A stretch of 64,000 bases of DNA from Deltaproteobacteria bacterium. Its GTDB lineage: Bacteria; Desulfobacterota; Binatia; HRBIN30; JACQVA1. Shown piece after piece: positions 1-64,000 of the stretch. The stretch is taken from positions 620,001-684,000 of the forward strand of contig JACOST010000014.1 of NCBI GenBank assembly GCA_016178705.1, in the 5' to 3' direction. The position numbers and the translations under genes are program-made. Within the stretch, counting starts at the first letter, position 1; each line of letters opens with the position of its first letter. Under the pieces are notes generated by a model. It was not told where the DNA came from, did not search any database, and worked only from the letters and a program-made list of their open reading frames with translations.

Positions 1-2
1 CG

Positions 3-917
3 CGCGCCATCCGAGCCATGGACGGCAACATCGAACGCGTGACTCGTGAAGTGCTCGATGCCGCAGCCGAGAAGGAGGAGGGCGACTTCGTCCGCGACAT
101 CTCGGCGAAGATCACGATCGCGGTGATCGCGGAGATGCTCGGCGTGCCGCGGCCCGATTGGGATCTGCTGTTTCGCTGGACCAACGAGATCATCGCCCCA
201 CAAGATCCCGAGTTCCAGCACGGGGCCACACCCACCGAGACAATCGAACGCTCGCGCATAGAACTCTTCACCTACTTCCACGATCTTGCCACGCGGCGGC
301 GCAGCCAACCGAGCGACGACATCGTGAGCGTCATCGCCAACGCTCAGATGAATGACGAGCCGCTGCCCCCGGTGGAGTTGCTCTCGTATTTCTTTCTCCT
401 CGTCGTGGCCGGCAACGAGACCACTCGCAATGCGATGACCGGCGGGATGCTGGCTCTTCTCGATCACCCCGACGAATGGGAGAAACTCCGCCACGACCCC
501 GCGCGGCTGGATGGCGCCGTCGAGGAGATCGTGCGGTGGACGACGCCGGTGATCCAGTTTGCGCGCACGGCGACGCGCGACACCGAGCTGCGCGGCAAGA
601 CGATCCGCACCGGTCAGTCGGTGTGCCTATTTTATGGCTCAGGCAACCGCGACGACGAGGTGTTCCAGGATCCTTTCACCTTCCGCATCGACCGCGAGCC
701 CAATCCGCACATCGGTTTTGGCATGGGCGAGCACGTGTGCCTGGGCGCGCACCTCGCCCGCCTCGAACTTCGCCACGCCTTCGGACAGCTCCGCGCGCGA
801 CTCGAACGGTGCGAGCTCAGTGGCCCGGTTGCGCGCGTTCGTTCGAGTTTCGTCGGCGGGATTAAGCGCGCGCCGATGCGCTGGCGCATCGCGCCGGCTC
901 ATGCAGCGACGAGTTGA
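3..917 (+). CDS. Cytochrome P450, CYP125/CYP142-like (5' end outside window)
   Basis: Heme-thiolate monooxygenase, probably soluble, using a ferredoxin partner that is not in the window. Counting from the internal Met at base 18, the I-helix motif AGNETT is at residues 131-136, the K-helix ExxR is E170-R173, and the heme loop FGMGEHVCLG is at 234-243 with Cys241 as thiolate ligand. The frame stays open to the left edge and the visible start falls where a P450 is already about 100 residues in, so roughly the first quarter is missing. The stretches around EEIVRWTTPV and EVFQDPFTF resemble actinobacterial CYP125/CYP142 steroid side-chain hydroxylases, from memory. It converges with the TPP enzyme, with 6 bases between stops. 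Family certain; substrate is a guess. Confidence 0.93.
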   Translation, partial: RAIRAMDGNIERVTREVLDAAAEKEEGDFVRDISAKITIAVIAEMLGVPRPDWDLLFRWTNEIIAPQDPEFQHGATPTETIERSRIELFTYFHDLATRRRSQPSDDIVSVIANAQMNDEPLPPVELLSYFFLLVVAGNETTRNAMTGGMLALLDHPDEWEKLRHDPARLDGAVEEIVRWTTPVIQFARTATRDTELRGKTIRTGQSVCLFYGSGNRDDEVFQDPFTFRIDREPNPHIGFGMGEHVCLGAHLARLELRHAFGQLRARLERCELSGPVARVRSSFVGGIKRAPMRWRIAPAHAATS

Positions 918-923
918 CCTCGC

Positions 924-2630
924 TCATCCCATCGGCCCCTGATACACTTCCGCGAACCGCATCAGCAGCTCCATCGGGATCGCCAGGTTGGCGTCGCGGT
1001 CGGTCTTCACGCACACCACCGCCGGGCCCTTGGCGGCTTTGGCGCGGCGGAGGGCGGACTCAACGTCTTCGATCCGCTCGGCGTACTCGCCGTAACAGCC
1101 GAGACCTTCGGCGACACGATCCCAGCGCACTGTCCCTTGCTGGGTGCCGAACGTCTGGCCGTAGAGCATCTGCTCGTTCGGCTCCTCCATGGTCCATGAG
1201 CCTTCGGCGAAGACGATGGTCGTGATCTTCACGCCGTCGCGCGCCGCGGATTGCATCTCCATGAAGTTGAAACCGGCGGCGCCATCGCCGGTCACGCACA
1301 CGACCTCGCGCTGCGATGCGCCGAGCTTCGCGCCGATGGCCGACGGAATGCCGGTGCCGAGCATGCCGAGTTCGAGAATGTTGTGGTACGAGCGCGGCTG
1401 CGTCGGCGGCAAACACGAGTGCGCCCACAGCGAGGTGTTGCCACCGTCGGCGGTATAGACCGCGTTCTTGCCGAAAACCGCGCCGACTGTTTGCAGCACG
1501 TGTGCCGGATGGATGCCGGGGCCCTTCCAACCCGCAATCGGCGCCAGCAGTTCATCCCACCAGGCCTGTGCCGCTTGTCGATAGCGCGCGAGGTCGGCGC
1601 CGTCGCGCGGACGCGCTTTCATGTTTCGCAGCAGTTGTACGAGTCCCTCGATGGTGTGCTTGGCGTCGGCGACGATGCCGAGCGCCAACGGTCGAGTAAC
1701 ACCCATGTTGCGCGCGTCGATGTCGATCTGGATGAGCCGCTGATGCGACGGATCGCCCCAGTACTTGTCGAACGGAAGGTCGAGATTGCCAAGCCGCGAC
1801 GCGGCGACGAGCACGACATCGGCTTCCTGCTTCACCACATCCGCACCGCGCCCGAACCCGAAGATGTAGTTCGAATGATCGAGCGGGACGGCGGAGCGCC
1901 CGGCCATCGTGGTCATCACCGGACAGTTGAGCAACGTGACGAGTTCCAGCAGCGCGGCGTTGGCATCCGCGCGGTCGACGCCGGCGCCCGCGAGCACCAG
2001 CGGTCGCTGCGCATTGGCGAGCAGCTCGGCTGCTTGTCGCAGTTGAGCGTCGGACGCTTGTGGCCGCGGCGCACGGTAGGAATCCGGCGGCAAGACCGGC
2101 GCGCTCTGCTCCTCTCCTGTCGCGTACAACACGGGCGCCGGCAACTCGATGTGAACCGGGCCGGGTCGCCCCGTCCACATTTCGCGGAAAGCGATGCGCA
2201 CCACTTCGGGGATTCGCTCCCACGACAAGATGGGTCCGCCCCACTTGACGCATGGCTTGAAAACATCGAGTTGATCCTGCCCTTGGAAGGTCGACGGCGG
2301 TGATGGATAGACGAGGCCGAGCCGGTGCTGCGAGGTGATCGCCACCACGGGCACGCCCTCGTGGCGTGCGGTGATGACACCGGGCAGCAAATTGGCGGAG
2401 CCGGGACCGGGGTTGCCGAGAACCGCGGCGACCTGTCCCGTCGTTTTGTAGAGTCCCTCCGCCATGTGCACTCCCGCCGCTTCGTGCCGAACCGGAAACA
2501 ACCGGATCTCGTGCGCGGCGAGTTGGGCAAGGAGCGGATCGATCTCGGGTGACGGAAGTCCGAACACGAACTTCACCCCTTCGTTGGCGAGACAACGCGC
2601 GAGCAGTTCACCGCCGGTGATTGCGCTCAT
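924..2630 (-). CDS. Thiamine-diphosphate-dependent enzyme, acetolactate synthase/benzoylformate decarboxylase superfamily
   Basis: 568 aa with the three-domain layout of the superfamily: N-terminal pyrimidine-binding domain with the cofactor-activating Glu at residue 50 (RHEAAG), a central domain, and a C-terminal pyrophosphate-binding domain with the GDG motif near residue 448. The start is the ATG at 2630 because GGAGGA sits 5 bases upstream; the frame is open further but without a ribosome site. Odd point: 27 residues after the GDG aspartate the family normally has the metal-binding Asn, but here it is Glu (VFAEGSW). No small regulatory subunit gene is adjacent, so biosynthetic acetolactate synthase is unlikely. 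A 2-ketoacid or acyl-CoA lyase/decarboxylase role is possible. Reaction not assignable. Confidence 0.85.
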   Translation of the reverse strand: MSAITGGELLARCLANEGVKFVFGLPSPEIDPLLAQLAAHEIRLFPVRHEAAGVHMAEGLYKTTGQVAAVLGNPGPGSANLLPGVITARHEGVPVVAITSQHRLGLVYPSPPSTFQGQDQLDVFKPCVKWGGPILSWERIPEVVRIAFREMWTGRPGPVHIELPAPVLYATGEEQSAPVLPPDSYRAPRPQASDAQLRQAAELLANAQRPLVLAGAGVDRADANAALLELVTLLNCPVMTTMAGRSAVPLDHSNYIFGFGRGADVVKQEADVVLVAASRLGNLDLPFDKYWGDPSHQRLIQIDIDARNMGVTRPLALGIVADAKHTIEGLVQLLRNMKARPRDGADLARYRQAAQAWWDELLAPIAGWKGPGIHPAHVLQTVGAVFGKNAVYTADGGNTSLWAHSCLPPTQPRSYHNILELGMLGTGIPSAIGAKLGASQREVVCVTGDGAAGFNFMEMQSAARDGVKITTIVFAEGSWTMEEPNEQMLYGQTFGTQQGTVRWDRVAEGLGCYGEYAERIEDVESALRRAKAAKGPAVVCVKTDRDANLAIPMELLMRFAEVYQGPMG

Positions 2631-2809
2631 CGAATCCTCCCTGTCGGGCACTTGAAGAGCGCTGCGCTCCAGACCCGGCAGCATAGCGCTAGCGCTGGGG
2701 TCGTACCGCTGTCAATCGCTGCACAGCTAATGTAGGAGCCTAGCCAGTGTCCCGCTTTAGAAGATCGCAGAATATTCCCCACCTCTCGATGCTCCCCTGG
2801 CGGAAGAGT

Positions 2810-2890
2810 GTAGGGGCGATGCATGCATCGCCCTCCGTCTTCGTTGCAGCGGACACGTCGATAAGCGGGCGACGCATGCGTCGCCCCTAC
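2810..2890. repeat. Paired palindromic repeat, GTAGGGGCG type
   Basis: Two 24-base arms, 2810-2833 and 2867-2890, face each other. Both begin at the outside with GTAGGGGCGA and each is itself a near-perfect palindrome around GCATGC. A single related copy lies at 29683-29706. The element fills the gap between the start of the TPP enzyme gene and the exported PDZ-like gene. It could form hairpins in RNA, but there is no U tract of terminator type. Confidence 0.75.
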
Positions 2891-2937
2891 AGGGAGCGGG
2901 AAGTCTGGTGGGGAACAGATGGTGGCCTCGAGGTGAA

Positions 2938-3867
2938 ATGAGAAGAGTCTGGCTTCTTCTTGCGCTCGCGGTTTCCGCGATCGCGCCGGCTACCGGCGCG
3001 GAGATCGCGTGTCCCGATACCGATGTCGGGCGCGTGGCGGTGGTCGCTGATGGCTTGCTCGTCGTCGCACCACAGATGCAAGGGCTGCAGCCCGACGACC
3101 TCCTGCTTCAACTGAACAGCCACGTGCTGCACAGTTGCAACGACCTCACGCAGGCGATGGCGGAGGCTCGCGACCGTCAACTCGCCTCGTTGTTGCTGAT
3201 TCGCCGCCAGCAGGTGACACACGCGTTCGTGCTGCAACCGCCGCTCGCTGCGCCGCCCGCAGTGCCGCTCACGGCAGAAACCCTGGCCGACTCGATCGCA
3301 GCGACAGCGACCTCCCAACCCGCGCTCACGCCGCCGCCGGCTACGTTCACGCCGCCATCGATGACGCTCACGCCGGCGCCGCTCGCGCGCTCTGCTGTCG
3401 CGCTCGTGCGCGACATGCTGGTCCATCTTCGCGAACTCGGGCGGTCGATGCAGGCTAAGCTCCCGTTACCGTCGGCTCAACCGTGGGCACGCGAGGTGGG
3501 CGATCTGCGACAGGCGTATGAGCAGCATCAGGTCGAGCAGCCGGCGCTACGATTGGTAGAGCCGATCCTTGCCTACTACCAAACCATCGCCGAGATCCTC
3601 GTCTACAAGGAGCGGACCTTCCGCAACGCCGGCAACACTCGTTCCCAACCAGACGTTGTGCTGCCCTACAACAACGGCTCGCAAGTCAGTGGATGGTTGC
3701 AACGGTATCCGTTCTTGCAAGCCAGCGTGATCGCGCCGCCCGACACGGTGCTGGGCTTTGCGGAAGGCAGCGGACGCTGGTCGCCCGACCGCGCGGTCGC
3801 GCTGCTCGTCGAACGCGCGCTGGCAGATGGGGATGCACTGGCGCAGCGGTTGGATGCCACAAACTAA
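2938..3867 (+). CDS. Exported protein with a PDZ-like segment, unknown function
   Basis: 309 aa. The ATG at 2938 is preferred because it has GAGGTGAA just upstream and opens a clear signal peptide (MRRVWLLLALAVSAIAPATG, cleavage likely after GA). Residues about 40-95 look like a degenerate PDZ fold (MQGLQPDDLLLQLNSH followed by a second hydrophobic beta pair), as in type II secretion GspC or HtrA proteins. Next comes a Pro/Thr/Ala-rich linker with repeated TPPP and TPAP units, and then a charged, mostly helical C-terminal domain that I do not recognise. It stands alone between a repeat element and an SDR gene. Periplasmic or outer-membrane-associated is the likely location. No enzymatic motif is seen. 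Confidence 0.7.
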   Translation: MRRVWLLLALAVSAIAPATGAEIACPDTDVGRVAVVADGLLVVAPQMQGLQPDDLLLQLNSHVLHSCNDLTQAMAEARDRQLASLLLIRRQQVTHAFVLQPPLAAPPAVPLTAETLADSIAATATSQPALTPPPATFTPPSMTLTPAPLARSAVALVRDMLVHLRELGRSMQAKLPLPSAQPWAREVGDLRQAYEQHQVEQPALRLVEPILAYYQTIAEILVYKERTFRNAGNTRSQPDVVLPYNNGSQVSGWLQRYPFLQASVIAPPDTVLGFAEGSGRWSPDRAVALLVERALADGDALAQRLDATN

Positions 3868-3904
3868 CTCGTGACAGACACTTCGATGCACCAAGGAGGC
3901 GCCG

Positions 3905-4726
3905 ATGAACGATCCCGCTCCGGACATTCGCGTTGAGGGACGGCTCGCCGGCCGAGTGGCGATTGTCGTCGGCGCCGGCTCGACGCCCGGTGAGACGATC
4001 GGCAACGGGCGCGCGACCGCGGTGCTGTTTGCGCGCGCCGGTGCGTCGGTGCTGCTCGTCGATCGCGAAGTCGAGCGCGCCGAGGAGACGCGCGCCATGA
4101 TCACTGGCGAAGGCGGCAACGCCGCATCACACGCGGCTGACGTCACTCGCGAAGACGACTGCGCGCGCATGGCCGCCGCCTGCATCGAGCGCTTCGGCCG
4201 CATCGACGTGCTCCACAACAACGTCGGCATCGGCAGCCTCGGCGGTCCGGTCGAGTTGCCGCGCGAGCAATGGCAGCGGACGTTCGATACCAATTTGACC
4301 AGCATGTTCCTCGCCTGCAAGTGCGTGCTGCCACACATGGAGCAGCAAGGCCGGGGCGCGGTCATCAACATCTCGTCGCTGGCGGCGATTCGTCATACGC
4401 CGTACCCGATGCTCGCCTATCACGCGTCCAAAGCGGCGGTGAATGCCTTCACCGAAGCCGTCGCGCTGCAGTACGCCGGTCGTGGAGTGCGCGTGAACTG
4501 CATCATGCCCGGACTCATCGATACGCCGATGGCGATGCGCGGGTTGTCCACCGGGCTTGGCGTTTCGACCGAGGAGCTGCGGCAGCGCCGCAACGCGAGC
4601 GTGCCGATGGGACACATGGGCTCGGCGTGGGACGTCGCTCACGCCGCGCTGTTTCTTGCTTCCGACGAAGCGCGCTACATCACCGGCGTGTGTCTGCCCG
4701 TCGACGGCGGCCTGGCGTTGCGGTGA
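3905..4726 (+). CDS. Short-chain dehydrogenase/reductase (SDR)
   Basis: 273 aa NAD(P)-dependent oxidoreductase. The start has a strong AAGGAGG 7 bases upstream. Classical SDR features are present in order: a glycine-rich nucleotide loop near residues 22-35 (VVGAGSTPGETIGNG, a stretched version with a short insert), an acidic residue after beta-2 (LLVDRE) favouring NAD, HNNVG, the catalytic Ser in INISSLAAI and the YHASK pair. The C-terminal PVDGGLALR end is typical. Its last 47 bases overlap the convergent TfoX-like gene. Substrate is unknown; the catabolic setting with a P450 and a luciferase-like oxidoreductase suggests an alcohol or sterol-like hydroxyl. Confidence 0.92.
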   Translation: MNDPAPDIRVEGRLAGRVAIVVGAGSTPGETIGNGRATAVLFARAGASVLLVDREVERAEETRAMITGEGGNAASHAADVTREDDCARMAAACIERFGRIDVLHNNVGIGSLGGPVELPREQWQRTFDTNLTSMFLACKCVLPHMEQQGRGAVINISSLAAIRHTPYPMLAYHASKAAVNAFTEAVALQYAGRGVRVNCIMPGLIDTPMAMRGLSTGLGVSTEELRQRRNASVPMGHMGSAWDVAHAALFLASDEARYITGVCLPVDGGLALR

Positions 4727-5120
4727 CGCCCGCGCGCGGCCGCTTGGCGCTCGTCTTACTCGCGCCGCGCGTCGCTTTTGGTGTGAGTGAGCAGACGTAG
4801 GCGACGGACTTCTTGGCCCAATTCCGCAGCACCTTCGGGTCGGAGAGCAATGGCGGCGGCACCACGACGTACTCGCGCATCACTCTGCCCGGCATCGGCT
4901 CGAAGCCCTGTGCTTGGAAACGTTCCACAAACTGAATGCGATCGTCGTCCGCGAGGCGCATGATCATGCCGGCCTCGTGGAGTCCGACGCAGAGATAGCC
5001 GTTGGCGAAGATGCAGGCGTAGCCGAACATCTTGCGCGGCTCCGCGCCGGTAAGGTTGGTGATGACGCTGGCGAACGCATCGGCCGCTGCCTTCGGTGCC
5101 GGTTTCCATTTCTTCTTCAT
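4680..5120 (-). CDS. TfoX N-terminal-domain protein
   Basis: 146 aa. Residues about 25-100 match the TfoX N-terminal domain (RKMFGYACIFANGYLCVGL, later MREYVVVPP and the helix before KKSVAYV). In Vibrio and Haemophilus, TfoX proteins act in competence regulation; stand-alone N-terminal-domain proteins like this one have no settled function. The ATG at 5120 is chosen over the more upstream one because AGAGGAG precedes it and the domain begins with MKKKWK. The last 30 residues are Arg/Lys/Ala-rich and are encoded across the end of the convergent SDR gene. Confidence 0.8.
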   Translation of the reverse strand: MKKKWKPAPKAAADAFASVITNLTGAEPRKMFGYACIFANGYLCVGLHEAGMIMRLADDDRIQFVERFQAQGFEPMPGRVMREYVVVPPPLLSDPKVLRNWAKKSVAYVCSLTPKATRGASKTSAKRPRAGVTATPGRRRRADTRR

Positions 5121-5178
5121 GTCGGTCGCAGCTCCTCTGGGTGCCAACGCAATCGTCAGGGAAAGTTAGCGTCGAGAG

Positions 5179-6045
5179 CTACGTCTTCGCGATCACCCGG
5201 TCGGCGTAGTCGCGAAGCAGATCGAGCTTCTGCGCCAGGGTCTGGGAATCGATTGCTTCGGTGTAGGGGTTGCGAAAGCCCACGATCACGTCGGTGACGC
5301 CAAGATCCTCCAGCCCGCGGATGCCGTCGACGGTGTACGCATCGAGCGAGATGGCGTGGATCTCGAACCGCTCGCGCTCGCGGCCGTATTCCTTGCGCAG
5401 ATGGTTCAGGCGTTGGATCAATTGGGCGAGATCATCGCTGCCGGCGTGCATCCAGCCATCGGCGACGCTGGCCGCGCGCCGCAACGCCGGCTTGGCGTGT
5501 CCGCCGATGAGAATCGGGATCGGCGCTGTCGGCACCGGGCAGATTTTGATGCTGGGGACGTCATAGTGCCGTCCGTGAAACTCGAAGAAACCGCCCGCCG
5601 TCAGTCCGCGGATGATCGCGATCATCTCGTCCATGCGTTGGCCGCGCGAGTGCCAGTCTTGTCCGCACACCTGGAAGTCTTCGGGCCACGGACTGGTGCC
5701 AACGCCGAAGCCGAAGCGGTTGTTGCTCAGCACCGCGACCGAACTCACTGATTTCGCCACCAGCACCGGTTGACGAATCGGCAGCTTGACCACGAAGGTC
5801 GTGAAACGCAGGCGCGTAGTGACCGCCGCCAACGCGGAGATCAGCGAGAACGGCTCGATGAACGGCTTGTCTTCCAAGAAGTGCCGATCGCCGTCAGGCG
5901 TGTAGGGATACTTGCTGTCCGACACTTCCGGATAGCAGATGCTGTCCGGGACGATGAATCCACTCCACCCCGCTTCCTCCGCGGCTCTCGCCAGGGGCAG
6001 ATAGTGGCTCGGATCGCACATCGACTCGGCATATGAGAAGCGCAT
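5179..6045 (-). CDS. LLM-class (luciferase-like) F420-dependent oxidoreductase
   Basis: 288 aa TIM-barrel flavin/F420 enzyme of the luciferase-like superfamily. It starts MRFSYAESM, has the conserved early segment RAAEEAGWSGFIVPD, then RLRFTTFVVKLPIRQP, the NNRFGFGVG loop and the late PIPILIGGHAKPALRRAA strand-loop typical of the TIGR03619-like group. The tail of the protein carries GLEDLGVTDVIVGF, the usual last beta strand. Such enzymes are common in actinobacteria and in F420-using uncultured proteobacterial lineages. No F420 biosynthesis gene is seen in the window, so flavin use cannot be excluded. It diverges from the metallophosphoesterase gene. Confidence 0.88.
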   Translation of the reverse strand: MRFSYAESMCDPSHYLPLARAAEEAGWSGFIVPDSICYPEVSDSKYPYTPDGDRHFLEDKPFIEPFSLISALAAVTTRLRFTTFVVKLPIRQPVLVAKSVSSVAVLSNNRFGFGVGTSPWPEDFQVCGQDWHSRGQRMDEMIAIIRGLTAGGFFEFHGRHYDVPSIKICPVPTAPIPILIGGHAKPALRRAASVADGWMHAGSDDLAQLIQRLNHLRKEYGRERERFEIHAISLDAYTVDGIRGLEDLGVTDVIVGFRNPYTEAIDSQTLAQKLDLLRDYADRVIAKT

Positions 6046-6173
6046 CGTGGCGCGAACCTATCGCGTGGTGTTCCGGCTCGCAACGAGAGCTTCCGGCAAG
6101 CCCATTCAAAGCCGTTGACCGGTGGGATCGCCGGTGTACTCTCGGGCAGTAGTTTGTTTCCGGCGAGAACTTC

Positions 6174-7517
6174 ATGAGTCCAATCTTCGACTCGCACGCG
6201 AGTAAGGGTTCCGGCCCCGCGCGGTTGGTGACGGCGGGGCAAGTAGCGCTCAACGTCGTGCTGCTGCTCGCGGGCGTGTGGCTGGCCTGGTCGGGGGTGC
6301 GGCTTGCGTATTTCCTGTTGGCGCTGATCCCGCTCGCGTTCGTTCCCTTTTCGTACGCACGCGTGCGCTTCCATCGCCTGATCGAGCAGCCGCTCGCGCA
6401 ACCGTTGGTTTGGCTGCTGACGGTAACCGGCTTGCTGTTCGATACGATTATGGTGGCGCAACTGCTGAGCGCGCGGCAGATGCGGCCACCGGCGATCCTC
6501 TACGCGTTCGGGGTCACGTGGATCGGTGCGGTTTGGTTCAGCGCCCACGCGCTGTTGCTGCTCGGCTACGCGCTCGGCGGCCTGGCCCGCTTGGGAAGCC
6601 GGCCCATCCGGCGCGTATGGTCGCCAGTTCGGTCGGCGGTACCGCGCGCGGACGATGCGTGGATCGGGCGGCGGGAGCTGCTGCAAAAGGCCGGGCTGTT
6701 CGGCGCTGTGCTGCCGTTCGGCGTCTCGCTCTCCAGCGTGTCGCTGTCCTACGACTTTCAAGTTGAACAGCGGGAGATCGTGTTGCCCTTCTGGCCGGCG
6801 GCGCTTGATGGGCTACGGGTCGTACATTTGTCCGACATTCACGTCGGCGGAGCGATGGATCGACGGCGCGTGATGCAGGTGGCGGCGCTCACCAACGAGT
6901 GTCGTCCGGATCTCGTGCTCCACACCGGAGACTTCCTCACCCACCGCACCGGCGACTTCGATGCGCCGCTGTACGACGCGCTCGCGCGCATCCGCGCGCC
7001 GCACGGGCAGTGGGCCTGTTTCGGCAATCACGACTTCGATGATCCGCAACGTCTGGAGCGACGCCTGCGCGACTGCGGGGTGACCGTACTGCGCGATCGC
7101 GTCGCCGCGCTTTCGCTGCACGGTGCGCCGCTGGAGATTGCTGGGATCGACTTTCGGTTCGATCGTTCGCAGCGGGCGGCGGTGTCGGAAGGGATCATTA
7201 ACGGCTGGGGACCGCGCGGTCGCGCACCGCGCATTCTGCTCGACCATGATCCCAGTACGTTCGCCGCGTTGCCCAACGCCTGCGCCGATCTCGTCCTCTC
7301 CGGGCACACCCACGGCGGACATATCGGCGTACAGTTCGATTCGTCGCACGCCATCACTGTGGTCGGCCTCGTGGGTCTTCCCGATCAGGGATTGTTCACG
7401 CGCGGCGACATGCGTCTCTACGTCACCCGCTGCGTCGGGTTCTACGGCTACCCGATGCGCATCGGCATCCCGCCGGAGATCGCGCTGCTCGTCCTGTGCT
7501 CACCGCAAAGTGTCTGA
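6174..7517 (+). CDS. Membrane-anchored metallophosphoesterase, YaeI/YkuE-like
   Basis: 447 aa. The N-terminal 140 residues hold four hydrophobic segments (about 22-40, 43-60, 78-98, 108-138). A linker then contains an internal RRELLQKAGLF followed by a hydrophobic stretch (166-190), which looks like a Tat-type signal but sits inside the protein. The catalytic domain carries the dimetal motifs DIHVGG (221-226), TGDF (251-254), GNHD (284-287) and GHTHGGH near 378. This arrangement matches periplasmic or membrane phosphodiesterases of the YaeI/YkuE type, which in other bacteria act on UDP-sugar or lipid substrates. The upstream gene is divergent. Substrate unknown. Confidence 0.9.
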   Translation: MSPIFDSHASKGSGPARLVTAGQVALNVVLLLAGVWLAWSGVRLAYFLLALIPLAFVPFSYARVRFHRLIEQPLAQPLVWLLTVTGLLFDTIMVAQLLSARQMRPPAILYAFGVTWIGAVWFSAHALLLLGYALGGLARLGSRPIRRVWSPVRSAVPRADDAWIGRRELLQKAGLFGAVLPFGVSLSSVSLSYDFQVEQREIVLPFWPAALDGLRVVHLSDIHVGGAMDRRRVMQVAALTNECRPDLVLHTGDFLTHRTGDFDAPLYDALARIRAPHGQWACFGNHDFDDPQRLERRLRDCGVTVLRDRVAALSLHGAPLEIAGIDFRFDRSQRAAVSEGIINGWGPRGRAPRILLDHDPSTFAALPNACADLVLSGHTHGGHIGVQFDSSHAITVVGLVGLPDQGLFTRGDMRLYVTRCVGFYGYPMRIGIPPEIALLVLCSPQSV

Positions 7518-7520
7518 CGC

Positions 7521-8270
7521 TCAGATCGTCAGACCGCCGTCGATCGAGACGATCGATCCGGTCATGTAGCGCGCTTCGTTCGAAGCCACGAAGGCGATCA
7601 GCGCGGCCACTTCATCCGGTTGCGCCATGCCCAGCGGCGACATCAGCTTGCGGATCGCCTTGGGGTCGGCATCGGGCGGGAGACGAAACGCCTGCTGCAA
7701 CGGCGTCGCGATGCCACCGGGCGCGACGGCGTTCACTCGCACGCCGCGGTTCAGATACTCGTCGGCGAGGGCGCGAGTGAGTTGGATGACGCCACCTTTC
7801 GATGCGCAGTACGCCGCGCTGTACGGCTGACCCATGAGTCCGGCGTTCGACGCGATGTTGACGATGTTGCCGCCGTCGCCGAGCAGATGCGGGAGCACGG
7901 CTTGCGCCATGAGGAAGCTGCCGGTCAAGTTGACGCCGATGATGCGTGACCAGTCCTCGAACGGCATCTCGTGCGAGTTGGCAAACTTGCCGATGCCGGC
8001 GCAGTTCACCAACACTGACGGCCGACCGAGGTCGCTCGCCGCGGCGGCGACCGCCGCACGGACGGAGGTCGGCTCTGACACGTCAACGTGGTACGCGCCG
8101 CCGCTGGCACCGGTTTCGCGGATTGCCGCCGCGGTCTGCTGCGCTGCGTCGAGCGCCAAGTCGAGACACGCGACCGCGGCGCCTTCCGCGGCCAATCGAA
8201 GTGCGGTGGCGCGTCCGAGCCCGGAACCGGCGCCGGTGACAACGGCTGTTTGTCCTGTGAAGCGAGTCAT
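7521..8270 (-). CDS. SDR family oxidoreductase, FabG/glucose-dehydrogenase type
   Basis: 249 aa. It begins MTRFTGQTAVVTGAGSGLGR with the TGxxxGxG cofactor loop at residues 11-18, then CLDLAL after beta-2 (Asp favours NAD), NCAGIG, the catalytic Ser in NIVNIASN, and YCASKGG. The end VSIDGGLTI is canonical. The ATG at 8270 is chosen because the domain starts there; the frame extends about 38 codons further upstream with no domain content. It converges with the metallophosphoesterase with only 3 bases between stops and diverges from the SnoaL-like gene. The substrate cannot be read from the sequence. Confidence 0.9.
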   Translation of the reverse strand: MTRFTGQTAVVTGAGSGLGRATALRLAAEGAAVACLDLALDAAQQTAAAIRETGASGGAYHVDVSEPTSVRAAVAAAASDLGRPSVLVNCAGIGKFANSHEMPFEDWSRIIGVNLTGSFLMAQAVLPHLLGDGGNIVNIASNAGLMGQPYSAAYCASKGGVIQLTRALADEYLNRGVRVNAVAPGGIATPLQQAFRLPPDADPKAIRKLMSPLGMAQPDEVAALIAFVASNEARYMTGSIVSIDGGLTI

Positions 8271-8412
8271 GAGCAGGGCTGTTACTCCATCCTTCTTTGG
8301 AATCGAAAAAGTGCCGGGCGAAGCTAGCGCGCAGCGCGGCCCGCCGCAACGGCGTTGGCAATCGCGATCGAGTGTGGCAGGCATGGGCGCTCACGCATAG
8401 GAGGTGCGTCCC

Positions 8413-8883
8413 ATGGTCGACCTACAAGCGATCGAAGCGATCAAGCGGCTCAAGTACCAGTACCTCCGCTGTCTCGACCTGAAGCAGTGGGACGCGATGG
8501 CCGAGTGTTTCACGGAGGATGCGACGGCCGCGTACGGCGACGGCAAGTACTCGTTTGCCAGCCGCGACCAGATCATGCAGTTCCTCCGCGACGCGCTCGG
8601 GCCGTGCGACAAGATCTCCAGCCACCGCGTGCAGCAGCCGGAGATCGACTTCACCAGCGCGACGACTGCCACCGGAGCGTGGGCCCTGGACGACATCGTC
8701 ATCGACACCAAATCGAACACCGTCATTCGCGGCGCCGCGTTCTATCGCGACGAGTACGTCAAAATCGATGACGGGCAGTGGAAAATCAAATCGACCGGCT
8801 ACCAGCGCCTGTTTGAAGAGCGATTCTCACGCAGCGACACGCCGAGTTGGCGGCTCACCGCGAACCGCTGGGCATCGCAGTGA
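8413..8883 (+). CDS. SnoaL-like/NTF2-fold small protein
   Basis: 156 aa. ATG at 8413 with a perfect AGGAGG 8 bases upstream. The opening pattern, an N-terminal helix with AIKRLKYQYLRCLD and then WDAMAECFTEDATAAY, is the signature of the SnoaL-like polyketide cyclase / NTF2 group. A second conserved part is RDEYVKIDDGQWKIKSTGYQRLFEE (split: RDEYVKIDDGQWK, then STGYQRLFEE). Family members are small cone-shaped hydrolases, isomerases or dehydratases, often in steroid or aromatic catabolism. A truncated, nearly identical copy lies about 0.9 kb downstream at 9765-9936, after the methyltransferase gene. This copy is the intact one. Substrate unknown. Confidence 0.88.
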   Translation: MVDLQAIEAIKRLKYQYLRCLDLKQWDAMAECFTEDATAAYGDGKYSFASRDQIMQFLRDALGPCDKISSHRVQQPEIDFTSATTATGAWALDDIVIDTKSNTVIRGAAFYRDEYVKIDDGQWKIKSTGYQRLFEERFSRSDTPSWRLTANRWASQ

Positions 8884-8927
8884 GGGCGAAACGAGAGGCT
8901 GACGATCACGTGCTAGGTCGCCGTTGA

Positions 8928-9701
8928 ATGAACGAGCGACAGCAGCGCTTCGTGTTCGATGACGTCGCGGAACTGTACGCGAGGCGGCGCCCGTCGTATC
9001 CATCGCAGCTCGTCGACGACCTGATTGCGATTGCGGGGTTGCGCGCGGGTTCACGCCTGCTCGAGATCGGCTGTGGGCCGGGAACTGCCAGCGCGTTGCT
9101 TGCCGGCCGTGGCTTCGAGTTGCTGTGTCTCGAGCCGGGCCCGCGGCTGGCTGACTTGGCGCGTCGCCGACTGCAGGACGATCCCCACGCGGTGGTCGTC
9201 ACGACGACCTTCGAAGAGTGGTCGGTCGAAGCCGAGGTCTTCGATCTGGTCTATGCCGCTCAGTCGTTTCACTGGATCGACGCCAGCGTACGCCTCGTGA
9301 AGTCAGCGCAGGCACTCAAGCCAGGTGGCACTCTGGCGATCTTCGGCAACCGTCCGTTGCCGGGTGCCGCCGAGGTCGATGCCGATATCCAGAAGGCCTA
9401 TGCCAAGCACGCGCCTCCGCTCGCCACGCGCGGCGATCTGAGTAATACGCGGGAGAACTTTGCGGCCATGCTTGAGCAGTCGCCGCTATTTCAACCCGCC
9501 CAGTGGCGGGAGTATCCGTGGTACATCGAGTACACGGCCGAGGCCTACGTTGAGCTGCTGCAGACCCACTCCGATCATCAGATGTTGCCCGTCGCGCAAC
9601 GGACACAACTGCTCGAAGCGATTGGCGCAGCGATCATTCGCCATGGTGGGCGGTTGGCGATCGATCACGTTACGGTGCTGTGTTGGGCGCAGCGCAAGTA
9701 G
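8928..9701 (+). CDS. Class I SAM-dependent methyltransferase
   Basis: 257 aa. Motif I LLEIGCGPGTAS lies at about residues 44-55, motif II acidic strand LLCLEPG near 65, motif post-I in VVVTTTFEEW and the catalytic-site strand FDLVYAAQSFHWID near 105. This is the Methyltransf_11/UbiE-like fold. The N-terminal segment FDDVAELYARRRPSYP is shared with a large set of small-molecule methyltransferases in GC-rich bacteria. It sits between the intact SnoaL-like gene and its decayed copy, so the duplication spans it or was inserted beside it. Substrate unknown. Confidence 0.9.
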   Translation: MNERQQRFVFDDVAELYARRRPSYPSQLVDDLIAIAGLRAGSRLLEIGCGPGTASALLAGRGFELLCLEPGPRLADLARRRLQDDPHAVVVTTTFEEWSVEAEVFDLVYAAQSFHWIDASVRLVKSAQALKPGGTLAIFGNRPLPGAAEVDADIQKAYAKHAPPLATRGDLSNTRENFAAMLEQSPLFQPAQWREYPWYIEYTAEAYVELLQTHSDHQMLPVAQRTQLLEAIGAAIIRHGGRLAIDHVTVLCWAQRK

Positions 9702-9764
9702 ATCCAGAAAGACTGCCGTCGACCATGGCCGCTCACCGCAAACGCATTTGAGGATGTCCGAGGT

Positions 9765-9936
9765 ATGAAGCGGCTCGAGTACCAGTACCTCCGCTGTCTC
9801 GACCTGAAGCAGTGGGACGCGATGGCCGAGTGCCTCACGGAGGATGCGACGGCCGCATACGGCGACGGCAAGTAACGCCATCATTCGCGGCGCCGCATTC
9901 TATCGCGACGAGTACGTCAAGATCGGCGGACAGTGA
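9765..9936 (+). pseudogene. Decayed, internally deleted duplicate of the SnoaL-like gene
   Basis: Bases 9765-9872 repeat the 5' part of the gene at 8413 (MKRLEYQYLRCLDLKQW and onward) with only a few changes, then break at GGCAAGTA. The sequence resumes at ATTCGCGGCGCCGCATTC, which matches the parent near base 8724. About 170 bases are missing, the junction creates an in-frame TAA at 9873-9875, and the 3' part stops after GGACAGTGA. The reading frame is 36 codons long and cannot make the fold. Near-identity of the two halves suggests a recent tandem duplication followed by deletion. Confidence 0.9.
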
Positions 9937-9942
9937 AATAAA

Positions 9943-9971
9943 TTGTCAAGATAGTACGGTCGCGGTATAGA
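9943..9971 (+). promoter_or_regulatory. Sigma70-type promoter for the histidine kinase gene
   Basis: TTGTCA (9943-9948, 5 of 6 to consensus), an exact 17-base spacer, then TATAGA (9966-9971, 4 of 6). It lies 67 bases before the ATG of the sensor kinase and just after the SnoaL-like pseudogene. In a GC-rich setting a match this good is unlikely by chance. Confidence 0.55.
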
Positions 9972-10038
9972 GCGAGGCACCAGGGGGGCCAATCGGCGCG
10001 CGCTCTTCGGATGGGGAGATCGCGCGGCGTCCAGTCAG

Positions 10039-11310
10039 ATGACGTCACCGTCGATCGACGAACTGTACGCAGAAGAAACCGCCGACATGGTCGCGGCGCG
10101 TCTGCCATCTATGTGTCTGGCGTTTGCCGGAGTGTTCAGCGCCGCGTGGCTGTTCGAGTACATCGCGCACCCCGAGCGCATGCGCTGGTACGCCATCGTC
10201 TTCGCCCTCGAACTCCTGGCGTGCGCAGCAGCGGTCGCGCTCACCCGTCGTCCAAGTGGCCGGCGCCATGGCGTGGCCGTCGTGGCCTCGACGTGCTGCG
10301 TGTTGTTCATGCTGATCGGGTCGTATCACGTGCTCTTGCGCGGCGAGACCGAGATTATGGCGCTTGCGCTGGTGTATCTCCTCACCGGCGTGACCGTCGG
10401 GATTCCCCTGGGCGGCTACGGGCAGCTGCCGATCGCGGTCGCCGCGGCGCTGGCCTACCTTGGCGCGGTATCATTGGGCGCGGTCAGTGTCACACCGGTA
10501 CCGCTCACGGCGCTAGGGCTCGTATCGATCGGCGCGCTCACAGTGGCGGGCGCGACGTTTCTCGACCGCTACCGCTACGCGTCGTTTCGCCGCACGGAGG
10601 AGTTGCGCCATGCGAACGTGGCGTTGGCGCACGCCAATGAAGCGAAGAACCTTTTCCTCGCCAACGTCTCGCACGAACTGCGCACCCCGCTCAATGTCAT
10701 CCTGGGCTACGCACAGTTGATACTCGACGACGGCTTCGGGCCGCTGTCCGACGGCATGCGGCAGCCACTGGAGCGAATGGTGGCGAGTTCGCAGACGCTG
10801 GTGTACCTGATCAGCGACCTCCTCGACTTGTCACGGATTGAGGCCGGACGGCTGAGTGTCAACTTGGAACCGGTCGCGTTGGCGCCGCTGTTCGCCGAGT
10901 TGAGCACGATGATGGCCCAGTCCATCGCGCACAAGCCGGTGCGTTTCATCGCGGAAGATCCCGACGGATTGATCGTCACAGCGGACCACGACCGATTGCG
11001 ACAAGTGTTGGTCAATCTCTTGTCCAACGCGGCGAAGTTCACCACCCGTGGTGAGATTCGACTGCGCGCCACGGTCAGCAATGGGACGATACGCATCGAA
11101 GTCGTCGACACCGGCGTTGGCATCGCCGCCGCCGATCTCCCGCACCTGTTCGAGCCCTTTCATCGCGCCAGCAATGCCAAGGAGTTCGGTGGGGTCGGCA
11201 TTGGTCTCTCGATCTCCGTGCGGCTGGCCCGCGCGATGGGCGGTGACATCGCGGTGGAGAGCGCACCGAGCAGTGGATCGTGCTTCAGTGTGAAGTTGCA
11301 CGCTGGATAG
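10039..11310 (+). CDS. Membrane sensor histidine kinase
   Basis: 423 aa. The N-terminal 175 residues form about five to six hydrophobic segments without a large extracytoplasmic loop, so sensing is probably within the membrane. A short linker leads to the HisKA domain with the H-box SHELRTPLNVILGYAQ near residues 213-228 (phosphorylated His at about 214). The HATPase domain follows: N-box NLLSNAAKF, G1 DTGVGIA, F-box FEPFHRA and G2 GVGIGLSIS, ending AMGGDIAVESAPSSG. All catalytic boxes look intact. No response regulator gene adjoins it, so it is an orphan kinase. A strong promoter candidate lies at 9943-9971. Confidence 0.93.
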   Translation: MTSPSIDELYAEETADMVAARLPSMCLAFAGVFSAAWLFEYIAHPERMRWYAIVFALELLACAAAVALTRRPSGRRHGVAVVASTCCVLFMLIGSYHVLLRGETEIMALALVYLLTGVTVGIPLGGYGQLPIAVAAALAYLGAVSLGAVSVTPVPLTALGLVSIGALTVAGATFLDRYRYASFRRTEELRHANVALAHANEAKNLFLANVSHELRTPLNVILGYAQLILDDGFGPLSDGMRQPLERMVASSQTLVYLISDLLDLSRIEAGRLSVNLEPVALAPLFAELSTMMAQSIAHKPVRFIAEDPDGLIVTADHDRLRQVLVNLLSNAAKFTTRGEIRLRATVSNGTIRIEVVDTGVGIAAADLPHLFEPFHRASNAKEFGGVGIGLSISVRLARAMGGDIAVESAPSSGSCFSVKLHAG

Positions 11311-11328
11311 CGGCCATGGCGTCCCGCG

Positions 11329-11904
11329 TCACCCCTTCAGACGCCGCAACGGTGGGCTCGCTTTAGCCGGCCGCTTGCGCAGGCGGCCCACTCGACTTTC
11401 GAGCAACGCGTCGGCTTGCGCCAGCAGCGCATGATTGTTTGTGTACTTCTCGATCATGTAGCTGAGATCACCGAGGTCGTGAATCAAGAGCTGCACTGCC
11501 CGCTCACGTTCAGCCTCACCCTTCAGTGAGTGCAAGAGATCCAGTACGACGTCCTCGATCTCCGAGCTCTCGATTTCGACCGAGATCTCGAAGGCTCGCT
11601 CAAGCGAAATCCCGCTGCGGACCTCGCGATGGAAGCGATCAAGCAGGCGCCCGAGATGCTGCACGCGCTTGGGTGTCAGCCCGATGCTGGCTGGCATGGC
11701 GTGGCGCGCGCCTTCGAGCAGCCCCGACACCAACGCCAACGCGCCAAAGTGGCGCGACTCATGTTGCGCCATATCGAACCAAAACCGCCGCAACGGCTCG
11801 GGACGGTCGAACTGGCTCTCGAACAGACAGTAGAGCTGCATCGTGCGGCGCTCGAGTTCCATGGCCGCGTCGATCAGGCGTTGCAATCCCGTGGATGAGG
11901 GCAT
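11329..11904 (-). CDS. Ferritin-like/rubrerythrin-like helical protein
   Basis: 191 aa, all helical. Potential di-iron ligands appear in ferritin-like spacing: ELERRTMQLY in helix 1, QHESRHFGAL in helix 2 and EIESSEIEDVV in helix 3, each with Glu and one with His. There is no rubredoxin-type Cys4 centre, so if it binds iron it belongs to the stand-alone ferritin-like group. The C-terminal 20 residues are Arg/Lys/Pro-rich. It converges with the sensor kinase and lies opposite the DUF507 pair. The role could be peroxide or iron handling, but the iron-binding assignment is inferred from residue pattern alone. Confidence 0.6.
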   Translation of the reverse strand: MPSSTGLQRLIDAAMELERRTMQLYCLFESQFDRPEPLRRFWFDMAQHESRHFGALALVSGLLEGARHAMPASIGLTPKRVQHLGRLLDRFHREVRSGISLERAFEISVEIESSEIEDVVLDLLHSLKGEAERERAVQLLIHDLGDLSYMIEKYTNNHALLAQADALLESRVGRLRKRPAKASPPLRRLKG

Positions 11905-12109
11905 GACTCAAGCCGCGGTGGACGACCGGATGGAGAACGAGCCAGACACCTTGCCTACCTAGCGAAGCTGAAGAAGGAGAGTCAACCGCGCGGGCTAGCG
12001 TATTTTGAGGCGGGGGCACGCATCGCAGACAACCTGTCCCCGCGAACGGCGCCACTTACCGCGCGCCGGTCGGTTGCGCCCGCGCGGCGATGCGGATAGG
12101 TAGGAGCAG

Positions 12110-12379
12110 GTGCGGGACAACGAAATTCAACGGCTGGCGCAGATCACTGCGCGCGGGCTTTGTGCGCACGGGTTCATTCAGGCGAAGGGGGACCAGGGGC
12201 GCATCGCCAGCCGCATCAGCGAGATCATCGCCAAGAGCTTCGCCGACGAGGCGGCCTTGATCGCCGAGGCCGAGCGGTTGGCCGCCACCCACGCACGCCA
12301 AATGGTCGGCATGGACCGTGAACGCATCGTGCGTGGCATCCTCGAACGGTTGGCCCGTGAGCGCGACTTCCCGTTGTGA
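12110..12379 (+). CDS. DUF507 family protein, first of pair
   Basis: 89 aa, begins with GTG preceded by TAGGAGCAG. Small helical protein with conserved RGLCAHGFI near the start and RIVRGILERLARERDF at the end, matching DUF507, found as tandem pairs in deltaproteobacteria and related deep-branching groups. It overlaps the next gene by one base (TGATG), so the pair is translationally coupled. No function has been established for the family. Position immediately before groES-groEL may hint at stress or housekeeping expression, but a promoter lies between them. Confidence 0.75.
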   Translation: MRDNEIQRLAQITARGLCAHGFIQAKGDQGRIASRISEIIAKSFADEAALIAEAERLAATHARQMVGMDRERIVRGILERLARERDFPL

Positions 12380-12654
12380 TGAAGAAGTTGAGTGAAGCCC
12401 GCGTCTCATTTCTCGCCCACGAGATCCTCCGAGCCTTGCGCAGCGAGGGGTTGGTGGAGGTCGAGCATGAACGGCTGGCCCTGGCCGATTTGAAGCAATT
12501 GCTGAATCAGGAGGATGAACTCTCCGAGCGCATCGATGCCACGGTTCGGCAGAAGATTGGTACGCTGTCGCGCAAGATCCCGCCCGGTAGTCGCGAGTGG
12601 GATGTGCTCTACCGCCAGTACTGGGAGCAGGAACTGCGCAAGATCAGACCGTAG
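12379..12654 (+). CDS. DUF507 family protein, second of pair
   Basis: 91 aa. The A of its ATG is the last base of the preceding gene's stop. Sequence KLSEARVSFLAHEILRALRS followed by LNQEDELSERIDATVRQKIGTL and a C-terminal WDVLYRQYWEQEL agrees with DUF507. It is a distant paralogue of the first gene, sharing the helical pattern but little identity. The two products may form a heterodimer, which is an inference from coupling. A GTG one codon upstream is an alternative start. Confidence 0.75.
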   Translation: MKKLSEARVSFLAHEILRALRSEGLVEVEHERLALADLKQLLNQEDELSERIDATVRQKIGTLSRKIPPGSREWDVLYRQYWEQELRKIRP

Positions 12655-12660
12655 CACCCC

Positions 12661-12688
12661 TTGACAGTGGGGCGCGGGTGGTTAATCT
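12661..12688 (+). promoter_or_regulatory. Candidate promoter of groES-groEL
   Basis: A perfect TTGACA at 12661-12666 is followed after 16 bases by TAATCT (12683-12688). The -35 box could also serve as the CTTGACA of a heat-shock sigma factor, but no CCCCAT-type -10 follows. No CIRCE inverted repeat (TTAGCACTC-N9-GAGTGCTAA) is present between 12655 and the groES start. Confidence 0.4.
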
Positions 12689-12775
12689 TCCGCCGGTTTT
12701 CTACCGCGGCGTTGCTGCGGTCGCAAATCATTGGCTTAAATTCGGATTGCACCACCAGGAGGAAAGGAGAGAACC

Positions 12776-14745
<1,970 letters not shown>

Positions 14746-14770
14746 GTCGCTCCCCGGAGCGTGCAACAAC

Positions 14771-14812
14771 AAAAGGGCGTCCGCGCACAGCGCGGGCGCC
14801 CTTTTGCTTTTC
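14771..14812 (+). terminator. Rho-independent terminator after groEL
   Basis: Arms AAAAGGGCGTCCGCG (14771-14785) and CGCGGGCGCCCTTTT (14791-14805) pair over 15 bases with one G-U, loop CACAG, followed by TTTTGCTTTTC. It sits 26 bases after the groEL stop. It also faces the end of the convergent LamG-domain gene. Confidence 0.88.
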
Positions 14813-14830
14813 TCGAACCGCTTGGCTTGA

Positions 14831-15985
14831 TCAGCGAGTGCTGCGGTTCGCGATCTCCGCAAGTGACAGCGCGCGATTATACGCTTGGAAATCGCTCATC
14901 GTGCCGCGCGCGCCGGGACCGCCGCCGGGGTGATCGGACCCGATGTAGAGCGGCCCATTCGGCGGGATGAAATTTCCGTAGTACGGGCTTTGACCGGCCA
15001 ATCGCCCATCGACGTATAGAGACGCCAACTTCTGCCCCGTCGTTGGATCCTCGCCCCACGTCGCCGTCACCGTGTGCTCTTCACCCGGTTGCCAGCGAAT
15101 CGGGATGCCCGCACCGCTCTCGTGCCCGGTGTCGTCGGCGAGCAAGAAGCGCAGATACTGTCCGTTCTTGGTGATTTGCAGTCGATTGTCCCACTCATTC
15201 GGTGTGCGCAGCTGCGCCAAGGACGCATCGGTCTCTTCCGCTCCCGACCAATCGGGTTGAATCTTGAACGAAATCGTTCCGGCCTCGCCCGTCAGGCCAC
15301 CGGCATTCGGCACGGTGAATTGCGCGTCCTCGGAGAACTTGGTGCCCTGCCCATCAAACGCGATGCCCTCAGCCAACGTGGCTTGATCGCCCTTGTCCGG
15401 CTGAACCGAGTTGTCGAACGACAACGCCAGCACCGGCCCGTTCTCATCTTGGTTCTGCTTCTCGTCCTTGACTTGCTTGCCCGGGCCGCCTGCCGACGGC
15501 ACCAACGCGATCGATTCATCGGTCCCACCGCCTGCCGGGCTGCTCGGCTTCTCGAATAGCGCCGGCCCAACAACCGGTGCAGTCACGCTAATCGAATTGC
15601 CGGCGGAGATCGGTGCCGAGCTTCCACTCACGCCGACGCTCCCTCGCGCGCGGCTCCCGACGCTGCCTACCGTGGCGCTGCCGCGCTCACTCGGTTCGGT
15701 CGCGTCGCCAGTCGATCCAGAAACAGCCGCACCGGCACCGCGGGCGCCGCCGACAGCGGCCGCACCAGCCGGTGCATCGAAGTGGCCCGGCGAACCAGCA
15801 TCAGCGCCTTCCGGATAGTCGACCAATCCACCACGCTTGGCGATGGCCTTGCCAGCCAACGCGGCCATTCGATTGCGGGCGACAGCCGGTTCCTCGGCAT
15901 CACTGCCGCGAAATCGCTGCACCACCACGCCGACAGTCACCAGCAAACACGCCCCGGCAACGAGGGCTACCCATGGTCTTGTCAT
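14831..15985 (-). CDS. LamG/concanavalin-like lectin domain protein, membrane-anchored
   Basis: 384 aa. An N-terminal hydrophobic segment (MTRPWVALVAGACLLVTVGV) acts as signal anchor. Residues about 35-190 are low-complexity Gly/Ser/Ala/Pro sequence. From about 190 a LamG-like jelly roll follows (LALSFDNSV, GTISFKIQPDWSG, WQPGEEHTVTATWGED, ASLYVDGRLAGQSP, PLYIGSDHPGG) and the end DFQAYNRALSLAEI is the standard closing motif of LamG_3 domains. Such modules bind glycans or proteins at the cell surface. The linker suggests display away from the membrane. It is convergent with groEL and divergent from engB. Confidence 0.8.
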   Translation of the reverse strand: MTRPWVALVAGACLLVTVGVVVQRFRGSDAEEPAVARNRMAALAGKAIAKRGGLVDYPEGADAGSPGHFDAPAGAAAVGGARGAGAAVSGSTGDATEPSERGSATVGSVGSRARGSVGVSGSSAPISAGNSISVTAPVVGPALFEKPSSPAGGGTDESIALVPSAGGPGKQVKDEKQNQDENGPVLALSFDNSVQPDKGDQATLAEGIAFDGQGTKFSEDAQFTVPNAGGLTGEAGTISFKIQPDWSGAEETDASLAQLRTPNEWDNRLQITKNGQYLRFLLADDTGHESGAGIPIRWQPGEEHTVTATWGEDPTTGQKLASLYVDGRLAGQSPYYGNFIPPNGPLYIGSDHPGGGPGARGTMSDFQAYNRALSLAEIANRSTR

Positions 15986-16104
15986 CGTTCAGCTCGTACC
16001 TGCGTGGATGGTGATATGAGCCGGCGTGACTGTCAACACCTCGATGACATTTGGGCAAACCCCCGAGCTGGCCTCCGTGGGCGTCCGCTGCTACGAACTC
16101 GGTC

Positions 16105-16695
16105 ATGCGCATCACTTCCGCTCGGTTTCTGAGTGCCGCGAGCGGTACGAATCATCTGCCGCGGCATGCCTGGCCCGAGATTGCGTTCGCTGGCCGGTCG
16201 AATGTCGGCAAGTCGTCGCTGCTCAACCGACTGGTCGGACAGCACAAACTCGCGCGAGTCAGCAAGACCCCGGGGCGGACGCAGCAACTGAATTTTTTTG
16301 TCTTGAATGAAGCGGTGGTCTTCGTCGACTTGCCGGGCTACGGCTTCGCTCGCGTCCCGCTCGCCGTGAAGCAGCAGTGGGGTCAATTGGTCGAATCGTA
16401 TCTGACCGATCGGCGGGCATTGTCAGCCGTGGTTGTCATCATCGATGTCCGACGCGGAATCGAAGCGGACGATCAGCAACTGCTCGATTTTCTCGCGGTG
16501 CAGGACATTCCAACCCTGCTCGTCGTCACCAAAGCCGACAAGCTCAACCGCGGCGACCTGACGCGGCAGACGGCGGCGTTACACGCGCGCGCGGGGTACC
16601 CGCTCTGCATCGTCTCGTCTCACACCGGCGCGGGCATCGACCAGCTCTGGGCTGCGATCGAAGCGAGGCTGGGCGCTCGGAAGCGAGCGCGATGA
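16105..16695 (+). CDS. engB: Ribosome biogenesis GTPase EngB (YihA/YsxC)
   Basis: 196 aa, typical size. G1 GRSNVGKSS is near residues 30-38, the G2 region KTPGRTQ near 57, G3 DLPGYGFA near 75, G4 TKADKLNR near 141 and G5 SSHTGAG near 175. The N-terminal lead ITSARFLSAAS is characteristic. EngB acts late in 50S subunit assembly. I chose ATG at 16105 because the family starts there; the Shine-Dalgarno match is weak. The upstream in-frame extension has no domain content. Confidence 0.96.
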   Translation: MRITSARFLSAASGTNHLPRHAWPEIAFAGRSNVGKSSLLNRLVGQHKLARVSKTPGRTQQLNFFVLNEAVVFVDLPGYGFARVPLAVKQQWGQLVESYLTDRRALSAVVVIIDVRRGIEADDQQLLDFLAVQDIPTLLVVTKADKLNRGDLTRQTAALHARAGYPLCIVSSHTGAGIDQLWAAIEARLGARKRAR

Positions 16696-16759
16696 TCTTC
16701 TCGCAGTCCAGCGTACCGGCAGCTTTCGCGTGCCAGTTGCATATAGTAGGTTTCGCGCG

Positions 16760-17602
16760 ATGACGGCGCACGGCTTGATCAGCGTGATCATTCCGACCTT
16801 CAATCGACACGCGTTGGTGCGTGAAGCAGTTCGATCCGTGCTCGCCCAGCGCGGCGACCAGACGATTGAACTGACCATTGAAGTGATCGTCGTCGACGAC
16901 GGATCGGACGATGGGACTGAAGCCGCGCTTGCCCCGTTCGCGGATCGCGTGCGCTACCTGTGGCAACCCAACCGCGGCGTCGCCGCGGCACGCAACACCG
17001 GCGCTCGCAGTTCGACCGGTGAGTGGCTGGCGTTTCTCGACTCGGACGATCTGTGGTTGCCCGACAAACTCGCTGCCCAGATCGCTTTCATACGCGCGCA
17101 TCCGCACACGCGTATCTGCCAGACCGGAGAGATTTGGATTCGCAACGGCGTGCGCGTCAATCCACCCCAACATCATCGCATCCCCGACGGCAACATCTTC
17201 CTGCCCAGCCTGCGGCGCTGCTTGATCAGCGCCTCCGCGGTCATGATGCGCCGCGACCTGTTCGAAGCCGCCGGCGGCTTCGACGAGAGTCTGCCCGCGT
17301 GTGAGGACTATGATTTGTGGCTGCGGATCGCGCGCGACACTCCGGTCGCGCTCCTCGATCAGCCGCTCGTGATCAAACGCCGCGGCTACCCCGATCAACT
17401 ATCGCAACGATACTGGGGCATGGATCGCTTTCGCGTGCAGGCTCTGCGCAAACTGCTCGCAGATCCCGCCCTCGATGGCGCGCGCCGTGCCGCCGTTGCC
17501 GCCGTCTTCGCGGAGAAATGCGCCATCCTCGCCAACGGCGCCAGCAAGCGGGGGCAGCCAAACAACGCCGCCCACTATCGTGACCTTGCCGCGCATGCCT
17601 GA
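16760..17602 (+). CDS. Family 2 glycosyltransferase
   Basis: 280 aa GT-A fold enzyme. It opens LISVIIPTFNRHALVREA, has the nucleotide-binding VVDDGSDDGTE near residue 47, the DxD-containing LDSDDLWLPDKL near 94 (metal site), and the acceptor-side ED in PACEDYDLWLR. This is the single-domain GT2 type that transfers a sugar to a lipid- or protein-linked acceptor on the cytoplasmic face. Its stop overlaps the next gene by 8 bases, starting a run of four coupled genes ending in murI. Donor and acceptor are not predictable. Confidence 0.9.
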   Translation: MTAHGLISVIIPTFNRHALVREAVRSVLAQRGDQTIELTIEVIVVDDGSDDGTEAALAPFADRVRYLWQPNRGVAAARNTGARSSTGEWLAFLDSDDLWLPDKLAAQIAFIRAHPHTRICQTGEIWIRNGVRVNPPQHHRIPDGNIFLPSLRRCLISASAVMMRRDLFEAAGGFDESLPACEDYDLWLRIARDTPVALLDQPLVIKRRGYPDQLSQRYWGMDRFRVQALRKLLADPALDGARRAAVAAVFAEKCAILANGASKRGQPNNAAHYRDLAAHA

Positions 17603-18137
17603 TCACGCGACCACGGCCGCCGTGCACGCCTATGCGGCGGCGCGCCGCTTCTCGACCGCGACGCGCGAGCGCTGGCTACGGCTCGCGTCCAGCGATCAAG
17701 CCGCGTTGCTGCGGCTCGCTGAACAACTGCGCCTGGGCGAAAACCAGTTCCGCGATTTTCTCGATTGCAGCGAAGATATCGCCGGACGTGACGGTTGCAC
17801 AATCGGCGAGGTGTGGGCACGCGAGCCGATGGTGACCACCCTGGCGCGTGATCTCGGACGTAACCAGATGATCGCCGCGCTGCGGGCCGCGCTGCGTCCG
17901 TTGCGTTTTCCCCAACTCGCCGCGGCCGACGCGCGGTTGGCCGAACTCGTGCGCCAGCTCAACTTGCCCGCGGGGGTACGCCTGCAGTTCCCACTCCAGC
18001 TGGAAGGCGACGAAGTTCGCGTCGAGCTGCGCGCCAACAGCGCCGCGGCGCTGCGCGAGTGCGCCGCCGCCGTGCAACGCGCGCTCGACAGTCCGGCGCT
18101 GGACGACGTCTTCCGTACGTTGGAGCACGCACTGTGA
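17595..18137 (+). CDS. Helical protein of unknown function, coupled to the SPL-like gene
   Basis: 180 aa. It overlaps the glycosyltransferase by 8 bases at its start and the radical SAM gene by GTGA at its end. The N-terminal half is helical (FSTATRERWLRLASSDQAAL, then RLAEQLRLGENQFRDFLD). The middle includes GRDGCTIGEVWARE, and the C-terminal part reads like alternating strands and helices ending RTLEHAL. No catalytic motif is recognised. The tight coupling suggests that it works with the radical SAM protein, but that is inference. Confidence 0.7.
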   Translation: MPDHATTAAVHAYAAARRFSTATRERWLRLASSDQAALLRLAEQLRLGENQFRDFLDCSEDIAGRDGCTIGEVWAREPMVTTLARDLGRNQMIAALRAALRPLRFPQLAAADARLAELVRQLNLPAGVRLQFPLQLEGDEVRVELRANSAAALRECAAAVQRALDSPALDDVFRTLEHAL

Positions 18138-19213
18138 CGCCGTGGCGCCCTGAACAGATCTGGATTGCACCCGGCGAAGAAGACACGCCGATTGCCCGGC
18201 GGGTACGCGCTGCGCTGCCGGATGTCCCGTGCGTCACCGCCGAAGTCGGCGAATCGGCCGCGGCGGATCGCTTCGCGGCCGGCAAGCGACGCCTCGTCCT
18301 GCAGCGCCATCGCGGTAGTTGGCTGCAGCACTGTCCGGCCGGAACCGCCGGGCTGGTCTGCTGCAACTACTTGGTGGTGAACTTCGCGTCGAACTGTCCC
18401 TACGATTGCAGCTACTGCTTCCTGCAGGAGTACATCGCCAACAATCCCGCGATCAAGGCGTTCACCAACATCGACGATGGCCTCGCCGAAATCGCCACGG
18501 TGCTGCGCGCGCACCCGCAACGCGACTTCCGTATCGGCACCGGCGAGCTGGCCGACAGCCTCGCGCTCGATCCGATCACTGGCCTGACGAGCGACCTGGT
18601 CCCGTTCTTCGCCGCACATCGCAACGTCACGCTCGAATTGAAAACCAAGAGCGACTGCATCGACAATCTGCTCCGACTCGATCCGCAAGACCGCGTCGTG
18701 GTGTCGTGGTCGGTGAACGCGCCGACGATCTGCTCCAACGACGAAGCCGGCACGGCATCGTTGAGCGAACGCATCGCCGCCGCGCGCCGCGTGCAGGCCG
18801 CCGGCTATCGCGTGGGGTTTCACTTCGATCCGCTCATCGAACATCCCGGTTGGGCCGAAGGCTATCGCGAAACGGTGGCAATGATCGCCGCCGTCGTCGA
18901 TCCGCGCCGCATCGCGTGGATTAGTTTAGGAAGCCTACGCCTCTCGCCCGGTCTCCGCACGGCCATGCGGGCCCGACCAACAACGACACAGGTCTTAGGC
19001 GGCGAGTTGGTTCCGGGACCCGACGGCAAAGCGCGGGTGTGGCGCGGCTTGCGGATGCAGATGTATCGTACTGTCGAGGGCTATCTTCGCGAAGCGTTTC
19101 CGAACGTACCGAGCTACCTCTGCATGGAGCCCGCCAGCGTGTGGCAACAGGTGCGTGGGGAAGTACCCAGCGACCGCGAGGTCGCGCAGCGTTTAGTCGC
19201 AGGCGCGCTGTGA
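18134..19213 (+). CDS. Spore-photoproduct-lyase-like radical SAM protein
   Basis: 359 aa. The 4Fe-4S motif CPYDCSYC (CxxxCxxC) is near residue 93, preceded by CCNYLVVNFASN as in spore photoproduct lyase (SPL). Later segments SWSVNAPTIC, AARRVQAAGYRVGFHFDPL and HPGWAEGY match SPL barrel elements. SPL repairs the thymine dimer of UV-damaged spore DNA; this organism shows no sign of sporulation. Where Bacillus SPL carries the hydrogen-donating Cys141 (in EAACTSD), this protein reads IGTGELADS and has no Cys, so it may do different chemistry. It starts at GTG overlapping the upstream stop, and murI starts the same way inside its own stop. Confidence 0.85.
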   Translation: MTPWRPEQIWIAPGEEDTPIARRVRAALPDVPCVTAEVGESAAADRFAAGKRRLVLQRHRGSWLQHCPAGTAGLVCCNYLVVNFASNCPYDCSYCFLQEYIANNPAIKAFTNIDDGLAEIATVLRAHPQRDFRIGTGELADSLALDPITGLTSDLVPFFAAHRNVTLELKTKSDCIDNLLRLDPQDRVVVSWSVNAPTICSNDEAGTASLSERIAAARRVQAAGYRVGFHFDPLIEHPGWAEGYRETVAMIAAVVDPRRIAWISLGSLRLSPGLRTAMRARPTTTQVLGGELVPGPDGKARVWRGLRMQMYRTVEGYLREAFPNVPSYLCMEPASVWQQVRGEVPSDREVAQRLVAGAL

Positions 19214-20136
19214 AAAAGCGTAAGCGCGCACCGGCGCGCCGCGCGAAGCGTCCGCAATCTACGGCGCGCTCCGCCTCCGGCGAGTCACGAGTCACGAGTC
19301 ACGACTCACGACTCACGACTCACGACTCACGAATTGCCGGCGCCATCGGCGTATTCGATTCCGGCATCGGCGGGCTGACGGTGTTGCACGAGCTCATGCG
19401 TGAGCTGCCGCGCGAGCAATTCATCTACCTCGGCGACACCGGTCGCTATCCGTACGGCAGCAAGTCGCCCGAGACCGTCCGCCGTTACGCGGTCGAGAAC
19501 ACCGATTTTCTGATCGAGAAAGGCGTCAAGCTCTTGGTGGTGGCGTGCAACACCATGTCGTCGGTGGCGCTCGAGGCGATTGCCGAACGCGCGGCGGTCC
19601 CGGTGGTCGGCGTGATCGAGCCCGGCGCCGCCGAAGCGCTGCGCGTCACGCGCAACCGCCGCATCGGCGTCATCGGCACCGAAGCGACCATTGCCAGCGG
19701 CGCCTACACCCACGCGCTACAACACCTCGCCGAACGGTTCGCGGGTGACGTTGAGATCTACACCCGTGCCTGTCCGCTGTTCGTCCACCTGGCCGAAGAG
19801 GGCTGGGTCGACAACGAGATCGCGCGCAGCGCCGCGCGCCGCTATCTCGGCAGCTTGCGCCAGAGCGGCATCGACACACTAGTGCTGGGTTGCACGCACT
19901 ATCCGCTGCTTCGCGCCGTGATCGGCGAGGTGATGGGGCCGAAGGTGCAACTCGTCGATTCAGCCAGTTCGACCGCGCGCGCCACGCGCACGATGCTCAC
20001 CCGCAAGCGCCTCGCGCGTCGCGCCGGTACTTGCGCGGTGAGTTTCTTCGTCACCGACGTACCCGACCGCTTCATCAAAGTCGGCCAACGTTTTCTCGGC
20101 GAACAAGTCGAGTCAGCGGTGCGCATCGAACGGTGA
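19210..20136 (+). CDS. murI: Glutamate racemase
   Basis: 308 aa. It makes D-glutamate for peptidoglycan. Both catalytic cysteines are present in ACNTMSS and GCTHYPLL, with GVFDSGIGGLTV at the domain start and YLGDTGRYPYG. The GTG start overlaps the previous stop (GTGA). Unusual is a 44-residue N-terminal extension before the domain: a basic KKRKRAPARRAKR followed by a segment encoded by a short tandem repeat (19278-19332). A later, in-domain start is not ruled out. Three coupled genes precede it, so it is the last gene of an operon. Confidence 0.95.
   Translation: MKKRKRAPARRAKRPQSTARSASGESRVTSHDSRLTTHDSRIAGAIGVFDSGIGGLTVLHELMRELPREQFIYLGDTGRYPYGSKSPETVRRYAVENTDFLIEKGVKLLVVACNTMSSVALEAIAERAAVPVVGVIEPGAAEALRVTRNRRIGVIGTEATIASGAYTHALQHLAERFAGDVEIYTRACPLFVHLAEEGWVDNEIARSAARRYLGSLRQSGIDTLVLGCTHYPLLRAVIGEVMGPKVQLVDSASSTARATRTMLTRKRLARRAGTCAVSFFVTDVPDRFIKVGQRFLGEQVESAVRIER
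19278..19332 (+). repeat. Short tandem repeat inside the murI N-terminal extension
   Basis: About seven imperfect units of GAGTCAC or GACTCAC plus GA run head to tail, encoding Ser/His/Asp/Arg/Thr-rich sequence such as SHDSRLTTHDSR. The unit does not keep a three-base phase with the protein. It is probably replication slippage in a disordered region, and copy-number change would shift the frame. Confidence 0.8.
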
Positions 20137-20161
20137 CGCCAACAGTACGCGCTCGACTTCT

Positions 20162-21439
20162 TCACAAACTCCGAGCGATGCGCTCTTGCCCTCCCATGAA
20201 CGGGCGCAGCACGTCGGGGATGACGATGCTGCCGTCAGCTTGCTGGTAGTTCTCCAACACCGCGATCATCAGGCGCGGCAGTGCGAGGGCGGAACCGTTG
20301 AGGGTGTGTACGAACTCCGGCTTGGCGTTCGCCGACGGGCGATAGCGGATGTTGGCGCGGCGCGCTTGGAAGTCAGTGCAGTTGCTGCACGAGCTGACTT
20401 CGAGCCATTCGTTGCACCCGGGCGCCCACAGTTCAATGTCGTACTTCTTCGCGGCAACGAATCCGAGATCGCCGGTGCAGATGTCGATGACGCGGTACGG
20501 GATCTCCAAGCGTTGGGCGACCGCGCAGGCGTGCTCCAGAATTTTATCGAGCGCAGCGGCGGAGTGCGCCGGCTCGACCAACTTGTAAAGTTCGACCTTG
20601 TCGAACTGGTGCCCGCGCTTGATGCCGCGCACGTCGCGTCCGGCCGACATTTTCTCGCGCCGAAAACACGGGCTGTAGGCGACATACGAGATCGGCAGCA
20701 GATCCTTCGCCAGTACCTCGTCGCGGTGCAGATTGGTCAGCGGAATTTCCGCCGTGCCGACCATGAAGAGATCGTCTTCCTCGTCGCGGTAGATGTTGTC
20801 AGCGAATTTCGGAAGCTGGCCCGCCCCGTACAGACATTCCTGTTTGACCAGCGCGGGCGGATAGATCTCGGCGTAGCCATGCGTGCGGGTGTGCAGCTCG
20901 AGCATCCACGCGATCAGCGCCCGTTGCAGCGCGGCGCCGGCACCGCGCAATACGTAAAAGCGTGAGCCGGAGATTTTCACTCCGCGATCGAAATCGATGA
21001 TGCCGAGTTCGGGGCCCAATTCCCAATGCGGCTTGGGCGTGAAACCGAACTGCCGCGGTTCGCCGGCAGTGCGCAGCACCACGTTGGCGCCATCGTCGGC
21101 GCCCAGCGGCACACTGGGATCGGGCAGATTCGGAATGGCGAGCATCTGCTGATTGAATCGAGCCTCGACCGCTTCGAGTTCCGTCTCCAACCCCGCGATC
21201 CGCTCGCCCACCACGCGCATCTCGGCCTTGAGTCGATCGCGCTCCGCCGGTTGCTGCTTGCCGATTGTCCGCGAGGTCTCGCCACGCTGCGCGCGCAGCG
21301 TCTCCGTTTGCGTGATCAGCTCGCGCCGTCGCTTGTCGGCGGCGAGCAGATCATCGACCACAGAGGCAGTAACGCCGAGCTTGTGTAGCTCGGCTTTCAC
21401 AAACTCCGTGCGTTCGCGGATGAGTCGGATATCGAGCAT
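20162..21439 (-). CDS. serS: Seryl-tRNA synthetase
   Basis: 425 aa class II synthetase of normal length. The N-terminal coiled-coil arm that grips tRNA-Ser (residues about 25-105, heptad-rich) precedes the catalytic core: motif 1 near GYAEIYPPALV, motif 2 FRREKMSAGRDVRG and motif 3 GSALALPRLMIAVLENYQ, with TAEIPLTNLH for serine binding. The ATG at 21439 opens the canonical MLDIRLIRE. The stop is 25 bases from the convergent murI stop. Confidence 0.97.
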   Translation of the reverse strand: MLDIRLIRERTEFVKAELHKLGVTASVVDDLLAADKRRRELITQTETLRAQRGETSRTIGKQQPAERDRLKAEMRVVGERIAGLETELEAVEARFNQQMLAIPNLPDPSVPLGADDGANVVLRTAGEPRQFGFTPKPHWELGPELGIIDFDRGVKISGSRFYVLRGAGAALQRALIAWMLELHTRTHGYAEIYPPALVKQECLYGAGQLPKFADNIYRDEEDDLFMVGTAEIPLTNLHRDEVLAKDLLPISYVAYSPCFRREKMSAGRDVRGIKRGHQFDKVELYKLVEPAHSAAALDKILEHACAVAQRLEIPYRVIDICTGDLGFVAAKKYDIELWAPGCNEWLEVSSCSNCTDFQARRANIRYRPSANAKPEFVHTLNGSALALPRLMIAVLENYQQADGSIVIPDVLRPFMGGQERIARSL

Positions 21440-21510
21440 CGTGAGCGACCGCTTACCGCACCTGCCGCTTGGTCGCAACGCGGCAAACCAACCGCGCCCG
21501 CCGCGGCCGG

Positions 21511-22398
21511 CTACGACTCATGATCCAGATACCGCTTCACCAATCCTTGATATGCATCGATGCGGCGGTCGCGCAGGAACGGCCAGTGTTGGCGAGTCTC
21601 GGCGATGCGGGCGAGGTCGCACGGCACCAGCAGGATCTCCTCGCGGTCGTGGCTGGCGCGTGCGAGAATGCGGCCGAACGGATCGGCGACGAACGACGCG
21701 CCCCAGAACTCCAGTGTGCCTTCAGTACCGACGCGGTTGACGACCGCGACGAACACGCCGTTGGCGATCGCATGGCTGCGCTGAATCGTCTGCCACGCGT
21801 CGTGCTGGGCGACGCCGAACTCCTGCTTCTCGCTCTGATGCCAGGCAATCGCCGTCGGATAGCAGAGAATCTGTGCGCCGCGCAGCGCCGTCAGCCGCGC
21901 CGCTTCGGGGAACCACTGATCCCAACACACCAGCGTGCCGACCTGCGCGTGATGGGTGGCGAAGGATTGAAAACCGAGGTCGCCGGGCGTGAAGTAGAAC
22001 TTTTCGTAGTAGAGCGGATCGTCGGGGATATGCATCTTGCGGTACAATCCGCGGATCGATCCGTCGACATCAATCACCACGGCCGTATTGTGGAACAGAC
22101 CGGCGGCGCGGCGCTCGAAGACGGAGGCGACGATAGCGATCCGATGCGCGACGGCGAGCGGCGCCAGCGCGGCGGTCGTCGGACCGGGAATCGGCTCGGC
22201 CAGTTCGAAGTTGGCGTGCTCTTCGGTCTGACAGAAATAGCGCGAGCGGAACAGTTCGGGAAGGCACACGATCTGCGCTCCCTGCTTCGCCGCGGCTTCG
22301 ACCCGTTCGACCGCGGTCCGCAAGTTCACCGCCGGATCTTCGGCGCAGCGCATCTGGATCAGCGCGATGACTACCTGGGTCGCGTCCTTCGTCGCCAT
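21511..22398 (-). CDS. Nitrilase-family amidase, N-carbamoylputrescine amidase-like
   Basis: 295 aa. The Glu-Lys-Cys triad is complete: Glu48 in CLPELF, Lys121 in YRKMHIPDD, Cys158 in VCWDQWFPE. The sequences CWDQWFPEAARL and YYEKFYFTPGD are those of AguB-type N-carbamoylputrescine amidases of the arginine decarboxylase route to putrescine. No agmatine deiminase is visible nearby. It lies 49 bases downstream of the nitrilase-like/beta-propeller fusion and is probably in the same transcript. ATG at 22398 gives a family-length protein; another ATG at 22434 is possible. Neither has a good ribosome site. Confidence 0.9.
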   Translation of the reverse strand: MATKDATQVVIALIQMRCAEDPAVNLRTAVERVEAAAKQGAQIVCLPELFRSRYFCQTEEHANFELAEPIPGPTTAALAPLAVAHRIAIVASVFERRAAGLFHNTAVVIDVDGSIRGLYRKMHIPDDPLYYEKFYFTPGDLGFQSFATHHAQVGTLVCWDQWFPEAARLTALRGAQILCYPTAIAWHQSEKQEFGVAQHDAWQTIQRSHAIANGVFVAVVNRVGTEGTLEFWGASFVADPFGRILARASHDREEILLVPCDLARIAETRQHWPFLRDRRIDAYQGLVKRYLDHES

Positions 22399-22447
22399 CG
22401 CGGTGTACGTCTCACGTTTCAGGCGCGTCGGCAAGATGCGCCATGAC

Positions 22448-25123
22448 TCACTGGTCGATCACTCGCCGCGTCAGCGTGACTGCCGCCGGGCCGCGCCGTT
22501 CGTCTTCCCACGCCACGTAGAGCACGCGCCCGCCGGGCGCGATCTCGTCCACCGCCAGCGTTGGGCGGTATTGGTTGCTCGGATCGCTGCCGCTGTCGTC
22601 GACGCGCTCGTCGGCCTCGAAGCTCTCGCCGCGATTGCGGCTGCGCGCGACGAAGATGTCGTTGTCGCCAAGACGGTTGTCTTGCCACGCGACGAACAGA
22701 TCGTCGCCGCTGACGGCAATCATCGGCTGCCACTGATTGTTCGGCGTGTCGTGATCGGGATCGAAATGGTACGTCGCGCCATCGACCCGCTGGCTCGGAC
22801 CGAAACTCCGCCCGCGCGTGTCGCTGCGCGCATAGCGGATCGCGGTGACGGGATCTTGTGCGCGGCGATCGGCCCACACGGCGTGCAGGGTCCCGTGGCG
22901 GTCGACCGCGACGGCGGGGTGGTCGTGGATGCGCTCGAGACCGACCGCGTCGTCGACGCGAACGTTCGCGGTGAAGCGCAGCCCGTGCAACGAACGCGCG
23001 GCGTAGATGTCCCAGTTGTAGTTGCGGAAGTCGGCCCACAGCACGTAGATCCAGCGGCCCCAGGCTGCCACCGTTGGCGCCCACTTGTTGTCGAGGCTCG
23101 CCGAGGACACCACCGGCTCACCAGCATCGACGCGCGCGCTGGACAGGAACGTGCGCCCCCCGTCGCGACTACGCGTCGCATAGATGTGTTCGAGCGGAAT
23201 GTCTTCCGGCCCGTGGTCGCGCTCGTCGACCCAGGTCACAAACGGATCACCGCGATGGGTGAGCGCGATGGCCGGATTCCACTTGCCTGAGGTGTCACTG
23301 CCCGAATCCACCCGCACGTCGGGTGCGAGTTTGTGTCCCGTGGCGTCGAAGCGCGCGAGCTTGATGCGCCCGCAGGCGCGGTCGCCATCGCCACACAACT
23401 CCTGCCAGGTCGCCAACAGTTGAGTTCCGTCTGAGCGCAATGCCAGCGCGGGGCGCAGCTCCGTCACCGTGCCAGCAGAGTTGTCGCTGACGCGCGTTAC
23501 GGCGACGGTCTCGCCCGCGTTCTCACTGATGCCGAGATAGATGTTGTCGCGCCCGGCGCGGTTGTCCTGCCAGACGACGTAGACGTGGCCGTCGCGCGCC
23601 GCGATACCGGGATGGCGTTGCTCGCCCGCGAGAGGTGGATCGACTGCCCGACTCGACGCGAAGGCCGTGGAGCTTCCGGGCTCTGGTATGCGTGCCGCTG
23701 GCGTGTCGCCGTCCGGCAGATCGAGATCGTGGCTGATGATCGATTCGCGGTAACCGTTCTCGCACACACCCGCCGCATTCGGCGCGGCGCACGCGACTCC
23801 CGACAGCGGCAGCAACTTGGTACCACTAGCAACCAGTTGCGCGCGGCGTTGCGCCAACGTAAGCCCCGACGTCGCGAGTCCTGGATCATCACGAACCCAC
23901 GGCGCGACGGCGAGGAAGCCGCCATCGGCATTCTGGCCGATCCAAGGTGCCGTTGGGACCTCGTCCACGCTTGCTTTGCTGCGCTTGCCGATGATCGCGC
24001 CTTGACCGTCGAAGGTCACTTCGAACAGATTACCGATCAGGCACGGCGTCAGATTGTAAAGGGAGTTCGGATTGCGCTGCACCTGCGCGAAGCCGCCGGC
24101 CTTGAAGCCGTCGGGCGCCCACGGATCGGTCAAGAATCCCCATGTGTCGAACGCCTCGGCTTGAATGATCACGTTGGCGCGCCTAACGTCGTAGCGATCG
24201 TTGACGTCGATCATCCATGCGTCTTTCGAAATCACCGAGCCGAGCCGGCCGACGGGCGTGTCGAGCACGCCCAGGTCACTCACCGCGCCGTACGCCAGAC
24301 CGAGCGGGTCCTGCTCGACCTCGGTGAGGTACGCCTTGTCGAGACTGCCGCGCAACACTCCGGCCGTTTGCGACGGGCTGCGCACGGTGTTGCCCGCGTC
24401 GTCGAGCACGAGCACTTCGCCATCGGGCGCAAAGACGAACAGGGTGTTGACGGCCTGCGGCGAGATCGCTTCGTACGCATACTCGCGCGTGGGATCCTCG
24501 GGATCGCGTAGCTGCGCCACCAGCGCCGGCTCGCTGGCCGCATCAACTCGGCGCGCCGGCGCGACGTTGATGCTGGCGGCGATGTGGACCTGGTAGGTCT
24601 GCGCGAGTTCGCGAAAGGTTTCGTAGAACGCGCGGTAGAGCGTGTCGGTTTCGGCGAGAAACAAGTAACGCAAGCCCGGCAGGTCGGGATAGCGTGTCTG
24701 GTAATATTGGATCAGCGGATCGTACGCGACGGTGAGCGAGATGAAGGCGGCGGTCGAGCCGCCGTTGGCCGCGGTCACGTGCCGCGCATTGGCGCCGCGG
24801 CGGCCGATCAGACCCGCGATCAGCCCGACGTCTTCCGGGAACACGACCAGCACCTCCGGTGGTGCCGCCGCGTCGTGCGGCTGGATGCGAGTCGCCACAT
24901 CCGCGACATCGGCTTGGACAAGTTCACCACGGCGTGGATGAGCCGCGTCGAACAACGCCGCCATCTTGTCGCGGTAGTTGGCGTAGGTGTCCGCGTAGCG
25001 CAGCTCGATGCGCGGATTGACCACGAACACGCGAACGGAATGAGCGTGGACAGCAGGCGCGAGCGTGGCCACGACGGTTGCGACCAGCAGCGTACGGTGG
25101 GTGGCGCGTGAACGGATCGTCAT
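22448..25123 (-). CDS. Exported nitrilase-fold plus sialidase-like beta-propeller fusion
   Basis: 891 aa. The signal peptide is residues 1-28 (THRTLLVATVVATLAPAVHA). Residues about 29-440 follow the carbon-nitrogen hydrolase fold: FPEDVG gives the Glu (97), DKAYLTEVE the Lys (263), but the nucleophile position reads GSVISKDAWM, so Ser299 replaces Cys. Residues about 530-880 are BNR/exo-sialidase-like repeats, with recurrent VVWQDNRAG, VTWVDERDHG, VLWADFRNYN, AVWADRRAQD, VAWQDNRLGD and VAWEDERRG, each one blade of a six-bladed propeller. A periplasmic or secreted location is expected. Four bases separate it from the upstream thioesterase gene. Function unknown; possibly a binding protein. Confidence 0.85.
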   Translation of the reverse strand: MTIRSRATHRTLLVATVVATLAPAVHAHSVRVFVVNPRIELRYADTYANYRDKMAALFDAAHPRRGELVQADVADVATRIQPHDAAAPPEVLVVFPEDVGLIAGLIGRRGANARHVTAANGGSTAAFISLTVAYDPLIQYYQTRYPDLPGLRYLFLAETDTLYRAFYETFRELAQTYQVHIAASINVAPARRVDAASEPALVAQLRDPEDPTREYAYEAISPQAVNTLFVFAPDGEVLVLDDAGNTVRSPSQTAGVLRGSLDKAYLTEVEQDPLGLAYGAVSDLGVLDTPVGRLGSVISKDAWMIDVNDRYDVRRANVIIQAEAFDTWGFLTDPWAPDGFKAGGFAQVQRNPNSLYNLTPCLIGNLFEVTFDGQGAIIGKRSKASVDEVPTAPWIGQNADGGFLAVAPWVRDDPGLATSGLTLAQRRAQLVASGTKLLPLSGVACAAPNAAGVCENGYRESIISHDLDLPDGDTPAARIPEPGSSTAFASSRAVDPPLAGEQRHPGIAARDGHVYVVWQDNRAGRDNIYLGISENAGETVAVTRVSDNSAGTVTELRPALALRSDGTQLLATWQELCGDGDRACGRIKLARFDATGHKLAPDVRVDSGSDTSGKWNPAIALTHRGDPFVTWVDERDHGPEDIPLEHIYATRSRDGGRTFLSSARVDAGEPVVSSASLDNKWAPTVAAWGRWIYVLWADFRNYNWDIYAARSLHGLRFTANVRVDDAVGLERIHDHPAVAVDRHGTLHAVWADRRAQDPVTAIRYARSDTRGRSFGPSQRVDGATYHFDPDHDTPNNQWQPMIAVSGDDLFVAWQDNRLGDNDIFVARSRNRGESFEADERVDDSGSDPSNQYRPTLAVDEIAPGGRVLYVAWEDERRGPAAVTLTRRVIDQ

Positions 25124-25127
25124 GGAA

Positions 25128-25964
25128 CTACACAATTGCCAGCGCATGCGCCGCCCGCTGCAGCGCCGGTGGCAGCGCCCCCGCGGCCCAGCGCCACTCG
25201 CTGACCGCATGCAGCAAGCGACGGCCGTCGCGCTCTAGCGTGTGCTCGCAACGAAAGCCGTCTGCGGCCACGTTGGTTACCCACACCAGATCGGTGAGCT
25301 GATCGCCGTACACAGCCGCATCGAAGTACTCGATGTCGTAGACGCGCGCGCGCAACAGCCCGTCGCTCGTGACCGGACTGAGCGTCCATCCATGCGCCGC
25401 CAGCGCGTCCCAGAGATCCTGTTCGAGATAGACGGCGTAGTGGGCGTTGTTGACATGGACGACCGAATCGATGGCGGCGAACTCGACGCGGCGCGCGGTA
25501 CGGAACGCGTTCGGCGGCGGCAACGCTGGCTTCTGCGGGCGGCGCTCCTGCGCCACCACGCCGCCAGGCATCAAGCCGCGCTGCAATTCCTCGGGGGCAC
25601 GCACCGGCTTGCCGCTGGCGGTGTCGACGTAGACCCAATCGCTCACGCCGCGGGCGATCAGCGTATCGTCGCCAATGCGGCGCAACTCGTACTCACGCCG
25701 CGAGCGTACACGCCGAATGTCCGACACCCACGTGTGGACGGCGAGCTCATCGCGGTAGATGGCCGGCGTCACATACTCCACGGTCGAGCGCCGGATCAGC
25801 CAAATGGTCCCGTGGTCGGCGTACCACTCGACATCGAAGCCTGCCGCCGCCGAGGCGTCCGACGCGGTCTGCTGCATGAAGCGCAGCACGGTGGCGGCCC
25901 CCAGTTCGCCGAAGGCGTTCACATCGTAGAGTTGCACGCGGTAGCGCGACACGTGACGGGGCAT
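25128..25964 (-). CDS. Acyl-CoA/acyl-ACP thioesterase, double hotdog
   Basis: 278 aa with two hotdog domains. The first (residues about 5-135) has YDVNAFGELGAATVLRFMQQTA and ARGVSDWVYVDTASGKP, and the second (about 150-275) has VNNAHYAVYLEQDLWDAL, which includes the Asn/His-containing helix start typical of 4-hydroxybenzoyl-CoA thioesterase-like proteins. It hydrolyses an acyl thioester; chain type is unknown. ATG at 25964 begins the domain; an upstream in-frame start adds 32 residues of no domain content. Head of a likely three-gene operon with the propeller fusion and the amidase. Confidence 0.85.
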   Translation of the reverse strand: MPRHVSRYRVQLYDVNAFGELGAATVLRFMQQTASDASAAAGFDVEWYADHGTIWLIRRSTVEYVTPAIYRDELAVHTWVSDIRRVRSRREYELRRIGDDTLIARGVSDWVYVDTASGKPVRAPEELQRGLMPGGVVAQERRPQKPALPPPNAFRTARRVEFAAIDSVVHVNNAHYAVYLEQDLWDALAAHGWTLSPVTSDGLLRARVYDIEYFDAAVYGDQLTDLVWVTNVAADGFRCEHTLERDGRRLLHAVSEWRWAAGALPPALQRAAHALAIV

Positions 25965-26183
25965 GTGGTGGTGTACCTGACGTGAATCCGGCTCGCGAGC
26001 AAGTCCCGGGCACCACCCCGCAAACGCTGCGGCAAATTCTTCGTTGCAATACTCCCGCAATTGCGATTAGTAGCGCAAGAGAAATTTTCTGCTCGTCGTC
26101 GTGCCCCACCCGAGTGTTTCATCCACTACTGCTTGCTCGCTGTCACCGTCACGACGCACCGCACTGCCTAGGATTCCCTCACT

Positions 26184-28325
26184 ATGGATTTGCACCGGAC
26201 AGACACCACGCCCGCCGTCGAGCCACGCCTCGCTGACGCCGAACATTTTCGGGCGCTGATTGAACATGCCTCCGACCTGATCGCCATCTTCAATGCCGAC
26301 GGCTCCCTCCGCTACGCCAGCCCGTCGCACGAGCGCGTGCTTGGCTACCCGCCGGCGGAATTGGTTGGCCGCTCTGTGTTCGAGTTGGTTCACCCGGAAG
26401 ATGTCGCCCGGGTGATCGCCACGTTCGCCGACCACGTGCAACACCCCGGGGTTGCGCCGTCGATCGAATTTCGTTTTCACCATCGCGATGGCTCGTGGCG
26501 CGTCGTGGAGGCGATCGGCAACAATCTCTTGACCGATCCCGGGGTCGGCAGCATCGTCGTCAACTCGCGCGACATCACCGAACGCAAGCAGGCCGAGCAA
26601 AAGACCGCGGCGCTGTTGGAAGTGGCGCGGACGATCAGCGGCACGCTCGAGATGAGCGAGCTGCTCGCCCGCGTCGAACGGCAAGCGGCGGCGGCGCTCA
26701 CCTGCGACGCAGTGGCGACCTTCTACTGGGACGAGCGGCGGCGAGCGTTCCGCTTGGTGTCGCAGTTCGGCGTGCCGCCAACCCTGCTTCCTGACGCACA
26801 GGCGCTGCACCTGCCGAGCGACCCGTTTGGCGGACAGCTTCGCGGTGGTCGCGCGGTGGTCGTCAACGACGTGAGCGCCCACCCGTGGCTGGTCGGTAGT
26901 TTGTCCAACTGGCACGAGATGACCGCGCTGATCGCGGCACCGCTGGTGGTCCGTGGCCACATCCGCGGCGCCTTGGTCGCCATCGCCGCGACCACCGGTC
27001 GCTCGTTCGGCGCGGATCAGGTCGATCTCTGCGAAGGCATCGCCCGACAAGTGGCGGTGGCGATCGAGGCCGCCGACGCCTACCGCGCGCAGAAGGACGA
27101 AGCCCACGTTGCCAGCGCGCTGGCGCGCGTCGGCCGCGAGTTGATTTTTTCCGTCGACACGCCGGTGTTGCTCGATCGCCTCAGCCAGCTCACCGCGGAG
27201 GTGCTGGAGTGCGATTTCTCGCACACCTTCCTGTGGCAACCGGACGAGGGTGGCTACGCGCCGGTGGCGGGTTATGGCGATACGCCGGAGCAATGGGAAT
27301 CGCTACGCGTGCTGCGGGTGCCACGCTCGCTGGTGGCGGGGTTGCTCGCGCACTTCGAGCAACAGGACGTGGCGCACGTGCTGGTGAACGAAGCGCAGGG
27401 CCTGGTCCCGGCGGGGTTGCTGGCGCAATACGGCGTGACCTGCGCGCTATACGCGGCGATTCGGCGCGGCAAGGATGTCATCGGCATTCTCTCCGCCGGC
27501 TATCGTCGATCGCGCGAGCCCTTCTCGCCGCCGCAGGAGCGCATCGCGGCCGGGATCGCCCAGATCGCGTCGTTGGCCCTGGCGAACGCCGGCCTGGTCG
27601 AAGAACTCGAGCGCGTGGGGCGCATCAAGTCGGACTTCGTGGCGACGATCTCACACGAGCTGCGTACCCCGCTGAATCTGATCATGGGCTACAACGACTT
27701 GCTGCTCGAAGGCGCCTTCGGTCAACACGTAGCGGAAGAAGTCGACGTCTTACGCCGCATCCATCGCAGCGCGCGCGAGTTGCTGGAGCTGATCAACACG
27801 ACACTCGACCTGAGTCGTCTGGAATCCGGGCGGCTGACCGTGGAAACCACCCCGGTGGCGGTGACCCGCTTGATGGACGAGATCGAGACCGAGACGCAAG
27901 AGTTCCGCGACAAGCCGGGCCTGCAGTTCACCTGGCAGATCGCCCCGCGGTTGCCGCGGCTGCAGACCGATCCGCTGAAACTCAAAGTCGTGTTGAAGAA
28001 CCTGATTGCCAACGCGGTGAAGTTCACCGACGAGGGCAGCATCACCGTGAGCGCGGTGCGCTGTGATCGCGGTGTCGAGTTCCGCGTGGCCGATACCGGC
28101 ATCGGCATCGCCGCCGAAATGGTCGCGGTCATCTTCGAGCCGTTTCGCCAGGGCGACAGCTCCGACACGCGCCGCCACGGCGGCGTGGGGCTCGGCCTCT
28201 ACATCGTGCGCCGCTTGCTCGATATCCTGGGCGGGACGATCGCGGTCGAGAGCACCGTCGGACACGGCTCGACGTTCCGCGTGTGGTTGCCGGCAGCAGC
28301 GCCGCGCAACCGGCGCGCCCGCTGA
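26184..28325 (+). CDS. PAS-GAF-GAF sensor histidine kinase
   Basis: 713 aa, soluble. PAS domain about residues 18-140 (LIEHASDLIAIFNADGSLRY, HPEDVARVI, then NSRDITERKQAE), GAF domain about 150-300, second GAF about 315-470, HisKA about 488-555 with H-box SHELRTPLNLIMGYND, and HATPase about 600-705 (NLIANAVKFTDEG, DTGIGIA, FEPFRQGDSSDTRR, GGVGLGLYIV). All kinase boxes are intact. With no transmembrane segment, it probably senses a cytoplasmic ligand or redox state through the GAF domains. The gene is an orphan kinase, convergent with the second P450. No clear ribosome site before this ATG. Confidence 0.93.
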   Translation: MDLHRTDTTPAVEPRLADAEHFRALIEHASDLIAIFNADGSLRYASPSHERVLGYPPAELVGRSVFELVHPEDVARVIATFADHVQHPGVAPSIEFRFHHRDGSWRVVEAIGNNLLTDPGVGSIVVNSRDITERKQAEQKTAALLEVARTISGTLEMSELLARVERQAAAALTCDAVATFYWDERRRAFRLVSQFGVPPTLLPDAQALHLPSDPFGGQLRGGRAVVVNDVSAHPWLVGSLSNWHEMTALIAAPLVVRGHIRGALVAIAATTGRSFGADQVDLCEGIARQVAVAIEAADAYRAQKDEAHVASALARVGRELIFSVDTPVLLDRLSQLTAEVLECDFSHTFLWQPDEGGYAPVAGYGDTPEQWESLRVLRVPRSLVAGLLAHFEQQDVAHVLVNEAQGLVPAGLLAQYGVTCALYAAIRRGKDVIGILSAGYRRSREPFSPPQERIAAGIAQIASLALANAGLVEELERVGRIKSDFVATISHELRTPLNLIMGYNDLLLEGAFGQHVAEEVDVLRRIHRSARELLELINTTLDLSRLESGRLTVETTPVAVTRLMDEIETETQEFRDKPGLQFTWQIAPRLPRLQTDPLKLKVVLKNLIANAVKFTDEGSITVSAVRCDRGVEFRVADTGIGIAAEMVAVIFEPFRQGDSSDTRRHGGVGLGLYIVRRLLDILGGTIAVESTVGHGSTFRVWLPAAAPRNRRAR

Positions 28326-28338
28326 CGACGCGTCCGCT

Positions 28339-29586
28339 TCAACTAGCCGCGGCGCGGCGCGCCGGTTCGGCTGGTCTGGGCGTGAAGCGCACGCGCATTT
28401 CTTTCACCCCGTTGATGAAGTTCGAGCGCAGGCGGCGCACCGGGCCGGCCAGTTCGATGTCGGGCAAGCGCCGCAGCAACTCCTCGAACACGACCTTGAG
28501 TTCAAGGCGCGCTAAATTTGCACCGAGGCAGAAGTGCTCGCCGATGCCAAATGACAGGTGTTCGTTGGGGCTGCGCGCGACGTCGAAGCGGTCGCCGTCG
28601 GGAAAGATGTCTTCGTCTCGATTGACGGACGGATACCACATCGCAACCTTCTGCCCGGCGGAGATCTTCACGCCACGAATCTCGGTGTCGCGCGTGGCGG
28701 TGCGACGGAAGTAGTTCACCGGCGGGCTGACGCGCAGGATCTCCTCGACCGCGCTCGGAATGAGCGAGGGATTAGCGAGCAGCCGGGCGCGCTGCTCCGG
28801 ATGCTCCATCAACAACCGCATGCCGTGGGTGGTCACCGTGCGCGTGGTTTCGTTGCCCGCCACCATCAGCAGCAAGAAGAAGGAATTGAACTCGAGCTCG
28901 GGCAGCTTCTCGCCGTCGACGTCGGCGCTCACCAAAACCGTGGCAAGATCGTCCGCCGGGTGTTGCCGGGCGCGCTCACCGAGCTTGGCGGCGTAGAGGA
29001 ACATCTCCGTGCCAGCGCGCTTGCCGTCCTCACGCGAGTGCTGAAACTCCGGATCATCGAATCCGATCATCAAGTTGCTGAGGTCGTAGATGTACTTCCG
29101 ATCCTCGAGCGGCACTCCCATCATCTCGCAGATGACCTGCAAGGGCAGCTCGGCGGCGATGTCGGCGACGAAATCGCACTCGCCGCGCTCGGCGACGCGA
29201 TCGATGATTTGGCGGGTCATGTCGCGAATGTGCGGTTCGAGCTTCTGGATCATGCGCGGCGTGAAGCCGCGGTTGACCAGGGCGCGGTACTTGACGTGCT
29301 GCGGTGGGTCCATGTTGAGCATCAGCGCCCGCAGACCCATCATGTCTTCCTCGGGTGGCGTGAAGATACTGGTGCCGCCGATCGTCGAGGAAAACAGATC
29401 CGGATTGCGCGAGATGAACTTGAGGTCGTCGTACTTGGTGATCACCCAGAAGCCAGGTTGTCCTGGCGGTTCCCGTTCTTCGTTCCACGACACCGGCGCT
29501 TCGGTGCGCAGGAGCTTGAAGTAGTCGTGCGGGACGCCGTCGCGGAAGGAGTCGGGATCGTTGAGATCGATGTCACCAGGCTTCAT
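28339..29586 (-). CDS. Cytochrome P450, CYP125/CYP142-like
   Basis: 415 aa, complete. I-helix VAGNETTRTV, ExxR in EEILRV, PPVNYFRRTATRDTEI and the heme loop FGIGEHFCLGANLARLE with the thiolate Cys. The N-terminal part includes LMLNMDPPQHVKYRALVNRGFTP, typical of class I bacterial P450s. The start ATG at 29586 has GGGAG 8 bases upstream. It is related to the truncated P450 at the left edge but is clearly a different enzyme. It diverges from the penicillin-acylase-like gene. A steroid or terpenoid substrate is guessed from family resemblance only. Confidence 0.94.
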   Translation of the reverse strand: MKPGDIDLNDPDSFRDGVPHDYFKLLRTEAPVSWNEEREPPGQPGFWVITKYDDLKFISRNPDLFSSTIGGTSIFTPPEEDMMGLRALMLNMDPPQHVKYRALVNRGFTPRMIQKLEPHIRDMTRQIIDRVAERGECDFVADIAAELPLQVICEMMGVPLEDRKYIYDLSNLMIGFDDPEFQHSREDGKRAGTEMFLYAAKLGERARQHPADDLATVLVSADVDGEKLPELEFNSFFLLLMVAGNETTRTVTTHGMRLLMEHPEQRARLLANPSLIPSAVEEILRVSPPVNYFRRTATRDTEIRGVKISAGQKVAMWYPSVNRDEDIFPDGDRFDVARSPNEHLSFGIGEHFCLGANLARLELKVVFEELLRRLPDIELAGPVRRLRSNFINGVKEMRVRFTPRPAEPARRAAAS

Positions 29587-29682
29587 AACCACCACTCCCG
29601 AAGTGTTCGAACCAAACGACTAACAAGCGTTCGTTTATCACAGGGCCGACCGCGTACGAAAGGGGTGTCGTGTGAAGGTCGC

Positions 29683-29706
29683 GTAGGGGCGCATGGCGGT
29701 GCGCCC
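29683..29706. repeat. Single GTAGGGGCG-type palindrome
   Basis: One hairpin unit, GGGCGCA-TGGCGG-TGCGCCC, beginning GTAGGGGCGC like the arms at 2810-2890. It sits between the divergent P450 and acylase genes. No second arm is visible nearby. Confidence 0.6.
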
Positions 29707-29785
29707 AGGGTGGGCAACGGTTCATCGAGTTTTCCCTGCGCCGCAAACTGTGCTCTGTACTCCGCCAACGCTGCGGAGGTGACTG

Positions 29786-32221
29786 GTGTCGATCGACGTG
29801 TCGGATCTGGAGGCGTTGCGTGCCGAGGCACGCCGCGTGTTACCGCAAGTCAACGGCGAATTGCATCTGGCCGGACTGGAGCAGCCGGTCTCGGTGATTC
29901 GCGATCACTGGGGGGTGGCGCACCTGTACGCGAAGACCACGCGCGATCTATTTTTCGCGCAGGGCTTCGTCCACGCGCAGGACCGGCTGTGGCAGATGGA
30001 ATTGCGGCGCCGCATCTCGTCGGGTCGCCTGGCCGAAGTCTTCGGCCCCAGCGCGCTGCGCCGCGACGTGTTTGCGCGTACGCTGGGTTTCCAACGCGGC
30101 CTGGATCGGGAATGGACGACCTACGATGACGAGACGCGCGCGATCATCACCGCGTATGCAGCCGGCGTGAATGCGTGGATCGAGACCCATCGCGGTCGCT
30201 TGCCGCTCGAGTTCCAACTCGTCGGCTTCGAGCCCGAGCCGTGGCAGCCGCTGGACGTGCTGACGCGAGCCGTCGCCTACAACCAAGGCGGCATCTGGCC
30301 GCGCAAAGTGTTGCGCGCGCGCCTGATCGCGCGCTTGGGTGCGGAACGCACGCGCCAACTCATGCCGACCGATCCTGACATCGCAATCGAAGTACCGCCT
30401 GGGCTCGACTACGGCTGGATCGGCGCCGATGCGGTTGCCGATCATCTCGAATCGCTCGGCTATCCGCCCGACGACGAACTCGCGCAGCGCGGCCTCGATC
30501 TTGCCCCGGGCGCGCGCTGGTTCGGTACCCAAGGGGAGGCGGCCGGCGACAGCGCTGTGGGCTCCAACAACTGGACGGTCGATGGGTTCAAGTCGACGAC
30601 CGGCAAGCCGCTGTTGGCCTCCGATCCCCATCTCGGCTTGGCGCATCCGTCGCACTGGTACGAGATGCATCTCGTCGGGCCGACGTACGATGGCCGGCGC
30701 TTCTACAACGTCACCGGCTGCTCGACGCCGGGACAACCGGGCATCGTCATCGGTCGCAACGCGCGGATCGCCTGGGGTCTCACCAATGCGTCGGCGGACG
30801 TCCAGGATCTCTACGTCGAAGAATTCGATCCGGGTGAATGGGCGCGCTACCGCACCGCAACGGGCTGGGCGCAAGCGACGGTGATCGAAGAGACGCTGCG
30901 CGTGCGCGGCGAAGCCGACCCGCATCGACATCCGGTGCGCGTCACCAAGCACGGCCCGATCGTCTACACATCAATGGACGGCCGCTATGGCCTCGCGCTG
31001 CGCTGGAGCGCTTACGAGCCGGGGTCGGTCTTCAATCAAATGCTCGCCATCAATCGCGCCGCAAACTGGGAAGAGTTCAGCGCGGCGTTGCGCGGCTGGG
31101 CGGCGCCGCCGATGAACTTTCTCTATGCCGATGTCGACGGTCACATCGGCCACGTCGCCGCCGGCGCCTATCCGATTCGGCGACACGGGGCCGGCCTGGT
31201 TCCGGTTCCGGGATGGAGCGACGACTACGAGTGGGACGGCTACGCGCCATTCGAACATTGCCCGCAGACGTTGGACTCGCCGGAGCATTTTCTCGCGACG
31301 GCGAACCAACGCACCACCAGCAAGAGCTCGCCGCATCCGGTTTCGCACGACTGGGATGCCGGCTTTCGAGCGGCGCGCATCAAGAGCGAATTGCACACGC
31401 GGCGCCGTTGGGCCGTCGCTGACGTGGCGGCGTTGCAGAGCGACGTGACATCGCTGCCGGCGCAGATGATGGTGCCGTACCTCGTGGCTGCGCTCGATGG
31501 CGAAACCAACCGCGACAGCACGCTCGCGCAGGACTTGCTGCGTGGATGGAACGGTGTGCTTAGCATCGACAGCGCCGCGGCGGCGCTATACGAAGTGATC
31601 CTGCATCGTTGGTTTGCCAACGCGTTTCGCGCGCAACTCGGCGATCTGTTTCCGCACTACATCGATCAGAGCAGCCATGTGTTGCAGGCGGCGCTGCGCT
31701 TGCTCGAACAGCCTGATCCCTTCTGGCTCGCAGCCGCTGCGGGCGCGGAGCAAGGCGACGCAACGACGCTGCGGGATCTCGTGTTGCGTCGCTGCGTCCG
31801 CGAAGCGGTCGCGGAGTTGCGCGAGCGGCTCGGCGATGATCCGCAGGCATGGCGGTGGGGTCGCTTACACTCGGTCCTCTTCATTCACGGCGCGGCGCGC
31901 ACGCCGGAGTTGAAGCGGCTGTTTAACGTCGGCCCGTTCGAGATGCCCGGCGACGGCTTCACGCCCAACAACACCGGACAGAATTTCCGCTTCTCTTATC
32001 GTCAGGTGGCCGCCGCCTCGTATCGGCAGGTCGTCGACCTCGGCAATCCGGACGCCTCGCTGTCGATCCACACCATCGGCCAAAGCGGCCAACCCGAGAG
32101 CCCGCACTTCGGGGACTTCGCGCCATTGTGGGCACGCGGCGAGTATCACCCGATGCTGTTCACCCGCGCGGCCATCGATGCGGTGGCCGAGGCGACGTTG
32201 ATGTTGCAGCCGCGTAGCTGA
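29786..32221 (+). CDS. Penicillin-acylase-family N-terminal nucleophile hydrolase
   Basis: 811 aa. GTG start with GGAGGTG 5 bases upstream. The alpha-chain region (1-about 240) contains GVAHLYAKTTRDLFFAQGF and QDRLWQMELRR, conserved in penicillin G acylases. GSNNWTV has the nucleophile Ser260 that becomes the beta-chain N-terminus after self-cleavage; further beta-chain markers are TGKPLLASDPHLGL and ANQRTT. Family members hydrolyse amides such as beta-lactams, acyl-homoserine lactones or cyclic lipopeptides and are usually exported. This one shows no signal peptide, so it may be cytoplasmic. Divergent from the P450. Substrate unknown. Confidence 0.93.
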   Translation: MSIDVSDLEALRAEARRVLPQVNGELHLAGLEQPVSVIRDHWGVAHLYAKTTRDLFFAQGFVHAQDRLWQMELRRRISSGRLAEVFGPSALRRDVFARTLGFQRGLDREWTTYDDETRAIITAYAAGVNAWIETHRGRLPLEFQLVGFEPEPWQPLDVLTRAVAYNQGGIWPRKVLRARLIARLGAERTRQLMPTDPDIAIEVPPGLDYGWIGADAVADHLESLGYPPDDELAQRGLDLAPGARWFGTQGEAAGDSAVGSNNWTVDGFKSTTGKPLLASDPHLGLAHPSHWYEMHLVGPTYDGRRFYNVTGCSTPGQPGIVIGRNARIAWGLTNASADVQDLYVEEFDPGEWARYRTATGWAQATVIEETLRVRGEADPHRHPVRVTKHGPIVYTSMDGRYGLALRWSAYEPGSVFNQMLAINRAANWEEFSAALRGWAAPPMNFLYADVDGHIGHVAAGAYPIRRHGAGLVPVPGWSDDYEWDGYAPFEHCPQTLDSPEHFLATANQRTTSKSSPHPVSHDWDAGFRAARIKSELHTRRRWAVADVAALQSDVTSLPAQMMVPYLVAALDGETNRDSTLAQDLLRGWNGVLSIDSAAAALYEVILHRWFANAFRAQLGDLFPHYIDQSSHVLQAALRLLEQPDPFWLAAAAGAEQGDATTLRDLVLRRCVREAVAELRERLGDDPQAWRWGRLHSVLFIHGAARTPELKRLFNVGPFEMPGDGFTPNNTGQNFRFSYRQVAAASYRQVVDLGNPDASLSIHTIGQSGQPESPHFGDFAPLWARGEYHPMLFTRAAIDAVAEATLMLQPRS

Positions 32222-32229
32222 ACGGATCG

Positions 32230-32377
32230 GAGGCCTCCACCCTAGCCCTCCTCCGTTCGCGGAAATGCTCACGGAGGAGGGAACTGGAACTTGGCGGGTG
32301 ATGCGCGACCGCTGCGCACAAGGGTTCCCTCCTCTGCGGCATCACCCGCCGCGGAGGAGGGTTAGGGTGGAGGCCTC
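32230..32377. repeat. MITE-like inverted-repeat element, CCACCCTA family (A2)
   Basis: Outer arms of 26 bases, 32230-32255 and 32352-32377, are inverted with 25 of 26 matching (GAGGCCTCCACCCTA and its complement). Inside lie two nested inverted pairs, GGAGGAGGGAAC (32273-32284) with GTTCCCTCCTC (32324-32334), and GGCGGGTGATGC (32293-32304) with GCATCACCCGCC (32339-32350). The whole could fold as one long hairpin. It fills the gap between two convergent genes. No open frame of note inside. Confidence 0.85.
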
Positions 32378-32431
32378 TTCACGAGCCGCGACACGTGACG
32401 ACCGGACTCGCCAATCATCCTCGGATCGAGG

Positions 32432-34006
32432 CTACGGCCCCGGAACGATTTTGAAAACCTCGCCGCCGAGGTCGCAGATGTAGATCTCGCCACGCGCGTC
32501 TTCGCCAAAGGACGAAAGCAGATCGATCGATAGGCCGCCGCCGGGCGCGAGATCGGTTGTCCGATCTTGTTGGTTGGTGGCGACGCCACCCGCAACTTGG
32601 AAGGTCTTGATGAACGCGGTGCAGAAGTCGCCGTAAAAGTACGTCCCGCGGAGGTCGGGCATCGCGCAGCCGCGATACACGTAGCCGCCGGTGACCGCGC
32701 AGCCGATGCTGTCGCCGGGGCCGTGAGGATAGTCGAGGATCGGCTGCGTGAGTCCGGTCTGATCGCATCCGCTCGACGGATTGAAGCAGTGCCCGTTGCC
32801 CTCAACGGTGTTCCAGCCGTAGTTCACGCCGCCGGCGCTCCCGACTGGCTGGTAGTTCACTTCTTCAAAACTGTCTTGGCCGACGTCGGCGATGTAGAGA
32901 TCACCGGTGAGGCGATCAAAGCTGTTCCGCCACGGATTGCGCAACCCGAGCGCCCAAATCTCCGGGCGCGCGGTCGGCGAACCGACGAACGGATTGCTCG
33001 GCGGAATCGCGTAGGGGGCGGCGCCATCGACATCGATGCGGAGCATCTTGCCGAGCAGCGTGGTGGAATTCTGTCCGTTGCCGAGCGGATCGCCGCCGCT
33101 GCCGCCATCACCGAGGGCGATGTAGAGATCGTTGTCCGGGCCGAAGGCGATGTGACCACCGTTGTGATTCGAGAAGGGTTGCGTGACTTGCAGGATGATG
33201 CGTTCGCTCGCGCTGTCTGCCAGGTCGGGATTGGCGCTGACGCGGTACTCTGACACAACAGTGTTGCCACTCGGGTCGGTGTAGTCGACGAAGAAGCGCC
33301 CGTTGGCAGCGTACTGCGGATGAAAGGCGACTCCGAGCAATCCACGCTCACCGCAGCAGGCGATCTGCGACGCCAGATTGAGGAACGGCGTCGCCAGCAG
33401 CGTGCCCCACTTGAGGATCTTGATCGCGCCACCCTGCTCGACGATGAAGATGCGGCTGACATCGCCGCGCGGAGCGGTCACGTACAGCGGGCTGTTCAAG
33501 CCACTCGCGACGCGCACGGCTTTGATCGCCGTGCCGGACACGGGCGATACACCGGCGCAGACGTCGCTGCACGTCGTCGATTCGAGCTGGCACGTTGCGG
33601 AACAGCCGTCACCGTTCACGAGGTTGCCATCGTCACACTGTTCGCCACTTTCGAGGAAGCCATTGCCACATGCCGACGTGTTGCACACGTGGCTGAACCC
33701 GCCGGTGGCGAGCGAGCTGTACGTCAGCCCGGCGCTGATGATGGCTTGCCGTCCGGTGCAATCGAGGCGGGCCGCGGTGCCGGCCGAGCAGGCGGCGTCG
33801 AGTCTGGTCGCGCGCAAGTCGAGTACCCGGTTACGCGGCGCGCACGAACGGCCAAGCGGGACGAACACCGTTAGGCACAGCCGCGCTTCGCGGATGAACG
33901 TCCAGAGGTAGTCGGCCGAGTCGCGCCCGCAGTTCTGTGCCTGCGCGCGCGACAGCGGAACCGACAGCAGCACTGCGGCCAGCAGCAGCCAAGTGATTCG
34001 TCGCAT
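32432..34006 (-). CDS. Exported PQQ-type sugar dehydrogenase-like protein with a Cys-rich repeat
   Basis: 524 aa. Signal peptide MRRITWLLLAAVLLSVPLSR. Residues about 100-150 hold one myxobacterial-type Cys-rich repeat (CGNGFLESGEQCDDGN, then GDGCSATCQLE). From about 165 a glucose/sorbosone dehydrogenase six-bladed propeller follows (ERGLLGVAFHPQYAANGRFF, NHNGGHIAFGPDNDLYIALG, ALGLRNPWRNSFD, GDLYIADVGQDSFEEVN and GGYVYRG). These enzymes oxidise aldose sugars with PQQ and pass electrons to periplasmic carriers. The Cys-rich repeat is common in deltaproteobacterial surface proteins. An extra ATG four codons upstream is possible. Confidence 0.88.
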   Translation of the reverse strand: MRRITWLLLAAVLLSVPLSRAQAQNCGRDSADYLWTFIREARLCLTVFVPLGRSCAPRNRVLDLRATRLDAACSAGTAARLDCTGRQAIISAGLTYSSLATGGFSHVCNTSACGNGFLESGEQCDDGNLVNGDGCSATCQLESTTCSDVCAGVSPVSGTAIKAVRVASGLNSPLYVTAPRGDVSRIFIVEQGGAIKILKWGTLLATPFLNLASQIACCGERGLLGVAFHPQYAANGRFFVDYTDPSGNTVVSEYRVSANPDLADSASERIILQVTQPFSNHNGGHIAFGPDNDLYIALGDGGSGGDPLGNGQNSTTLLGKMLRIDVDGAAPYAIPPSNPFVGSPTARPEIWALGLRNPWRNSFDRLTGDLYIADVGQDSFEEVNYQPVGSAGGVNYGWNTVEGNGHCFNPSSGCDQTGLTQPILDYPHGPGDSIGCAVTGGYVYRGCAMPDLRGTYFYGDFCTAFIKTFQVAGGVATNQQDRTTDLAPGGGLSIDLLSSFGEDARGEIYICDLGGEVFKIVPGP

Positions 34007-34066
34007 CGCCACCCCCATCGTGCTTCGCAGTCTAGCGACGCGATCAGGGTGACACAATCAAGTTTC

Positions 34067-35161
34067 TCACCGTGGCGGCAGGGCCGCGAACCACTCGAGG
34101 ATGCGTATGTTCTCCGAGCGTGGATAGGTGTGCGACAGCTCCGGGAGTTCACGATATTCGAGCGCCGCGCCGGCAAGGTTGAGTCGGTCGCGGGCGAGCC
34201 GCGCGAGCTGCACCGGAAACAGAAAGTCGAGCGCGCCGTGGACGAGGTATATCGGCACGCCGCGCGCGCGGTCGAGGTTGCCGATCGCTTCGTTGGCCGG
34301 GTGCAGCACCCCGCACAGCGGCGCCAGCGCGCGATAGATCTCGGGATGAGCGAGACCGTACAGCAACGCAAAGGTCGCACCATCCGACAATCCCGTGAGC
34401 AAGATGCGATCGATCGCCACGTGGTAACGCTGGCTGAGCCAGGCGAGAATTTCGAGCAGGCCTTGATCTTCGACATCGCCCCAGGTGTCGGTCACTGCCG
34501 AGGGAGCGACCAATAGATATCCCAAACTGCGCGCCTCGCGCACCCAGGTCCACAAGAAGTCGCGGCCGTTGCCGGAACCCCCGTGCAGCGCGACGATCAG
34601 CGGCCACGCCCGCTCGGGCGTGTAGTGTTCCGGCACGTAGAGGGCGAAGCCACCGTGATGCCCGCCGGCGGAGACGTGGATGACGCCGGTTGCCAGCGCG
34701 CCGTCGTCGCCGCGCTGCGCCGGCCGATCGTCGACCGTCACGCCGGGAAGCTGAAAGTAGTCGGCAAAGGGCGTCAACGCGCGCCGAAAGAAGTAGAACC
34801 CCTCCTGCGCCTGGGCGACTTCGTGCAGCGCACCCAAAATGTGCGCGATGCGCAGCGTCGGCTCCACGGTCGGAAAGCTGGTGAACAACTCGCACGCCCG
34901 TTCCGCGTGCTGCAACGCTTCATCGACACCGCGGGCGAACGCCACCAGTGGATCCGGTGGTGGCGCAGCCGTCAACGCGGCTCGCGCCGAGCGCAGCGCG
35001 GCACGATGCACGCGCTCGGTCTCCGCCGCTAATTTCGCGGAGCGCTGCGGCGCGAGTTGTTCGGCGACGGTTTCCATCCACACGAGAAAGTCACGCGCCA
35101 CTCGGCTCGCGTCGAGCACCGCACCCAAGTAGCGCGCCTCGTCGTCGGGGATGTCGCTCAT
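34067..35161 (-). CDS. Alpha/beta-hydrolase esterase, PHB-depolymerase/dienelactone-like
   Basis: 364 aa. Residues 1-about 150 are helical with no recognised domain. The catalytic domain starts near GGFALYVPEHYTPERAWPLI and has the oxyanion LHGGSGNG, the nucleophile elbow GLSDGA, a catalytic Asp in HGALDFLFP and His in LSHTYP. This is the pattern of carboxylesterases and extracellular PHB-depolymerase-like enzymes. There is no signal peptide, so it is likely cytoplasmic. The ATG at 35161 is chosen over an earlier start since the ribosome site is equally weak. It is divergent from the GST gene. Confidence 0.85.
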   Translation of the reverse strand: MSDIPDDEARYLGAVLDASRVARDFLVWMETVAEQLAPQRSAKLAAETERVHRAALRSARAALTAAPPPDPLVAFARGVDEALQHAERACELFTSFPTVEPTLRIAHILGALHEVAQAQEGFYFFRRALTPFADYFQLPGVTVDDRPAQRGDDGALATGVIHVSAGGHHGGFALYVPEHYTPERAWPLIVALHGGSGNGRDFLWTWVREARSLGYLLVAPSAVTDTWGDVEDQGLLEILAWLSQRYHVAIDRILLTGLSDGATFALLYGLAHPEIYRALAPLCGVLHPANEAIGNLDRARGVPIYLVHGALDFLFPVQLARLARDRLNLAGAALEYRELPELSHTYPRSENIRILEWFAALPPR

Positions 35162-35283
35162 CAATCGGCACCGTAGCGCAGTGTCAGTTACCAGGCCACA
35201 TGGCCGCGATCCGCCACGATCGTTCAATCGAAAGTCTTGCGACGGTCTTGCGCCGCGTCGTCACGCGCGGCAAATGCTGGCAC

Positions 35284-35934
35284 ATGAAACTCTACCGCTT
35301 CGAGTACAGTTGCTACGCACGCAAGGCACAGATGGTGCTCGACCTACTCGGGTTGCGCTACGACATCGTCGAGGTCCCGTTCGGCGATCGCACTGAGTTG
35401 GCGACGCTGACTCACGGGTACATCCAGGTGCCGGTGTTGGTCGACGATCGTGGCGAGGTTATCGTCGACTCGCGCGCGATTTGCGAGACGCTGCTACAGG
35501 GCGAGTACGCCGAGCGGCTGGTGCCTTCGCCGTGGCAGGGACCGATTTGGGCGTATGCTGATTGGTGTGACGGGCCGCTGGAAGACGTGCTCTTCCGCAT
35601 CGCGTCGCCCGGCATCCGGCGCTGGCTCACGCGCACGGCCGATCGCGCCCTGCTCACCTTCATCAAGGAACGCAAGTTCGGCAAGGGCTGCGTGGACGAT
35701 TGGGAACGCGGCGCGGCGGATCTGATCGCCCGCGCGCGCGCGTTGCTCGCACCAACGGCGCAGACGCTGCGCCAGCAGCCGTTCATCTTCGGCCCGCGCG
35801 CCACGCTCGCCGACGCCGCCCTCTACGGCCTCTGTGCGATGCTGCGCGGCGCCGACGCGACGATGCCCGGCGCGCTGGCGCCCGAGTTGGCTCCATGGAT
35901 GAGTCGAGTGGAGGACGCGCGCCCGGCGAAGTAG
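35284..35934 (+). CDS. Glutathione S-transferase-like protein
   Basis: 216 aa. Thioredoxin-fold N-terminal domain with YRFEYSCYARKAQMVLDLLG near residues 4-23, cis-Pro in QVPVLVDD and the acidic Ser pair VDSRAICETL (glutathione site). The helical C-terminal domain ends with TLADAALYGLCAML, the usual N-capping-box region. The residue usually activating glutathione is Ser/Cys/Tyr near position 10; Cys11 or Ser9 are candidates. The substrate is unknown. It is followed closely by the DUF523/DUF1722 gene on the same strand. Confidence 0.85.
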   Translation: MKLYRFEYSCYARKAQMVLDLLGLRYDIVEVPFGDRTELATLTHGYIQVPVLVDDRGEVIVDSRAICETLLQGEYAERLVPSPWQGPIWAYADWCDGPLEDVLFRIASPGIRRWLTRTADRALLTFIKERKFGKGCVDDWERGAADLIARARALLAPTAQTLRQQPFIFGPRATLADAALYGLCAMLRGADATMPGALAPELAPWMSRVEDARPAK

Positions 35935-36032
35935 CCGGCGCCCGGCTTCAATGGGAATTGAAACTCTCGTTCGTTGCTCACCGATCGACGCTCAGTTGCG
36001 CCGACGCCGCGGCGCGATACAGTGACGCTCAA

Positions 36033-37058
36033 ATGCGTTCGCGGGCTGTTGTCTCTGCCACACCCGTCCGCATCGGCGTCTCGTCGTGTCTGCTCGGCAA
36101 CGCGGTTCGCTACGACGGCGGACACAAGCGCGATGCGTGGCTGGTCGACACGCTCGGCCGCTACGTCGAGTGGGTGCCCGTGTGTCCCGAAGTCGAGATC
36201 GGACTCGGCACGCCGCGGCCGACGTTGCGGCTCGAAGGGCGCGGCGACCATCTCCGCTTGATGATGCCGAGCACCGGCGGCGACTATACCGATGCGATGC
36301 GGCAATACGCGCAGGCGCGTGTCGCCGCGCTGGCGCGGCGCAAGCTGTGCGGCTACGTGTTGAAGAAGAACTCACCCAGTTGCGGCATGCAACGGGTGAA
36401 GGTGTACGGTGCCAAGACGAAGCCGAGGCGAATTGGTCGCGGCCTGTTCGCCGACGCGCTCCTGGGCCGTCTTCCGAACCTTCCGGTCGAAGAGGAAGGG
36501 CGGCTTAACGATCCCACTATTCGTGGCCACTTCATCGCGCGAGTGTTCGCGTACCATCGGGTACGGACGCTGTTCGCGGCACGGTGGACGCCGCGCGATC
36601 TGATCGCGTTTCACTCGGCGCATCGCTTGCAGCTGATGGTCCATGCGCCGGCGCGTTACCGCGCACTCGACCAACTGGTCGCCAACGCGAAGACCCTTTC
36701 ACGCACTCTCGTTCGCACACGCTATGAAGCCGACTTCATGCGCGCGCTCGCGGTGCGCGCGACCACCGCTCGGCACGCCAACATGTTGCGGCATCTGGTT
36801 GACCAGTTCGGTTCGGAGCTCAACCCGATCGCCCGGCGCACACTGCTCCGGGTGATCGATGACTACAGTCGAGCGTTGATCTCGCTGGTGGTACCGCTCA
36901 CACTCATTCGCGACTACATCCGACAATTCGGGGTGACATCGCTGTCGGCACAGACGTACCTCGCCCCGCACCCGATCGAGTTGCTTCATGAAGTCGCGGG
37001 CGCGCCACAGACCGGAGACGCGCGAGGTCTTGCGAGAAAGGCGGGTTTCGAACCATGA
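36033..37058 (+). CDS. DUF523-DUF1722 fusion protein
   Basis: 341 aa. The N-terminal DUF523 part (residues about 10-160) has ISSCLLGNAVRYDGGHK reading as VRIGVSSCLLGNAVRYDG, CPEVEIGLGTPRP, and KKNSPSCGM with conserved Cys residues that could bind a metal or form an active centre. The C-terminal DUF1722 part (about 185-320) begins RTLFAARWTPRDLIAFHSAH and has HRLQLMVHAPARYRAL. This fusion (YbgA-like) occurs widely; a photolyase-linked or thiouridine-related role has been suggested but is not settled. The stop overlaps the next gene by 4 bases (ATGA). Confidence 0.9.
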   Translation: MRSRAVVSATPVRIGVSSCLLGNAVRYDGGHKRDAWLVDTLGRYVEWVPVCPEVEIGLGTPRPTLRLEGRGDHLRLMMPSTGGDYTDAMRQYAQARVAALARRKLCGYVLKKNSPSCGMQRVKVYGAKTKPRRIGRGLFADALLGRLPNLPVEEEGRLNDPTIRGHFIARVFAYHRVRTLFAARWTPRDLIAFHSAHRLQLMVHAPARYRALDQLVANAKTLSRTLVRTRYEADFMRALAVRATTARHANMLRHLVDQFGSELNPIARRTLLRVIDDYSRALISLVVPLTLIRDYIRQFGVTSLSAQTYLAPHPIELLHEVAGAPQTGDARGLARKAGFEP

Positions 37059-37420
37059 AACCGAAGCGAGTACGGATCGCGGTTGAGCCACTGTCGCGGA
37101 CGCACGCGCGCTGGAAGAAGGCCTTGCGAGGAAAGGCCGTCTCCAGCGGCGCGGTGGTCACCGTTGCAAGCTGGGAGGTGCTGGGCAAGGTGCTGGCGGC
37201 CCGGCGACTGGAGATCTTGGCCCGCATCCCGGCGTTGCGGCCGAAATCGATCGCCGCGCTGGCGCGCAGCCTCAAGCGTGACTTCAAGAACGTCTACGCC
37301 GACGTCATGTTTCTCGCGGATCTTGGCTTGATCGAGCTGAAGGCAGAGGGTGGCCGCAAGGCGCTCACGCCGATTGTTCGTTTCAGCGGTATCGAAGTCG
37401 ACTTGGGCGCTTCAGCGTGA
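37055..37420 (+). CDS. Small winged-helix DNA-binding protein, HVO_A0114-like
   Basis: 121 aa. Basic N-terminal third; then LEILARIPALRPKSIAALA and RDFKNVYADVMFLADLGLIE form a winged helix-turn-helix. The motif SLKRDFKNVYADV is typical of HVO_A0114-type regulators, which are often autoregulating and sometimes the antitoxin half of a two-gene system. The partner slot here is taken by the overlapping DUF523/DUF1722 gene, so it may regulate that operon. No separate toxin gene is evident. Confidence 0.75.
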   Translation: MKPKRVRIAVEPLSRTHARWKKALRGKAVSSGAVVTVASWEVLGKVLAARRLEILARIPALRPKSIAALARSLKRDFKNVYADVMFLADLGLIELKAEGGRKALTPIVRFSGIEVDLGASA

Positions 37421-37619
37421 CCGGCGGTTCCGTCGCCGCCACGCTTTCACTAATTCCAATTTCAATGGCTGACCCCGTTGGTGGAGGTGAGCAGATGCGG
37501 CCGGTCACCCATCGCCGCCTGACACGCGTGAACTCCTCCGCGGCTGGCTCATGGCACGGTGCGGGCCAGTCGCACTTCAGTCTTCAAGAGTTGGAAGTCG
37601 TTAACTCGCTGCCGAGCCG
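37421..37619. other. Gap without recognisable gene at the left side of a decayed island
   Basis: About 200 bases between the winged-helix gene and the end of the minus-strand HEPN-like gene. I see no open frame, hairpin or repeat that stands out. The local base composition is slightly less GC-rich than the flanking genes. Confidence 0.5.
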
Positions 37620-38459
37620 TCAGGTATCCCCTGGCGGCTCTTTCTTGATCTGAGAAAGATTCACCAGAGCCAAAATCTCCCCTGCCTTCACTTTCCCTGG
37701 AAGCAGCGGGACCCCCGGCCTCGTCTCTTGAGAGTAATCTATCTCCAGCCCCGGCTCGACGCGCGCCAACTCTTCCACCGCCCAGGCATCGAGCATCTCG
37801 AAAAGCGCGGGTGCGTACGAGAGAAAATGAGTGAATGGGATGTCGTATCGTCCCTTGCCAAAAGCCCGCAGCTGCCGCGCATCCGTGAACTCCATCACGA
37901 TCTTGTCTTCAGCAAGGATAGGCAGCGGCGTTCCAAAATGCGTCAGTTCTGTACGGACGTCATAGAAGTGGGGCAACCATTCCCACCGCTCGAAACCAAA
38001 GCCAGCAAAACGCTTGCTCTGATCGCGGAATCCCTGAGGCAGGCCATCGTGCAGGAGCCGGTTGATGCGCGCCACCAGCTCCAGCGCCGTATAGATCGCA
38101 TTGAGGTACGCCTCGAGTGAGCAGATCACCGCCTGCGTTGCGTCGTAATCCCGCACATATCGCTCATCGTAGACGTCCTCCACCGCGCCCGCGATCGCCT
38201 CCCTCAGTTGACGTTGATGGTGGCGAACGCCCGCGAGTTTATTTTCCAGCGCCAGGCAGAGACCGAAGGTTCGCTGCGGTCGACTTGGAATAGATTCTCC
38301 GGGTGTGACCTTCACCAGATGTTGCGCCAGGAACGTCAAGACGTGGATTGGCCTTAGATGCTTCAGCCTCCCCTCAGCGACCGTGAGCTGATGAACCACC
38401 AACCACACTTCCCCACCTCCATGTGCCGGCAATTTCACAACCTTCATGTTGGACACCAT
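37620..38459 (-). CDS. HEPN-like helical protein, unknown function
   Basis: 279 aa. The start ATG at 38459 has AAGGTG 6 bases upstream. The central region is helical and includes ATQAVICSLEAYLNAIYTAL and later DVRTELTHFG, whose R-x4-H spacing matches the RNase motif of HEPN domains. The N-terminal 70 residues are strand-rich (VVKLPAHGGGEVWLVVHQL). The C-terminal third is charged with no motif. HEPN proteins are often RNA-cutting toxins, defence effectors or polymorphic, but the only evidence here is one short motif in a helical setting. It is divergent from a small gene and next to an integrase remnant, consistent with an imported island. Confidence 0.45.
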   Translation of the reverse strand: MVSNMKVVKLPAHGGGEVWLVVHQLTVAEGRLKHLRPIHVLTFLAQHLVKVTPGESIPSRPQRTFGLCLALENKLAGVRHHQRQLREAIAGAVEDVYDERYVRDYDATQAVICSLEAYLNAIYTALELVARINRLLHDGLPQGFRDQSKRFAGFGFERWEWLPHFYDVRTELTHFGTPLPILAEDKIVMEFTDARQLRAFGKGRYDIPFTHFLSYAPALFEMLDAWAVEELARVEPGLEIDYSQETRPGVPLLPGKVKAGEILALVNLSQIKKEPPGDT

Positions 38460-38477
38460 CGCACACCTTGACTATAC

Positions 38478-38783
38478 ATGATAGCGTCCCTAATCATGCT
38501 CAACATGACTAGAGTAACTGTTGACCAACAAGAGATCCGGTACCTGCAGGCGACTGACGACCAGTTGCATGAAGTCGCTGCTCGTAACCGCTGGCGGGTG
38601 AAGGTGGCCCTTCGGGACGGAACAACCATCACCGGCTACCTTGCGGGCGTCAACACCGGCCGGACGCAAGACCAGCAAGGGCAGTGGGGGTACTACGGCG
38701 AAGCCACGATCCAGCAGGACAAGATCAACGTCCCAAGAACAGTTGACCGACTCGACATCGAAAGCGTCGAGGATCCTGCATGA
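38478..38783 (+). CDS. Small protein, possible SH3/Sm-like barrel, unknown function
   Basis: 101 aa at most; two internal Met codons (in MLNMTRV) are alternative starts and none has a good ribosome site. Residues about 40-95 read as alternating strands with short turns (WRVKVALRDGTTITGYLAG, GYYGEATIQQ, DRLDIESVED), which suggests a small beta barrel. The stop overlaps by four bases (ATGA) the start of a dead integrase gene, so the two were probably one transcript. It is divergent from the HEPN-like gene. Could be a co-factor of the mobile element. Confidence 0.45.
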   Translation: MIASLIMLNMTRVTVDQQEIRYLQATDDQLHEVAARNRWRVKVALRDGTTITGYLAGVNTGRTQDQQGQWGYYGEATIQQDKINVPRTVDRLDIESVEDPA

Positions 38784-38985
38784 CGCACGACCTTCCCGTG
38801 CCGCAGTAACTTGCCCGCACCGGCTTCGACCAAGTCCCGGCCCTGATTGCCCGCGCCGCGTCGCGCTTCGTCGAGTTCTTCACCGCGAACTTTCCTCAAC
38901 CCGAGCACTCGGCGTGCGTACGGTCGGGCCATCCGCGACTTCCTTTGTTGGTGTAATAGGCATCGTGTCCGCGACCATACGCACA
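38780..38985 (+). pseudogene. Tyrosine recombinase (integrase) N-terminal remnant
   Basis: Reading from ATG 38780: MTHDLPVPQ, an in-frame TAA, then LARTGFDQVPALIARAAS and RFVEFFTANF. After a frameshift near 38900 it continues LNPSTRRAYGRAIRDFLCWC and NRHRV. These are the N-terminal core-binding (SAM-like) domain features of tyrosine recombinases (NPxTRRAYxRAxRxFLxWC). The catalytic domain with the R-H-R-Y residues is absent; sequence from about 38986 on is unrelated. One stop, one frameshift and truncation make it dead. Confidence 0.85.
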
Positions 38986-38989
38986 GCAG

Positions 38990-39234
38990 CCCGACCGTCG
39001 TTGCCACCGTGTGTCGGCGACTGCTATGGCGATGGTCCTGTGACCGTCGACGAACTGGTGAGGGGCGTAGAGATCGCACTTGGATTGCTCCCGCTTGACG
39101 AGTGCCCGTCATTCGACGCCGACATGAGCCGCACCGTCACCGTCGACGAGCTGGTGACGGCGGTGAACAACGCGCTAAACGGGTGTGCAGAGCATGCCTC
39201 CGCTCGTCTTGAAAGCGCGCGGCGATTCCATTAG
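38990..39234 (+). pseudogene. Fragment of an EF-hand/dockerin-like C-terminal region
   Basis: Encodes PPCVGDCYGDGPVTVDELV, a linker, then FDADMSRTVTVDELVTAVNN and ALNGC before the stop at 39232-39234. The duplicated VTVDELV with acidic D-x-D spacing is a calcium-loop repeat seen at the C-terminus of large exported proteins in uncultured deltaproteobacteria. Here the body of such a protein is missing and the fragment abuts the integrase remnant. The first loop keeps DCYGDG; the second (DADMSRT) has lost several ligands. Probably a leftover of a deletion. Confidence 0.7.
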
Positions 39235-39246
39235 CCTTTGCGCACA

Positions 39247-39678
39247 ATGACACGGAAGAAGCGGTTTCTCATTGGGGCCGCGTTGCTCGTCGGATCAGTT
39301 GCCTATTTGGTGTACGCTGGCGTGCGCGAAAGCTCGGTCTACTACCTCACCATCGAAGAATTTCTGGTCAAGAAGGAATCGCTCACCGGCGAAGGGGTGC
39401 GAGTTGCCGGACGCGTGCGCGCCGGCAGCATCGATAAGAAGACCACGACCGCCGGCACTGACTTGCGGTTTGTCCTCGGCGATTTTCAGAAGGAGGGCGG
39501 CGTGCCGGTGCAGTACACCGGCATTCTGCCGGACATGTTTGGCGAAGGGCGCGATGTGATCGTGGAAGGCAAGTATACGCGCGACGGCGTGCTGCGGGCG
39601 CAGACGGTGATGACGAGTTGCCCGTCGAAATACGAAGCCGAAGCCGGCAAGCCGCCCGCCGAGCGCAGCGCGGGTTGA
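39247..39678 (+). CDS. ccmE: Heme chaperone CcmE, CXXXY type
   Basis: 143 aa. N-terminal membrane anchor (RFLIGAALLVGSVAYLVYAG) and an OB-fold with RVAGRVRAGSI, DLRFVLGDF and GILPDMFGEGRDVIVEGKY. In most proteobacteria heme binds a His in HxxxY; here the site is CPSKY, Cys125 and Tyr129. CXXXY CcmE is known from Desulfovibrio and archaea. The protein takes heme from CcmC and passes it to CcmF in the periplasm. First gene of a ccmE-ccmF-ccmH run; the ATG at 39247 is preferred as it opens the typical MTRKKRF. Confidence 0.95.
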   Translation: MTRKKRFLIGAALLVGSVAYLVYAGVRESSVYYLTIEEFLVKKESLTGEGVRVAGRVRAGSIDKKTTTAGTDLRFVLGDFQKEGGVPVQYTGILPDMFGEGRDVIVEGKYTRDGVLRAQTVMTSCPSKYEAEAGKPPAERSAG

Positions 39679-39688
39679 AAGGCGGCGG

Positions 39689-41677
39689 ATGATGGAAATC
39701 GGTGCCCTCGCCCTCGCTCTCGGATTGGTCCTCGCCGTGTACGCGGTGCTGATGTCGCTGGTCGGCGGCCTGCAGCGCCGCCGCGATCTGATCGCCAGCG
39801 CCGAACACGCCGCCTTCGCGGTCTGGGGCGTGACCGTGATCGCGGTCGCCGCTCTCCTGCACGCGCTCGTCATTCACGATTTCAACCTCGAGTACGTCGC
39901 CAGCTACTCCAGCAGCACGCTGCCCTGGAATTACACGATCACCGCGCTGTGGGGCGGGCAAAAGGGGTCGTTGCTGTTCTGGCTGCTCATCCTGAGCTCG
40001 ATCTCGTCGATCGTGTTGCTGCAGAATCGCGATCGCAACCGCGACATGATGCCATACGTCACCGCGGTGTTGATGACGATCTGTGTGTTCTTCCTCATGC
40101 TGCTCAACTTCATCACGCCGCCGTTTGAACGGCTCGCGTTCACGCCGCACGAAGGGCGCGACCTCAACCCGCTACTGCAGAACTACTGGATGCAAATCCA
40201 TCCGCCTTCGCTCTACACCGGCTACGTGAGCTGCGCGGTGCCGTTCGCTTTCGCCATTGCTGCACTGGTGACCGGCAAGCTCGGCGACAACTGGATCCGC
40301 ACCACGCGCCGCTGGACGTTGTTCGCTTGGTTCTTTCTGAGCCTCGGCAATCTCTTCGGCGCCGAGTGGGCGTATTTGGTGCTCGGCTGGGGCGGATACT
40401 GGGCGTGGGACCCGGTCGAGAACGCCGCCTTCATGCCGTGGCTCACCTGCACCGCGTTCCTGCACTCGGTCATGATCCAGGAAAAGAAGGACATGCTGAA
40501 GGTGTGGAACATGGTGCTGGTGATGCTCACCTTTCTCCTCACCATCTTCGGCACGTTCCTCACTCGCAGTGGCGTGATCTCCTCGGTGCACTCGTTCACG
40601 CAGTCGGGCCTCGGACCGTTCTTCATCGGCTTCCTCGCCTTCATGGGCGTGATCTCGGTGGCGTTGCTGATCTGGCGGTTGCCGCTGCTCAAGAGCGAGA
40701 ACGAACTCGACTCGCTGGTGTCGCGCGAGTCGGCGTTCCTGTTCAACAACCTGGTGCTCGTTGGGATCGCCTTCGCGGTATTTTGGGGCACGGTCTTCCC
40801 GGTGATCTCCGAGTGGGTCCGCGGCGTGAAGATCACCGTCGGGCCGCCGTTCTTCAACAAGGTCAACGCGCCGCTGGGGTTGATGCTGTTGTTCCTCACT
40901 GGTGTCGGGCCGCTGATCGCGTGGCGCCGCGCGGGTTGGAAGAGCATTCAACGCAATCTCTTACCGCCAATGGCGTTCGGCTTGGCGTGTGGGTTGGGGC
41001 TGGTGATCAGCGGTATGCGGTCGTACTGGGCGCTGGTGTCGTTTTCGATCGTGGCGTTCGTCCTGACCGGCATCGTGATGGAGTACTACCGCGGCGTGCG
41101 CGCGCGCCAAGCCGTGATGGGCGAGAACGCCGCGGTGGCGCTGCTGCACCTGATCGCCAAGAACCGCCGCCGCTACGGCGGCTACATCATCCACATCGGG
41201 ATCGTGATGATGTTCGCCGCCATCACCGGTACGTCGGTGTTCAAACAAGAGCAGCAAGTCACTCTCAGCCAAGGGCAGACGCTCTCGATCGGCGGCTACA
41301 CGCTGCGCTATGACGGCATCGAACAGGAGTCGACGCCGCACATCGCGTACCTGCGCGCCAAGGTCGCCGTGATGGACGGGCCGAAGCTGCTCGAAGTGCT
41401 CAAGCCCGAGAAGCGCTTCTACAAGAAGCCCGAGCAACCGACGACTGAAGTCGCGATCCGCTCGACGCTCGGCGCCGATCTCTACTTGGTGCTGGGCAGC
41501 TTCGACGACGACACGAAACTCGTCACACTGTTGGCGTACATCAATCCGTTGGTCAGCTTCCTGTGGTACGGCGGGATCGTAATCGCGTTCGGCACCGGCA
41601 TCGTCATTTTGCCCGGCGGCGCGCGTGAGCCGGCGTACGCCGCCGCCCAGCTCGCCAAACAGGCGGTCACAGAGTGA
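39689..41677 (+). CDS. ccmF: Cytochrome c heme lyase CcmF
   Basis: 662 aa with about 14-15 transmembrane segments. The WWD heme-handling motif is recognisable as WGGYWAWDPVENAAFMPWL near residues 232-250. PPSLYTGYV and FGTFLTRSGVISSVHSF provide the external His residues that ligate heme. The C-terminal domain after about residue 500 is periplasmic. CcmF joins heme to the apocytochrome CXXCH site. Ten bases after ccmE, and its stop overlaps the next gene by 4 bases. Confidence 0.97.
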   Translation: MMEIGALALALGLVLAVYAVLMSLVGGLQRRRDLIASAEHAAFAVWGVTVIAVAALLHALVIHDFNLEYVASYSSSTLPWNYTITALWGGQKGSLLFWLLILSSISSIVLLQNRDRNRDMMPYVTAVLMTICVFFLMLLNFITPPFERLAFTPHEGRDLNPLLQNYWMQIHPPSLYTGYVSCAVPFAFAIAALVTGKLGDNWIRTTRRWTLFAWFFLSLGNLFGAEWAYLVLGWGGYWAWDPVENAAFMPWLTCTAFLHSVMIQEKKDMLKVWNMVLVMLTFLLTIFGTFLTRSGVISSVHSFTQSGLGPFFIGFLAFMGVISVALLIWRLPLLKSENELDSLVSRESAFLFNNLVLVGIAFAVFWGTVFPVISEWVRGVKITVGPPFFNKVNAPLGLMLLFLTGVGPLIAWRRAGWKSIQRNLLPPMAFGLACGLGLVISGMRSYWALVSFSIVAFVLTGIVMEYYRGVRARQAVMGENAAVALLHLIAKNRRRYGGYIIHIGIVMMFAAITGTSVFKQEQQVTLSQGQTLSIGGYTLRYDGIEQESTPHIAYLRAKVAVMDGPKLLEVLKPEKRFYKKPEQPTTEVAIRSTLGADLYLVLGSFDDDTKLVTLLAYINPLVSFLWYGGIVIAFGTGIVILPGGAREPAYAAAQLAKQAVTE

Positions 41678-42153
41678 TTGCCTTCGTGCGTGTGGCGCTG
41701 GTCGGCGTCAGTTTGTCGCTCGTCGGGCTGAGCGCGGGAGCTGGCCTAGCGGCGCCGTCGCTCCAAGACGTCGAGGAGTCGCTCACCTGCCAGTGCGGGT
41801 GCGGCCTCACCGTTCATAGCTGCAACCATCTCCAGTGCGGCTCGGCGTTGCCGCTGCGGGCGGAGATCCGCGAGCAGATCACTGCGGGGAACGACAAGCC
41901 GGCGATCCTGGCGCACTTCATTGAACGGTACGGCGAGAAGATTCTCTCCTCGCCGACGACCAGCGGTTTCAATCTGACCGCATGGGTGACGCCGTTCGTG
42001 CTGCTCTCGTTGGGCGGGGCGTTCGTCGTCATCACCATCGTGCGCTGGACCCGACACCGCCCCGCTGCCGCCGCCGCACAACCAGCAGCAGCCGCGCCAC
42101 CCGACGCGTACCAAGAGATTCTGGAACGCGAGCTGAAGGACTTCGATCGCTAG
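41674..42153 (+). CDS. ccmH: CcmH/CycL-type apocytochrome thiol-reduction protein
   Basis: 159 aa. Signal sequence, then ESLTCQCGCGLTVHSCNHL and QCGSA, then REQITAGNDKPAILAHFIERYG as in CcmH, one transmembrane helix (about residues 105-128) and an Ala/Pro-rich tail. Canonical CcmH has LRCxxCQ; here a Cys-rich cluster (C-x-C-x-C at the head, then two more Cys) replaces it. CcmH presents or reduces the apocytochrome cysteines. GTG start overlapping the ccmF stop (GTGA). Confidence 0.9.
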   Translation: MIAFVRVALVGVSLSLVGLSAGAGLAAPSLQDVEESLTCQCGCGLTVHSCNHLQCGSALPLRAEIREQITAGNDKPAILAHFIERYGEKILSSPTTSGFNLTAWVTPFVLLSLGGAFVVITIVRWTRHRPAAAAAQPAAAAPPDAYQEILERELKDFDR

Positions 42154-42179
42154 CGCGCACCGCTCTCCGTCTCCCGCGT

Positions 42180-42599
42180 ATGGATCTCCTGCTCGCCGTC
42201 CTGCTGACCACCGCGGTCGCCGTCTTCGTTGCCTGGCCGTTCTTCGGCCGCGCGCGCAGCGCGAGTGACGACGACGTGCAGCTCAGCCCGCTCGATCGGC
42301 AAAAGCGCGAGGCCTACGCCGCCATCAAGGAAGCCGAGTTCGATCATCAGATGGGTAAGCTGACCGACGCCGACTTCGCCGCCTTGCGCGAGCGCTACAT
42401 GCTGCAGGCGCTCACGGCGATCACGAGCATCGAGAAGGCGCGGGCAAAGTCGCCGACAGCGATCGGCAAGGGCGCCCCCGGACACAAGCCAACGCGCTTC
42501 GCCTACTGCCCGGGGTGCGGGCGCCACATACCCAACCGCGCGAATTTCTGCCCCGGCTGCGGCTATGCGCTCAAGCCGCTCAAAGAAGCGGTCGCCTGA
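42180..42599 (+). CDS. Membrane protein with C-terminal zinc ribbon, CcmI-like head
   Basis: 139 aa. N-terminal transmembrane helix (LLLAVLLTTAVAVFVAWPFF), then a helical part KREAYAAIKEAEFDHQMGKL and TDADFAALRERY resembling the first helices of CcmI/CycH, then a Cys4 zinc ribbon CPGCGRHIPNRANFCPGCG. CcmI delivers apocytochrome to the lyase. This gene, 26 bases after ccmH, may be a reduced CcmI, but the zinc ribbon is not part of the standard protein. Proposed role is inferred from position. Confidence 0.75.
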   Translation: MDLLLAVLLTTAVAVFVAWPFFGRARSASDDDVQLSPLDRQKREAYAAIKEAEFDHQMGKLTDADFAALRERYMLQALTAITSIEKARAKSPTAIGKGAPGHKPTRFAYCPGCGRHIPNRANFCPGCGYALKPLKEAVA

Positions 42600-42605
42600 A
42601 CGTTG

Positions 42606-42778
42606 CGGCTTTGCACAAGGAGGCCCTCGATACGATCGCTACGCGATCTACTCGGGCAAACGGTAGTGGTCTCCCCCCAAAAGAAAACAACCGCTTCCCC
42701 GAGTAGCGGCACTGAGTAGAAGCCGAAGGCTTCGTATCGAAGGGCTGCGTATCGAGGGGGCCACCTTGGGCAAAGCCG
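42606..42778. repeat. Inverted-repeat element, CCCTCGATACG family (D)
   Basis: Arms at 42606-42634 and 42748-42778 are inverted and nearly complementary (CGGCTTTGC-CAAGG-GGCC, then CTCGATACG on both sides, two small length differences). Inner inverted pair: CTACTCGGG near 42648 with CCCCGAGTAG near 42698. It begins 6 bases after the zinc-ribbon gene stop. No open frame inside; the element could fold into one long hairpin. Confidence 0.75.
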
Positions 42779-42796
42779 CGTGGCGGACTCGGCGAC

Positions 42797-43072
42797 TCAG
42801 CCGCCGAGAGCGGCCTTCACCTTCTTCAACGCGTCGATGTTCTTCTGCAACCCACTGACGTGGTCCTGCATCTCGACGATCGCCGTCCCCAGTTGAGTTG
42901 CCGAGCCGAGCGTGCCGCCGGACTCGCCGGCCTGCTTGAGCGCTTCCTTGCCGAGATCGCCCAACTGCGCGTCGGCGCGCCGCTGCGTCACCGAGCCACA
43001 CAAAAACCCAGCCGTGAAGATGCTCGCAACAACAACCGTGCGCAGAGCGCGTCGCATCATGGTACGTTCCAT
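42797..43072 (-). CDS. Small exported coiled-coil protein, unknown function
   Basis: 91 aa. AGAGGAGG precedes ATG 43072 by 5 bases. Signal peptide from MMRRALRTVVVASIFTAGFL, predicted cleavage after RADAQ. The mature part is helical (LGTAIVEMQDHVSGLQKNID and ALKKVKAALGG), probably a short coiled coil. No family recognised. Stands alone between repeat D and the epimerase gene, which diverges. Confidence 0.7.
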   Translation of the reverse strand: MERTMMRRALRTVVVASIFTAGFLCGSVTQRRADAQLGDLGKEALKQAGESGGTLGSATQLGTAIVEMQDHVSGLQKNIDALKKVKAALGG

Positions 43073-43194
43073 CCTATCCTCCTCTGTCGGACGAATGTGC
43101 CGAGCACAGTCGTCGAATGGTTTCCGTTACCACCGGCCGCATGCACCAAGCAATGATCTTCTGTGCATGGTAGGGAAGGAACGGGCGACTGCAC

Positions 43195-44214
43195 ATGCAT
43201 ATCTTGATCATCGGCGGCACGCGCTTCGTCGGCTATCAACTCGTGTGGCGGCTACTCGCCGCGGGACAGCGGGTCACCATCCTCAATCGCGGACGCACAC
43301 CCGACCCATTCGGTAATCACGAGCGCGGCAATTCGATTGAACGGCTCGTTGCCGATCGCACGACGCCAGATTTCGCGCGGGTGTTGGCCGGCCGCCGCTT
43401 CGACGCCGTGGTTGATTTCGCCGCCTACACGGCCGCCGACGCGCGCGGCGCCGTAGCAGCATTGAACGGCCGCGTCGAGCACTATGTTTTCATCAGCAGC
43501 GGTCAGGTCTACCTCGTACGCGCGGGCTGTCCGTGGCCAGCACGCGAGGCTGACTACGACGGCGCGCTGATCCCCGACCCGACAAATGATGAGGAGGATC
43601 ACGCCAACTGGGTCTACGGCGTCGAAAAACGCGCGGCCGAAGACGTGCTGGCCAACGCGTGGGCCAGCGCACGCTTCCCGGCGACGCGTCTGCGCATTCC
43701 CATGGTCAACGGCGAACGCGATCACTTTCGCCGCACCGAGAGCTATCTGTGGCGGCTGCTCGATGGTGGTCCGATCATTCTCCCCGACGGCGGCACGCGG
43801 CCGATGCGTCATGTCTACAGCGGCGCCGTGGTGCAGGCGATCGGTGCGTTGCTCGGCAACGCGGCGACGTTCGGCGAGGCGTACAACTTGTCCCAGGACG
43901 AGACCCCGACGTTGGCGGAGATGGTGAGCGTGCTGGCCGAACTACTGGGCGCACGAGCACGAGTCGTTGCCGTGCCTAGCGATGCGATCCGCGCCGCCGG
44001 CCTGACGCCGGCCGCGATCTCTCCGTTCAGCGATCCCTGGATGTCGCAGCTCGATGCGAGCAAAGCGAAGACGGCTCTGGGCTTTCAGCACGAGCCGTGG
44101 CGCAGCTACTTGGACAAGATCGTCGCCTGCTTCATCAATCATCCGCCAACAGCACCGCCGGAGAACTACGCGCAGCGCGAACAGGAGCGCGTTCTCGCCG
44201 CGCGCTGGTCGTGA
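43195..44214 (+). CDS. NAD-dependent epimerase/dehydratase, extended SDR
   Basis: 339 aa. Starts MHILIIGGTRFVGYQL with GGTRFVG as the Rossmann loop. Catalytic Ser in FISSGQVY, and YxxxK in VYGVEKRA. Later YNLSQDETPTLAEM and PFSDPWMSQLDASKAKT resemble the isoflavone-reductase-like or chloroplast-RNA-binding-protein-like group of extended SDRs (CSP41/NAD-epimerases). Substrate is probably a nucleotide sugar or related compound. Close to the next gene (23 bases), likely the same transcript. Confidence 0.88.
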   Translation: MHILIIGGTRFVGYQLVWRLLAAGQRVTILNRGRTPDPFGNHERGNSIERLVADRTTPDFARVLAGRRFDAVVDFAAYTAADARGAVAALNGRVEHYVFISSGQVYLVRAGCPWPAREADYDGALIPDPTNDEEDHANWVYGVEKRAAEDVLANAWASARFPATRLRIPMVNGERDHFRRTESYLWRLLDGGPIILPDGGTRPMRHVYSGAVVQAIGALLGNAATFGEAYNLSQDETPTLAEMVSVLAELLGARARVVAVPSDAIRAAGLTPAAISPFSDPWMSQLDASKAKTALGFQHEPWRSYLDKIVACFINHPPTAPPENYAQREQERVLAARWS

Positions 44215-44236
44215 TCACGCGATTGTTCACGCGCGC

Positions 44237-45463
44237 ATGGCCGGTGATCCGAGCGCGGACATGAATCTGCGGCGGAAGCTGTCTTGGGTGACGGTCTTCT
44301 ACTTTGCCGAGGGCCTACCCTTCGGCATCGCCGTCGACAATCTCCCGGTCTACTTTCGCCTTCACGGCGTGTCGCTGACGGACATTGGACTGTTCAGCCT
44401 GCTGCGCTTGCCGTGGACGTTGAAGGTGCTGTGGGCGCCGCTGGTCGATCGCTACGGCGAGCGACGACACTGGATCGTGGGTGCGTTGCTGGTGATGGCG
44501 GCGCAGATGGCAACGCTGCCGTGGCTCGATCCGTCGGCGCCGGGGGTTTGGCTGTGGGCGCTGCTGCTGAGCTTCACGGCCGCCTCGGCGACGCAGGACA
44601 TCGCGATCGACGCGTACACCATCGGCTTGCTGGCGCCGGGCGAGGAAGGCGTGGCCAACGGCGTCCGCGTCTCCGCGTATCGCGCCGCGCTGATTGCCGG
44701 CGGTGGCGCGCTGCTTCTACTCGCGCGTCCGTTCGGCTGGGCGGCGGTGTACTGGGCGGCGGCGCTGGCCTTCATCCTGTTGGCGGCGGTGGTGTGGCGG
44801 AGTCCGCCGCTCACTGTGCGCGGTGATACCGAAGCGCTGTGGCTGGCACCCCTGTGGACCTGGTTGCGGCGGCCGGGTGCGCCGGTGATTTTTCTTTTCG
44901 TCCTCACTTACAAGCTAGGCGATGTCAGCATGGGTCCGATGGTCAAGCCGTTTTGGGTCGACCGCGGTTTGAGTGCGGATGAGATCGCGCTGATTTCGAC
45001 GACGCTCGGTGTGGGCGCCAGCGTGCTCGGCGCGCTCGCCGGCGGTGTGCTGACAACGCGCTGGGGGATTTTTCGCGGCCTGTGGTCGCTCGGCCTGTTG
45101 CAGGCGTTTTCCAATCTCGGCTACGCGGGGGTGGCCTATGCCGGCGCTGGCCGGCCGGCGATCTACGCCGCCTCGTTGTTCGAGAGCTTCACCGGCGGCC
45201 TCGGCACCGCCGCATTCCTCGCCTTTCTCATGCACGTCTGCGACAAGCGGCAAGCCGCCACCGAGTACGCGTTGCTGTCGGCGATCTTCGCCGCCAGCGG
45301 CTGGCTGGTGGGCAGCGTGAGTGGTGTGGGGGTAATGCGCTTCGGCTACGGCGACTACTTCTTGCTGACGTTCGCGCTATCGTTCCCCGCCTACGCCTTG
45401 CTGCCGTGGGTGAAGCGATGGGTGGACGACGCGCACAGTGATGCATCAGGACGCGTTGTCTAG
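44237..45463 (+). CDS. MFS transporter, AmpG-like
   Basis: 408 aa with 12 predicted transmembrane helices. The opening LSWVTVFYFAEGLPFGIAVD and LPVYFRLHGVSLTDIGLFSLL, then KVLWAPLVDRYG and ASATQDIAIDAYT, are AmpG hallmarks. AmpG imports anhydromuropeptides for cell-wall recycling. The identity of the actual cargo is not shown. ATG 44237 and ATG 44261 are both possible starts. Its last 18 bases overlap the convergent spermidine-synthase-like gene. Confidence 0.88.
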   Translation: MAGDPSADMNLRRKLSWVTVFYFAEGLPFGIAVDNLPVYFRLHGVSLTDIGLFSLLRLPWTLKVLWAPLVDRYGERRHWIVGALLVMAAQMATLPWLDPSAPGVWLWALLLSFTAASATQDIAIDAYTIGLLAPGEEGVANGVRVSAYRAALIAGGGALLLLARPFGWAAVYWAAALAFILLAAVVWRSPPLTVRGDTEALWLAPLWTWLRRPGAPVIFLFVLTYKLGDVSMGPMVKPFWVDRGLSADEIALISTTLGVGASVLGALAGGVLTTRWGIFRGLWSLGLLQAFSNLGYAGVAYAGAGRPAIYAASLFESFTGGLGTAAFLAFLMHVCDKRQAATEYALLSAIFAASGWLVGSVSGVGVMRFGYGDYFLLTFALSFPAYALLPWVKRWVDDAHSDASGRVV

Positions 45464-48400
45464 TCCCTGCGCGAAGCCTTTCGGAACCTCTCGATCGAAA
45501 GTGTCGAGGTCGATCTGCGCTTGGCGGAGCAGCGGGCTGCCGCTGTCTTGGTAGCACTGCAGGCGGCCTTCCAGGAGAGCATGATCCCACGAAGGGTAGG
45601 GCTCGAAGGGCGCCAAACTCTCCGCACACAGTTTTCGGTCGCTGACCCGCTGGGCCACTGCGATGGCTGTTACGATCCGCAATTCGTCGGCCAGCAGCAC
45701 AGCAAAGGGGATGCTCAGCGCGCGATACAGCCGCAGAGCGAGATCCTTGTCCGCTTCACTTAGATTCTCGGCGAGCGCCATCGCGTTGCTCAACACGGGC
45801 GCGTACACCCATGGATCGGAACGGGCGTGCTTGAAGAGCGTCTCCAACGCTTCGGTAGCTTCCACTTTACGTTCCTTGCGCCAGAGGAACCGGGCCATAA
45901 TGGCCTCTGCGGTCGTCCCCTGCAGCGGCCGGAGCTTTTCGATGTATTTCAGCGCCGCCTCGTCGCCGGTGTCCGCAGCCGTCTCGGCCATCATGGCCAA
46001 CTCGATTTTGGTCTCGGGCTCGCGCGGTTGCTGCTGCCACGCCGCCAGCGCGGCCGGGAGATTCCCGTCAGCATAGTCATTCAGTGCCTGAGCGCGCTGC
46101 AGTTGTTCGGCCGTCAGATTGGAAGGGACCACCGGCACCGACTCTTGGTTGGCGACGTATTCGCCCACCCGTTGATCGTCGACCCGCACCCAATCGACCT
46201 CGCCGTTTTTCACCGCGGGCCGCTCCGCGTGACGCGCGCGCGATAGGCTCCACAGCTCGTTGGAGTCGAAGAGTCCGAAGCGCCCGACGCTGCGCGCGAA
46301 GCCGTACTCCACCAGCATCTGATCGTCGGTATTGAGTCGCGAACCTTCTTGCTCGGCGATGGCCTGCGCGACATCATTGGACGCCACGAAGCGCGCTAGA
46401 AATCCCTCGAGACCACTGCCGCCGAACCCCGCCGAGAGGGCCGAGCGATACGGCTCTTCTTCGACGCGCGCCCGCAGGCGCGGCACGTCGTAGTCGATGG
46501 GTTTCAAGGCCGACACCAGCACTAGATCACCCTTCTGGGTTTCGTAGACCTCGACCACGGGGAAGACCGAGTGCAGTGTGGCCACAATCGTGCGGATGGT
46601 CTGACTATCGACTTCATACGCCTGCACCCACTGGAGAAACACCCCGGCGTCGGTGAGTCGCGCCGCCGCGGCCTCATAGAACTCGCGGGTAAATAAACTG
46701 GCGACACCGGCGCGATACGGATTCGAGGGCTCCGAGAAGATCACGTCGTAGCGCTCGCGAGTGGTGAGGAGCACTTCGCGCGCGTCGCCGATGAAGATGT
46801 GGACCTTGGGATTGTTGAGCACCTCGTGGTTGACTGGCGCACACCGGCGCGCCACTTCGCGAATCGCCGGCTCCAGCTCGACCACGTCGACCCGCTCCAT
46901 GGTCCCGATCGCGCCGAGCCAGCCTGCGGTGCTGCCGGTCCCCAAGCCAACCACCAGCGCCCGAGTGGGATTCGGATGCAAAATGGCACCGATCATGCCG
47001 CCCATGACCTGGGTGGGTGCGTCACCCGTGGCGCTGCCGTCCGACTTCCCGTTCACAACAAACGCGATCGACGAGGTTCCATCGATTGCGACGGAACTCT
47101 CGACGCCGTCCGCTTCCCAGCGGATGGCGCGGCCGCGGCGGTTGGCCCAATCGCGCCGGCCGTTCACGTCCGCCTTGAGTTGGCCACGTCCTGCCCCGAT
47201 CGCGCTGTGACGCCATACCGCGGTGGGACCAACGGCCGGCAACAACATCAGCGCACCAACGGCCACGGCAACCGATGGCAAGACACGCAGCCACCGCTCT
47301 TCTACGATCACCGAGACGATCAACGCGCTGAGCCCCAGCACCACCAGCACCACCACGACGAATCGCCACGCACCAGGCGCGCTCAGCGCGGTCATCAACC
47401 CAAAGCCACCGGCGAGCGACCCGACGATCGCACCGACCGTGTTCCATGCGTACGCCAGGCCGACGTGCCGCCCGATCTTGTCACCGCCCCGACCGAGCAG
47501 CGCGATCAGCAAAGGAAATTGCACGCCCGATACAAACGCGGCCGGCAGCACGACCACAATCGCGACTTGCGCCCAACCGAACGCCAACCCGTAGAACCCG
47601 AAGTTTTCGAGCGTGCGGAGCGCCAAACTGAAGAACGCGATGCGGTCGCCGAGCGCGTACGGGATGGCGATGAACGCCGCCTCCAACGTACACGTCAACG
47701 CAAACGCGCTGAGCGTGGCGGGCCGATCGCTGCGCGACAGTGCGTACCACCCACCACCGAGTCCAATGCCGAGCAGCGCGACGGCCAGAATCAGTCCGAA
47801 GGTGTAGGACGATCCCCCAAGCACCGGCGCGAGCATGCGGTACCACACCAGCTCCATCAACAAAAAAGCGAATCCAACCACCGCCGCGGCGACGAGCACG
47901 AACCACGCTGGCACCGGGCGTCCAGAACTCTGGACGGCTCCCGGCGGCAGATGGGCCGCGTCGCGCCGCGCTTGCCGCTGCTCCCTTCGTTTCGCAGGTG
48001 CCGCGGCCGGCGTCGGAGCGGCCGACACGACCGGCTCGTCGGCGATCCGCTGCGCCGGCAGCGATTGCGCGATCAGGCGCGCCGCCAGCGCGACCAGCAA
48101 ATTGACGCCACAGGCGCTCCACAGCGTGAGCCGCGCGCCCCAATGCTCCATCATGAAGAACGTCGACAGGAGCGCGCCGGTAACGGCTCCGAGCGTGTTC
48201 AGTCCGTACAGCACCGCCAGATCGCGGCGGCCGACATCTTCGGCGGTTTCGACGGCGCGCGCAGCGGCCGGCAGCGTGCCGCCCATCAAGACGGTTGGGA
48301 CCAGCAACACGAGCGTCGCCAGCAGCAAGCGCACAATCGTGGCGCCGACCATGCCCAGCGCGACCGAGCCGCCGAGCGCGGTGTACACTTGCCGCACCAG

Positions 48401-48676
48401 CCACACCAATGCCGGGGTCGCCGCCGATGAGAGCGCAATGAAAAATTCGAGTTGCGCATAGAACGCCAACGGCCGCGGATGGCGATCGACGCGCCGCCCC
48501 AGCAGCACGCCGCCAACACCGAGACCGCCCATGAAAATCGCCAGTACCGCCGCCGACGCCGCCGTCGACGCGCCGAACACTAGGCGCATCATCCGCAGCC
48601 AGCTCACTTGATAGATGAGGGCACATGTCCCCGAACCAAACAGCAGACAGGCCACGACTGAGACGCGAGCTTTCAC
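45446..48676 (-). CDS. Fused multi-spanning membrane / spermidine synthase-like protein with TPR-like tail
   Basis: 1076 aa. GTG start with AGGAG 7 bases upstream. Residues about 1-205 and 255-500 hold two sets of transmembrane helices, with a low-complexity Arg/Ala linker between. The SpeE-like Rossmann domain (about 590-790) has ALVVGLGTGSTAGWLGAI, VDVVELEPAIREV, GDAREVLLTTRERYDVIFSE reading as a SAM-type site with the DxxxxEPSNPY loop, and GVFLQWVQAYEVD. The C-terminal 200 residues are helical repeats. Such fused proteins are frequent in deltaproteobacteria and have unknown substrate; aminopropyl transfer is not certain. Divergent from the DUF3604 gene. Confidence 0.88.
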   Translation of the reverse strand: MKARVSVVACLLFGSGTCALIYQVSWLRMMRLVFGASTAASAAVLAIFMGGLGVGGVLLGRRVDRHPRPLAFYAQLEFFIALSSAATPALVWLVRQVYTALGGSVALGMVGATIVRLLLATLVLLVPTVLMGGTLPAAARAVETAEDVGRRDLAVLYGLNTLGAVTGALLSTFFMMEHWGARLTLWSACGVNLLVALAARLIAQSLPAQRIADEPVVSAAPTPAAAPAKRREQRQARRDAAHLPPGAVQSSGRPVPAWFVLVAAAVVGFAFLLMELVWYRMLAPVLGGSSYTFGLILAVALLGIGLGGGWYALSRSDRPATLSAFALTCTLEAAFIAIPYALGDRIAFFSLALRTLENFGFYGLAFGWAQVAIVVVLPAAFVSGVQFPLLIALLGRGGDKIGRHVGLAYAWNTVGAIVGSLAGGFGLMTALSAPGAWRFVVVVLVVLGLSALIVSVIVEERWLRVLPSVAVAVGALMLLPAVGPTAVWRHSAIGAGRGQLKADVNGRRDWANRRGRAIRWEADGVESSVAIDGTSSIAFVVNGKSDGSATGDAPTQVMGGMIGAILHPNPTRALVVGLGTGSTAGWLGAIGTMERVDVVELEPAIREVARRCAPVNHEVLNNPKVHIFIGDAREVLLTTRERYDVIFSEPSNPYRAGVASLFTREFYEAAAARLTDAGVFLQWVQAYEVDSQTIRTIVATLHSVFPVVEVYETQKGDLVLVSALKPIDYDVPRLRARVEEEPYRSALSAGFGGSGLEGFLARFVASNDVAQAIAEQEGSRLNTDDQMLVEYGFARSVGRFGLFDSNELWSLSRARHAERPAVKNGEVDWVRVDDQRVGEYVANQESVPVVPSNLTAEQLQRAQALNDYADGNLPAALAAWQQQPREPETKIELAMMAETAADTGDEAALKYIEKLRPLQGTTAEAIMARFLWRKERKVEATEALETLFKHARSDPWVYAPVLSNAMALAENLSEADKDLALRLYRALSIPFAVLLADELRIVTAIAVAQRVSDRKLCAESLAPFEPYPSWDHALLEGRLQCYQDSGSPLLRQAQIDLDTFDREVPKGFAQGLDNAS

Positions 48677-48849
48677 TTTGCACTCCTAGGCCAACAGGCG
48701 ACCGAACCGGAATGGCCGCTCGCATACACTGCGGCCCGAGCGACGTAAACCCCGCACCGCAGCTGCTCATCGCTTTTCCGCATGTCCGCCTTTCTGCATT
48801 GACAGTGCAAATAGATTTGAGGCATGGTGGCGCGGCAAGGGGGGCCGCA

Positions 48850-51102
48850 ATGATGATCCGCCGAATCTTGTTCGTCCTGGTCGCCGTCGTGGTGTTGGTG
48901 CCGCTGACGATCTTTCTCCTTTTGCGCGGCGGCCGGCATGAGGAACCGGGCGTCGTGTCACCGTCTCGGTTGCCGGCCGCCGTGGTCGCCGCACGCGGCG
49001 AGCGCGAGGCACAGGCGCTCACCCGCCTGGCGCCAGAAGCCGCGTCCGCCAAACCAGCCAAGCAAATCGTCTTCGGCGATTTGCACGTGCACACCACCTT
49101 CTCCGCGGATGCATTTCAACGCAGCCTGCCACTGCTGCAAGGCGAAGGCGCCCATCCACCCGCCGACGCGTGCGACTTTGCGCGTTTCTGTTCCGGCCTC
49201 GACTTCTGGAGCATCAACGATCACGCCGAAGCGATCTCGCCGCAGCACTGGCAGGAAACCAAGGAGTCGATCCGCCAGTGCAACGCCGCGGCCGGTGATC
49301 CCAAGAACCCCGACATCGTTGCCTTCCTTGGATGGGAGTGGACGCAAGTCGGTCGCACACCGGCCGACCACTACGGTCACAAGAACGTCATCTTGAAGGA
49401 TACCGCTGAAGACAAGGTGCCGACGCGACCGATCAGCGCGGCCGGCCGCACGCTCGCACTGCTGCGGCAGACGCCACCGTTCTGGCAGCGCATCCGCATT
49501 CCGCTCATGGACTTCCCCAATCGTCAACGCTACCTGGACTTCGGCGAGTTTCAGCAGGAGGTGCGCGCGACGCCGATGTGTCCGGCGGGCGTCGACACCC
49601 GCAAGCTACCCGTGGACTGCCAAGAGTCCGCCGACGAACCGCGCGAATTGTACGAGAAACTGTCGCAGTGGGGCTTCGACACCATGGTCATTCCCCACGG
49701 TACGACCTGGGGCTTCTACACCCCGATGGGCACCACGCTCGACAAGCAGCTGACCGCCGCCCAAAACGATCCAGAGAAGCAGACGTTGATCGAGGTTTAT
49801 TCGGGGCACGGCAATTCGGAAGAGTATCGCGACTGGAAAGCCATCGACTGGGACGCGAAAGGCAACGCGATCTGCCCCGCGGCGACCAAAGACTACGAGC
49901 CGTGCTGTTGGCGCGCCGGTGAGCTGATCCGTGCCCGCTGCGGCAATACGCCGAAGGAAGAGTGCGAGCGACGCGTCAGCGACGCGCGCACGAACTACCT
50001 CGCCGCCGGCGTCAGCGGCCATCTCACGGTCCCCGGCTCGACCGCCGCGGATTGGAAGGACTGCGGCCAGTGCCGCGACTGCTTCCTCCCCTCGTTCAAC
50101 TTCCGCCCAGGCAACTCGGCGCAGTACGCGCTGGCGATCAGCAACTTCGACAGCCCCGGCCAGCCGAAGCAGTTTCACTTCGGCTTCATCGCTTCAAGCG
50201 ACAACCACACCGCGCGGCCCGGCACCGGTTACAAAGAGTACGGCCGTCGCATGATGACCGAGACCACCGGCGCACGGAGCGCAGAGTGGCGCGACTATCT
50301 GTTGGGTCCCCCAGTGCCTTCGACCCCCGAGTCGATTCCCTTTGATCTCGATCACCCGCCCCCCGGTATTCAAGGCTTCCAGCTGGTCGACCTCGAGCGC
50401 CAGGCGTCCTTCTTCTTGACCGGCGGATTGGTCGCGGCGCATTCGGACGGGCGGGATCGCGATGCGATCTGGTCCGCGCTCAAACGCCGCGAGGTCTACG
50501 GCACCAGCGGGCCGCGCATTTTGCTGTGGTTCGATTTGCTCAACGGCCCAAACGGAACCCTGCCGATGGGCGGCGAGACGCGCCTCGATCAAGCACCGAA
50601 GTTCCGCGTGCGCGCGGTCGGCGCGTTCAAGCAGAAGCCCGGTTGCCCCGAGTACTCCGTCAGCGCGCTCACGCCCGAACGCTTGCAGCGTCTCTGCCGC
50701 GGCGAATGTTACAACCCGAGCGACGAGCGCCATCTGATCACGCGCATCGAAGTCGTGCGCGTGCGGCCGCAGCAGCAGAAGGGCGAGCCGGTCCGGCCGC
50801 TGATCCAGGATCCGTGGCGACGCTTCACCTGTCCCGCCGATGCCGCGGGTTGTACGGTTGAGTTCGACGATCCCGACTTCGTTGCCGGCGGACGCAAAGC
50901 GATCTACTACGTGCGCGCGGTGCAAGAAGCCACGCCCACGGTGAACGCCGCCGGGCTCCGCTGCAAGTACAACGCGGCCGGCGAGTGCGTTGAATCGAAC
51001 CCGTGCTACGGCGACTACCGCACGCCGTTCACCGAGGACTGCCTCGCCCCCGCCGAAGAGCGCGCGTGGTCGTCGCCCATTTACGTGGATGTGGCATCCT
51101 GA
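48850..51102 (+). CDS. DUF3604 domain protein, membrane-anchored metal hydrolase-like
   Basis: 750 aa. The N-terminal anchor is MMIRRILFVLVAVVVLVPLT. Then IVFGDLHVHTTFSADAF near residue 76 has the PHP-type HxH metal motif, FWSINDHAE continues it, IVAFLGWEWTQ and MVIPHGTTWGF provide further acidic and His residues, and FIASSDNHTARPGTG closes the site. DUF3604 proteins are found in marine and soil bacteria, with phosphoesterase-like folds but no proven substrate. AAGGGGGG lies upstream of the double ATG. Followed at 10 bases by the PpiC gene. Confidence 0.92.
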   Translation: MMIRRILFVLVAVVVLVPLTIFLLLRGGRHEEPGVVSPSRLPAAVVAARGEREAQALTRLAPEAASAKPAKQIVFGDLHVHTTFSADAFQRSLPLLQGEGAHPPADACDFARFCSGLDFWSINDHAEAISPQHWQETKESIRQCNAAAGDPKNPDIVAFLGWEWTQVGRTPADHYGHKNVILKDTAEDKVPTRPISAAGRTLALLRQTPPFWQRIRIPLMDFPNRQRYLDFGEFQQEVRATPMCPAGVDTRKLPVDCQESADEPRELYEKLSQWGFDTMVIPHGTTWGFYTPMGTTLDKQLTAAQNDPEKQTLIEVYSGHGNSEEYRDWKAIDWDAKGNAICPAATKDYEPCCWRAGELIRARCGNTPKEECERRVSDARTNYLAAGVSGHLTVPGSTAADWKDCGQCRDCFLPSFNFRPGNSAQYALAISNFDSPGQPKQFHFGFIASSDNHTARPGTGYKEYGRRMMTETTGARSAEWRDYLLGPPVPSTPESIPFDLDHPPPGIQGFQLVDLERQASFFLTGGLVAAHSDGRDRDAIWSALKRREVYGTSGPRILLWFDLLNGPNGTLPMGGETRLDQAPKFRVRAVGAFKQKPGCPEYSVSALTPERLQRLCRGECYNPSDERHLITRIEVVRVRPQQQKGEPVRPLIQDPWRRFTCPADAAGCTVEFDDPDFVAGGRKAIYYVRAVQEATPTVNAAGLRCKYNAAGECVESNPCYGDYRTPFTEDCLAPAEERAWSSPIYVDVAS

Positions 51103-51112
51103 AACGTAAAAC

Positions 51113-52015
51113 GTGAAGCGGAAGTTTGAGCCAGAGGGCCAATCGATCCGTCCGGTGCTGTTGCTCACCGCCGGCGCCGTTGTCGGGGTTGTCCTGGCCG
51201 CCGCGGGGTTGGTGCGATCGGGCCGCCCGAGTACATCGGCGCTGCCGGCCAGCGCGGTCGCGCGAGTAAACGATGAATTGATTCGCAGCGAAGACTATCA
51301 GCGCGCCATCACCGGGCTGGCACAGGACAAGCGCGACGCGCTCGATGACGCGCAGCGCCGGCACGTGCTCGATCGCCTCATCGACGAGGAGTTACTGGTA
51401 CAACGCGGGCTCGAACTCGGCCTGGCGCGACGCGACAGCAAACTGCGTAAAGATCTCACCGCGGCAGTCATCGATTCCGTGGTCGCCGAGTTCTCCGACG
51501 CACAACCGAGTGACGCCGAGCTGCAGGCGTTCTACGATCAGCATCGCGACGTGTTCACCGGCGCTGGCCGCATCCGCGCGCGCCAGATCTTCTGCCGAAC
51601 GCCGACCAACGCCGACACGCCGATGGCGCTGGACCGCGCGCAGCAGGCGGTGCGGCGCCTCCGTGCCGGCGAGGATTTCGCCGCCGTACGCGCGGCGCTG
51701 GGTGATCCGGAACTCGCGCCACTGCCCGACTCGCCGCTGCCGCCGATGAAGCTGATCGACTATCTCGGCCCAACCGCGGCCCGCGCACTGTCAGCGTTGG
51801 AAGTCGGTGCGGTGAGTGATCCGATTCGGTCAAGCACCGGCTTTCACGTCTTGCAGGTGATCGAGCGTGTGCCCGACTCCGGCCCGCCGCTCGACGAGAT
51901 CAAGCCGCAAGTGCTCGCCGAGTATCGCCGTCGTGCCGGCGAGCAAGCGCTGCGGGCGTACCTCGACGACCTGCGCCGCCGCGCCAACGTCGCGATTGCA
52001 CCGACGCTGCCATGA
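51113..52015 (+). CDS. Parvulin-type peptidyl-prolyl isomerase (PpiC/SurA-like)
   Basis: 300 aa. N-terminal membrane anchor (RPVLLLTAGAVVGVVLAAAG). The SurA-like N-domain is residues about 45-140 (VARVNDELIRSEDYQRAI, HVLDRLIDEELLVQRGLELG); the parvulin domain is about 155-265 (GRIRARQIFCRTP, LRAGEDFAAVRAALGDPELA, TAARALSALEVGAVSDPI, GFHVLQVIERVP). Catalyses prolyl isomerisation during periplasmic folding of secreted or membrane proteins. Middle gene of a DUF3604-ppiC-hupE run; the stop overlaps the next ATG by four bases. Confidence 0.93.
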   Translation: MKRKFEPEGQSIRPVLLLTAGAVVGVVLAAAGLVRSGRPSTSALPASAVARVNDELIRSEDYQRAITGLAQDKRDALDDAQRRHVLDRLIDEELLVQRGLELGLARRDSKLRKDLTAAVIDSVVAEFSDAQPSDAELQAFYDQHRDVFTGAGRIRARQIFCRTPTNADTPMALDRAQQAVRRLRAGEDFAAVRAALGDPELAPLPDSPLPPMKLIDYLGPTAARALSALEVGAVSDPIRSSTGFHVLQVIERVPDSGPPLDEIKPQVLAEYRRRAGEQALRAYLDDLRRRANVAIAPTLP

Positions 52016-53250
52016 CCACGCCTCGCCGTTCGCTCATTGTTCCGCACGTCATCCGTTGCATGTTTCTCATTCTTGTCTTCTTCTCCGCCCCCGCCGCCGC
52101 GCACGATCGCACGACATCATACTCCGGCTGGGTGATTCGCGGCCGTGAGGCCGAAGTCGCACTGCGTCTGTCTCAACTCGACCTGTCGCACTACCCGTGG
52201 GGCGGCGACGGCACCAACCTCGAAGCTGCGGCTGGCACCTACGCCATCGCGCATCTCAAACTGTCGGCGGGCGACGCACCGTGCGCCGTCGTTGACGGTC
52301 CGCGTCCGCTCAGCGCCGCGCCTGGTCGGGTCGTGATCGAGTGGCGTGTGCGTTGCCCGGAGCAGGGCGGGCTGCGGGTTCGCAGTGATCTGTTGTTCGA
52401 CGTCGCGTCAGGTCATCTGCACTTCGCACGGGTGACACGCGACGGCGCCGAACCGCTCGAGCGCGTGCTGTCCGAGGGCGAGCGCGAGTGGTCATTGGAC
52501 GAGCCGGCGGTATCGACAGCAACGGCACCTGAACCCGGCGGCACAACGTTGCTTGAGTACGTCGAGCTGGGCATCGGGCACATTCTCACCGGCTACGATC
52601 ACCTCGCGTTTCTCCTCGCCCTGCTCTTGATCGGCGGAACCTTCGGCGAAGTGGCGAAGGTCGTGACTGGCTTCACCGTCGCCCACAGCATCACCCTGGC
52701 ATTGACGGCGCTCGGGTACGTGCGGCCGGAGACGGCGCCGGTCGAAGCGCTGATTGGTCTATCGATCGCATTGGTGGCCGTCGAGAACGTGTGGCTCACC
52801 GGCCCACGTACAGCCGCGGTGCCGTTGATGATCGCGGCGATGCTCACGCTGCTTGCAGTGGCGGCGGTGCGCGGGTACGGCCGCGTCCCGGCGCTCACGC
52901 TCGTCGGGTTGGCGTTGTTCGTCGCGTGCTACTTCGGTCTGCTGGCACGGGTGTCGAACGCGGCCTCGCTACGCTGGGCGATTGCCTTCATCTTCGGCCT
53001 CGTGCACGGCTTCGGCTTCGCGTCAGTGCTGGTGGAAGCAGGCCTGCCCACCGAGCGCTTGGTGCAAGCGCTGTTCGGGTTCAACGTCGGCGTCGAGGTC
53101 GGCCAACTCGCCGCGGTCGCGCTGGTGTGGCCGCTATTGCGACTAATTGCAAGACGCAGCGAATCGCGGCGGATGGCGGTCTCGCAGTACGGATCGGCCG
53201 CGGTACTCGCACTCGGGGTCTTCTGGTTCGTCAGCCGCGCGTTTGGATGA
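52012..53250 (+). CDS. HupE/UreJ family membrane protein
   Basis: 412 aa. Signal peptide, then a beta-rich periplasmic domain (about residues 26-165), then seven transmembrane helices carrying LGIGHILTGYDHLAFLLALL and TVAHSITLALTALG, with conserved His and Asp of the HupE/UreJ metal-transport fold, and FGLVHGFGFASVL near 325. These proteins are thought to move Ni or Co. The upstream exported domain is the common extended version. No hydrogenase, urease or cobalamin gene is near, so the metal is unproven. Confidence 0.9.
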   Translation: MTTPRRSLIVPHVIRCMFLILVFFSAPAAAHDRTTSYSGWVIRGREAEVALRLSQLDLSHYPWGGDGTNLEAAAGTYAIAHLKLSAGDAPCAVVDGPRPLSAAPGRVVIEWRVRCPEQGGLRVRSDLLFDVASGHLHFARVTRDGAEPLERVLSEGEREWSLDEPAVSTATAPEPGGTTLLEYVELGIGHILTGYDHLAFLLALLLIGGTFGEVAKVVTGFTVAHSITLALTALGYVRPETAPVEALIGLSIALVAVENVWLTGPRTAAVPLMIAAMLTLLAVAAVRGYGRVPALTLVGLALFVACYFGLLARVSNAASLRWAIAFIFGLVHGFGFASVLVEAGLPTERLVQALFGFNVGVEVGQLAAVALVWPLLRLIARRSESRRMAVSQYGSAAVLALGVFWFVSRAFG

Positions 53251-53506
53251 CGGCCCGAGGCCGCGCGGGAAACAGCGCGCGAACCGCGGCATCGGCAGTG
53301 GCGAGATCCGGATCGTCAGCTGCGATGCGAACAGTGCCCACCACCGAACGGATGCTCGCCGCATGCACGTGGCCACCGCGTCTAGCGGTCGATACCAATC
53401 GATCGAGCACCTCGCTAATGCTTCGCACCCGCATGGTGCGCGTCTGCCCGCGCAGCCAAAGTAGGTTCTCCGCTCTCAGCGTGACCGAGACTGCCTGTTT
53501 CGACAT
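53231..53506 (-). CDS. Ribbon-helix-helix antitoxin-like protein (orphan)
   Basis: 91 aa. QAVSVTLRAENLLWLRGQTR followed by VRSISEVLDRLVSTAR fits a ribbon-helix-helix DNA-binding domain of antitoxin type. The rest (GGHVHAASIRSVVGTVRI and DPDLATADAAVRALF) is similar to the toxin-binding tails of such antitoxins. No toxin gene of matching direction is adjacent. ATG 53506 has no ribosome site but a promoter -10 box lies just 6 bases before it, so translation may start leaderless. The stop overlaps the end of the HupE gene by 20 bases. Confidence 0.65.
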   Translation of the reverse strand: MSKQAVSVTLRAENLLWLRGQTRTMRVRSISEVLDRLVSTARRGGHVHAASIRSVVGTVRIAADDPDLATADAAVRALFPARPRAVIQTRG

Positions 53507-53512
53507 AGGATA

Positions 53513-53542
53513 TTTGTACGATGATCGCAGGACCTGTTGCAA
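53513..53542 (-). promoter_or_regulatory. Promoter with likely leaderless start
   Basis: On the minus strand TTGCAA (53537-53542), an 18-base spacer and TACAAA (53513-53518). Transcription would begin about 7 bases downstream, which coincides with the A of the ATG at 53506. Confidence 0.4.
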
Positions 53543-53598
53543 GACCGCCGGGAGGTAGTGTCTCGGTTTGAACCGAACCTTGAGGCGCATCGGAAGTC

Positions 53599-53696
53599 GT
53601 CATTGCGAGGAGCGGAGCGACGAAGCAATCTCGCCGCAGTCAGCTCGGATGCTCAGCACATCGAGATTGCTTCGCCCTTGCAGGGCTCGCAATGAC
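53599..53696. repeat. Inverted-repeat element, GTCATTGCGAG family (C)
   Basis: Left half 53599-53633 contains GTCATTGCGAGG and CGAAGCAATCTCG; right half contains CGAGATTGCTTCG (53662-53674) and CTCGCAATGAC (53686-53696), exactly complementary and in reverse order. This dispersed sequence is widespread in unrelated bacterial genomes. It lies between the antitoxin-like gene and the end of hyuA. No cargo. Confidence 0.85.
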
Positions 53697-53773
53697 CGAG
53701 GATCCGGCGTCGGTGCAGATTTCAAGATGAGACACTACCCTGTCATGCAGGCGGACACGTGCGTCAGAGGCGA

Positions 53774-55828
53774 CTACATCTCGATCCGATAGTTCCCCAG
53801 CCGGTCTAACGTCGCCACTTGCTTCGGATGCAGCACGATGGTGGTAAATGGCTCTTCGATGATGGCGGGGCCTTTGATGTGTTGGCCAGCCCGCAGTTGC
53901 GGGCCGTCGTAGACTGGCGTGACGACGAAGCGGCCACCGAAGAAGGCTTTGCGGCGACCTTTCACAGACGGACGCACGAACGAGCGTCCCAGAGTCGGGA
54001 TCGCCGGTTTGTCGGTGACGCCAACCGCGGTCAGTCGCACGCTGCGTAGGATCGGCTCTTCGTCGCGCGAGGCGTAGGTATGCAGCTCTTCGTGGAGGGC
54101 GTGGAAGCGCTCAACCGTCCCGCTCACATCGCGAGCACTCAGACGGCCGTTGCGCGCTGCGATTGGCACGGCGATGTCGAAGGTCTGGCCCGGGTAACAG
54201 AGATTGGCGAAGCGGCGCAGCTCGATGCGTCCGCGTGCCCCGTGTCGCGCCGCCAGGACGGCGCGGGCGGCCGCTTCCATCTCGCTGAACAGGTGATTGA
54301 TGCGGTCGAGTTCAGCCCGACCCACCGGCGTGATGTACGCGCGCAACTCATCGATGACGTGATCCGACAGCAGCAACCCCAACGCCGAGAATGCCGGCGA
54401 GGTCTTCGGCACCAACACGGTCTTGATGCCCAACTCCTCGGCTTGCGCCGTCGCGTGCACGGGACCGTTGCCGCCGTAGACCACCATCGTCAAACCTCGC
54501 GGATCGACGCCGCGCGTCGCCGAGATGCGCCGGATCGCGTTGGCCATGTTGGCGTTCACCAAGCGATAGATCCCGTGTGCCGCCTGGACGGCGTCGAGAC
54601 CGAGCGGACGCCCGATCTGTTCCGCCATCGCATCGCGCACACCGTCGGTCTTCAGCCGCATCGTGCCACCACAGAAGTCGGCGGCGTTGAGATAGCCGAG
54701 CAACAGATTCGCATCCGTCACCGTCGGCGCGGTGCCGCCGCGGTCGTAACACATCGGTCCCGGTTCGGCGCCGGCGCTCTTCGGCCCGACTTGGAGCGAC
54801 CCCGCGACCACCGACGCGATCGAGCCACCGCCGGCGCCGATCGATTGCACGTCAACCATCGGCAAGCCGACGAGGTAGCGGTGATGCCAGTTCCATCCGG
54901 CTTTGATCTCCGGCTGCCCGCCACGAATGAGACAGACATCGTAACTTGTACCGCCCATGTCGGCACAAACGAAGTCGTTGGTCTTGGCGGCGCGCGCAAC
55001 CGCACACGCGGCAATCACACCGCCGGTCGGCCCCGAACTCAACACGGTCACCGGGCGACTAGTGATGTAGTCGGGCGTCATGATGCCGCCGTTCGATTGC
55101 ATCACCAACAGGTCATGACGATACCCCTCATCGCGCAGGCGCTCGACCAGGCGTCCGAGATAGCGCTCGATCTTCGGCGCGACGTAGGCGTTCACCAAGG
55201 TCGTGCTGGTGCGCTCGAACTCCGGCGCCGAGGGCATCACCTCGTGCGACAGCGAGATGCTGACGCCGGGGCATTCTTCGCGGGCGATCTCGCGCACGCG
55301 GCGCTCGTGCGCCGGATTGATGAACGAGAACATGAACACGACGGCGAGCGACTCCGTCCCGAGCTGCTTCAACCGGCGCAGCGCCGTGCGCACGGCGGTT
55401 TCATCGAGCGGAACGAGGACCTTGCCTTCGTAGTCAAGTCGCTCGGGCACGCCGATGCGTCGACGGCGCTGCGCGATCGGCGGCGGTGGCGGCAGTGCCG
55501 GGTCCCAGATGTCTTCCTTGAAACCGCGGCGCAGCTCGATCTCGTCGCGATGCCCCTGCGTGGTGATCAACCCGGTCACCGCACCGCTCATTTCGATCAG
55601 CGTATTGTCGGCGGTGGTCGTGCCATGGACGATCACCGCCGTGTCGTGGAGCAGTTCTCCCAGACTCAGATGTTCGCCACGCGCCAACTCGCTGATGCCC
55701 GCGATCACTCCCTGAGACTGATCGCGCGGCGTCGTCGGGCTCTTGCTCAACCGCAACGCGCCGTCGCGCCCAACGAGCACAAAGTCGGTGAAGGTACCGC
55801 CAACGTCGATGCCGATTCTGTAGCTCAT
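53774..55828 (-). CDS. hyuA: Hydantoinase/oxoprolinase A subunit
   Basis: 684 aa, actin-like ATPase fold. Begins MSYRIGIDVGGTFTDFVLVG (phosphate 1), with VVHGTTTADNTLIE and the later FVCADMGGTSYDVCLI and VDVQSIGAGGGSIA. The group includes ATP-dependent hydantoinases, 5-oxoprolinase and acetone/acetophenone carboxylases; the lack of a third subunit favours hydantoinase or oxoprolinase type. ATG 55828 overlaps the stop of the DUF559 gene by four bases (ATGA), so it may be translationally coupled to it. The partner subunit hyuB lies upstream of that gene. Confidence 0.93.
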   Translation of the reverse strand: MSYRIGIDVGGTFTDFVLVGRDGALRLSKSPTTPRDQSQGVIAGISELARGEHLSLGELLHDTAVIVHGTTTADNTLIEMSGAVTGLITTQGHRDEIELRRGFKEDIWDPALPPPPPIAQRRRRIGVPERLDYEGKVLVPLDETAVRTALRRLKQLGTESLAVVFMFSFINPAHERRVREIAREECPGVSISLSHEVMPSAPEFERTSTTLVNAYVAPKIERYLGRLVERLRDEGYRHDLLVMQSNGGIMTPDYITSRPVTVLSSGPTGGVIAACAVARAAKTNDFVCADMGGTSYDVCLIRGGQPEIKAGWNWHHRYLVGLPMVDVQSIGAGGGSIASVVAGSLQVGPKSAGAEPGPMCYDRGGTAPTVTDANLLLGYLNAADFCGGTMRLKTDGVRDAMAEQIGRPLGLDAVQAAHGIYRLVNANMANAIRRISATRGVDPRGLTMVVYGGNGPVHATAQAEELGIKTVLVPKTSPAFSALGLLLSDHVIDELRAYITPVGRAELDRINHLFSEMEAAARAVLAARHGARGRIELRRFANLCYPGQTFDIAVPIAARNGRLSARDVSGTVERFHALHEELHTYASRDEEPILRSVRLTAVGVTDKPAIPTLGRSFVRPSVKGRRKAFFGGRFVVTPVYDGPQLRAGQHIKGPAIIEEPFTTIVLHPKQVATLDRLGNYRIEM

Positions 55829-56199
55829 AACTTCGCGGGACCTTCTCCGGCCCCCTCGCCCCCTGGGAGAGGGCTGGGGTGAGGGCTCCTCAAGGCATCG
55901 CAAATTCGCGCCAGCACAGACTCCATATTGTTCAGCACCTCGTTGTCCCAAAAGCGCAGCACTCGGTAACTCTGTGCTTCCAGATAAGCCGTCCGCGCGT
56001 CGTCGCGCGCAACATTCATCGCGTGCTGACTGCCGTCAAGCTCGATGACGAGCCGGCGCTCGTCGCAGCAGAAGTCGGCGAAGTATGGGCCGACGGGATG
56101 CTGCCGCCGGAACTTCGCGCCGTTGACTTGGCCTGCGCGGATCTTCTGCCACAGTTTCTGCTCGGCGTCGGTTTGGTCGCTGCGGAGCTTCCGAGCCAT
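55825..56199 (-). CDS. DUF559 (Vsr-like PD-(D/E)XK) protein
   Basis: 124 aa. ARKLRSDQTDAEQKLWQKIR, then KFRRQHPVGPYFADFCCDER and RLVIELDGSQHA, and YRVLRFWDNEVL are the DUF559 core, a small relative of very-short-patch-repair endonucleases; Asp and Glu of the nuclease site (ADF, IELDG) and a following His are present. Family function is not established. The last 20 residues (SPHPSPLPGGEGAGE and so on) are encoded by the repeat arm at 55847-55888 and look non-functional. The stop overlaps hyuA's start. A GTG at 56244, at the edge of the right arm, is an alternative start. Confidence 0.85.
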   Translation of the reverse strand: MARKLRSDQTDAEQKLWQKIRAGQVNGAKFRRQHPVGPYFADFCCDERRLVIELDGSQHAMNVARDDARTAYLEAQSYRVLRFWDNEVLNNMESVLARICDALRSPHPSPLPGGEGAGEGPAKL

Positions 56200-56287
56200 G
56201 TTACGCTGGCAGATCGTGATTGACGGATGCGCGGTCTTTGTCACGGAGCCCTCACCCTAACCCTCTCCCAGAGGGAGAGGGGACCGG
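55847..56287. mobile_element. Inverted-repeat cassette A1 carrying a DUF559 nuclease-like gene
   Basis: Terminal arms 55847-55888 and 56246-56287, 42 bases each, are inverted with 37 of 42 matching (CCGG...GGGAGAGGG...GGGTGAGGGCTC). The only gene inside is the DUF559 gene. The cassette sits exactly between hyuB and hyuA: the right arm supplies the last 11 codons and stop of hyuB, and the left arm encodes the tail of the DUF559 protein. No clear target-site duplication is visible. Related cargo-free elements lie at 32230-32377 and 63721-63830. Mobility is inferred. Confidence 0.6.
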
Positions 56288-58117
56288 AGAGGCGGTTCGC
56301 AGTTGCGTGCGCAGTTGCGCGGTCGCCTCCGAATCAATCGCGAGCGTCAACGCCTCAAGCGACCCGGTCAGCGCCACGCCATAGTCACGGCGCGCGGCTT
56401 CAATCGACACGTACTCGTCGAGGACATCATCGAGCACTTTCTGCGGATCGCGATCGAGCGGATCGCCCCAACCGCCGCCGCCGCCGTAGCGGTACTCGTA
56501 ACGCTCGCCAGGTTGATGATCCACGTAGAACGCGGTGGTCTCGACCACATGCTCGTGCGGGCTGCCGCAACGCAGCTTGAGTTGATTCGGCGCGCCGGGT
56601 TTACCGCCGGCGATGCCAGGCATCGGATACTTCATGCCGACAACGTAGGTGTAGATTTGCGACGGCGCGCACAGCTCTTTGATGTACAGCGTGCCCGGAC
56701 AGCCGCGCCACTTGCCGGGTCCGCCCGTATCGATCGCGTAGTCGCGCGACAGATGCCGCACCGGGAAAATGCTCTCGTTGATCTCGCCGGTGGCGCGGAT
56801 GAGATTTCCGAAACTCACGTTCATCGCGCCCCAGCCGTCTTGACCGTGGACCGCGCCGCAATACGCCCCGAAGGTATCGACCGAATGATCGATAAAGAGC
56901 TGCTTGGTCTTCGGGTTCGTGCCGAAGATCACCGTCGGCATGCCCATCTTGTAAATTTGAGGGCAACAACGTTCGGGAATCACCTGCTCGAGCGCCATCG
57001 CCACCGCCTCGCCGACTTCGGTGCCGGGATGATGCGTGCCGGCGGCGACCGACTTATCGGGCGGCGGATTCAAGCAGCAGCCTTTCGGCACAATCAGCTT
57101 GATCGAGTTGAAGAAGCCTTCGTTCTTCGGGATGGCCGGGTCCATCATGGTGGCGATCTGCGCCACCACATAGCCGCGGGTGTTGCCGAAGGTCGAGTAG
57201 GCCTGCAAGTTCTCGCGCGTGTCGGAGCCGGTGAAATCCACGGTGAGGTCACTGCCCTTCACGGTGACTTTGCAATGGATGTGGATGTCCTTGTTCCCTT
57301 TCGGATCGTGGTCGACGTACACGTCGGACTCGTATACGCCATCGCGCCACTTGGCGACTTCCTGTTTGAAACGTCGCGCGGCGAAGTCGATCAGGTACTG
57401 CGCCGACCCGCGCACCGCCGCAACGCCGTGGCGAGCGATGACTTCCTTCAAACGCCGCGCGCCCAATTGCGCCGTGCCGATTTGCGCGCGCAGATCGCCG
57501 ATGAAAGTCGGCGTACGATTGTTGACCTTCATGAAGTAGGTGATGTCTTTGCGCTCGACGCCGCGCTCGTAGATCTTCACCGCCGGAAAGCGTACGCCTT
57601 CAGCCCAGATGTCGCGCGCGTCGACGTTGTAGCCGCCGGGCATCGCCCCGCCGGTGTCGGCGTGATGGCATTGGATCGAGGCGATCAGCACCATCTCGCC
57701 ATTGAAGAACACCGGCGCGAAGATGTTGTAGTCGGGCAGGTGGCCGCCGCCGTGATACGGGTCGTTCGCCACCAACACATCGCCGTCGAAGAGACCATCG
57801 CGCCCGAAGAAGTCGAGCGCGAAGCGCACCGGCAAGGTCGAACTCAGCATGAACTGCGGAATGCCGACGCTGAGCGCCGCGAGCGCGCCGTTGGCGTCGA
57901 GAATCGTCGCGTTGCGCTCGTTGGACTGATTGAGGATCGGCGTCGTCGCGGTGAGGCTGACATGCGTCGCCATCTCGTAGGCGATGGTCTCCATCGCGCC
58001 GCGAATGATCTCGGCGGTGATGGGCTCGACGCCACCGCGGACCGCGCGCAATTTCGGCCGCGGTCGTGCGGGCGGATGGAGTCGAACAGCTCGCTTCAAT
58101 TGGCGTCGTGCGCGCAT
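56252..58117 (-). CDS. hyuB: Hydantoinase/oxoprolinase B subunit
   Basis: 621 aa. ATG 58117 has GGGAGGA 5 bases upstream. It contains EIIRGAMETIAYEMATHVSL, NDPYHGGGHLPDYNIFAPVF, HHADTGGAMPGG, TVDFTGSDTREN and YGGGGGWGDPLDRDP, all characteristic of HyuB. It provides the hydrolytic part of the two-subunit enzyme with hyuA, which lies 424 bases further on beyond the DUF559 cassette. The last 11 residues (PVPSPSGRGLG) and the stop are encoded by the inverted-repeat arm at 56246-56287, so the native end was probably replaced. Confidence 0.94.
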   Translation of the reverse strand: MRARRQLKRAVRLHPPARPRPKLRAVRGGVEPITAEIIRGAMETIAYEMATHVSLTATTPILNQSNERNATILDANGALAALSVGIPQFMLSSTLPVRFALDFFGRDGLFDGDVLVANDPYHGGGHLPDYNIFAPVFFNGEMVLIASIQCHHADTGGAMPGGYNVDARDIWAEGVRFPAVKIYERGVERKDITYFMKVNNRTPTFIGDLRAQIGTAQLGARRLKEVIARHGVAAVRGSAQYLIDFAARRFKQEVAKWRDGVYESDVYVDHDPKGNKDIHIHCKVTVKGSDLTVDFTGSDTRENLQAYSTFGNTRGYVVAQIATMMDPAIPKNEGFFNSIKLIVPKGCCLNPPPDKSVAAGTHHPGTEVGEAVAMALEQVIPERCCPQIYKMGMPTVIFGTNPKTKQLFIDHSVDTFGAYCGAVHGQDGWGAMNVSFGNLIRATGEINESIFPVRHLSRDYAIDTGGPGKWRGCPGTLYIKELCAPSQIYTYVVGMKYPMPGIAGGKPGAPNQLKLRCGSPHEHVVETTAFYVDHQPGERYEYRYGGGGGWGDPLDRDPQKVLDDVLDEYVSIEAARRDYGVALTGSLEALTLAIDSEATAQLRTQLRTASPVPSPSGRGLG

Positions 58118-58138
58118 GAGATCCTCCCGGAGTTTCGT

Positions 58139-58239
58139 TACCACGGATTACGCGGATTACACGGATTCTCGGAAAAGAAGAGACGAATCGGCTTGGGCTT
58201 TTGGCATCCGAATCCGCGTAATCCGCGTAATCCGCGGTA
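58139..58239. repeat. Inverted-repeat element, CGTAATCCGCG family (B1)
   Basis: Arms 58139-58168 and 58210-58239 are inverted with 28 of 30 matching (TACC(A/G)CGGATTACGCGGATT and its complement). The 41-base spacer has no open frame. It lies between hyuB's start and the end of the cyclase gene. Confidence 0.85.
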
Positions 58240-58244
58240 GAGCT

Positions 58245-61200
58245 TCATAGCCGTTCCGTCAGCCGATCGAAGCGCACGAGCTCGCGCGCCATGCCGAGCT
58301 GCTCGGCCTCGGCGCGGCCGGCGGCGATGAGCTCGGCGGCGCGTTCGCGATCGCCGGGGGCGTTGCGGTCGAGGAGCATCGCGGCCCAGGCGCGGCGCGT
58401 GCGCACGATCGACGGGCGCGCGCCGAAGCGCTCGTTCATCTCGAGCGCTTCGGTGAAGTGGCGCTCGGCGTCGTCCCAGCGGCCGAGGCAGGCGGCGAGC
58501 ATCCCGCAGAACTGGCCGAAGGACCCCTGACTGGCCACGTCGACGGCGAACGCCTCAGCCTGCTCGGCGATGGGACGCATCCGCTCGTAGAGCGCCGCCG
58601 CGGCGGATCGGTCCTGGAGATCGCTGACTACCTCGCTCAGCGCCACCACGATACCCGTCCATGACCAGTTGGGCGGATAGTCGAATCCGCTGACACGGAG
58701 GGCGTCGACCTGAGCACGCGCCTCCGCCAGCTGATCGGTGTCGCAGTAGGCGCGCGCCAGGGCCGCTCGCCACCCCGGGATGTGCGGCTGGGCCTCGGCA
58801 TTGGCGCGCAGGATGTCGAGGAGCTCACCGAGGCGGCCGTAGTAATGACGCAGACCGTAGACCTGACCGCCGAACGCCTCGGCCGCGTCGGGCTGGCCCG
58901 CGGCCATACCCAGCTCCAAGGCCGCGAATGCCTCTGCCTCGGCGTCGCGCGCGCCGCGCATTATTGCGAGCATCGCCCGTCCCAACTGGGCGTGCCACTT
59001 ATAATAGGGTTGCCGCAGCTCGCCCGCCAGCCGCTCGAGCTCGAGGAAGGCTTGCTCGGCACCGCCGATGTCGCCCGACTCGAGCAGAGCGCCGGCGCGA
59101 TGGTAGGCAGCAAGCCACGAGAGCTCGCTGCTCCCGACCCGCGAGGCGAGCGCCGCCAGCTCGGCCGTGAGGTCCAGTCGCTCGGCGAGCGTGAACGGGT
59201 CATTGATGGCGAAGAGCCGCAAATGCAGCGCCTGACCTAGGCCAAGCGGGTCGCCCAGCCGACGCGCGATCGCCACCGCCTCGCGCGAGAGCGCGTGCCG
59301 CCGCTCGCGTTCGGGGGTCCAGACGAGCTCCACGGCGAGCTGGCCCAGCACACGCGCGCGCAACAGGCTGTCCACTTCGCCGAGCGCGGCGCTCGCCTCC
59401 TCGTAAAGGGCCAGCAATCCTTCGTCGACGATGGTGGAGTTGGTCACGAACCCGCCGGGGCGGGCGTGCCCGAGGACCGCGAGGGCGAGGCGCTCGCCGT
59501 CGCCGAGCGCACGCGCCACGTCGACAGCCGTGGCGACCGTCTCGCGATAGCTCGCGTTCCCGGCGCGCCGCTGCACGTCGCCGAGGGCGAGCAGTAGGTC
59601 GCAGCGCAGCTCTTCACCGGCTCGGTCGTGCGGCACGAGCACCGACAGCGCGCGCTCGTAGTGCGCCGCGGCCTCCTCGAACGCAAGATTCGCCAGCGCC
59701 CGATCGCCCGCTTGCCGCGTATAGCCGATCGCCTTGGCCATGTCCGCGACCTGCGTCGCGCTCAGCCAGTGATGCGCCAGCTCGTCGATGCGCGACCCCG
59801 GCGCCGATCCCGTCAGCGCTTCGAGAGCCTCGCCCACCTTGCGGTGCAACCGCGCGCGCCGCGACGCGCTCAGCTCCTCGTAGAGCGTGGTACGAATCAG
59901 CGCATGGCTGAAACTGAAATGGTCCGCGCTTCCGGGCACCTCGGCCACCAGCGCCGTGCGGGTCGCTTCATCCAGCGCGTCGAGAATCGCATCTTCGGAT
60001 TGCTCGGCAACGAGTGTCAGCAAGGCAAGATCGAAGTGCCGGCCGATCACCGCCGCCAGGCTCAGCACTTTGTTGGTCGCCTCGGAGAGCCGACTCAGGC
60101 GCCGCCCGATCACTTCCTTCACGCCCTCGGGAATGCCGAGCCCGGCGACGCTTCCTTTGTATGTCCAGCGCTCGCCCTCCTGGAAGATCGCGCCGGACTC
60201 GCTCATGTTGCGCAGGATCTCGCCGATGAAGAACGGGCTGCCCTCGGTCTCCTGGTGGATGGCGTGCGCCAGCAGCAGCCCGGGCTGTTCCAGCTCGTGC
60301 CCGGCCGCGGCGGTCATCAGCGCCACCACCGCCGGCTCGTCGAGGCCTTGCAGCGCGACGCGCTCCACGCCTGCCTCGCGGCGCAGATCGGCGAGCACGG
60401 CAGTCAGCGGATGCGCCCGCGTCAGATCGCTGTCGCGGTAGGTGACTACAATCAGCAAGCGCAGTGGCATGGGCGAGCGCAACACGTGCTTGAGCAGCAC
60501 CAGCTCCGGCGTCCCGGCCCACTGCAGGTCGTCGAGCACGAGCACGATCGGCGCCTCTTGCGATGCGGCGGAGAGCAGGCCGGTGACGGCCTCGAAGAGC
60601 AGGTAGCGCTCGGTCTCCGCTTCGGCGACTTGCGGCGGCGGCAGATCCGGGACGCGTTTGGCGAGCTCTGGGATGAGCCGCGTCAGCTCGCCCTTGTGCT
60701 CGCGCACGTAGGTGGACAGCACCGCTTCCGGTGCATGTGCGACGTAGTGCCGCAGCGCCTCGACGAAAGGTTGATACGGCGGGTTGAAGTCCTCGTCGCA
60801 GGTGCCGAGCAGCACCGTGGCGCCGTCGGCGTGGCAGGCGCGCGCCGCTTCGCTAGCGAGACGCGTCTTGCCGATGCCGGGCTCGCCGGCGAGGAGGACG
60901 ATCTGGCGCTGGCCGCTCTTCGCGACCTGGTAGGCGCCTGCAATCACGGCGAGCTCTGCCTCGCGGCCGACCATGGCGACTGTCTGCGCCATCGCCAGAC
61001 GCGGCGGCAGCGGCAGGCCCACCTGCTCGAGCGGCTCCCACTTCACTTCATACGCAGCGACCGGGTCAGGGAGGCCCTTGAGCGTCAGCTCGCCGATCGA
61101 GGTGAACGTGTGACCGTGTCCGCGCGCCATCAAGCGGACGACTTCGGAGACGAGAATCTGGCCCGCACTCGCCGCCGCGCACAAGCGCGACGCCTCCACG

Positions 61201-61520
61201 ACCGGCGCGCCGAAGAGATCGTTGTTGTCGCGAGTGGCTTCACCGGAAGAGAGGCCGATGCGGATCTGCACCGCGCCGTTAGTAGCCTGTTGCATGGCGA
61301 CGGCGCCGGCGACCGCGTAGGCGGCGCTCGCGAACGACAGCATCAAGCCGTCGCCGGTGGTCTTGATCTCGCTGCCGTTGTGCGCGACCACGGCGGTGCG
61401 CAGCGCGGTGAAGTGTTCGTGGCGCACGGCTTCGTAGGCGTCGTGGCCGAGCTGATTCGCCAGCTCGGTGGAGCCGACGAGGTCGGTGAACACGACGGTG
61501 ACAGTTTCGGTGCGAGCCAT
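58245..61520 (-). CDS. Adenylate/guanylate cyclase-domain, AAA ATPase and TPR regulator
   Basis: 1091 aa. Class III cyclase domain is residues 1-165: metal Asp13 in VVFTDLVGST and Asp57 in KTTGDGLMLSF. The transition-state Arg112 is kept (VVEASRL) but the usual Asn of VNxAAR is Val108, so cyclase activity may be low or absent. An AAA/STAND ATPase starts at GREAELAVI with Walker A GEPGIGKT (212-219) and a DDLQW-type Walker B (VLVLDDLQWAG). The C-terminal 500 residues are TPR-like helices. This layout belongs to large bacterial signal-transduction ATPases. It is flanked by family B repeats on both sides. Confidence 0.9.
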   Translation of the reverse strand: MARTETVTVVFTDLVGSTELANQLGHDAYEAVRHEHFTALRTAVVAHNGSEIKTTGDGLMLSFASAAYAVAGAVAMQQATNGAVQIRIGLSSGEATRDNNDLFGAPVVEASRLCAAASAGQILVSEVVRLMARGHGHTFTSIGELTLKGLPDPVAAYEVKWEPLEQVGLPLPPRLAMAQTVAMVGREAELAVIAGAYQVAKSGQRQIVLLAGEPGIGKTRLASEAARACHADGATVLLGTCDEDFNPPYQPFVEALRHYVAHAPEAVLSTYVREHKGELTRLIPELAKRVPDLPPPQVAEAETERYLLFEAVTGLLSAASQEAPIVLVLDDLQWAGTPELVLLKHVLRSPMPLRLLIVVTYRDSDLTRAHPLTAVLADLRREAGVERVALQGLDEPAVVALMTAAAGHELEQPGLLLAHAIHQETEGSPFFIGEILRNMSESGAIFQEGERWTYKGSVAGLGIPEGVKEVIGRRLSRLSEATNKVLSLAAVIGRHFDLALLTLVAEQSEDAILDALDEATRTALVAEVPGSADHFSFSHALIRTTLYEELSASRRARLHRKVGEALEALTGSAPGSRIDELAHHWLSATQVADMAKAIGYTRQAGDRALANLAFEEAAAHYERALSVLVPHDRAGEELRCDLLLALGDVQRRAGNASYRETVATAVDVARALGDGERLALAVLGHARPGGFVTNSTIVDEGLLALYEEASAALGEVDSLLRARVLGQLAVELVWTPERERRHALSREAVAIARRLGDPLGLGQALHLRLFAINDPFTLAERLDLTAELAALASRVGSSELSWLAAYHRAGALLESGDIGGAEQAFLELERLAGELRQPYYKWHAQLGRAMLAIMRGARDAEAEAFAALELGMAAGQPDAAEAFGGQVYGLRHYYGRLGELLDILRANAEAQPHIPGWRAALARAYCDTDQLAEARAQVDALRVSGFDYPPNWSWTGIVVALSEVVSDLQDRSAAAALYERMRPIAEQAEAFAVDVASQGSFGQFCGMLAACLGRWDDAERHFTEALEMNERFGARPSIVRTRRAWAAMLLDRNAPGDRERAAELIAAGRAEAEQLGMARELVRFDRLTERL

Positions 61521-61533
61521 CTTGGGCGAACTC

Positions 61534-61650
61534 TTACACGGATTACGCAGATTGAACAGATTGCACGGATTTCAGAAATCAGCGACGCTACGGTTCCCCA
61601 AAGCCTGTCCGAATCCGTTCAATCCGCGTAATCCGTGCGATCCGTGGTAG
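61534..61650. repeat. Inverted-repeat element, CGTAATCCGCG family (B2)
   Basis: Left arm ACACGGATTACGCAGATTG (from 61534) and right arm CAATCCGCGTAATCCGTG (ending 61650) are imperfect inverses with one inserted unit. It lies between the cyclase start and the end of the DUF35 gene. No cargo. Confidence 0.7.
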
Positions 61651-61655
61651 AACTC

Positions 61656-62069
61656 CTATCCTTTCCGCGGCCGGAACTTCGGTAATGTCACTTCATCGTT
61701 GACGCGATCGAACACGACTTCCACCGGCAGGCCGATGTGGATCTCATCGTTCGGGCAATCGATCAGATTGGTGTGCAGCCGCGGGCCCTCTTCCAGTTCG
61801 ACGATGGTGACGTTGTAGGGCGTGTCGGCGCTGAACGCAGGGTGCTGCGACTGGTGCACGACGATCCAACTGAAGACCGTGCCGCGGCCACTGAGCTTCA
61901 GCCATTCGTGCTTCTCGGAGAGGCAGCGCGCGCAAACGAGCGATGGAGGAAAACGCACGTGGCCGCAGTCACCGCAGCGCTGCATGCGCAGCTCGCTCTT
62001 CTGTGCGGCCTCCCAGTAGGGGGCGGTGTCTTCGTTGGGACGTGGAAGCGGCTTTTCGATTGCGAACAT
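61656..62069 (-). CDS. Zn-ribbon OB-fold (DUF35) protein, ChsH2-like
   Basis: 137 aa. Rubredoxin-like Cys4 ribbon CGDCGHVRFPPSLVCARC near residues 32-49, then an OB-fold with FSWIVVHQSQHPAFSADTP, YNVTIVELEEGPRLHTNLI and GLPVEVVFD. AAGGAG precedes the ATG. DUF35 proteins are partners of thiolase-like enzymes; the mycobacterial ChsH2 DUF35 part acts with the Ltp2 aldolase in steroid side-chain removal. Here a thiolase-like gene is the next gene upstream, separated by the GxxExxY cassette, so this is probably the partner. Confidence 0.9.
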   Translation of the reverse strand: MFAIEKPLPRPNEDTAPYWEAAQKSELRMQRCGDCGHVRFPPSLVCARCLSEKHEWLKLSGRGTVFSWIVVHQSQHPAFSADTPYNVTIVELEEGPRLHTNLIDCPNDEIHIGLPVEVVFDRVNDEVTLPKFRPRKG

Positions 62070-62083
62070 CTCGGACTCCTTTG

Positions 62084-62538
62084 CCGCGGATTTCGCGGAT
62101 TACGCGGATTCAAGCACTCCTTCGTCCATCGCTTAGGACCAATCGCTTGTGCTCCAGACTCACCTTGGCGAAATTGATCAACAGGCCGACCGGGAGACCG
62201 GACGCCTTCAGGTAGGAGAGGATCTGGGCTCGATGCTGGTCGTTCAGGTCCTTGACGGCTTTGAGTTCGACCACGACTTGCCCGTGCACGACGAGGTCGA
62301 GCACGTGGTCGCCGATCGAGACCTCGCGGTAGGCAACGGCAATCCGCTTCTGCGACTCGAACCGGATCTGACGCGTGCGAAGCTCAACTTCCATAGCCGC
62401 CTGGTAGATCGATTCGAGGAAGCCAGGCCCGAGTTCTCGATGCACCTCCATCGCCGCACCGATGATCGCGAATGTGAGATCCTGGTGGATAAGTTCAGTC
62501 ATCCGTTTCCTTATCCGCGTAATCCGCGCAATCCGCGG
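62084..62538. mobile_element. Inverted-repeat cassette B3 carrying a GxxExxY nuclease-like gene
   Basis: Arms 62084-62110 and 62512-62538 are inverted with 25 of 27 matching (CCGCGGATT-CGCGGATTACGCGGAT). The only gene inside is the GxxExxY gene, whose stop codon touches the left arm. The cassette splits the DUF35 and thiolase genes, which are otherwise an expected contiguous pair. Cargo-free copies with related arms lie at 58139-58239 and 61534-61650. No target-site duplication is seen. Mobility is inferred. Confidence 0.6.
62110..62502 (-). CDS. GxxExxY protein (PD-(D/E)XK superfamily)
   Basis: 130 aa. The name motif is GPGFLESIY at about residues 25-33. Active-site-like residues are Asp in LDLVVHGQ and the VVELKAVKDL strand (E-L-K), as in PD-(D/E)XK nucleases. 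HRAQILSYLKASGLPVGLLINF is the family's C-terminal core. AAGGAA precedes the ATG by 4 bases. Function is unproven; proteins of this group are common in multi-copy among environmental bacteria. It lies between the family B arms of cassette B3. Confidence 0.9.
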   Translation of the reverse strand: MTELIHQDLTFAIIGAAMEVHRELGPGFLESIYQAAMEVELRTRQIRFESQKRIAVAYREVSIGDHVLDLVVHGQVVVELKAVKDLNDQHRAQILSYLKASGLPVGLLINFAKVSLEHKRLVLSDGRRSA

Positions 62539-62542
62539 TAAA

Positions 62543-63700
62543 CTATCTCCCCAGCACCAGCGCCGAGTAGCTCACCGTCGGTGGGGCTTCGTGGGGGGCA
62601 CCGCCGTAGCCGGTGACGAGGCACAGCTCGGCGCCCTTCACCTGCCGCGCGCCGCATTCGCCGCGGATTTGGCGCACGCCTTCGCGGATGTGGCCGAAGC
62701 CGGAGAGATGGCCTTCGGAGATCAGGCCGCCGGCGGTGTTGGACGGCAGCGAACCGGTGAGCGAGAGATTGCCGGCGTCGATGAAGGCGCCGACTTCGCC
62801 GGGTTTGCAGAAGCCGTAGGCAACGAGATCGTGGATCACTCGCGGCGTGAAGGCGTCGTAGAACTGCGCGACGTCGATGTCCCGTGGCGTCACGCCGGCC
62901 ATAGCGAACGCCAACTCTCCGGCCTTGGTGCCGCCCCAGTGCTCGCGGTCGTAGCCGTGCGGATGAATCATCTCCGACGAGTGCGATTGGCCGGCGCCGA
63001 GGATGCGCGCCGGACGTTTGGCGAGATCGCGCGCGCGTTCGATCGAAGTTACGATGCACGCGCCACCTCCGTCGGTGTTGGGACAACAGTCGAACAGGCG
63101 CAGCGGCTCGGCGACCCAGCGCGAATTCATGTAGGCGTCGAGCGTCATCGGCTTCTTCATCTGCGCGTCGGGATTCAGCAACGCGTGCTCGCGCCAGGTG
63201 ACGGCGATCTTGCCGTAGTGCTCGTCCTCAAAACCATGCTCGTGTTGCTGGCGTCGTTTGATGTGCGCCATGAGAGTGATCGCGCCGACGTCGCCGTAGG
63301 GCACTTGAAACTCCGAGCCGAACAACTGCATGGCAACGCCTTGCGGCCAGTTCTGCGTCGCAAAGCAACAGAGCACGGTATGACAGTAGCCCGCCTCGAT
63401 CGCGGCGATCGCGGCCTGCACCGAACCGCACGCGGTCGCGCCGCCCATGTCCATGGTGGCGGAGAACGTCGGCTCGATCCCGAGATAGGCGGCAACGCGC
63501 GCCGCCCAGCCGTGTTGCTCGCCCATGATCGCCGGCATCATCACCAACACGCCGTCGATCTCGTCGCGCGGCAGGCCGGCGTCTTCGATCGCACGCTTGC
63601 TCGCTTCGAGGGTGAAACCCATCGTGCTCACACCCTGCAGTTTGCCGAAGCGCGAGGTGCCGACGCCGACGATGGCGCATTTGCCGCTGAGATTAGCCAT
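62543..63700 (-). CDS. Thiolase-like lipid-transfer protein, Ltp2/SCP-x type
   Basis: 385 aa. Thiolase fold without the full thiolase catalytic set: the N-terminal nucleophile region reads GGATACGSVQAAI (Cys present), a His loop occurs in SEGHLSGFGH, but the usual C-terminal CxG is VTGYGG. Such non-canonical thiolases pair with a DUF35 protein; in mycobacteria Ltp2-ChsH2 is a retro-aldolase for the steroid side chain. Also present: NTDGGGACIVTS and FYDAFTPRVIHDL. GAGGAATC lies upstream. Aldolase function is an inference from pairing. Confidence 0.88.
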   Translation of the reverse strand: MANLSGKCAIVGVGTSRFGKLQGVSTMGFTLEASKRAIEDAGLPRDEIDGVLVMMPAIMGEQHGWAARVAAYLGIEPTFSATMDMGGATACGSVQAAIAAIEAGYCHTVLCCFATQNWPQGVAMQLFGSEFQVPYGDVGAITLMAHIKRRQQHEHGFEDEHYGKIAVTWREHALLNPDAQMKKPMTLDAYMNSRWVAEPLRLFDCCPNTDGGGACIVTSIERARDLAKRPARILGAGQSHSSEMIHPHGYDREHWGGTKAGELAFAMAGVTPRDIDVAQFYDAFTPRVIHDLVAYGFCKPGEVGAFIDAGNLSLTGSLPSNTAGGLISEGHLSGFGHIREGVRQIRGECGARQVKGAELCLVTGYGGAPHEAPPTVSYSALVLGR

Positions 63701-63720
63701 GAGATTCCTCGTCTTAACGC

Positions 63721-63830
63721 GGCCCCCTCCCTAGCCCTCCCCCGTGGCCGGAAGTGGCCACAGGGGAGGGAACTCCGGTCCCCTCCTCCGTGAACATCTC
63801 CGTGAACGGAGGAGGGTTAGGGTGGAGGCC
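63721..63830. repeat. Inverted-repeat element, CCACCCTA family (A3)
   Basis: Arms 63721-63744 and 63807-63830 are inverted with 20 of 24 matching; the right arm CGGAGGAGGGTTAGGGTGG is identical over its length to that of the element at 32230-32377. Inner hairpins include GTGGCC around 63744. The right arm supplies the stop codon of the acyl-CoA ligase gene. No cargo. Confidence 0.75.
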
Positions 63831-64000
63831 AGTTCCCTTCCAACATCGCCAGCACTTGCTCGCGCACCTCGCGCCGTTTGGCCTTCATCGCAAAATTCTG
63901 CGCGATGGCGTCGACGAACACGACGCGGCGCGGGGCTTTGTACGGCGCCATGTGTTCCTTGCCCCACGCGATCAATGCTTCTTCGGTAACATCGCTCCCC
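63817..64000 (-). CDS. AMP-binding acyl-CoA ligase, C-terminal end (rest outside window)
   Basis: The last 60 residues of an ANL-superfamily acyl-CoA synthetase: ALIAWGKEHMAPYKAPRRVV, FVDAIAQNFAMKAKRREVRE. The conserved Lys of the C-terminal domain, which catalyses adenylation, is in AMKAKRRE. The protein ends NWPPP with the stop (63817-63819) inside the inverted-repeat arm at 63807-63830. It runs in the same direction as the thiolase and DUF35 genes and is likely the head of that operon, activating the substrate to its CoA ester. Confidence 0.88.
   Translation of the reverse strand, partial: GSDVTEEALIAWGKEHMAPYKAPRRVVFVDAIAQNFAMKAKRREVREQVLAMLEGNWPPP

Follow-up and report, generated by a model that had tools for sequence, protein, structure and literature searches.

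The closest described systems are the REP and REPIN sequences with their RAYT genes (REPtrons and TIRtrons). In the accessible part of PMC3733652 these are short palindromic repeats that occur as singlets and inverted pairs, with one gene flanked by its own repeats, a repeat family that tracks the enzyme, and gene-free pairs. The same part of that paper states that CGTC REPs have no known mobilising enzyme, and we claim no link between them and DUF559 here. A REP survey (PMC12306157) contained, in its accessible sections, no mention that we found of an endonuclease, DUF, RAYT or transposase. Box C is described in the accessible text of PMC2267715 as an E. coli repeat family of 50-56 bp. On the enzyme side, the accessible parts of two papers assign YcjD to the PD-(D/E)XK nucleases (PMC1189080) and call a DUF559 gene a member of the EDxHD family (PMC9403480). 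Our literature search, with subscription journals mostly outside it, did not turn up any paper that pairs DUF559 with palindromic repeats.

In the window (the whole 64,000-nucleotide stretch of DNA analysed), a DUF559 gene lies between two inverted repeats, here called arms, at the junction of hyuB and hyuA. The arms were located by sequence reading and an inverted-repeat search. The features are as follows.

32234..32373, no strand assigned: gene-free inverted pair of a second arm family (CCTCCACCCTAACCCTCCTCCG), which also flanks a divergent DUF559 gene on contig C28
53774..55828, minus strand: hyuA (hydantoinase A), with its ATG at 55826-55828
55825..56244, minus strand: DUF559 gene (PF04480, YcjD/Vsr-like endonuclease), with a GTG start according to the mechanical ORF list
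55844..55889, minus strand: left arm
55853-55861 / 55865-55873: left-arm hairpin stem with one mismatch, loop 55862-55864
55874-55876: left-arm linker CTG
55877-55885: left-arm tail GGGTGAGGG, pointing toward the DUF559 gene
56245..56290, plus strand: right arm
56249-56257, plus strand: right-arm tail CCCTCACCC
56258-56260, plus strand: right-arm linker TAA
56261-56269 / 56273-56281: right-arm stem, 9 bp and perfect, loop AGA
56252..58144, minus strand: hyuB (hydantoinase B, PF02538), native C-terminus intact

The arms are 46 nt each, 89% complementary and inverted, with 355 nt between them, and DUF559 is the sole gene that they enclose; the inverted arms reported around this gene by an earlier, sequence-only reading (37 of 42 bases matching) are real. 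Each arm is a hairpin with a tail, and on the plus strand the right arm reads CCCTCACCC-TAA-CCCTCTCCC-AGA-GGGAGAGGG. By reading, the tetranucleotide GTAG was absent from the hairpin foot in both arms on both strands. A 33-nt core of the right arm had no second match in the window at up to three mismatches and was present in 0/100 shuffles. In single-strand folding, three of four arms exceeded shuffles in stability by no more than a small margin (z -0.7 to -0.9); the left arm did no better than shuffles (z +0.9).

The arms also supply coding sequence to the genes that they touch, as the sequence-only reading had proposed. The hyuB stop (56252-56254) lies inside the right arm, which provides the last hyuB residues together with the stop, and the left arm encodes the DUF559 tail SPHPSPLPGGEGAGE, after which GPAKL follows outside the arm. 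The DUF559 stop TGA (55825-55827) overlaps the hyuA start as ATGA. This overlap is intact, in agreement with the proposal that the insertion kept operon translation.

HyuB orthologues (E <= 1e-150) were found in 36/118 genomes of the class, the own genome included, and 30 loci were examined, one of them our own, in which hyuB and hyuA are 460 bp apart. At 14 of the 29 other loci, two of which (L121 and L122) have identical junctions, hyuA follows hyuB after 18-111 bp without DUF559. The closest such empty site has a hyuB 87% identical, a hyuA 83% identical and a gap of 105 bp. At one further locus the start of hyuA was visible by eye before the contig end, and two others had gaps of 797 and 1038 bp. 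For the remaining 12 loci the stretch contained no hyuA, and some of these stretches end soon after hyuB. Given these empty hyuB-hyuA sites, the simplest reading is that the insertion between two normally adjacent subunit genes would be derived in this lineage. One relative without DUF559 (L096 in G002) carries, by eye, a hairpin-and-tail repeat of similar style directly after hyuB.

Other repeats were seen close by. An inverted pair of short CGCGGATTACGCGGATTAC-type repeats lies upstream of hyuB at window positions 58140-58235, and a stretch coding for 'RHCEERSDEAI', which we take to be a repeat, lies downstream of hyuA at about 53570-53700. A copy of the arm found beside the C28 gene is also present at 63806-63828.

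The window protein matches PF04480 with an E value of 9.9e-41 and 138.5 bits (curated cut-off 20.6), and the only other profile match in the unit, PF18741, was below its cut-off. An AlphaFold model of the protein had a mean pLDDT of 77. A Foldseek search with this model revealed similarity with 3hrl (N. gonorrhoeae NGO0050, 45% identity), the catalytic domain of the homing endonuclease I-Bth0305I (3r3p, E 2e-5) and, more weakly, Vsr (1vsr, E 3e-3). Sequence searches agree for 3hrl and for I-Bth0305I (hmmsearch E 5e-4). Residues E18, D47, E58, D60, H64 and D71 are invariant in the 33 sequences of one alignment (A2), and the positions of D47 and H64 are only nearly invariant in the 30 sequences of another (A1). 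These conserved acidic and histidine residues presumably form the active site. On the predicted structure, the window DUF559 protein is a PD-(D/E)XK, Vsr-like nuclease of the Vsr/EDxHD fold, and the Vsr-like assignment made earlier from the letters holds.

Three DUF559 genes in the own genome (6.1 Mb, 33 contigs) are full-length, and a large protein contains a further, partial match. The copy on contig C11 has the same arm-gene-arm anatomy as the window copy on C14; by reading, the two become similar where the arms begin, and their flanks show no relationship. A 24-mer from the arm had 31 matches genome-wide at up to three mismatches, whereas its reversed control had 0, and 27 of the 31 are other than the arms adjoining the C11 or C14 gene. 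Both whole cassettes and bare arms thus exist here, which were the two forms that the sequence-only reading had suggested looking for. The third gene, on C28, is divergent, and its arm differs in sequence but shares the design. This arm type had 33 matches in the own genome, compared with 1 for its control, and formed 11 distinct gene-free inverted pairs of 106-159 bp, three of which adjoin the C28 gene and one of which is the pair at window positions 32234-32373. One genome holds two arm families with two DUF559 clades.

Arms are associated with DUF559 far beyond this genome. PF04480 was found in 54/118 class genomes, the own genome included and weak matches inside large proteins counted. We scored an arm as an ungapped inverted repeat with a score of at least 15 within 250 bp on each side of the gene. 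By this measure, 38/59 class DUF559 genes (all 59 PF04480 matches with E <= 2.8e-28) have arms, against 0/216 control positions taken around hyuB at 29 loci in this class. In named genomes arms were found at 58/80 DUF559 loci and at 5/659 control positions in the same loci; the 80 are the best of at least 587 raw matches and lean toward the type in the window. Eight partial DUF559 loci (L150-L157) were outside these counts. The armed loci in named genomes include alpha-, beta-, gamma- and deltaproteobacteria, Rokubacteria, Methylomirabilota, Chloroflexi, Kuenenia, Gastranaerophilales and FCPU426. Below the threshold were 21/59 class and 22/80 named genes, and three loci that pass it (L192, L209 and L237, the last with a run of C) deviate from the plan.

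The stems vary in sequence (GGGAGAGGG, CGGGAGGGG, GGGGGAGGG, AAAGGGGGG), and the plan of S, loop, S', linker and S'-like tail recurs. Among the 96 armed loci the tail points toward the gene in 54 and away from it in 8, with no callable side in 34. The linker is TTG, CTA, CTG or TTA (Y-T-R) in 34 of the 62 loci with a callable tail. Inspection by eye found hairpin repeats near DUF559 in seven of eight loci from a plasmid collection, one-sided arms in E. coli (only 3') and Azospirillum (only 5'), direct repeats in N. gonorrhoeae (L280, record NZ_CP119142), and no hairpin repeats at the P. aeruginosa DUF559 locus. The L280 gene is likely NGO0050, solved as 3hrl. In Deinococcus the arms are tail-out. 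Viral contigs contained 39 DUF559 loci.

Arm sequence also follows protein sequence. Arm and protein similarity were correlated with Spearman coefficients of 0.51 (38 class loci), 0.24 (58 named loci) and 0.36 (all 96), and none of 2000 Mantel permutations of each set reached the observed value. The protein-nearest locus in another genome had a mean arm similarity of 0.79, compared with 0.53 over all others. These correlations are uncorrected for host phylogeny, which does not enter into the 16 same-genome pairs. Thirteen of these pairs have dissimilar proteins, of which 10 have dissimilar arms (<0.65) and 3 have similar ones (0.72-0.87); in all three pairs with similar proteins the arms are similar too.

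Arm abundance was compared with DUF559 presence. At least five type-A arms (pattern matched at up to two mismatches) were present in 24/36 genomes with DUF559 (a match at E <= 2.5e-22) and in 10/82 without it (Fisher p 6e-9). Stratified by family, the association had a common odds ratio of 9.2 (p 0.011), and 0/5000 within-family permutations of arm counts reached it. One family (f8) gave no signal, with arms in 15/16 genomes with or without DUF559, and another (f12), whose DUF559 genes have other arm types, gave a weak one (1/9 vs 1/14). A xanthomonad arm pattern had 3-110 matches in nine genomes with a matching or near-variant DUF559 arm and 0-2 in eleven others, and a sphingomonad pattern matched 6-81 times in each of six sphingomonad genomes, once in one further genome and not at all in thirteen. 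For these two patterns the arms are near-symmetrical backwards, which makes the reversed control uninformative, and other lineages serve as the control. The sequence-only reading had held that its interpretation would be refuted if DUF559 were always at hyuB-hyuA, or if arms lay mostly away from DUF559 with no correlation in copy number. DUF559 was found elsewhere too; most arms do lie away from the gene, as the 27/31 in the own genome show, but their numbers go with its presence.

These results bear on the possibility that DUF559 is a passenger, captured between repeats that are moved by a RAYT, another transposase or slippage in replication or repair. Two genomes fit such a passenger: G051 has 127 type-A arms and no DUF559 match, and G093 has 152 with a weak match only. 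Either the repeats have outlived their nuclease there or the gene is missing from the assembly. RAYT-like genes are at hand as well, since Y1_Tnp genes occur in the own genome and relatives (37/58). None of the 35 Y1_Tnp loci examined had either arm type of the own genome within 350 bp, compared with 27/59 DUF559 loci; 22 of the 35 came from genomes with at least five type-A arms, and further Y1 matches lie outside the 35. Many of the 35 have inverted repeats of their own, and a RAYT as owner of the arms is unsupported. Together with the covariation of arm and DUF559 protein and the pairing of this one family with lineage-specific arms in several phyla, this makes the passenger explanation unlikely.

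Loaded and empty forms were compared in several lineages. In sphingomonads, cassettes loaded with DUF559 have an inner length of 372-424 bp (L393, L399, L404, L405, L407). Pairs without a gene share the termini and tail-in orientation of these cassettes and have an inner length of 47-85 bp; 12 of these pairs were found by pattern and 3 by eye, in 20 stretches chosen for such pairs. The hisA-hisF junction was surveyed in 30 of 40 genomes of the genus of G128 (Sphingopyxis; L420-L449). It is native in 9/30 and holds a DUF559-type gene-free unit in 6/30. Five of these units add exactly 101 nt, and the sixth is incomplete in the available sequence; the five may be one old insertion. No target-site duplication was visible at this junction in the genus, where the junctions are not resolvable at base level. 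Two other families of palindromic pairs occupy the same place, TCGAGC-type in 7/30 and CCGGGG-type in 8/30. With three unrelated palindromic pair families in different species of the genus, hisA-hisF is a hot spot for REP-like insertions.

A second junction in the same genus is loaded with DUF559 in 2/30 genomes (L450, L469), shows the native gene overlap in 4/30 and has other sequence in 24/30; one locus (L459) with another palindromic insert before the start is outside the native count. In the copies that carry the gene, an open DUF559 frame runs from what was the downstream start and on through the arm; the DUF559 stop overlaps the new downstream start, a coupling like that in the window. 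In the cases examined, insertion is at gene junctions and preserves the reading of the neighbours. On Deinococcus plasmids DUF559 occupies three different junctions: it is intact between hpaB and an oxidoreductase gene in D. proteolyticus, degraded at the same place in D. wulumuqiensis, between the oxidoreductase gene and hpaE in strain NW-56, and after a VOC gene in D. aetherius. It is absent from the hpa operon in D. radiodurans, D. ficus, D. deserti and D. radiophilus. The D. wulumuqiensis copy (L292, pDrdA), a truncated DUF559 in the hpa operon with arm-like repeats still on both sides, is a decaying cassette. A plasmid search with the Azospirillum locus found no empty site; each of the seven records that match 80% or more of the query spans 99-100% of it.

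In E. coli, the DUF559 gene ycjD is located between sapF and fabI. This arrangement, with at least 80% of the query covered, was present in 3362/5426 E. coli genomes, and in two inspected strains from the remainder sapF is followed by efflux genes. In K-12 the gap between ycjD and fabI contains CCCTCGCCCCTCTGGGGAGAGGGTTAGGGTGAGGGG, with the arm architecture of the DUF559 units; the ycjD arms are on the 3' side only, and some are degenerate. At up to three mismatches the repeat had 14 copies in KE47 and 28 in H240, with controls of 0, and of 16 H240 copies compared, 1 was at a position common with a KE47 copy. By its sequence and site, together with similar copy number and length, this dispersed repeat is probably Box C. 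Five Box C sites were inspected for target-site duplication, and the sequences of four were compared; the variants were allelic replacements, and we claim no duplication.

The conserved place of ycjD, as expected of a domesticated gene, would suit a second alternative, in which the DUF559 nuclease serves repair or quality control, either as a VSP-type enzyme or by trimming cruciforms, and has its recognition sequence next to its own gene, autoregulation being one possible reason. Arms would then spread as a by-product of repair, and the gene would not be selfish. The fold match to Vsr is in agreement with this, and in the accessible text of PMC12907096 the Caulobacter DUF559 protein VsrA was proposed as a VSP-repair enzyme. 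The same text reports that VsrA is needed for the SOS response of cells without a cytosine methylase, which is genetic evidence that a DUF559 protein is able to cause DNA damage in living cells. A resident repair gene does not account for two-armed cassettes at different junctions in close relatives, for the empty sites, or for the presence, within one genome, of two arm families and two clades of DUF559, and we regard it as quite improbable. That G+C-rich, terminator-like hairpins flank a small gene by chance is hardly credible: their folding energy is unexceptional for their composition, but the 0/216 and 5/659 control positions and the 31 dispersed arm copies against 0 in the reversed control argue against it.

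We therefore consider it probable that the unit is a single-gene mobile element of REP type, in which a nuclease of the Vsr/EDxHD fold takes the place of the HUH transposase. What carries this reading is the architecture and its association with DUF559, the covariation of arm and protein, and the bare arms, gene-free pairs and loaded and empty sites, all of them observed directly. A driving role of the nuclease in movement is our inference; we saw neither a transposition event nor cleavage or movement. The best reading of the window copy is that it is one such unit, which entered the hyuB-hyuA junction in this lineage. In the proposed mechanism, a stand-alone endonuclease of the DUF559/YcjD family would be flanked on both sides by its own REP-like repeat. 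Each copy of the repeat consists of a stem S, a short loop, S', a linker that is often Y-T-R, and, usually facing the gene, a tail made of another, imperfect S'. The nuclease would recognise its own hairpin or tail and nick or cut there. Repair or copying from the resident unit would then bring either the complete cassette or arm pairs lacking the gene to new sites, and propagation would be homing-like or REP/RAYT-like by a non-homologous enzyme.

A broader proposal is that such units form a class of REP-type elements across many bacteria, with a stand-alone Vsr/EDxHD-fold (DUF559) nuclease as the sole dedicated enzyme, which would disperse both single-gene cassettes and hairpin repeats through cut-and-repair, not through HUH or DDE transposition; E. 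coli Box C would belong to this class, with YcjD as its enzyme. We judge this proposal to have about an even chance. If the nuclease drives movement, this would be a new kind of element. Bacterial genomes hold short G+C-rich palindromic repeats without a known mobilising enzyme, and a single small family of nucleases goes together with a broad class of them, the cognate repeat and enzyme being recognisable genome by genome. The question of what moves such repeats becomes testable in ordinary strains (E. coli K-12 ycjD, Caulobacter vsrA), and DUF559, a domain of unknown function, gains a hypothesis for its function.

Among known systems, MITEs and insertion sequences resemble the unit in having terminal inverted repeats and gene-free derivatives, but the unit lacks a DDE or HUH recombinase and no target duplication was seen. 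The EDxHD homing endonucleases (I-Bth0305I, PDB 3r3p; PMC3943268, in its accessible part) have a catalytic domain with the fold of DUF559, whereas the DUF559 gene sits between hyuB and hyuA, is flanked by REP-like arms and encodes a single small domain. Vsr and Caulobacter VsrA (itself a DUF559 protein according to the accessible text of PMC12907096) likewise share the fold, but the window gene is in a mobile genomic context. Box C beside ycjD has the arm architecture of the DUF559 units, on one side of the gene. The closest likeness is to REP/RAYT, whose traits set out at the beginning all recur here. As in REPINs, the DUF559 arms are dispersed repeats that also occur as gene-free inverted pairs. 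A REPtron has a Y1 HUH transposase gene between its repeats; here there is a gene for a PD-(D/E)XK/Vsr-fold nuclease, the repeat is built as S, loop, S', linker and S'-like tail, and the Y1 genes examined lack DUF559-type arms. Since neither the defining Y1 HUH transposase, a protein of another superfamily, nor the GTAG tag was found, the unit is not a member of the REP/RAYT systems to which the sequence-only reading had likened it; it works like them, by a similar logic that recurs in several phyla.
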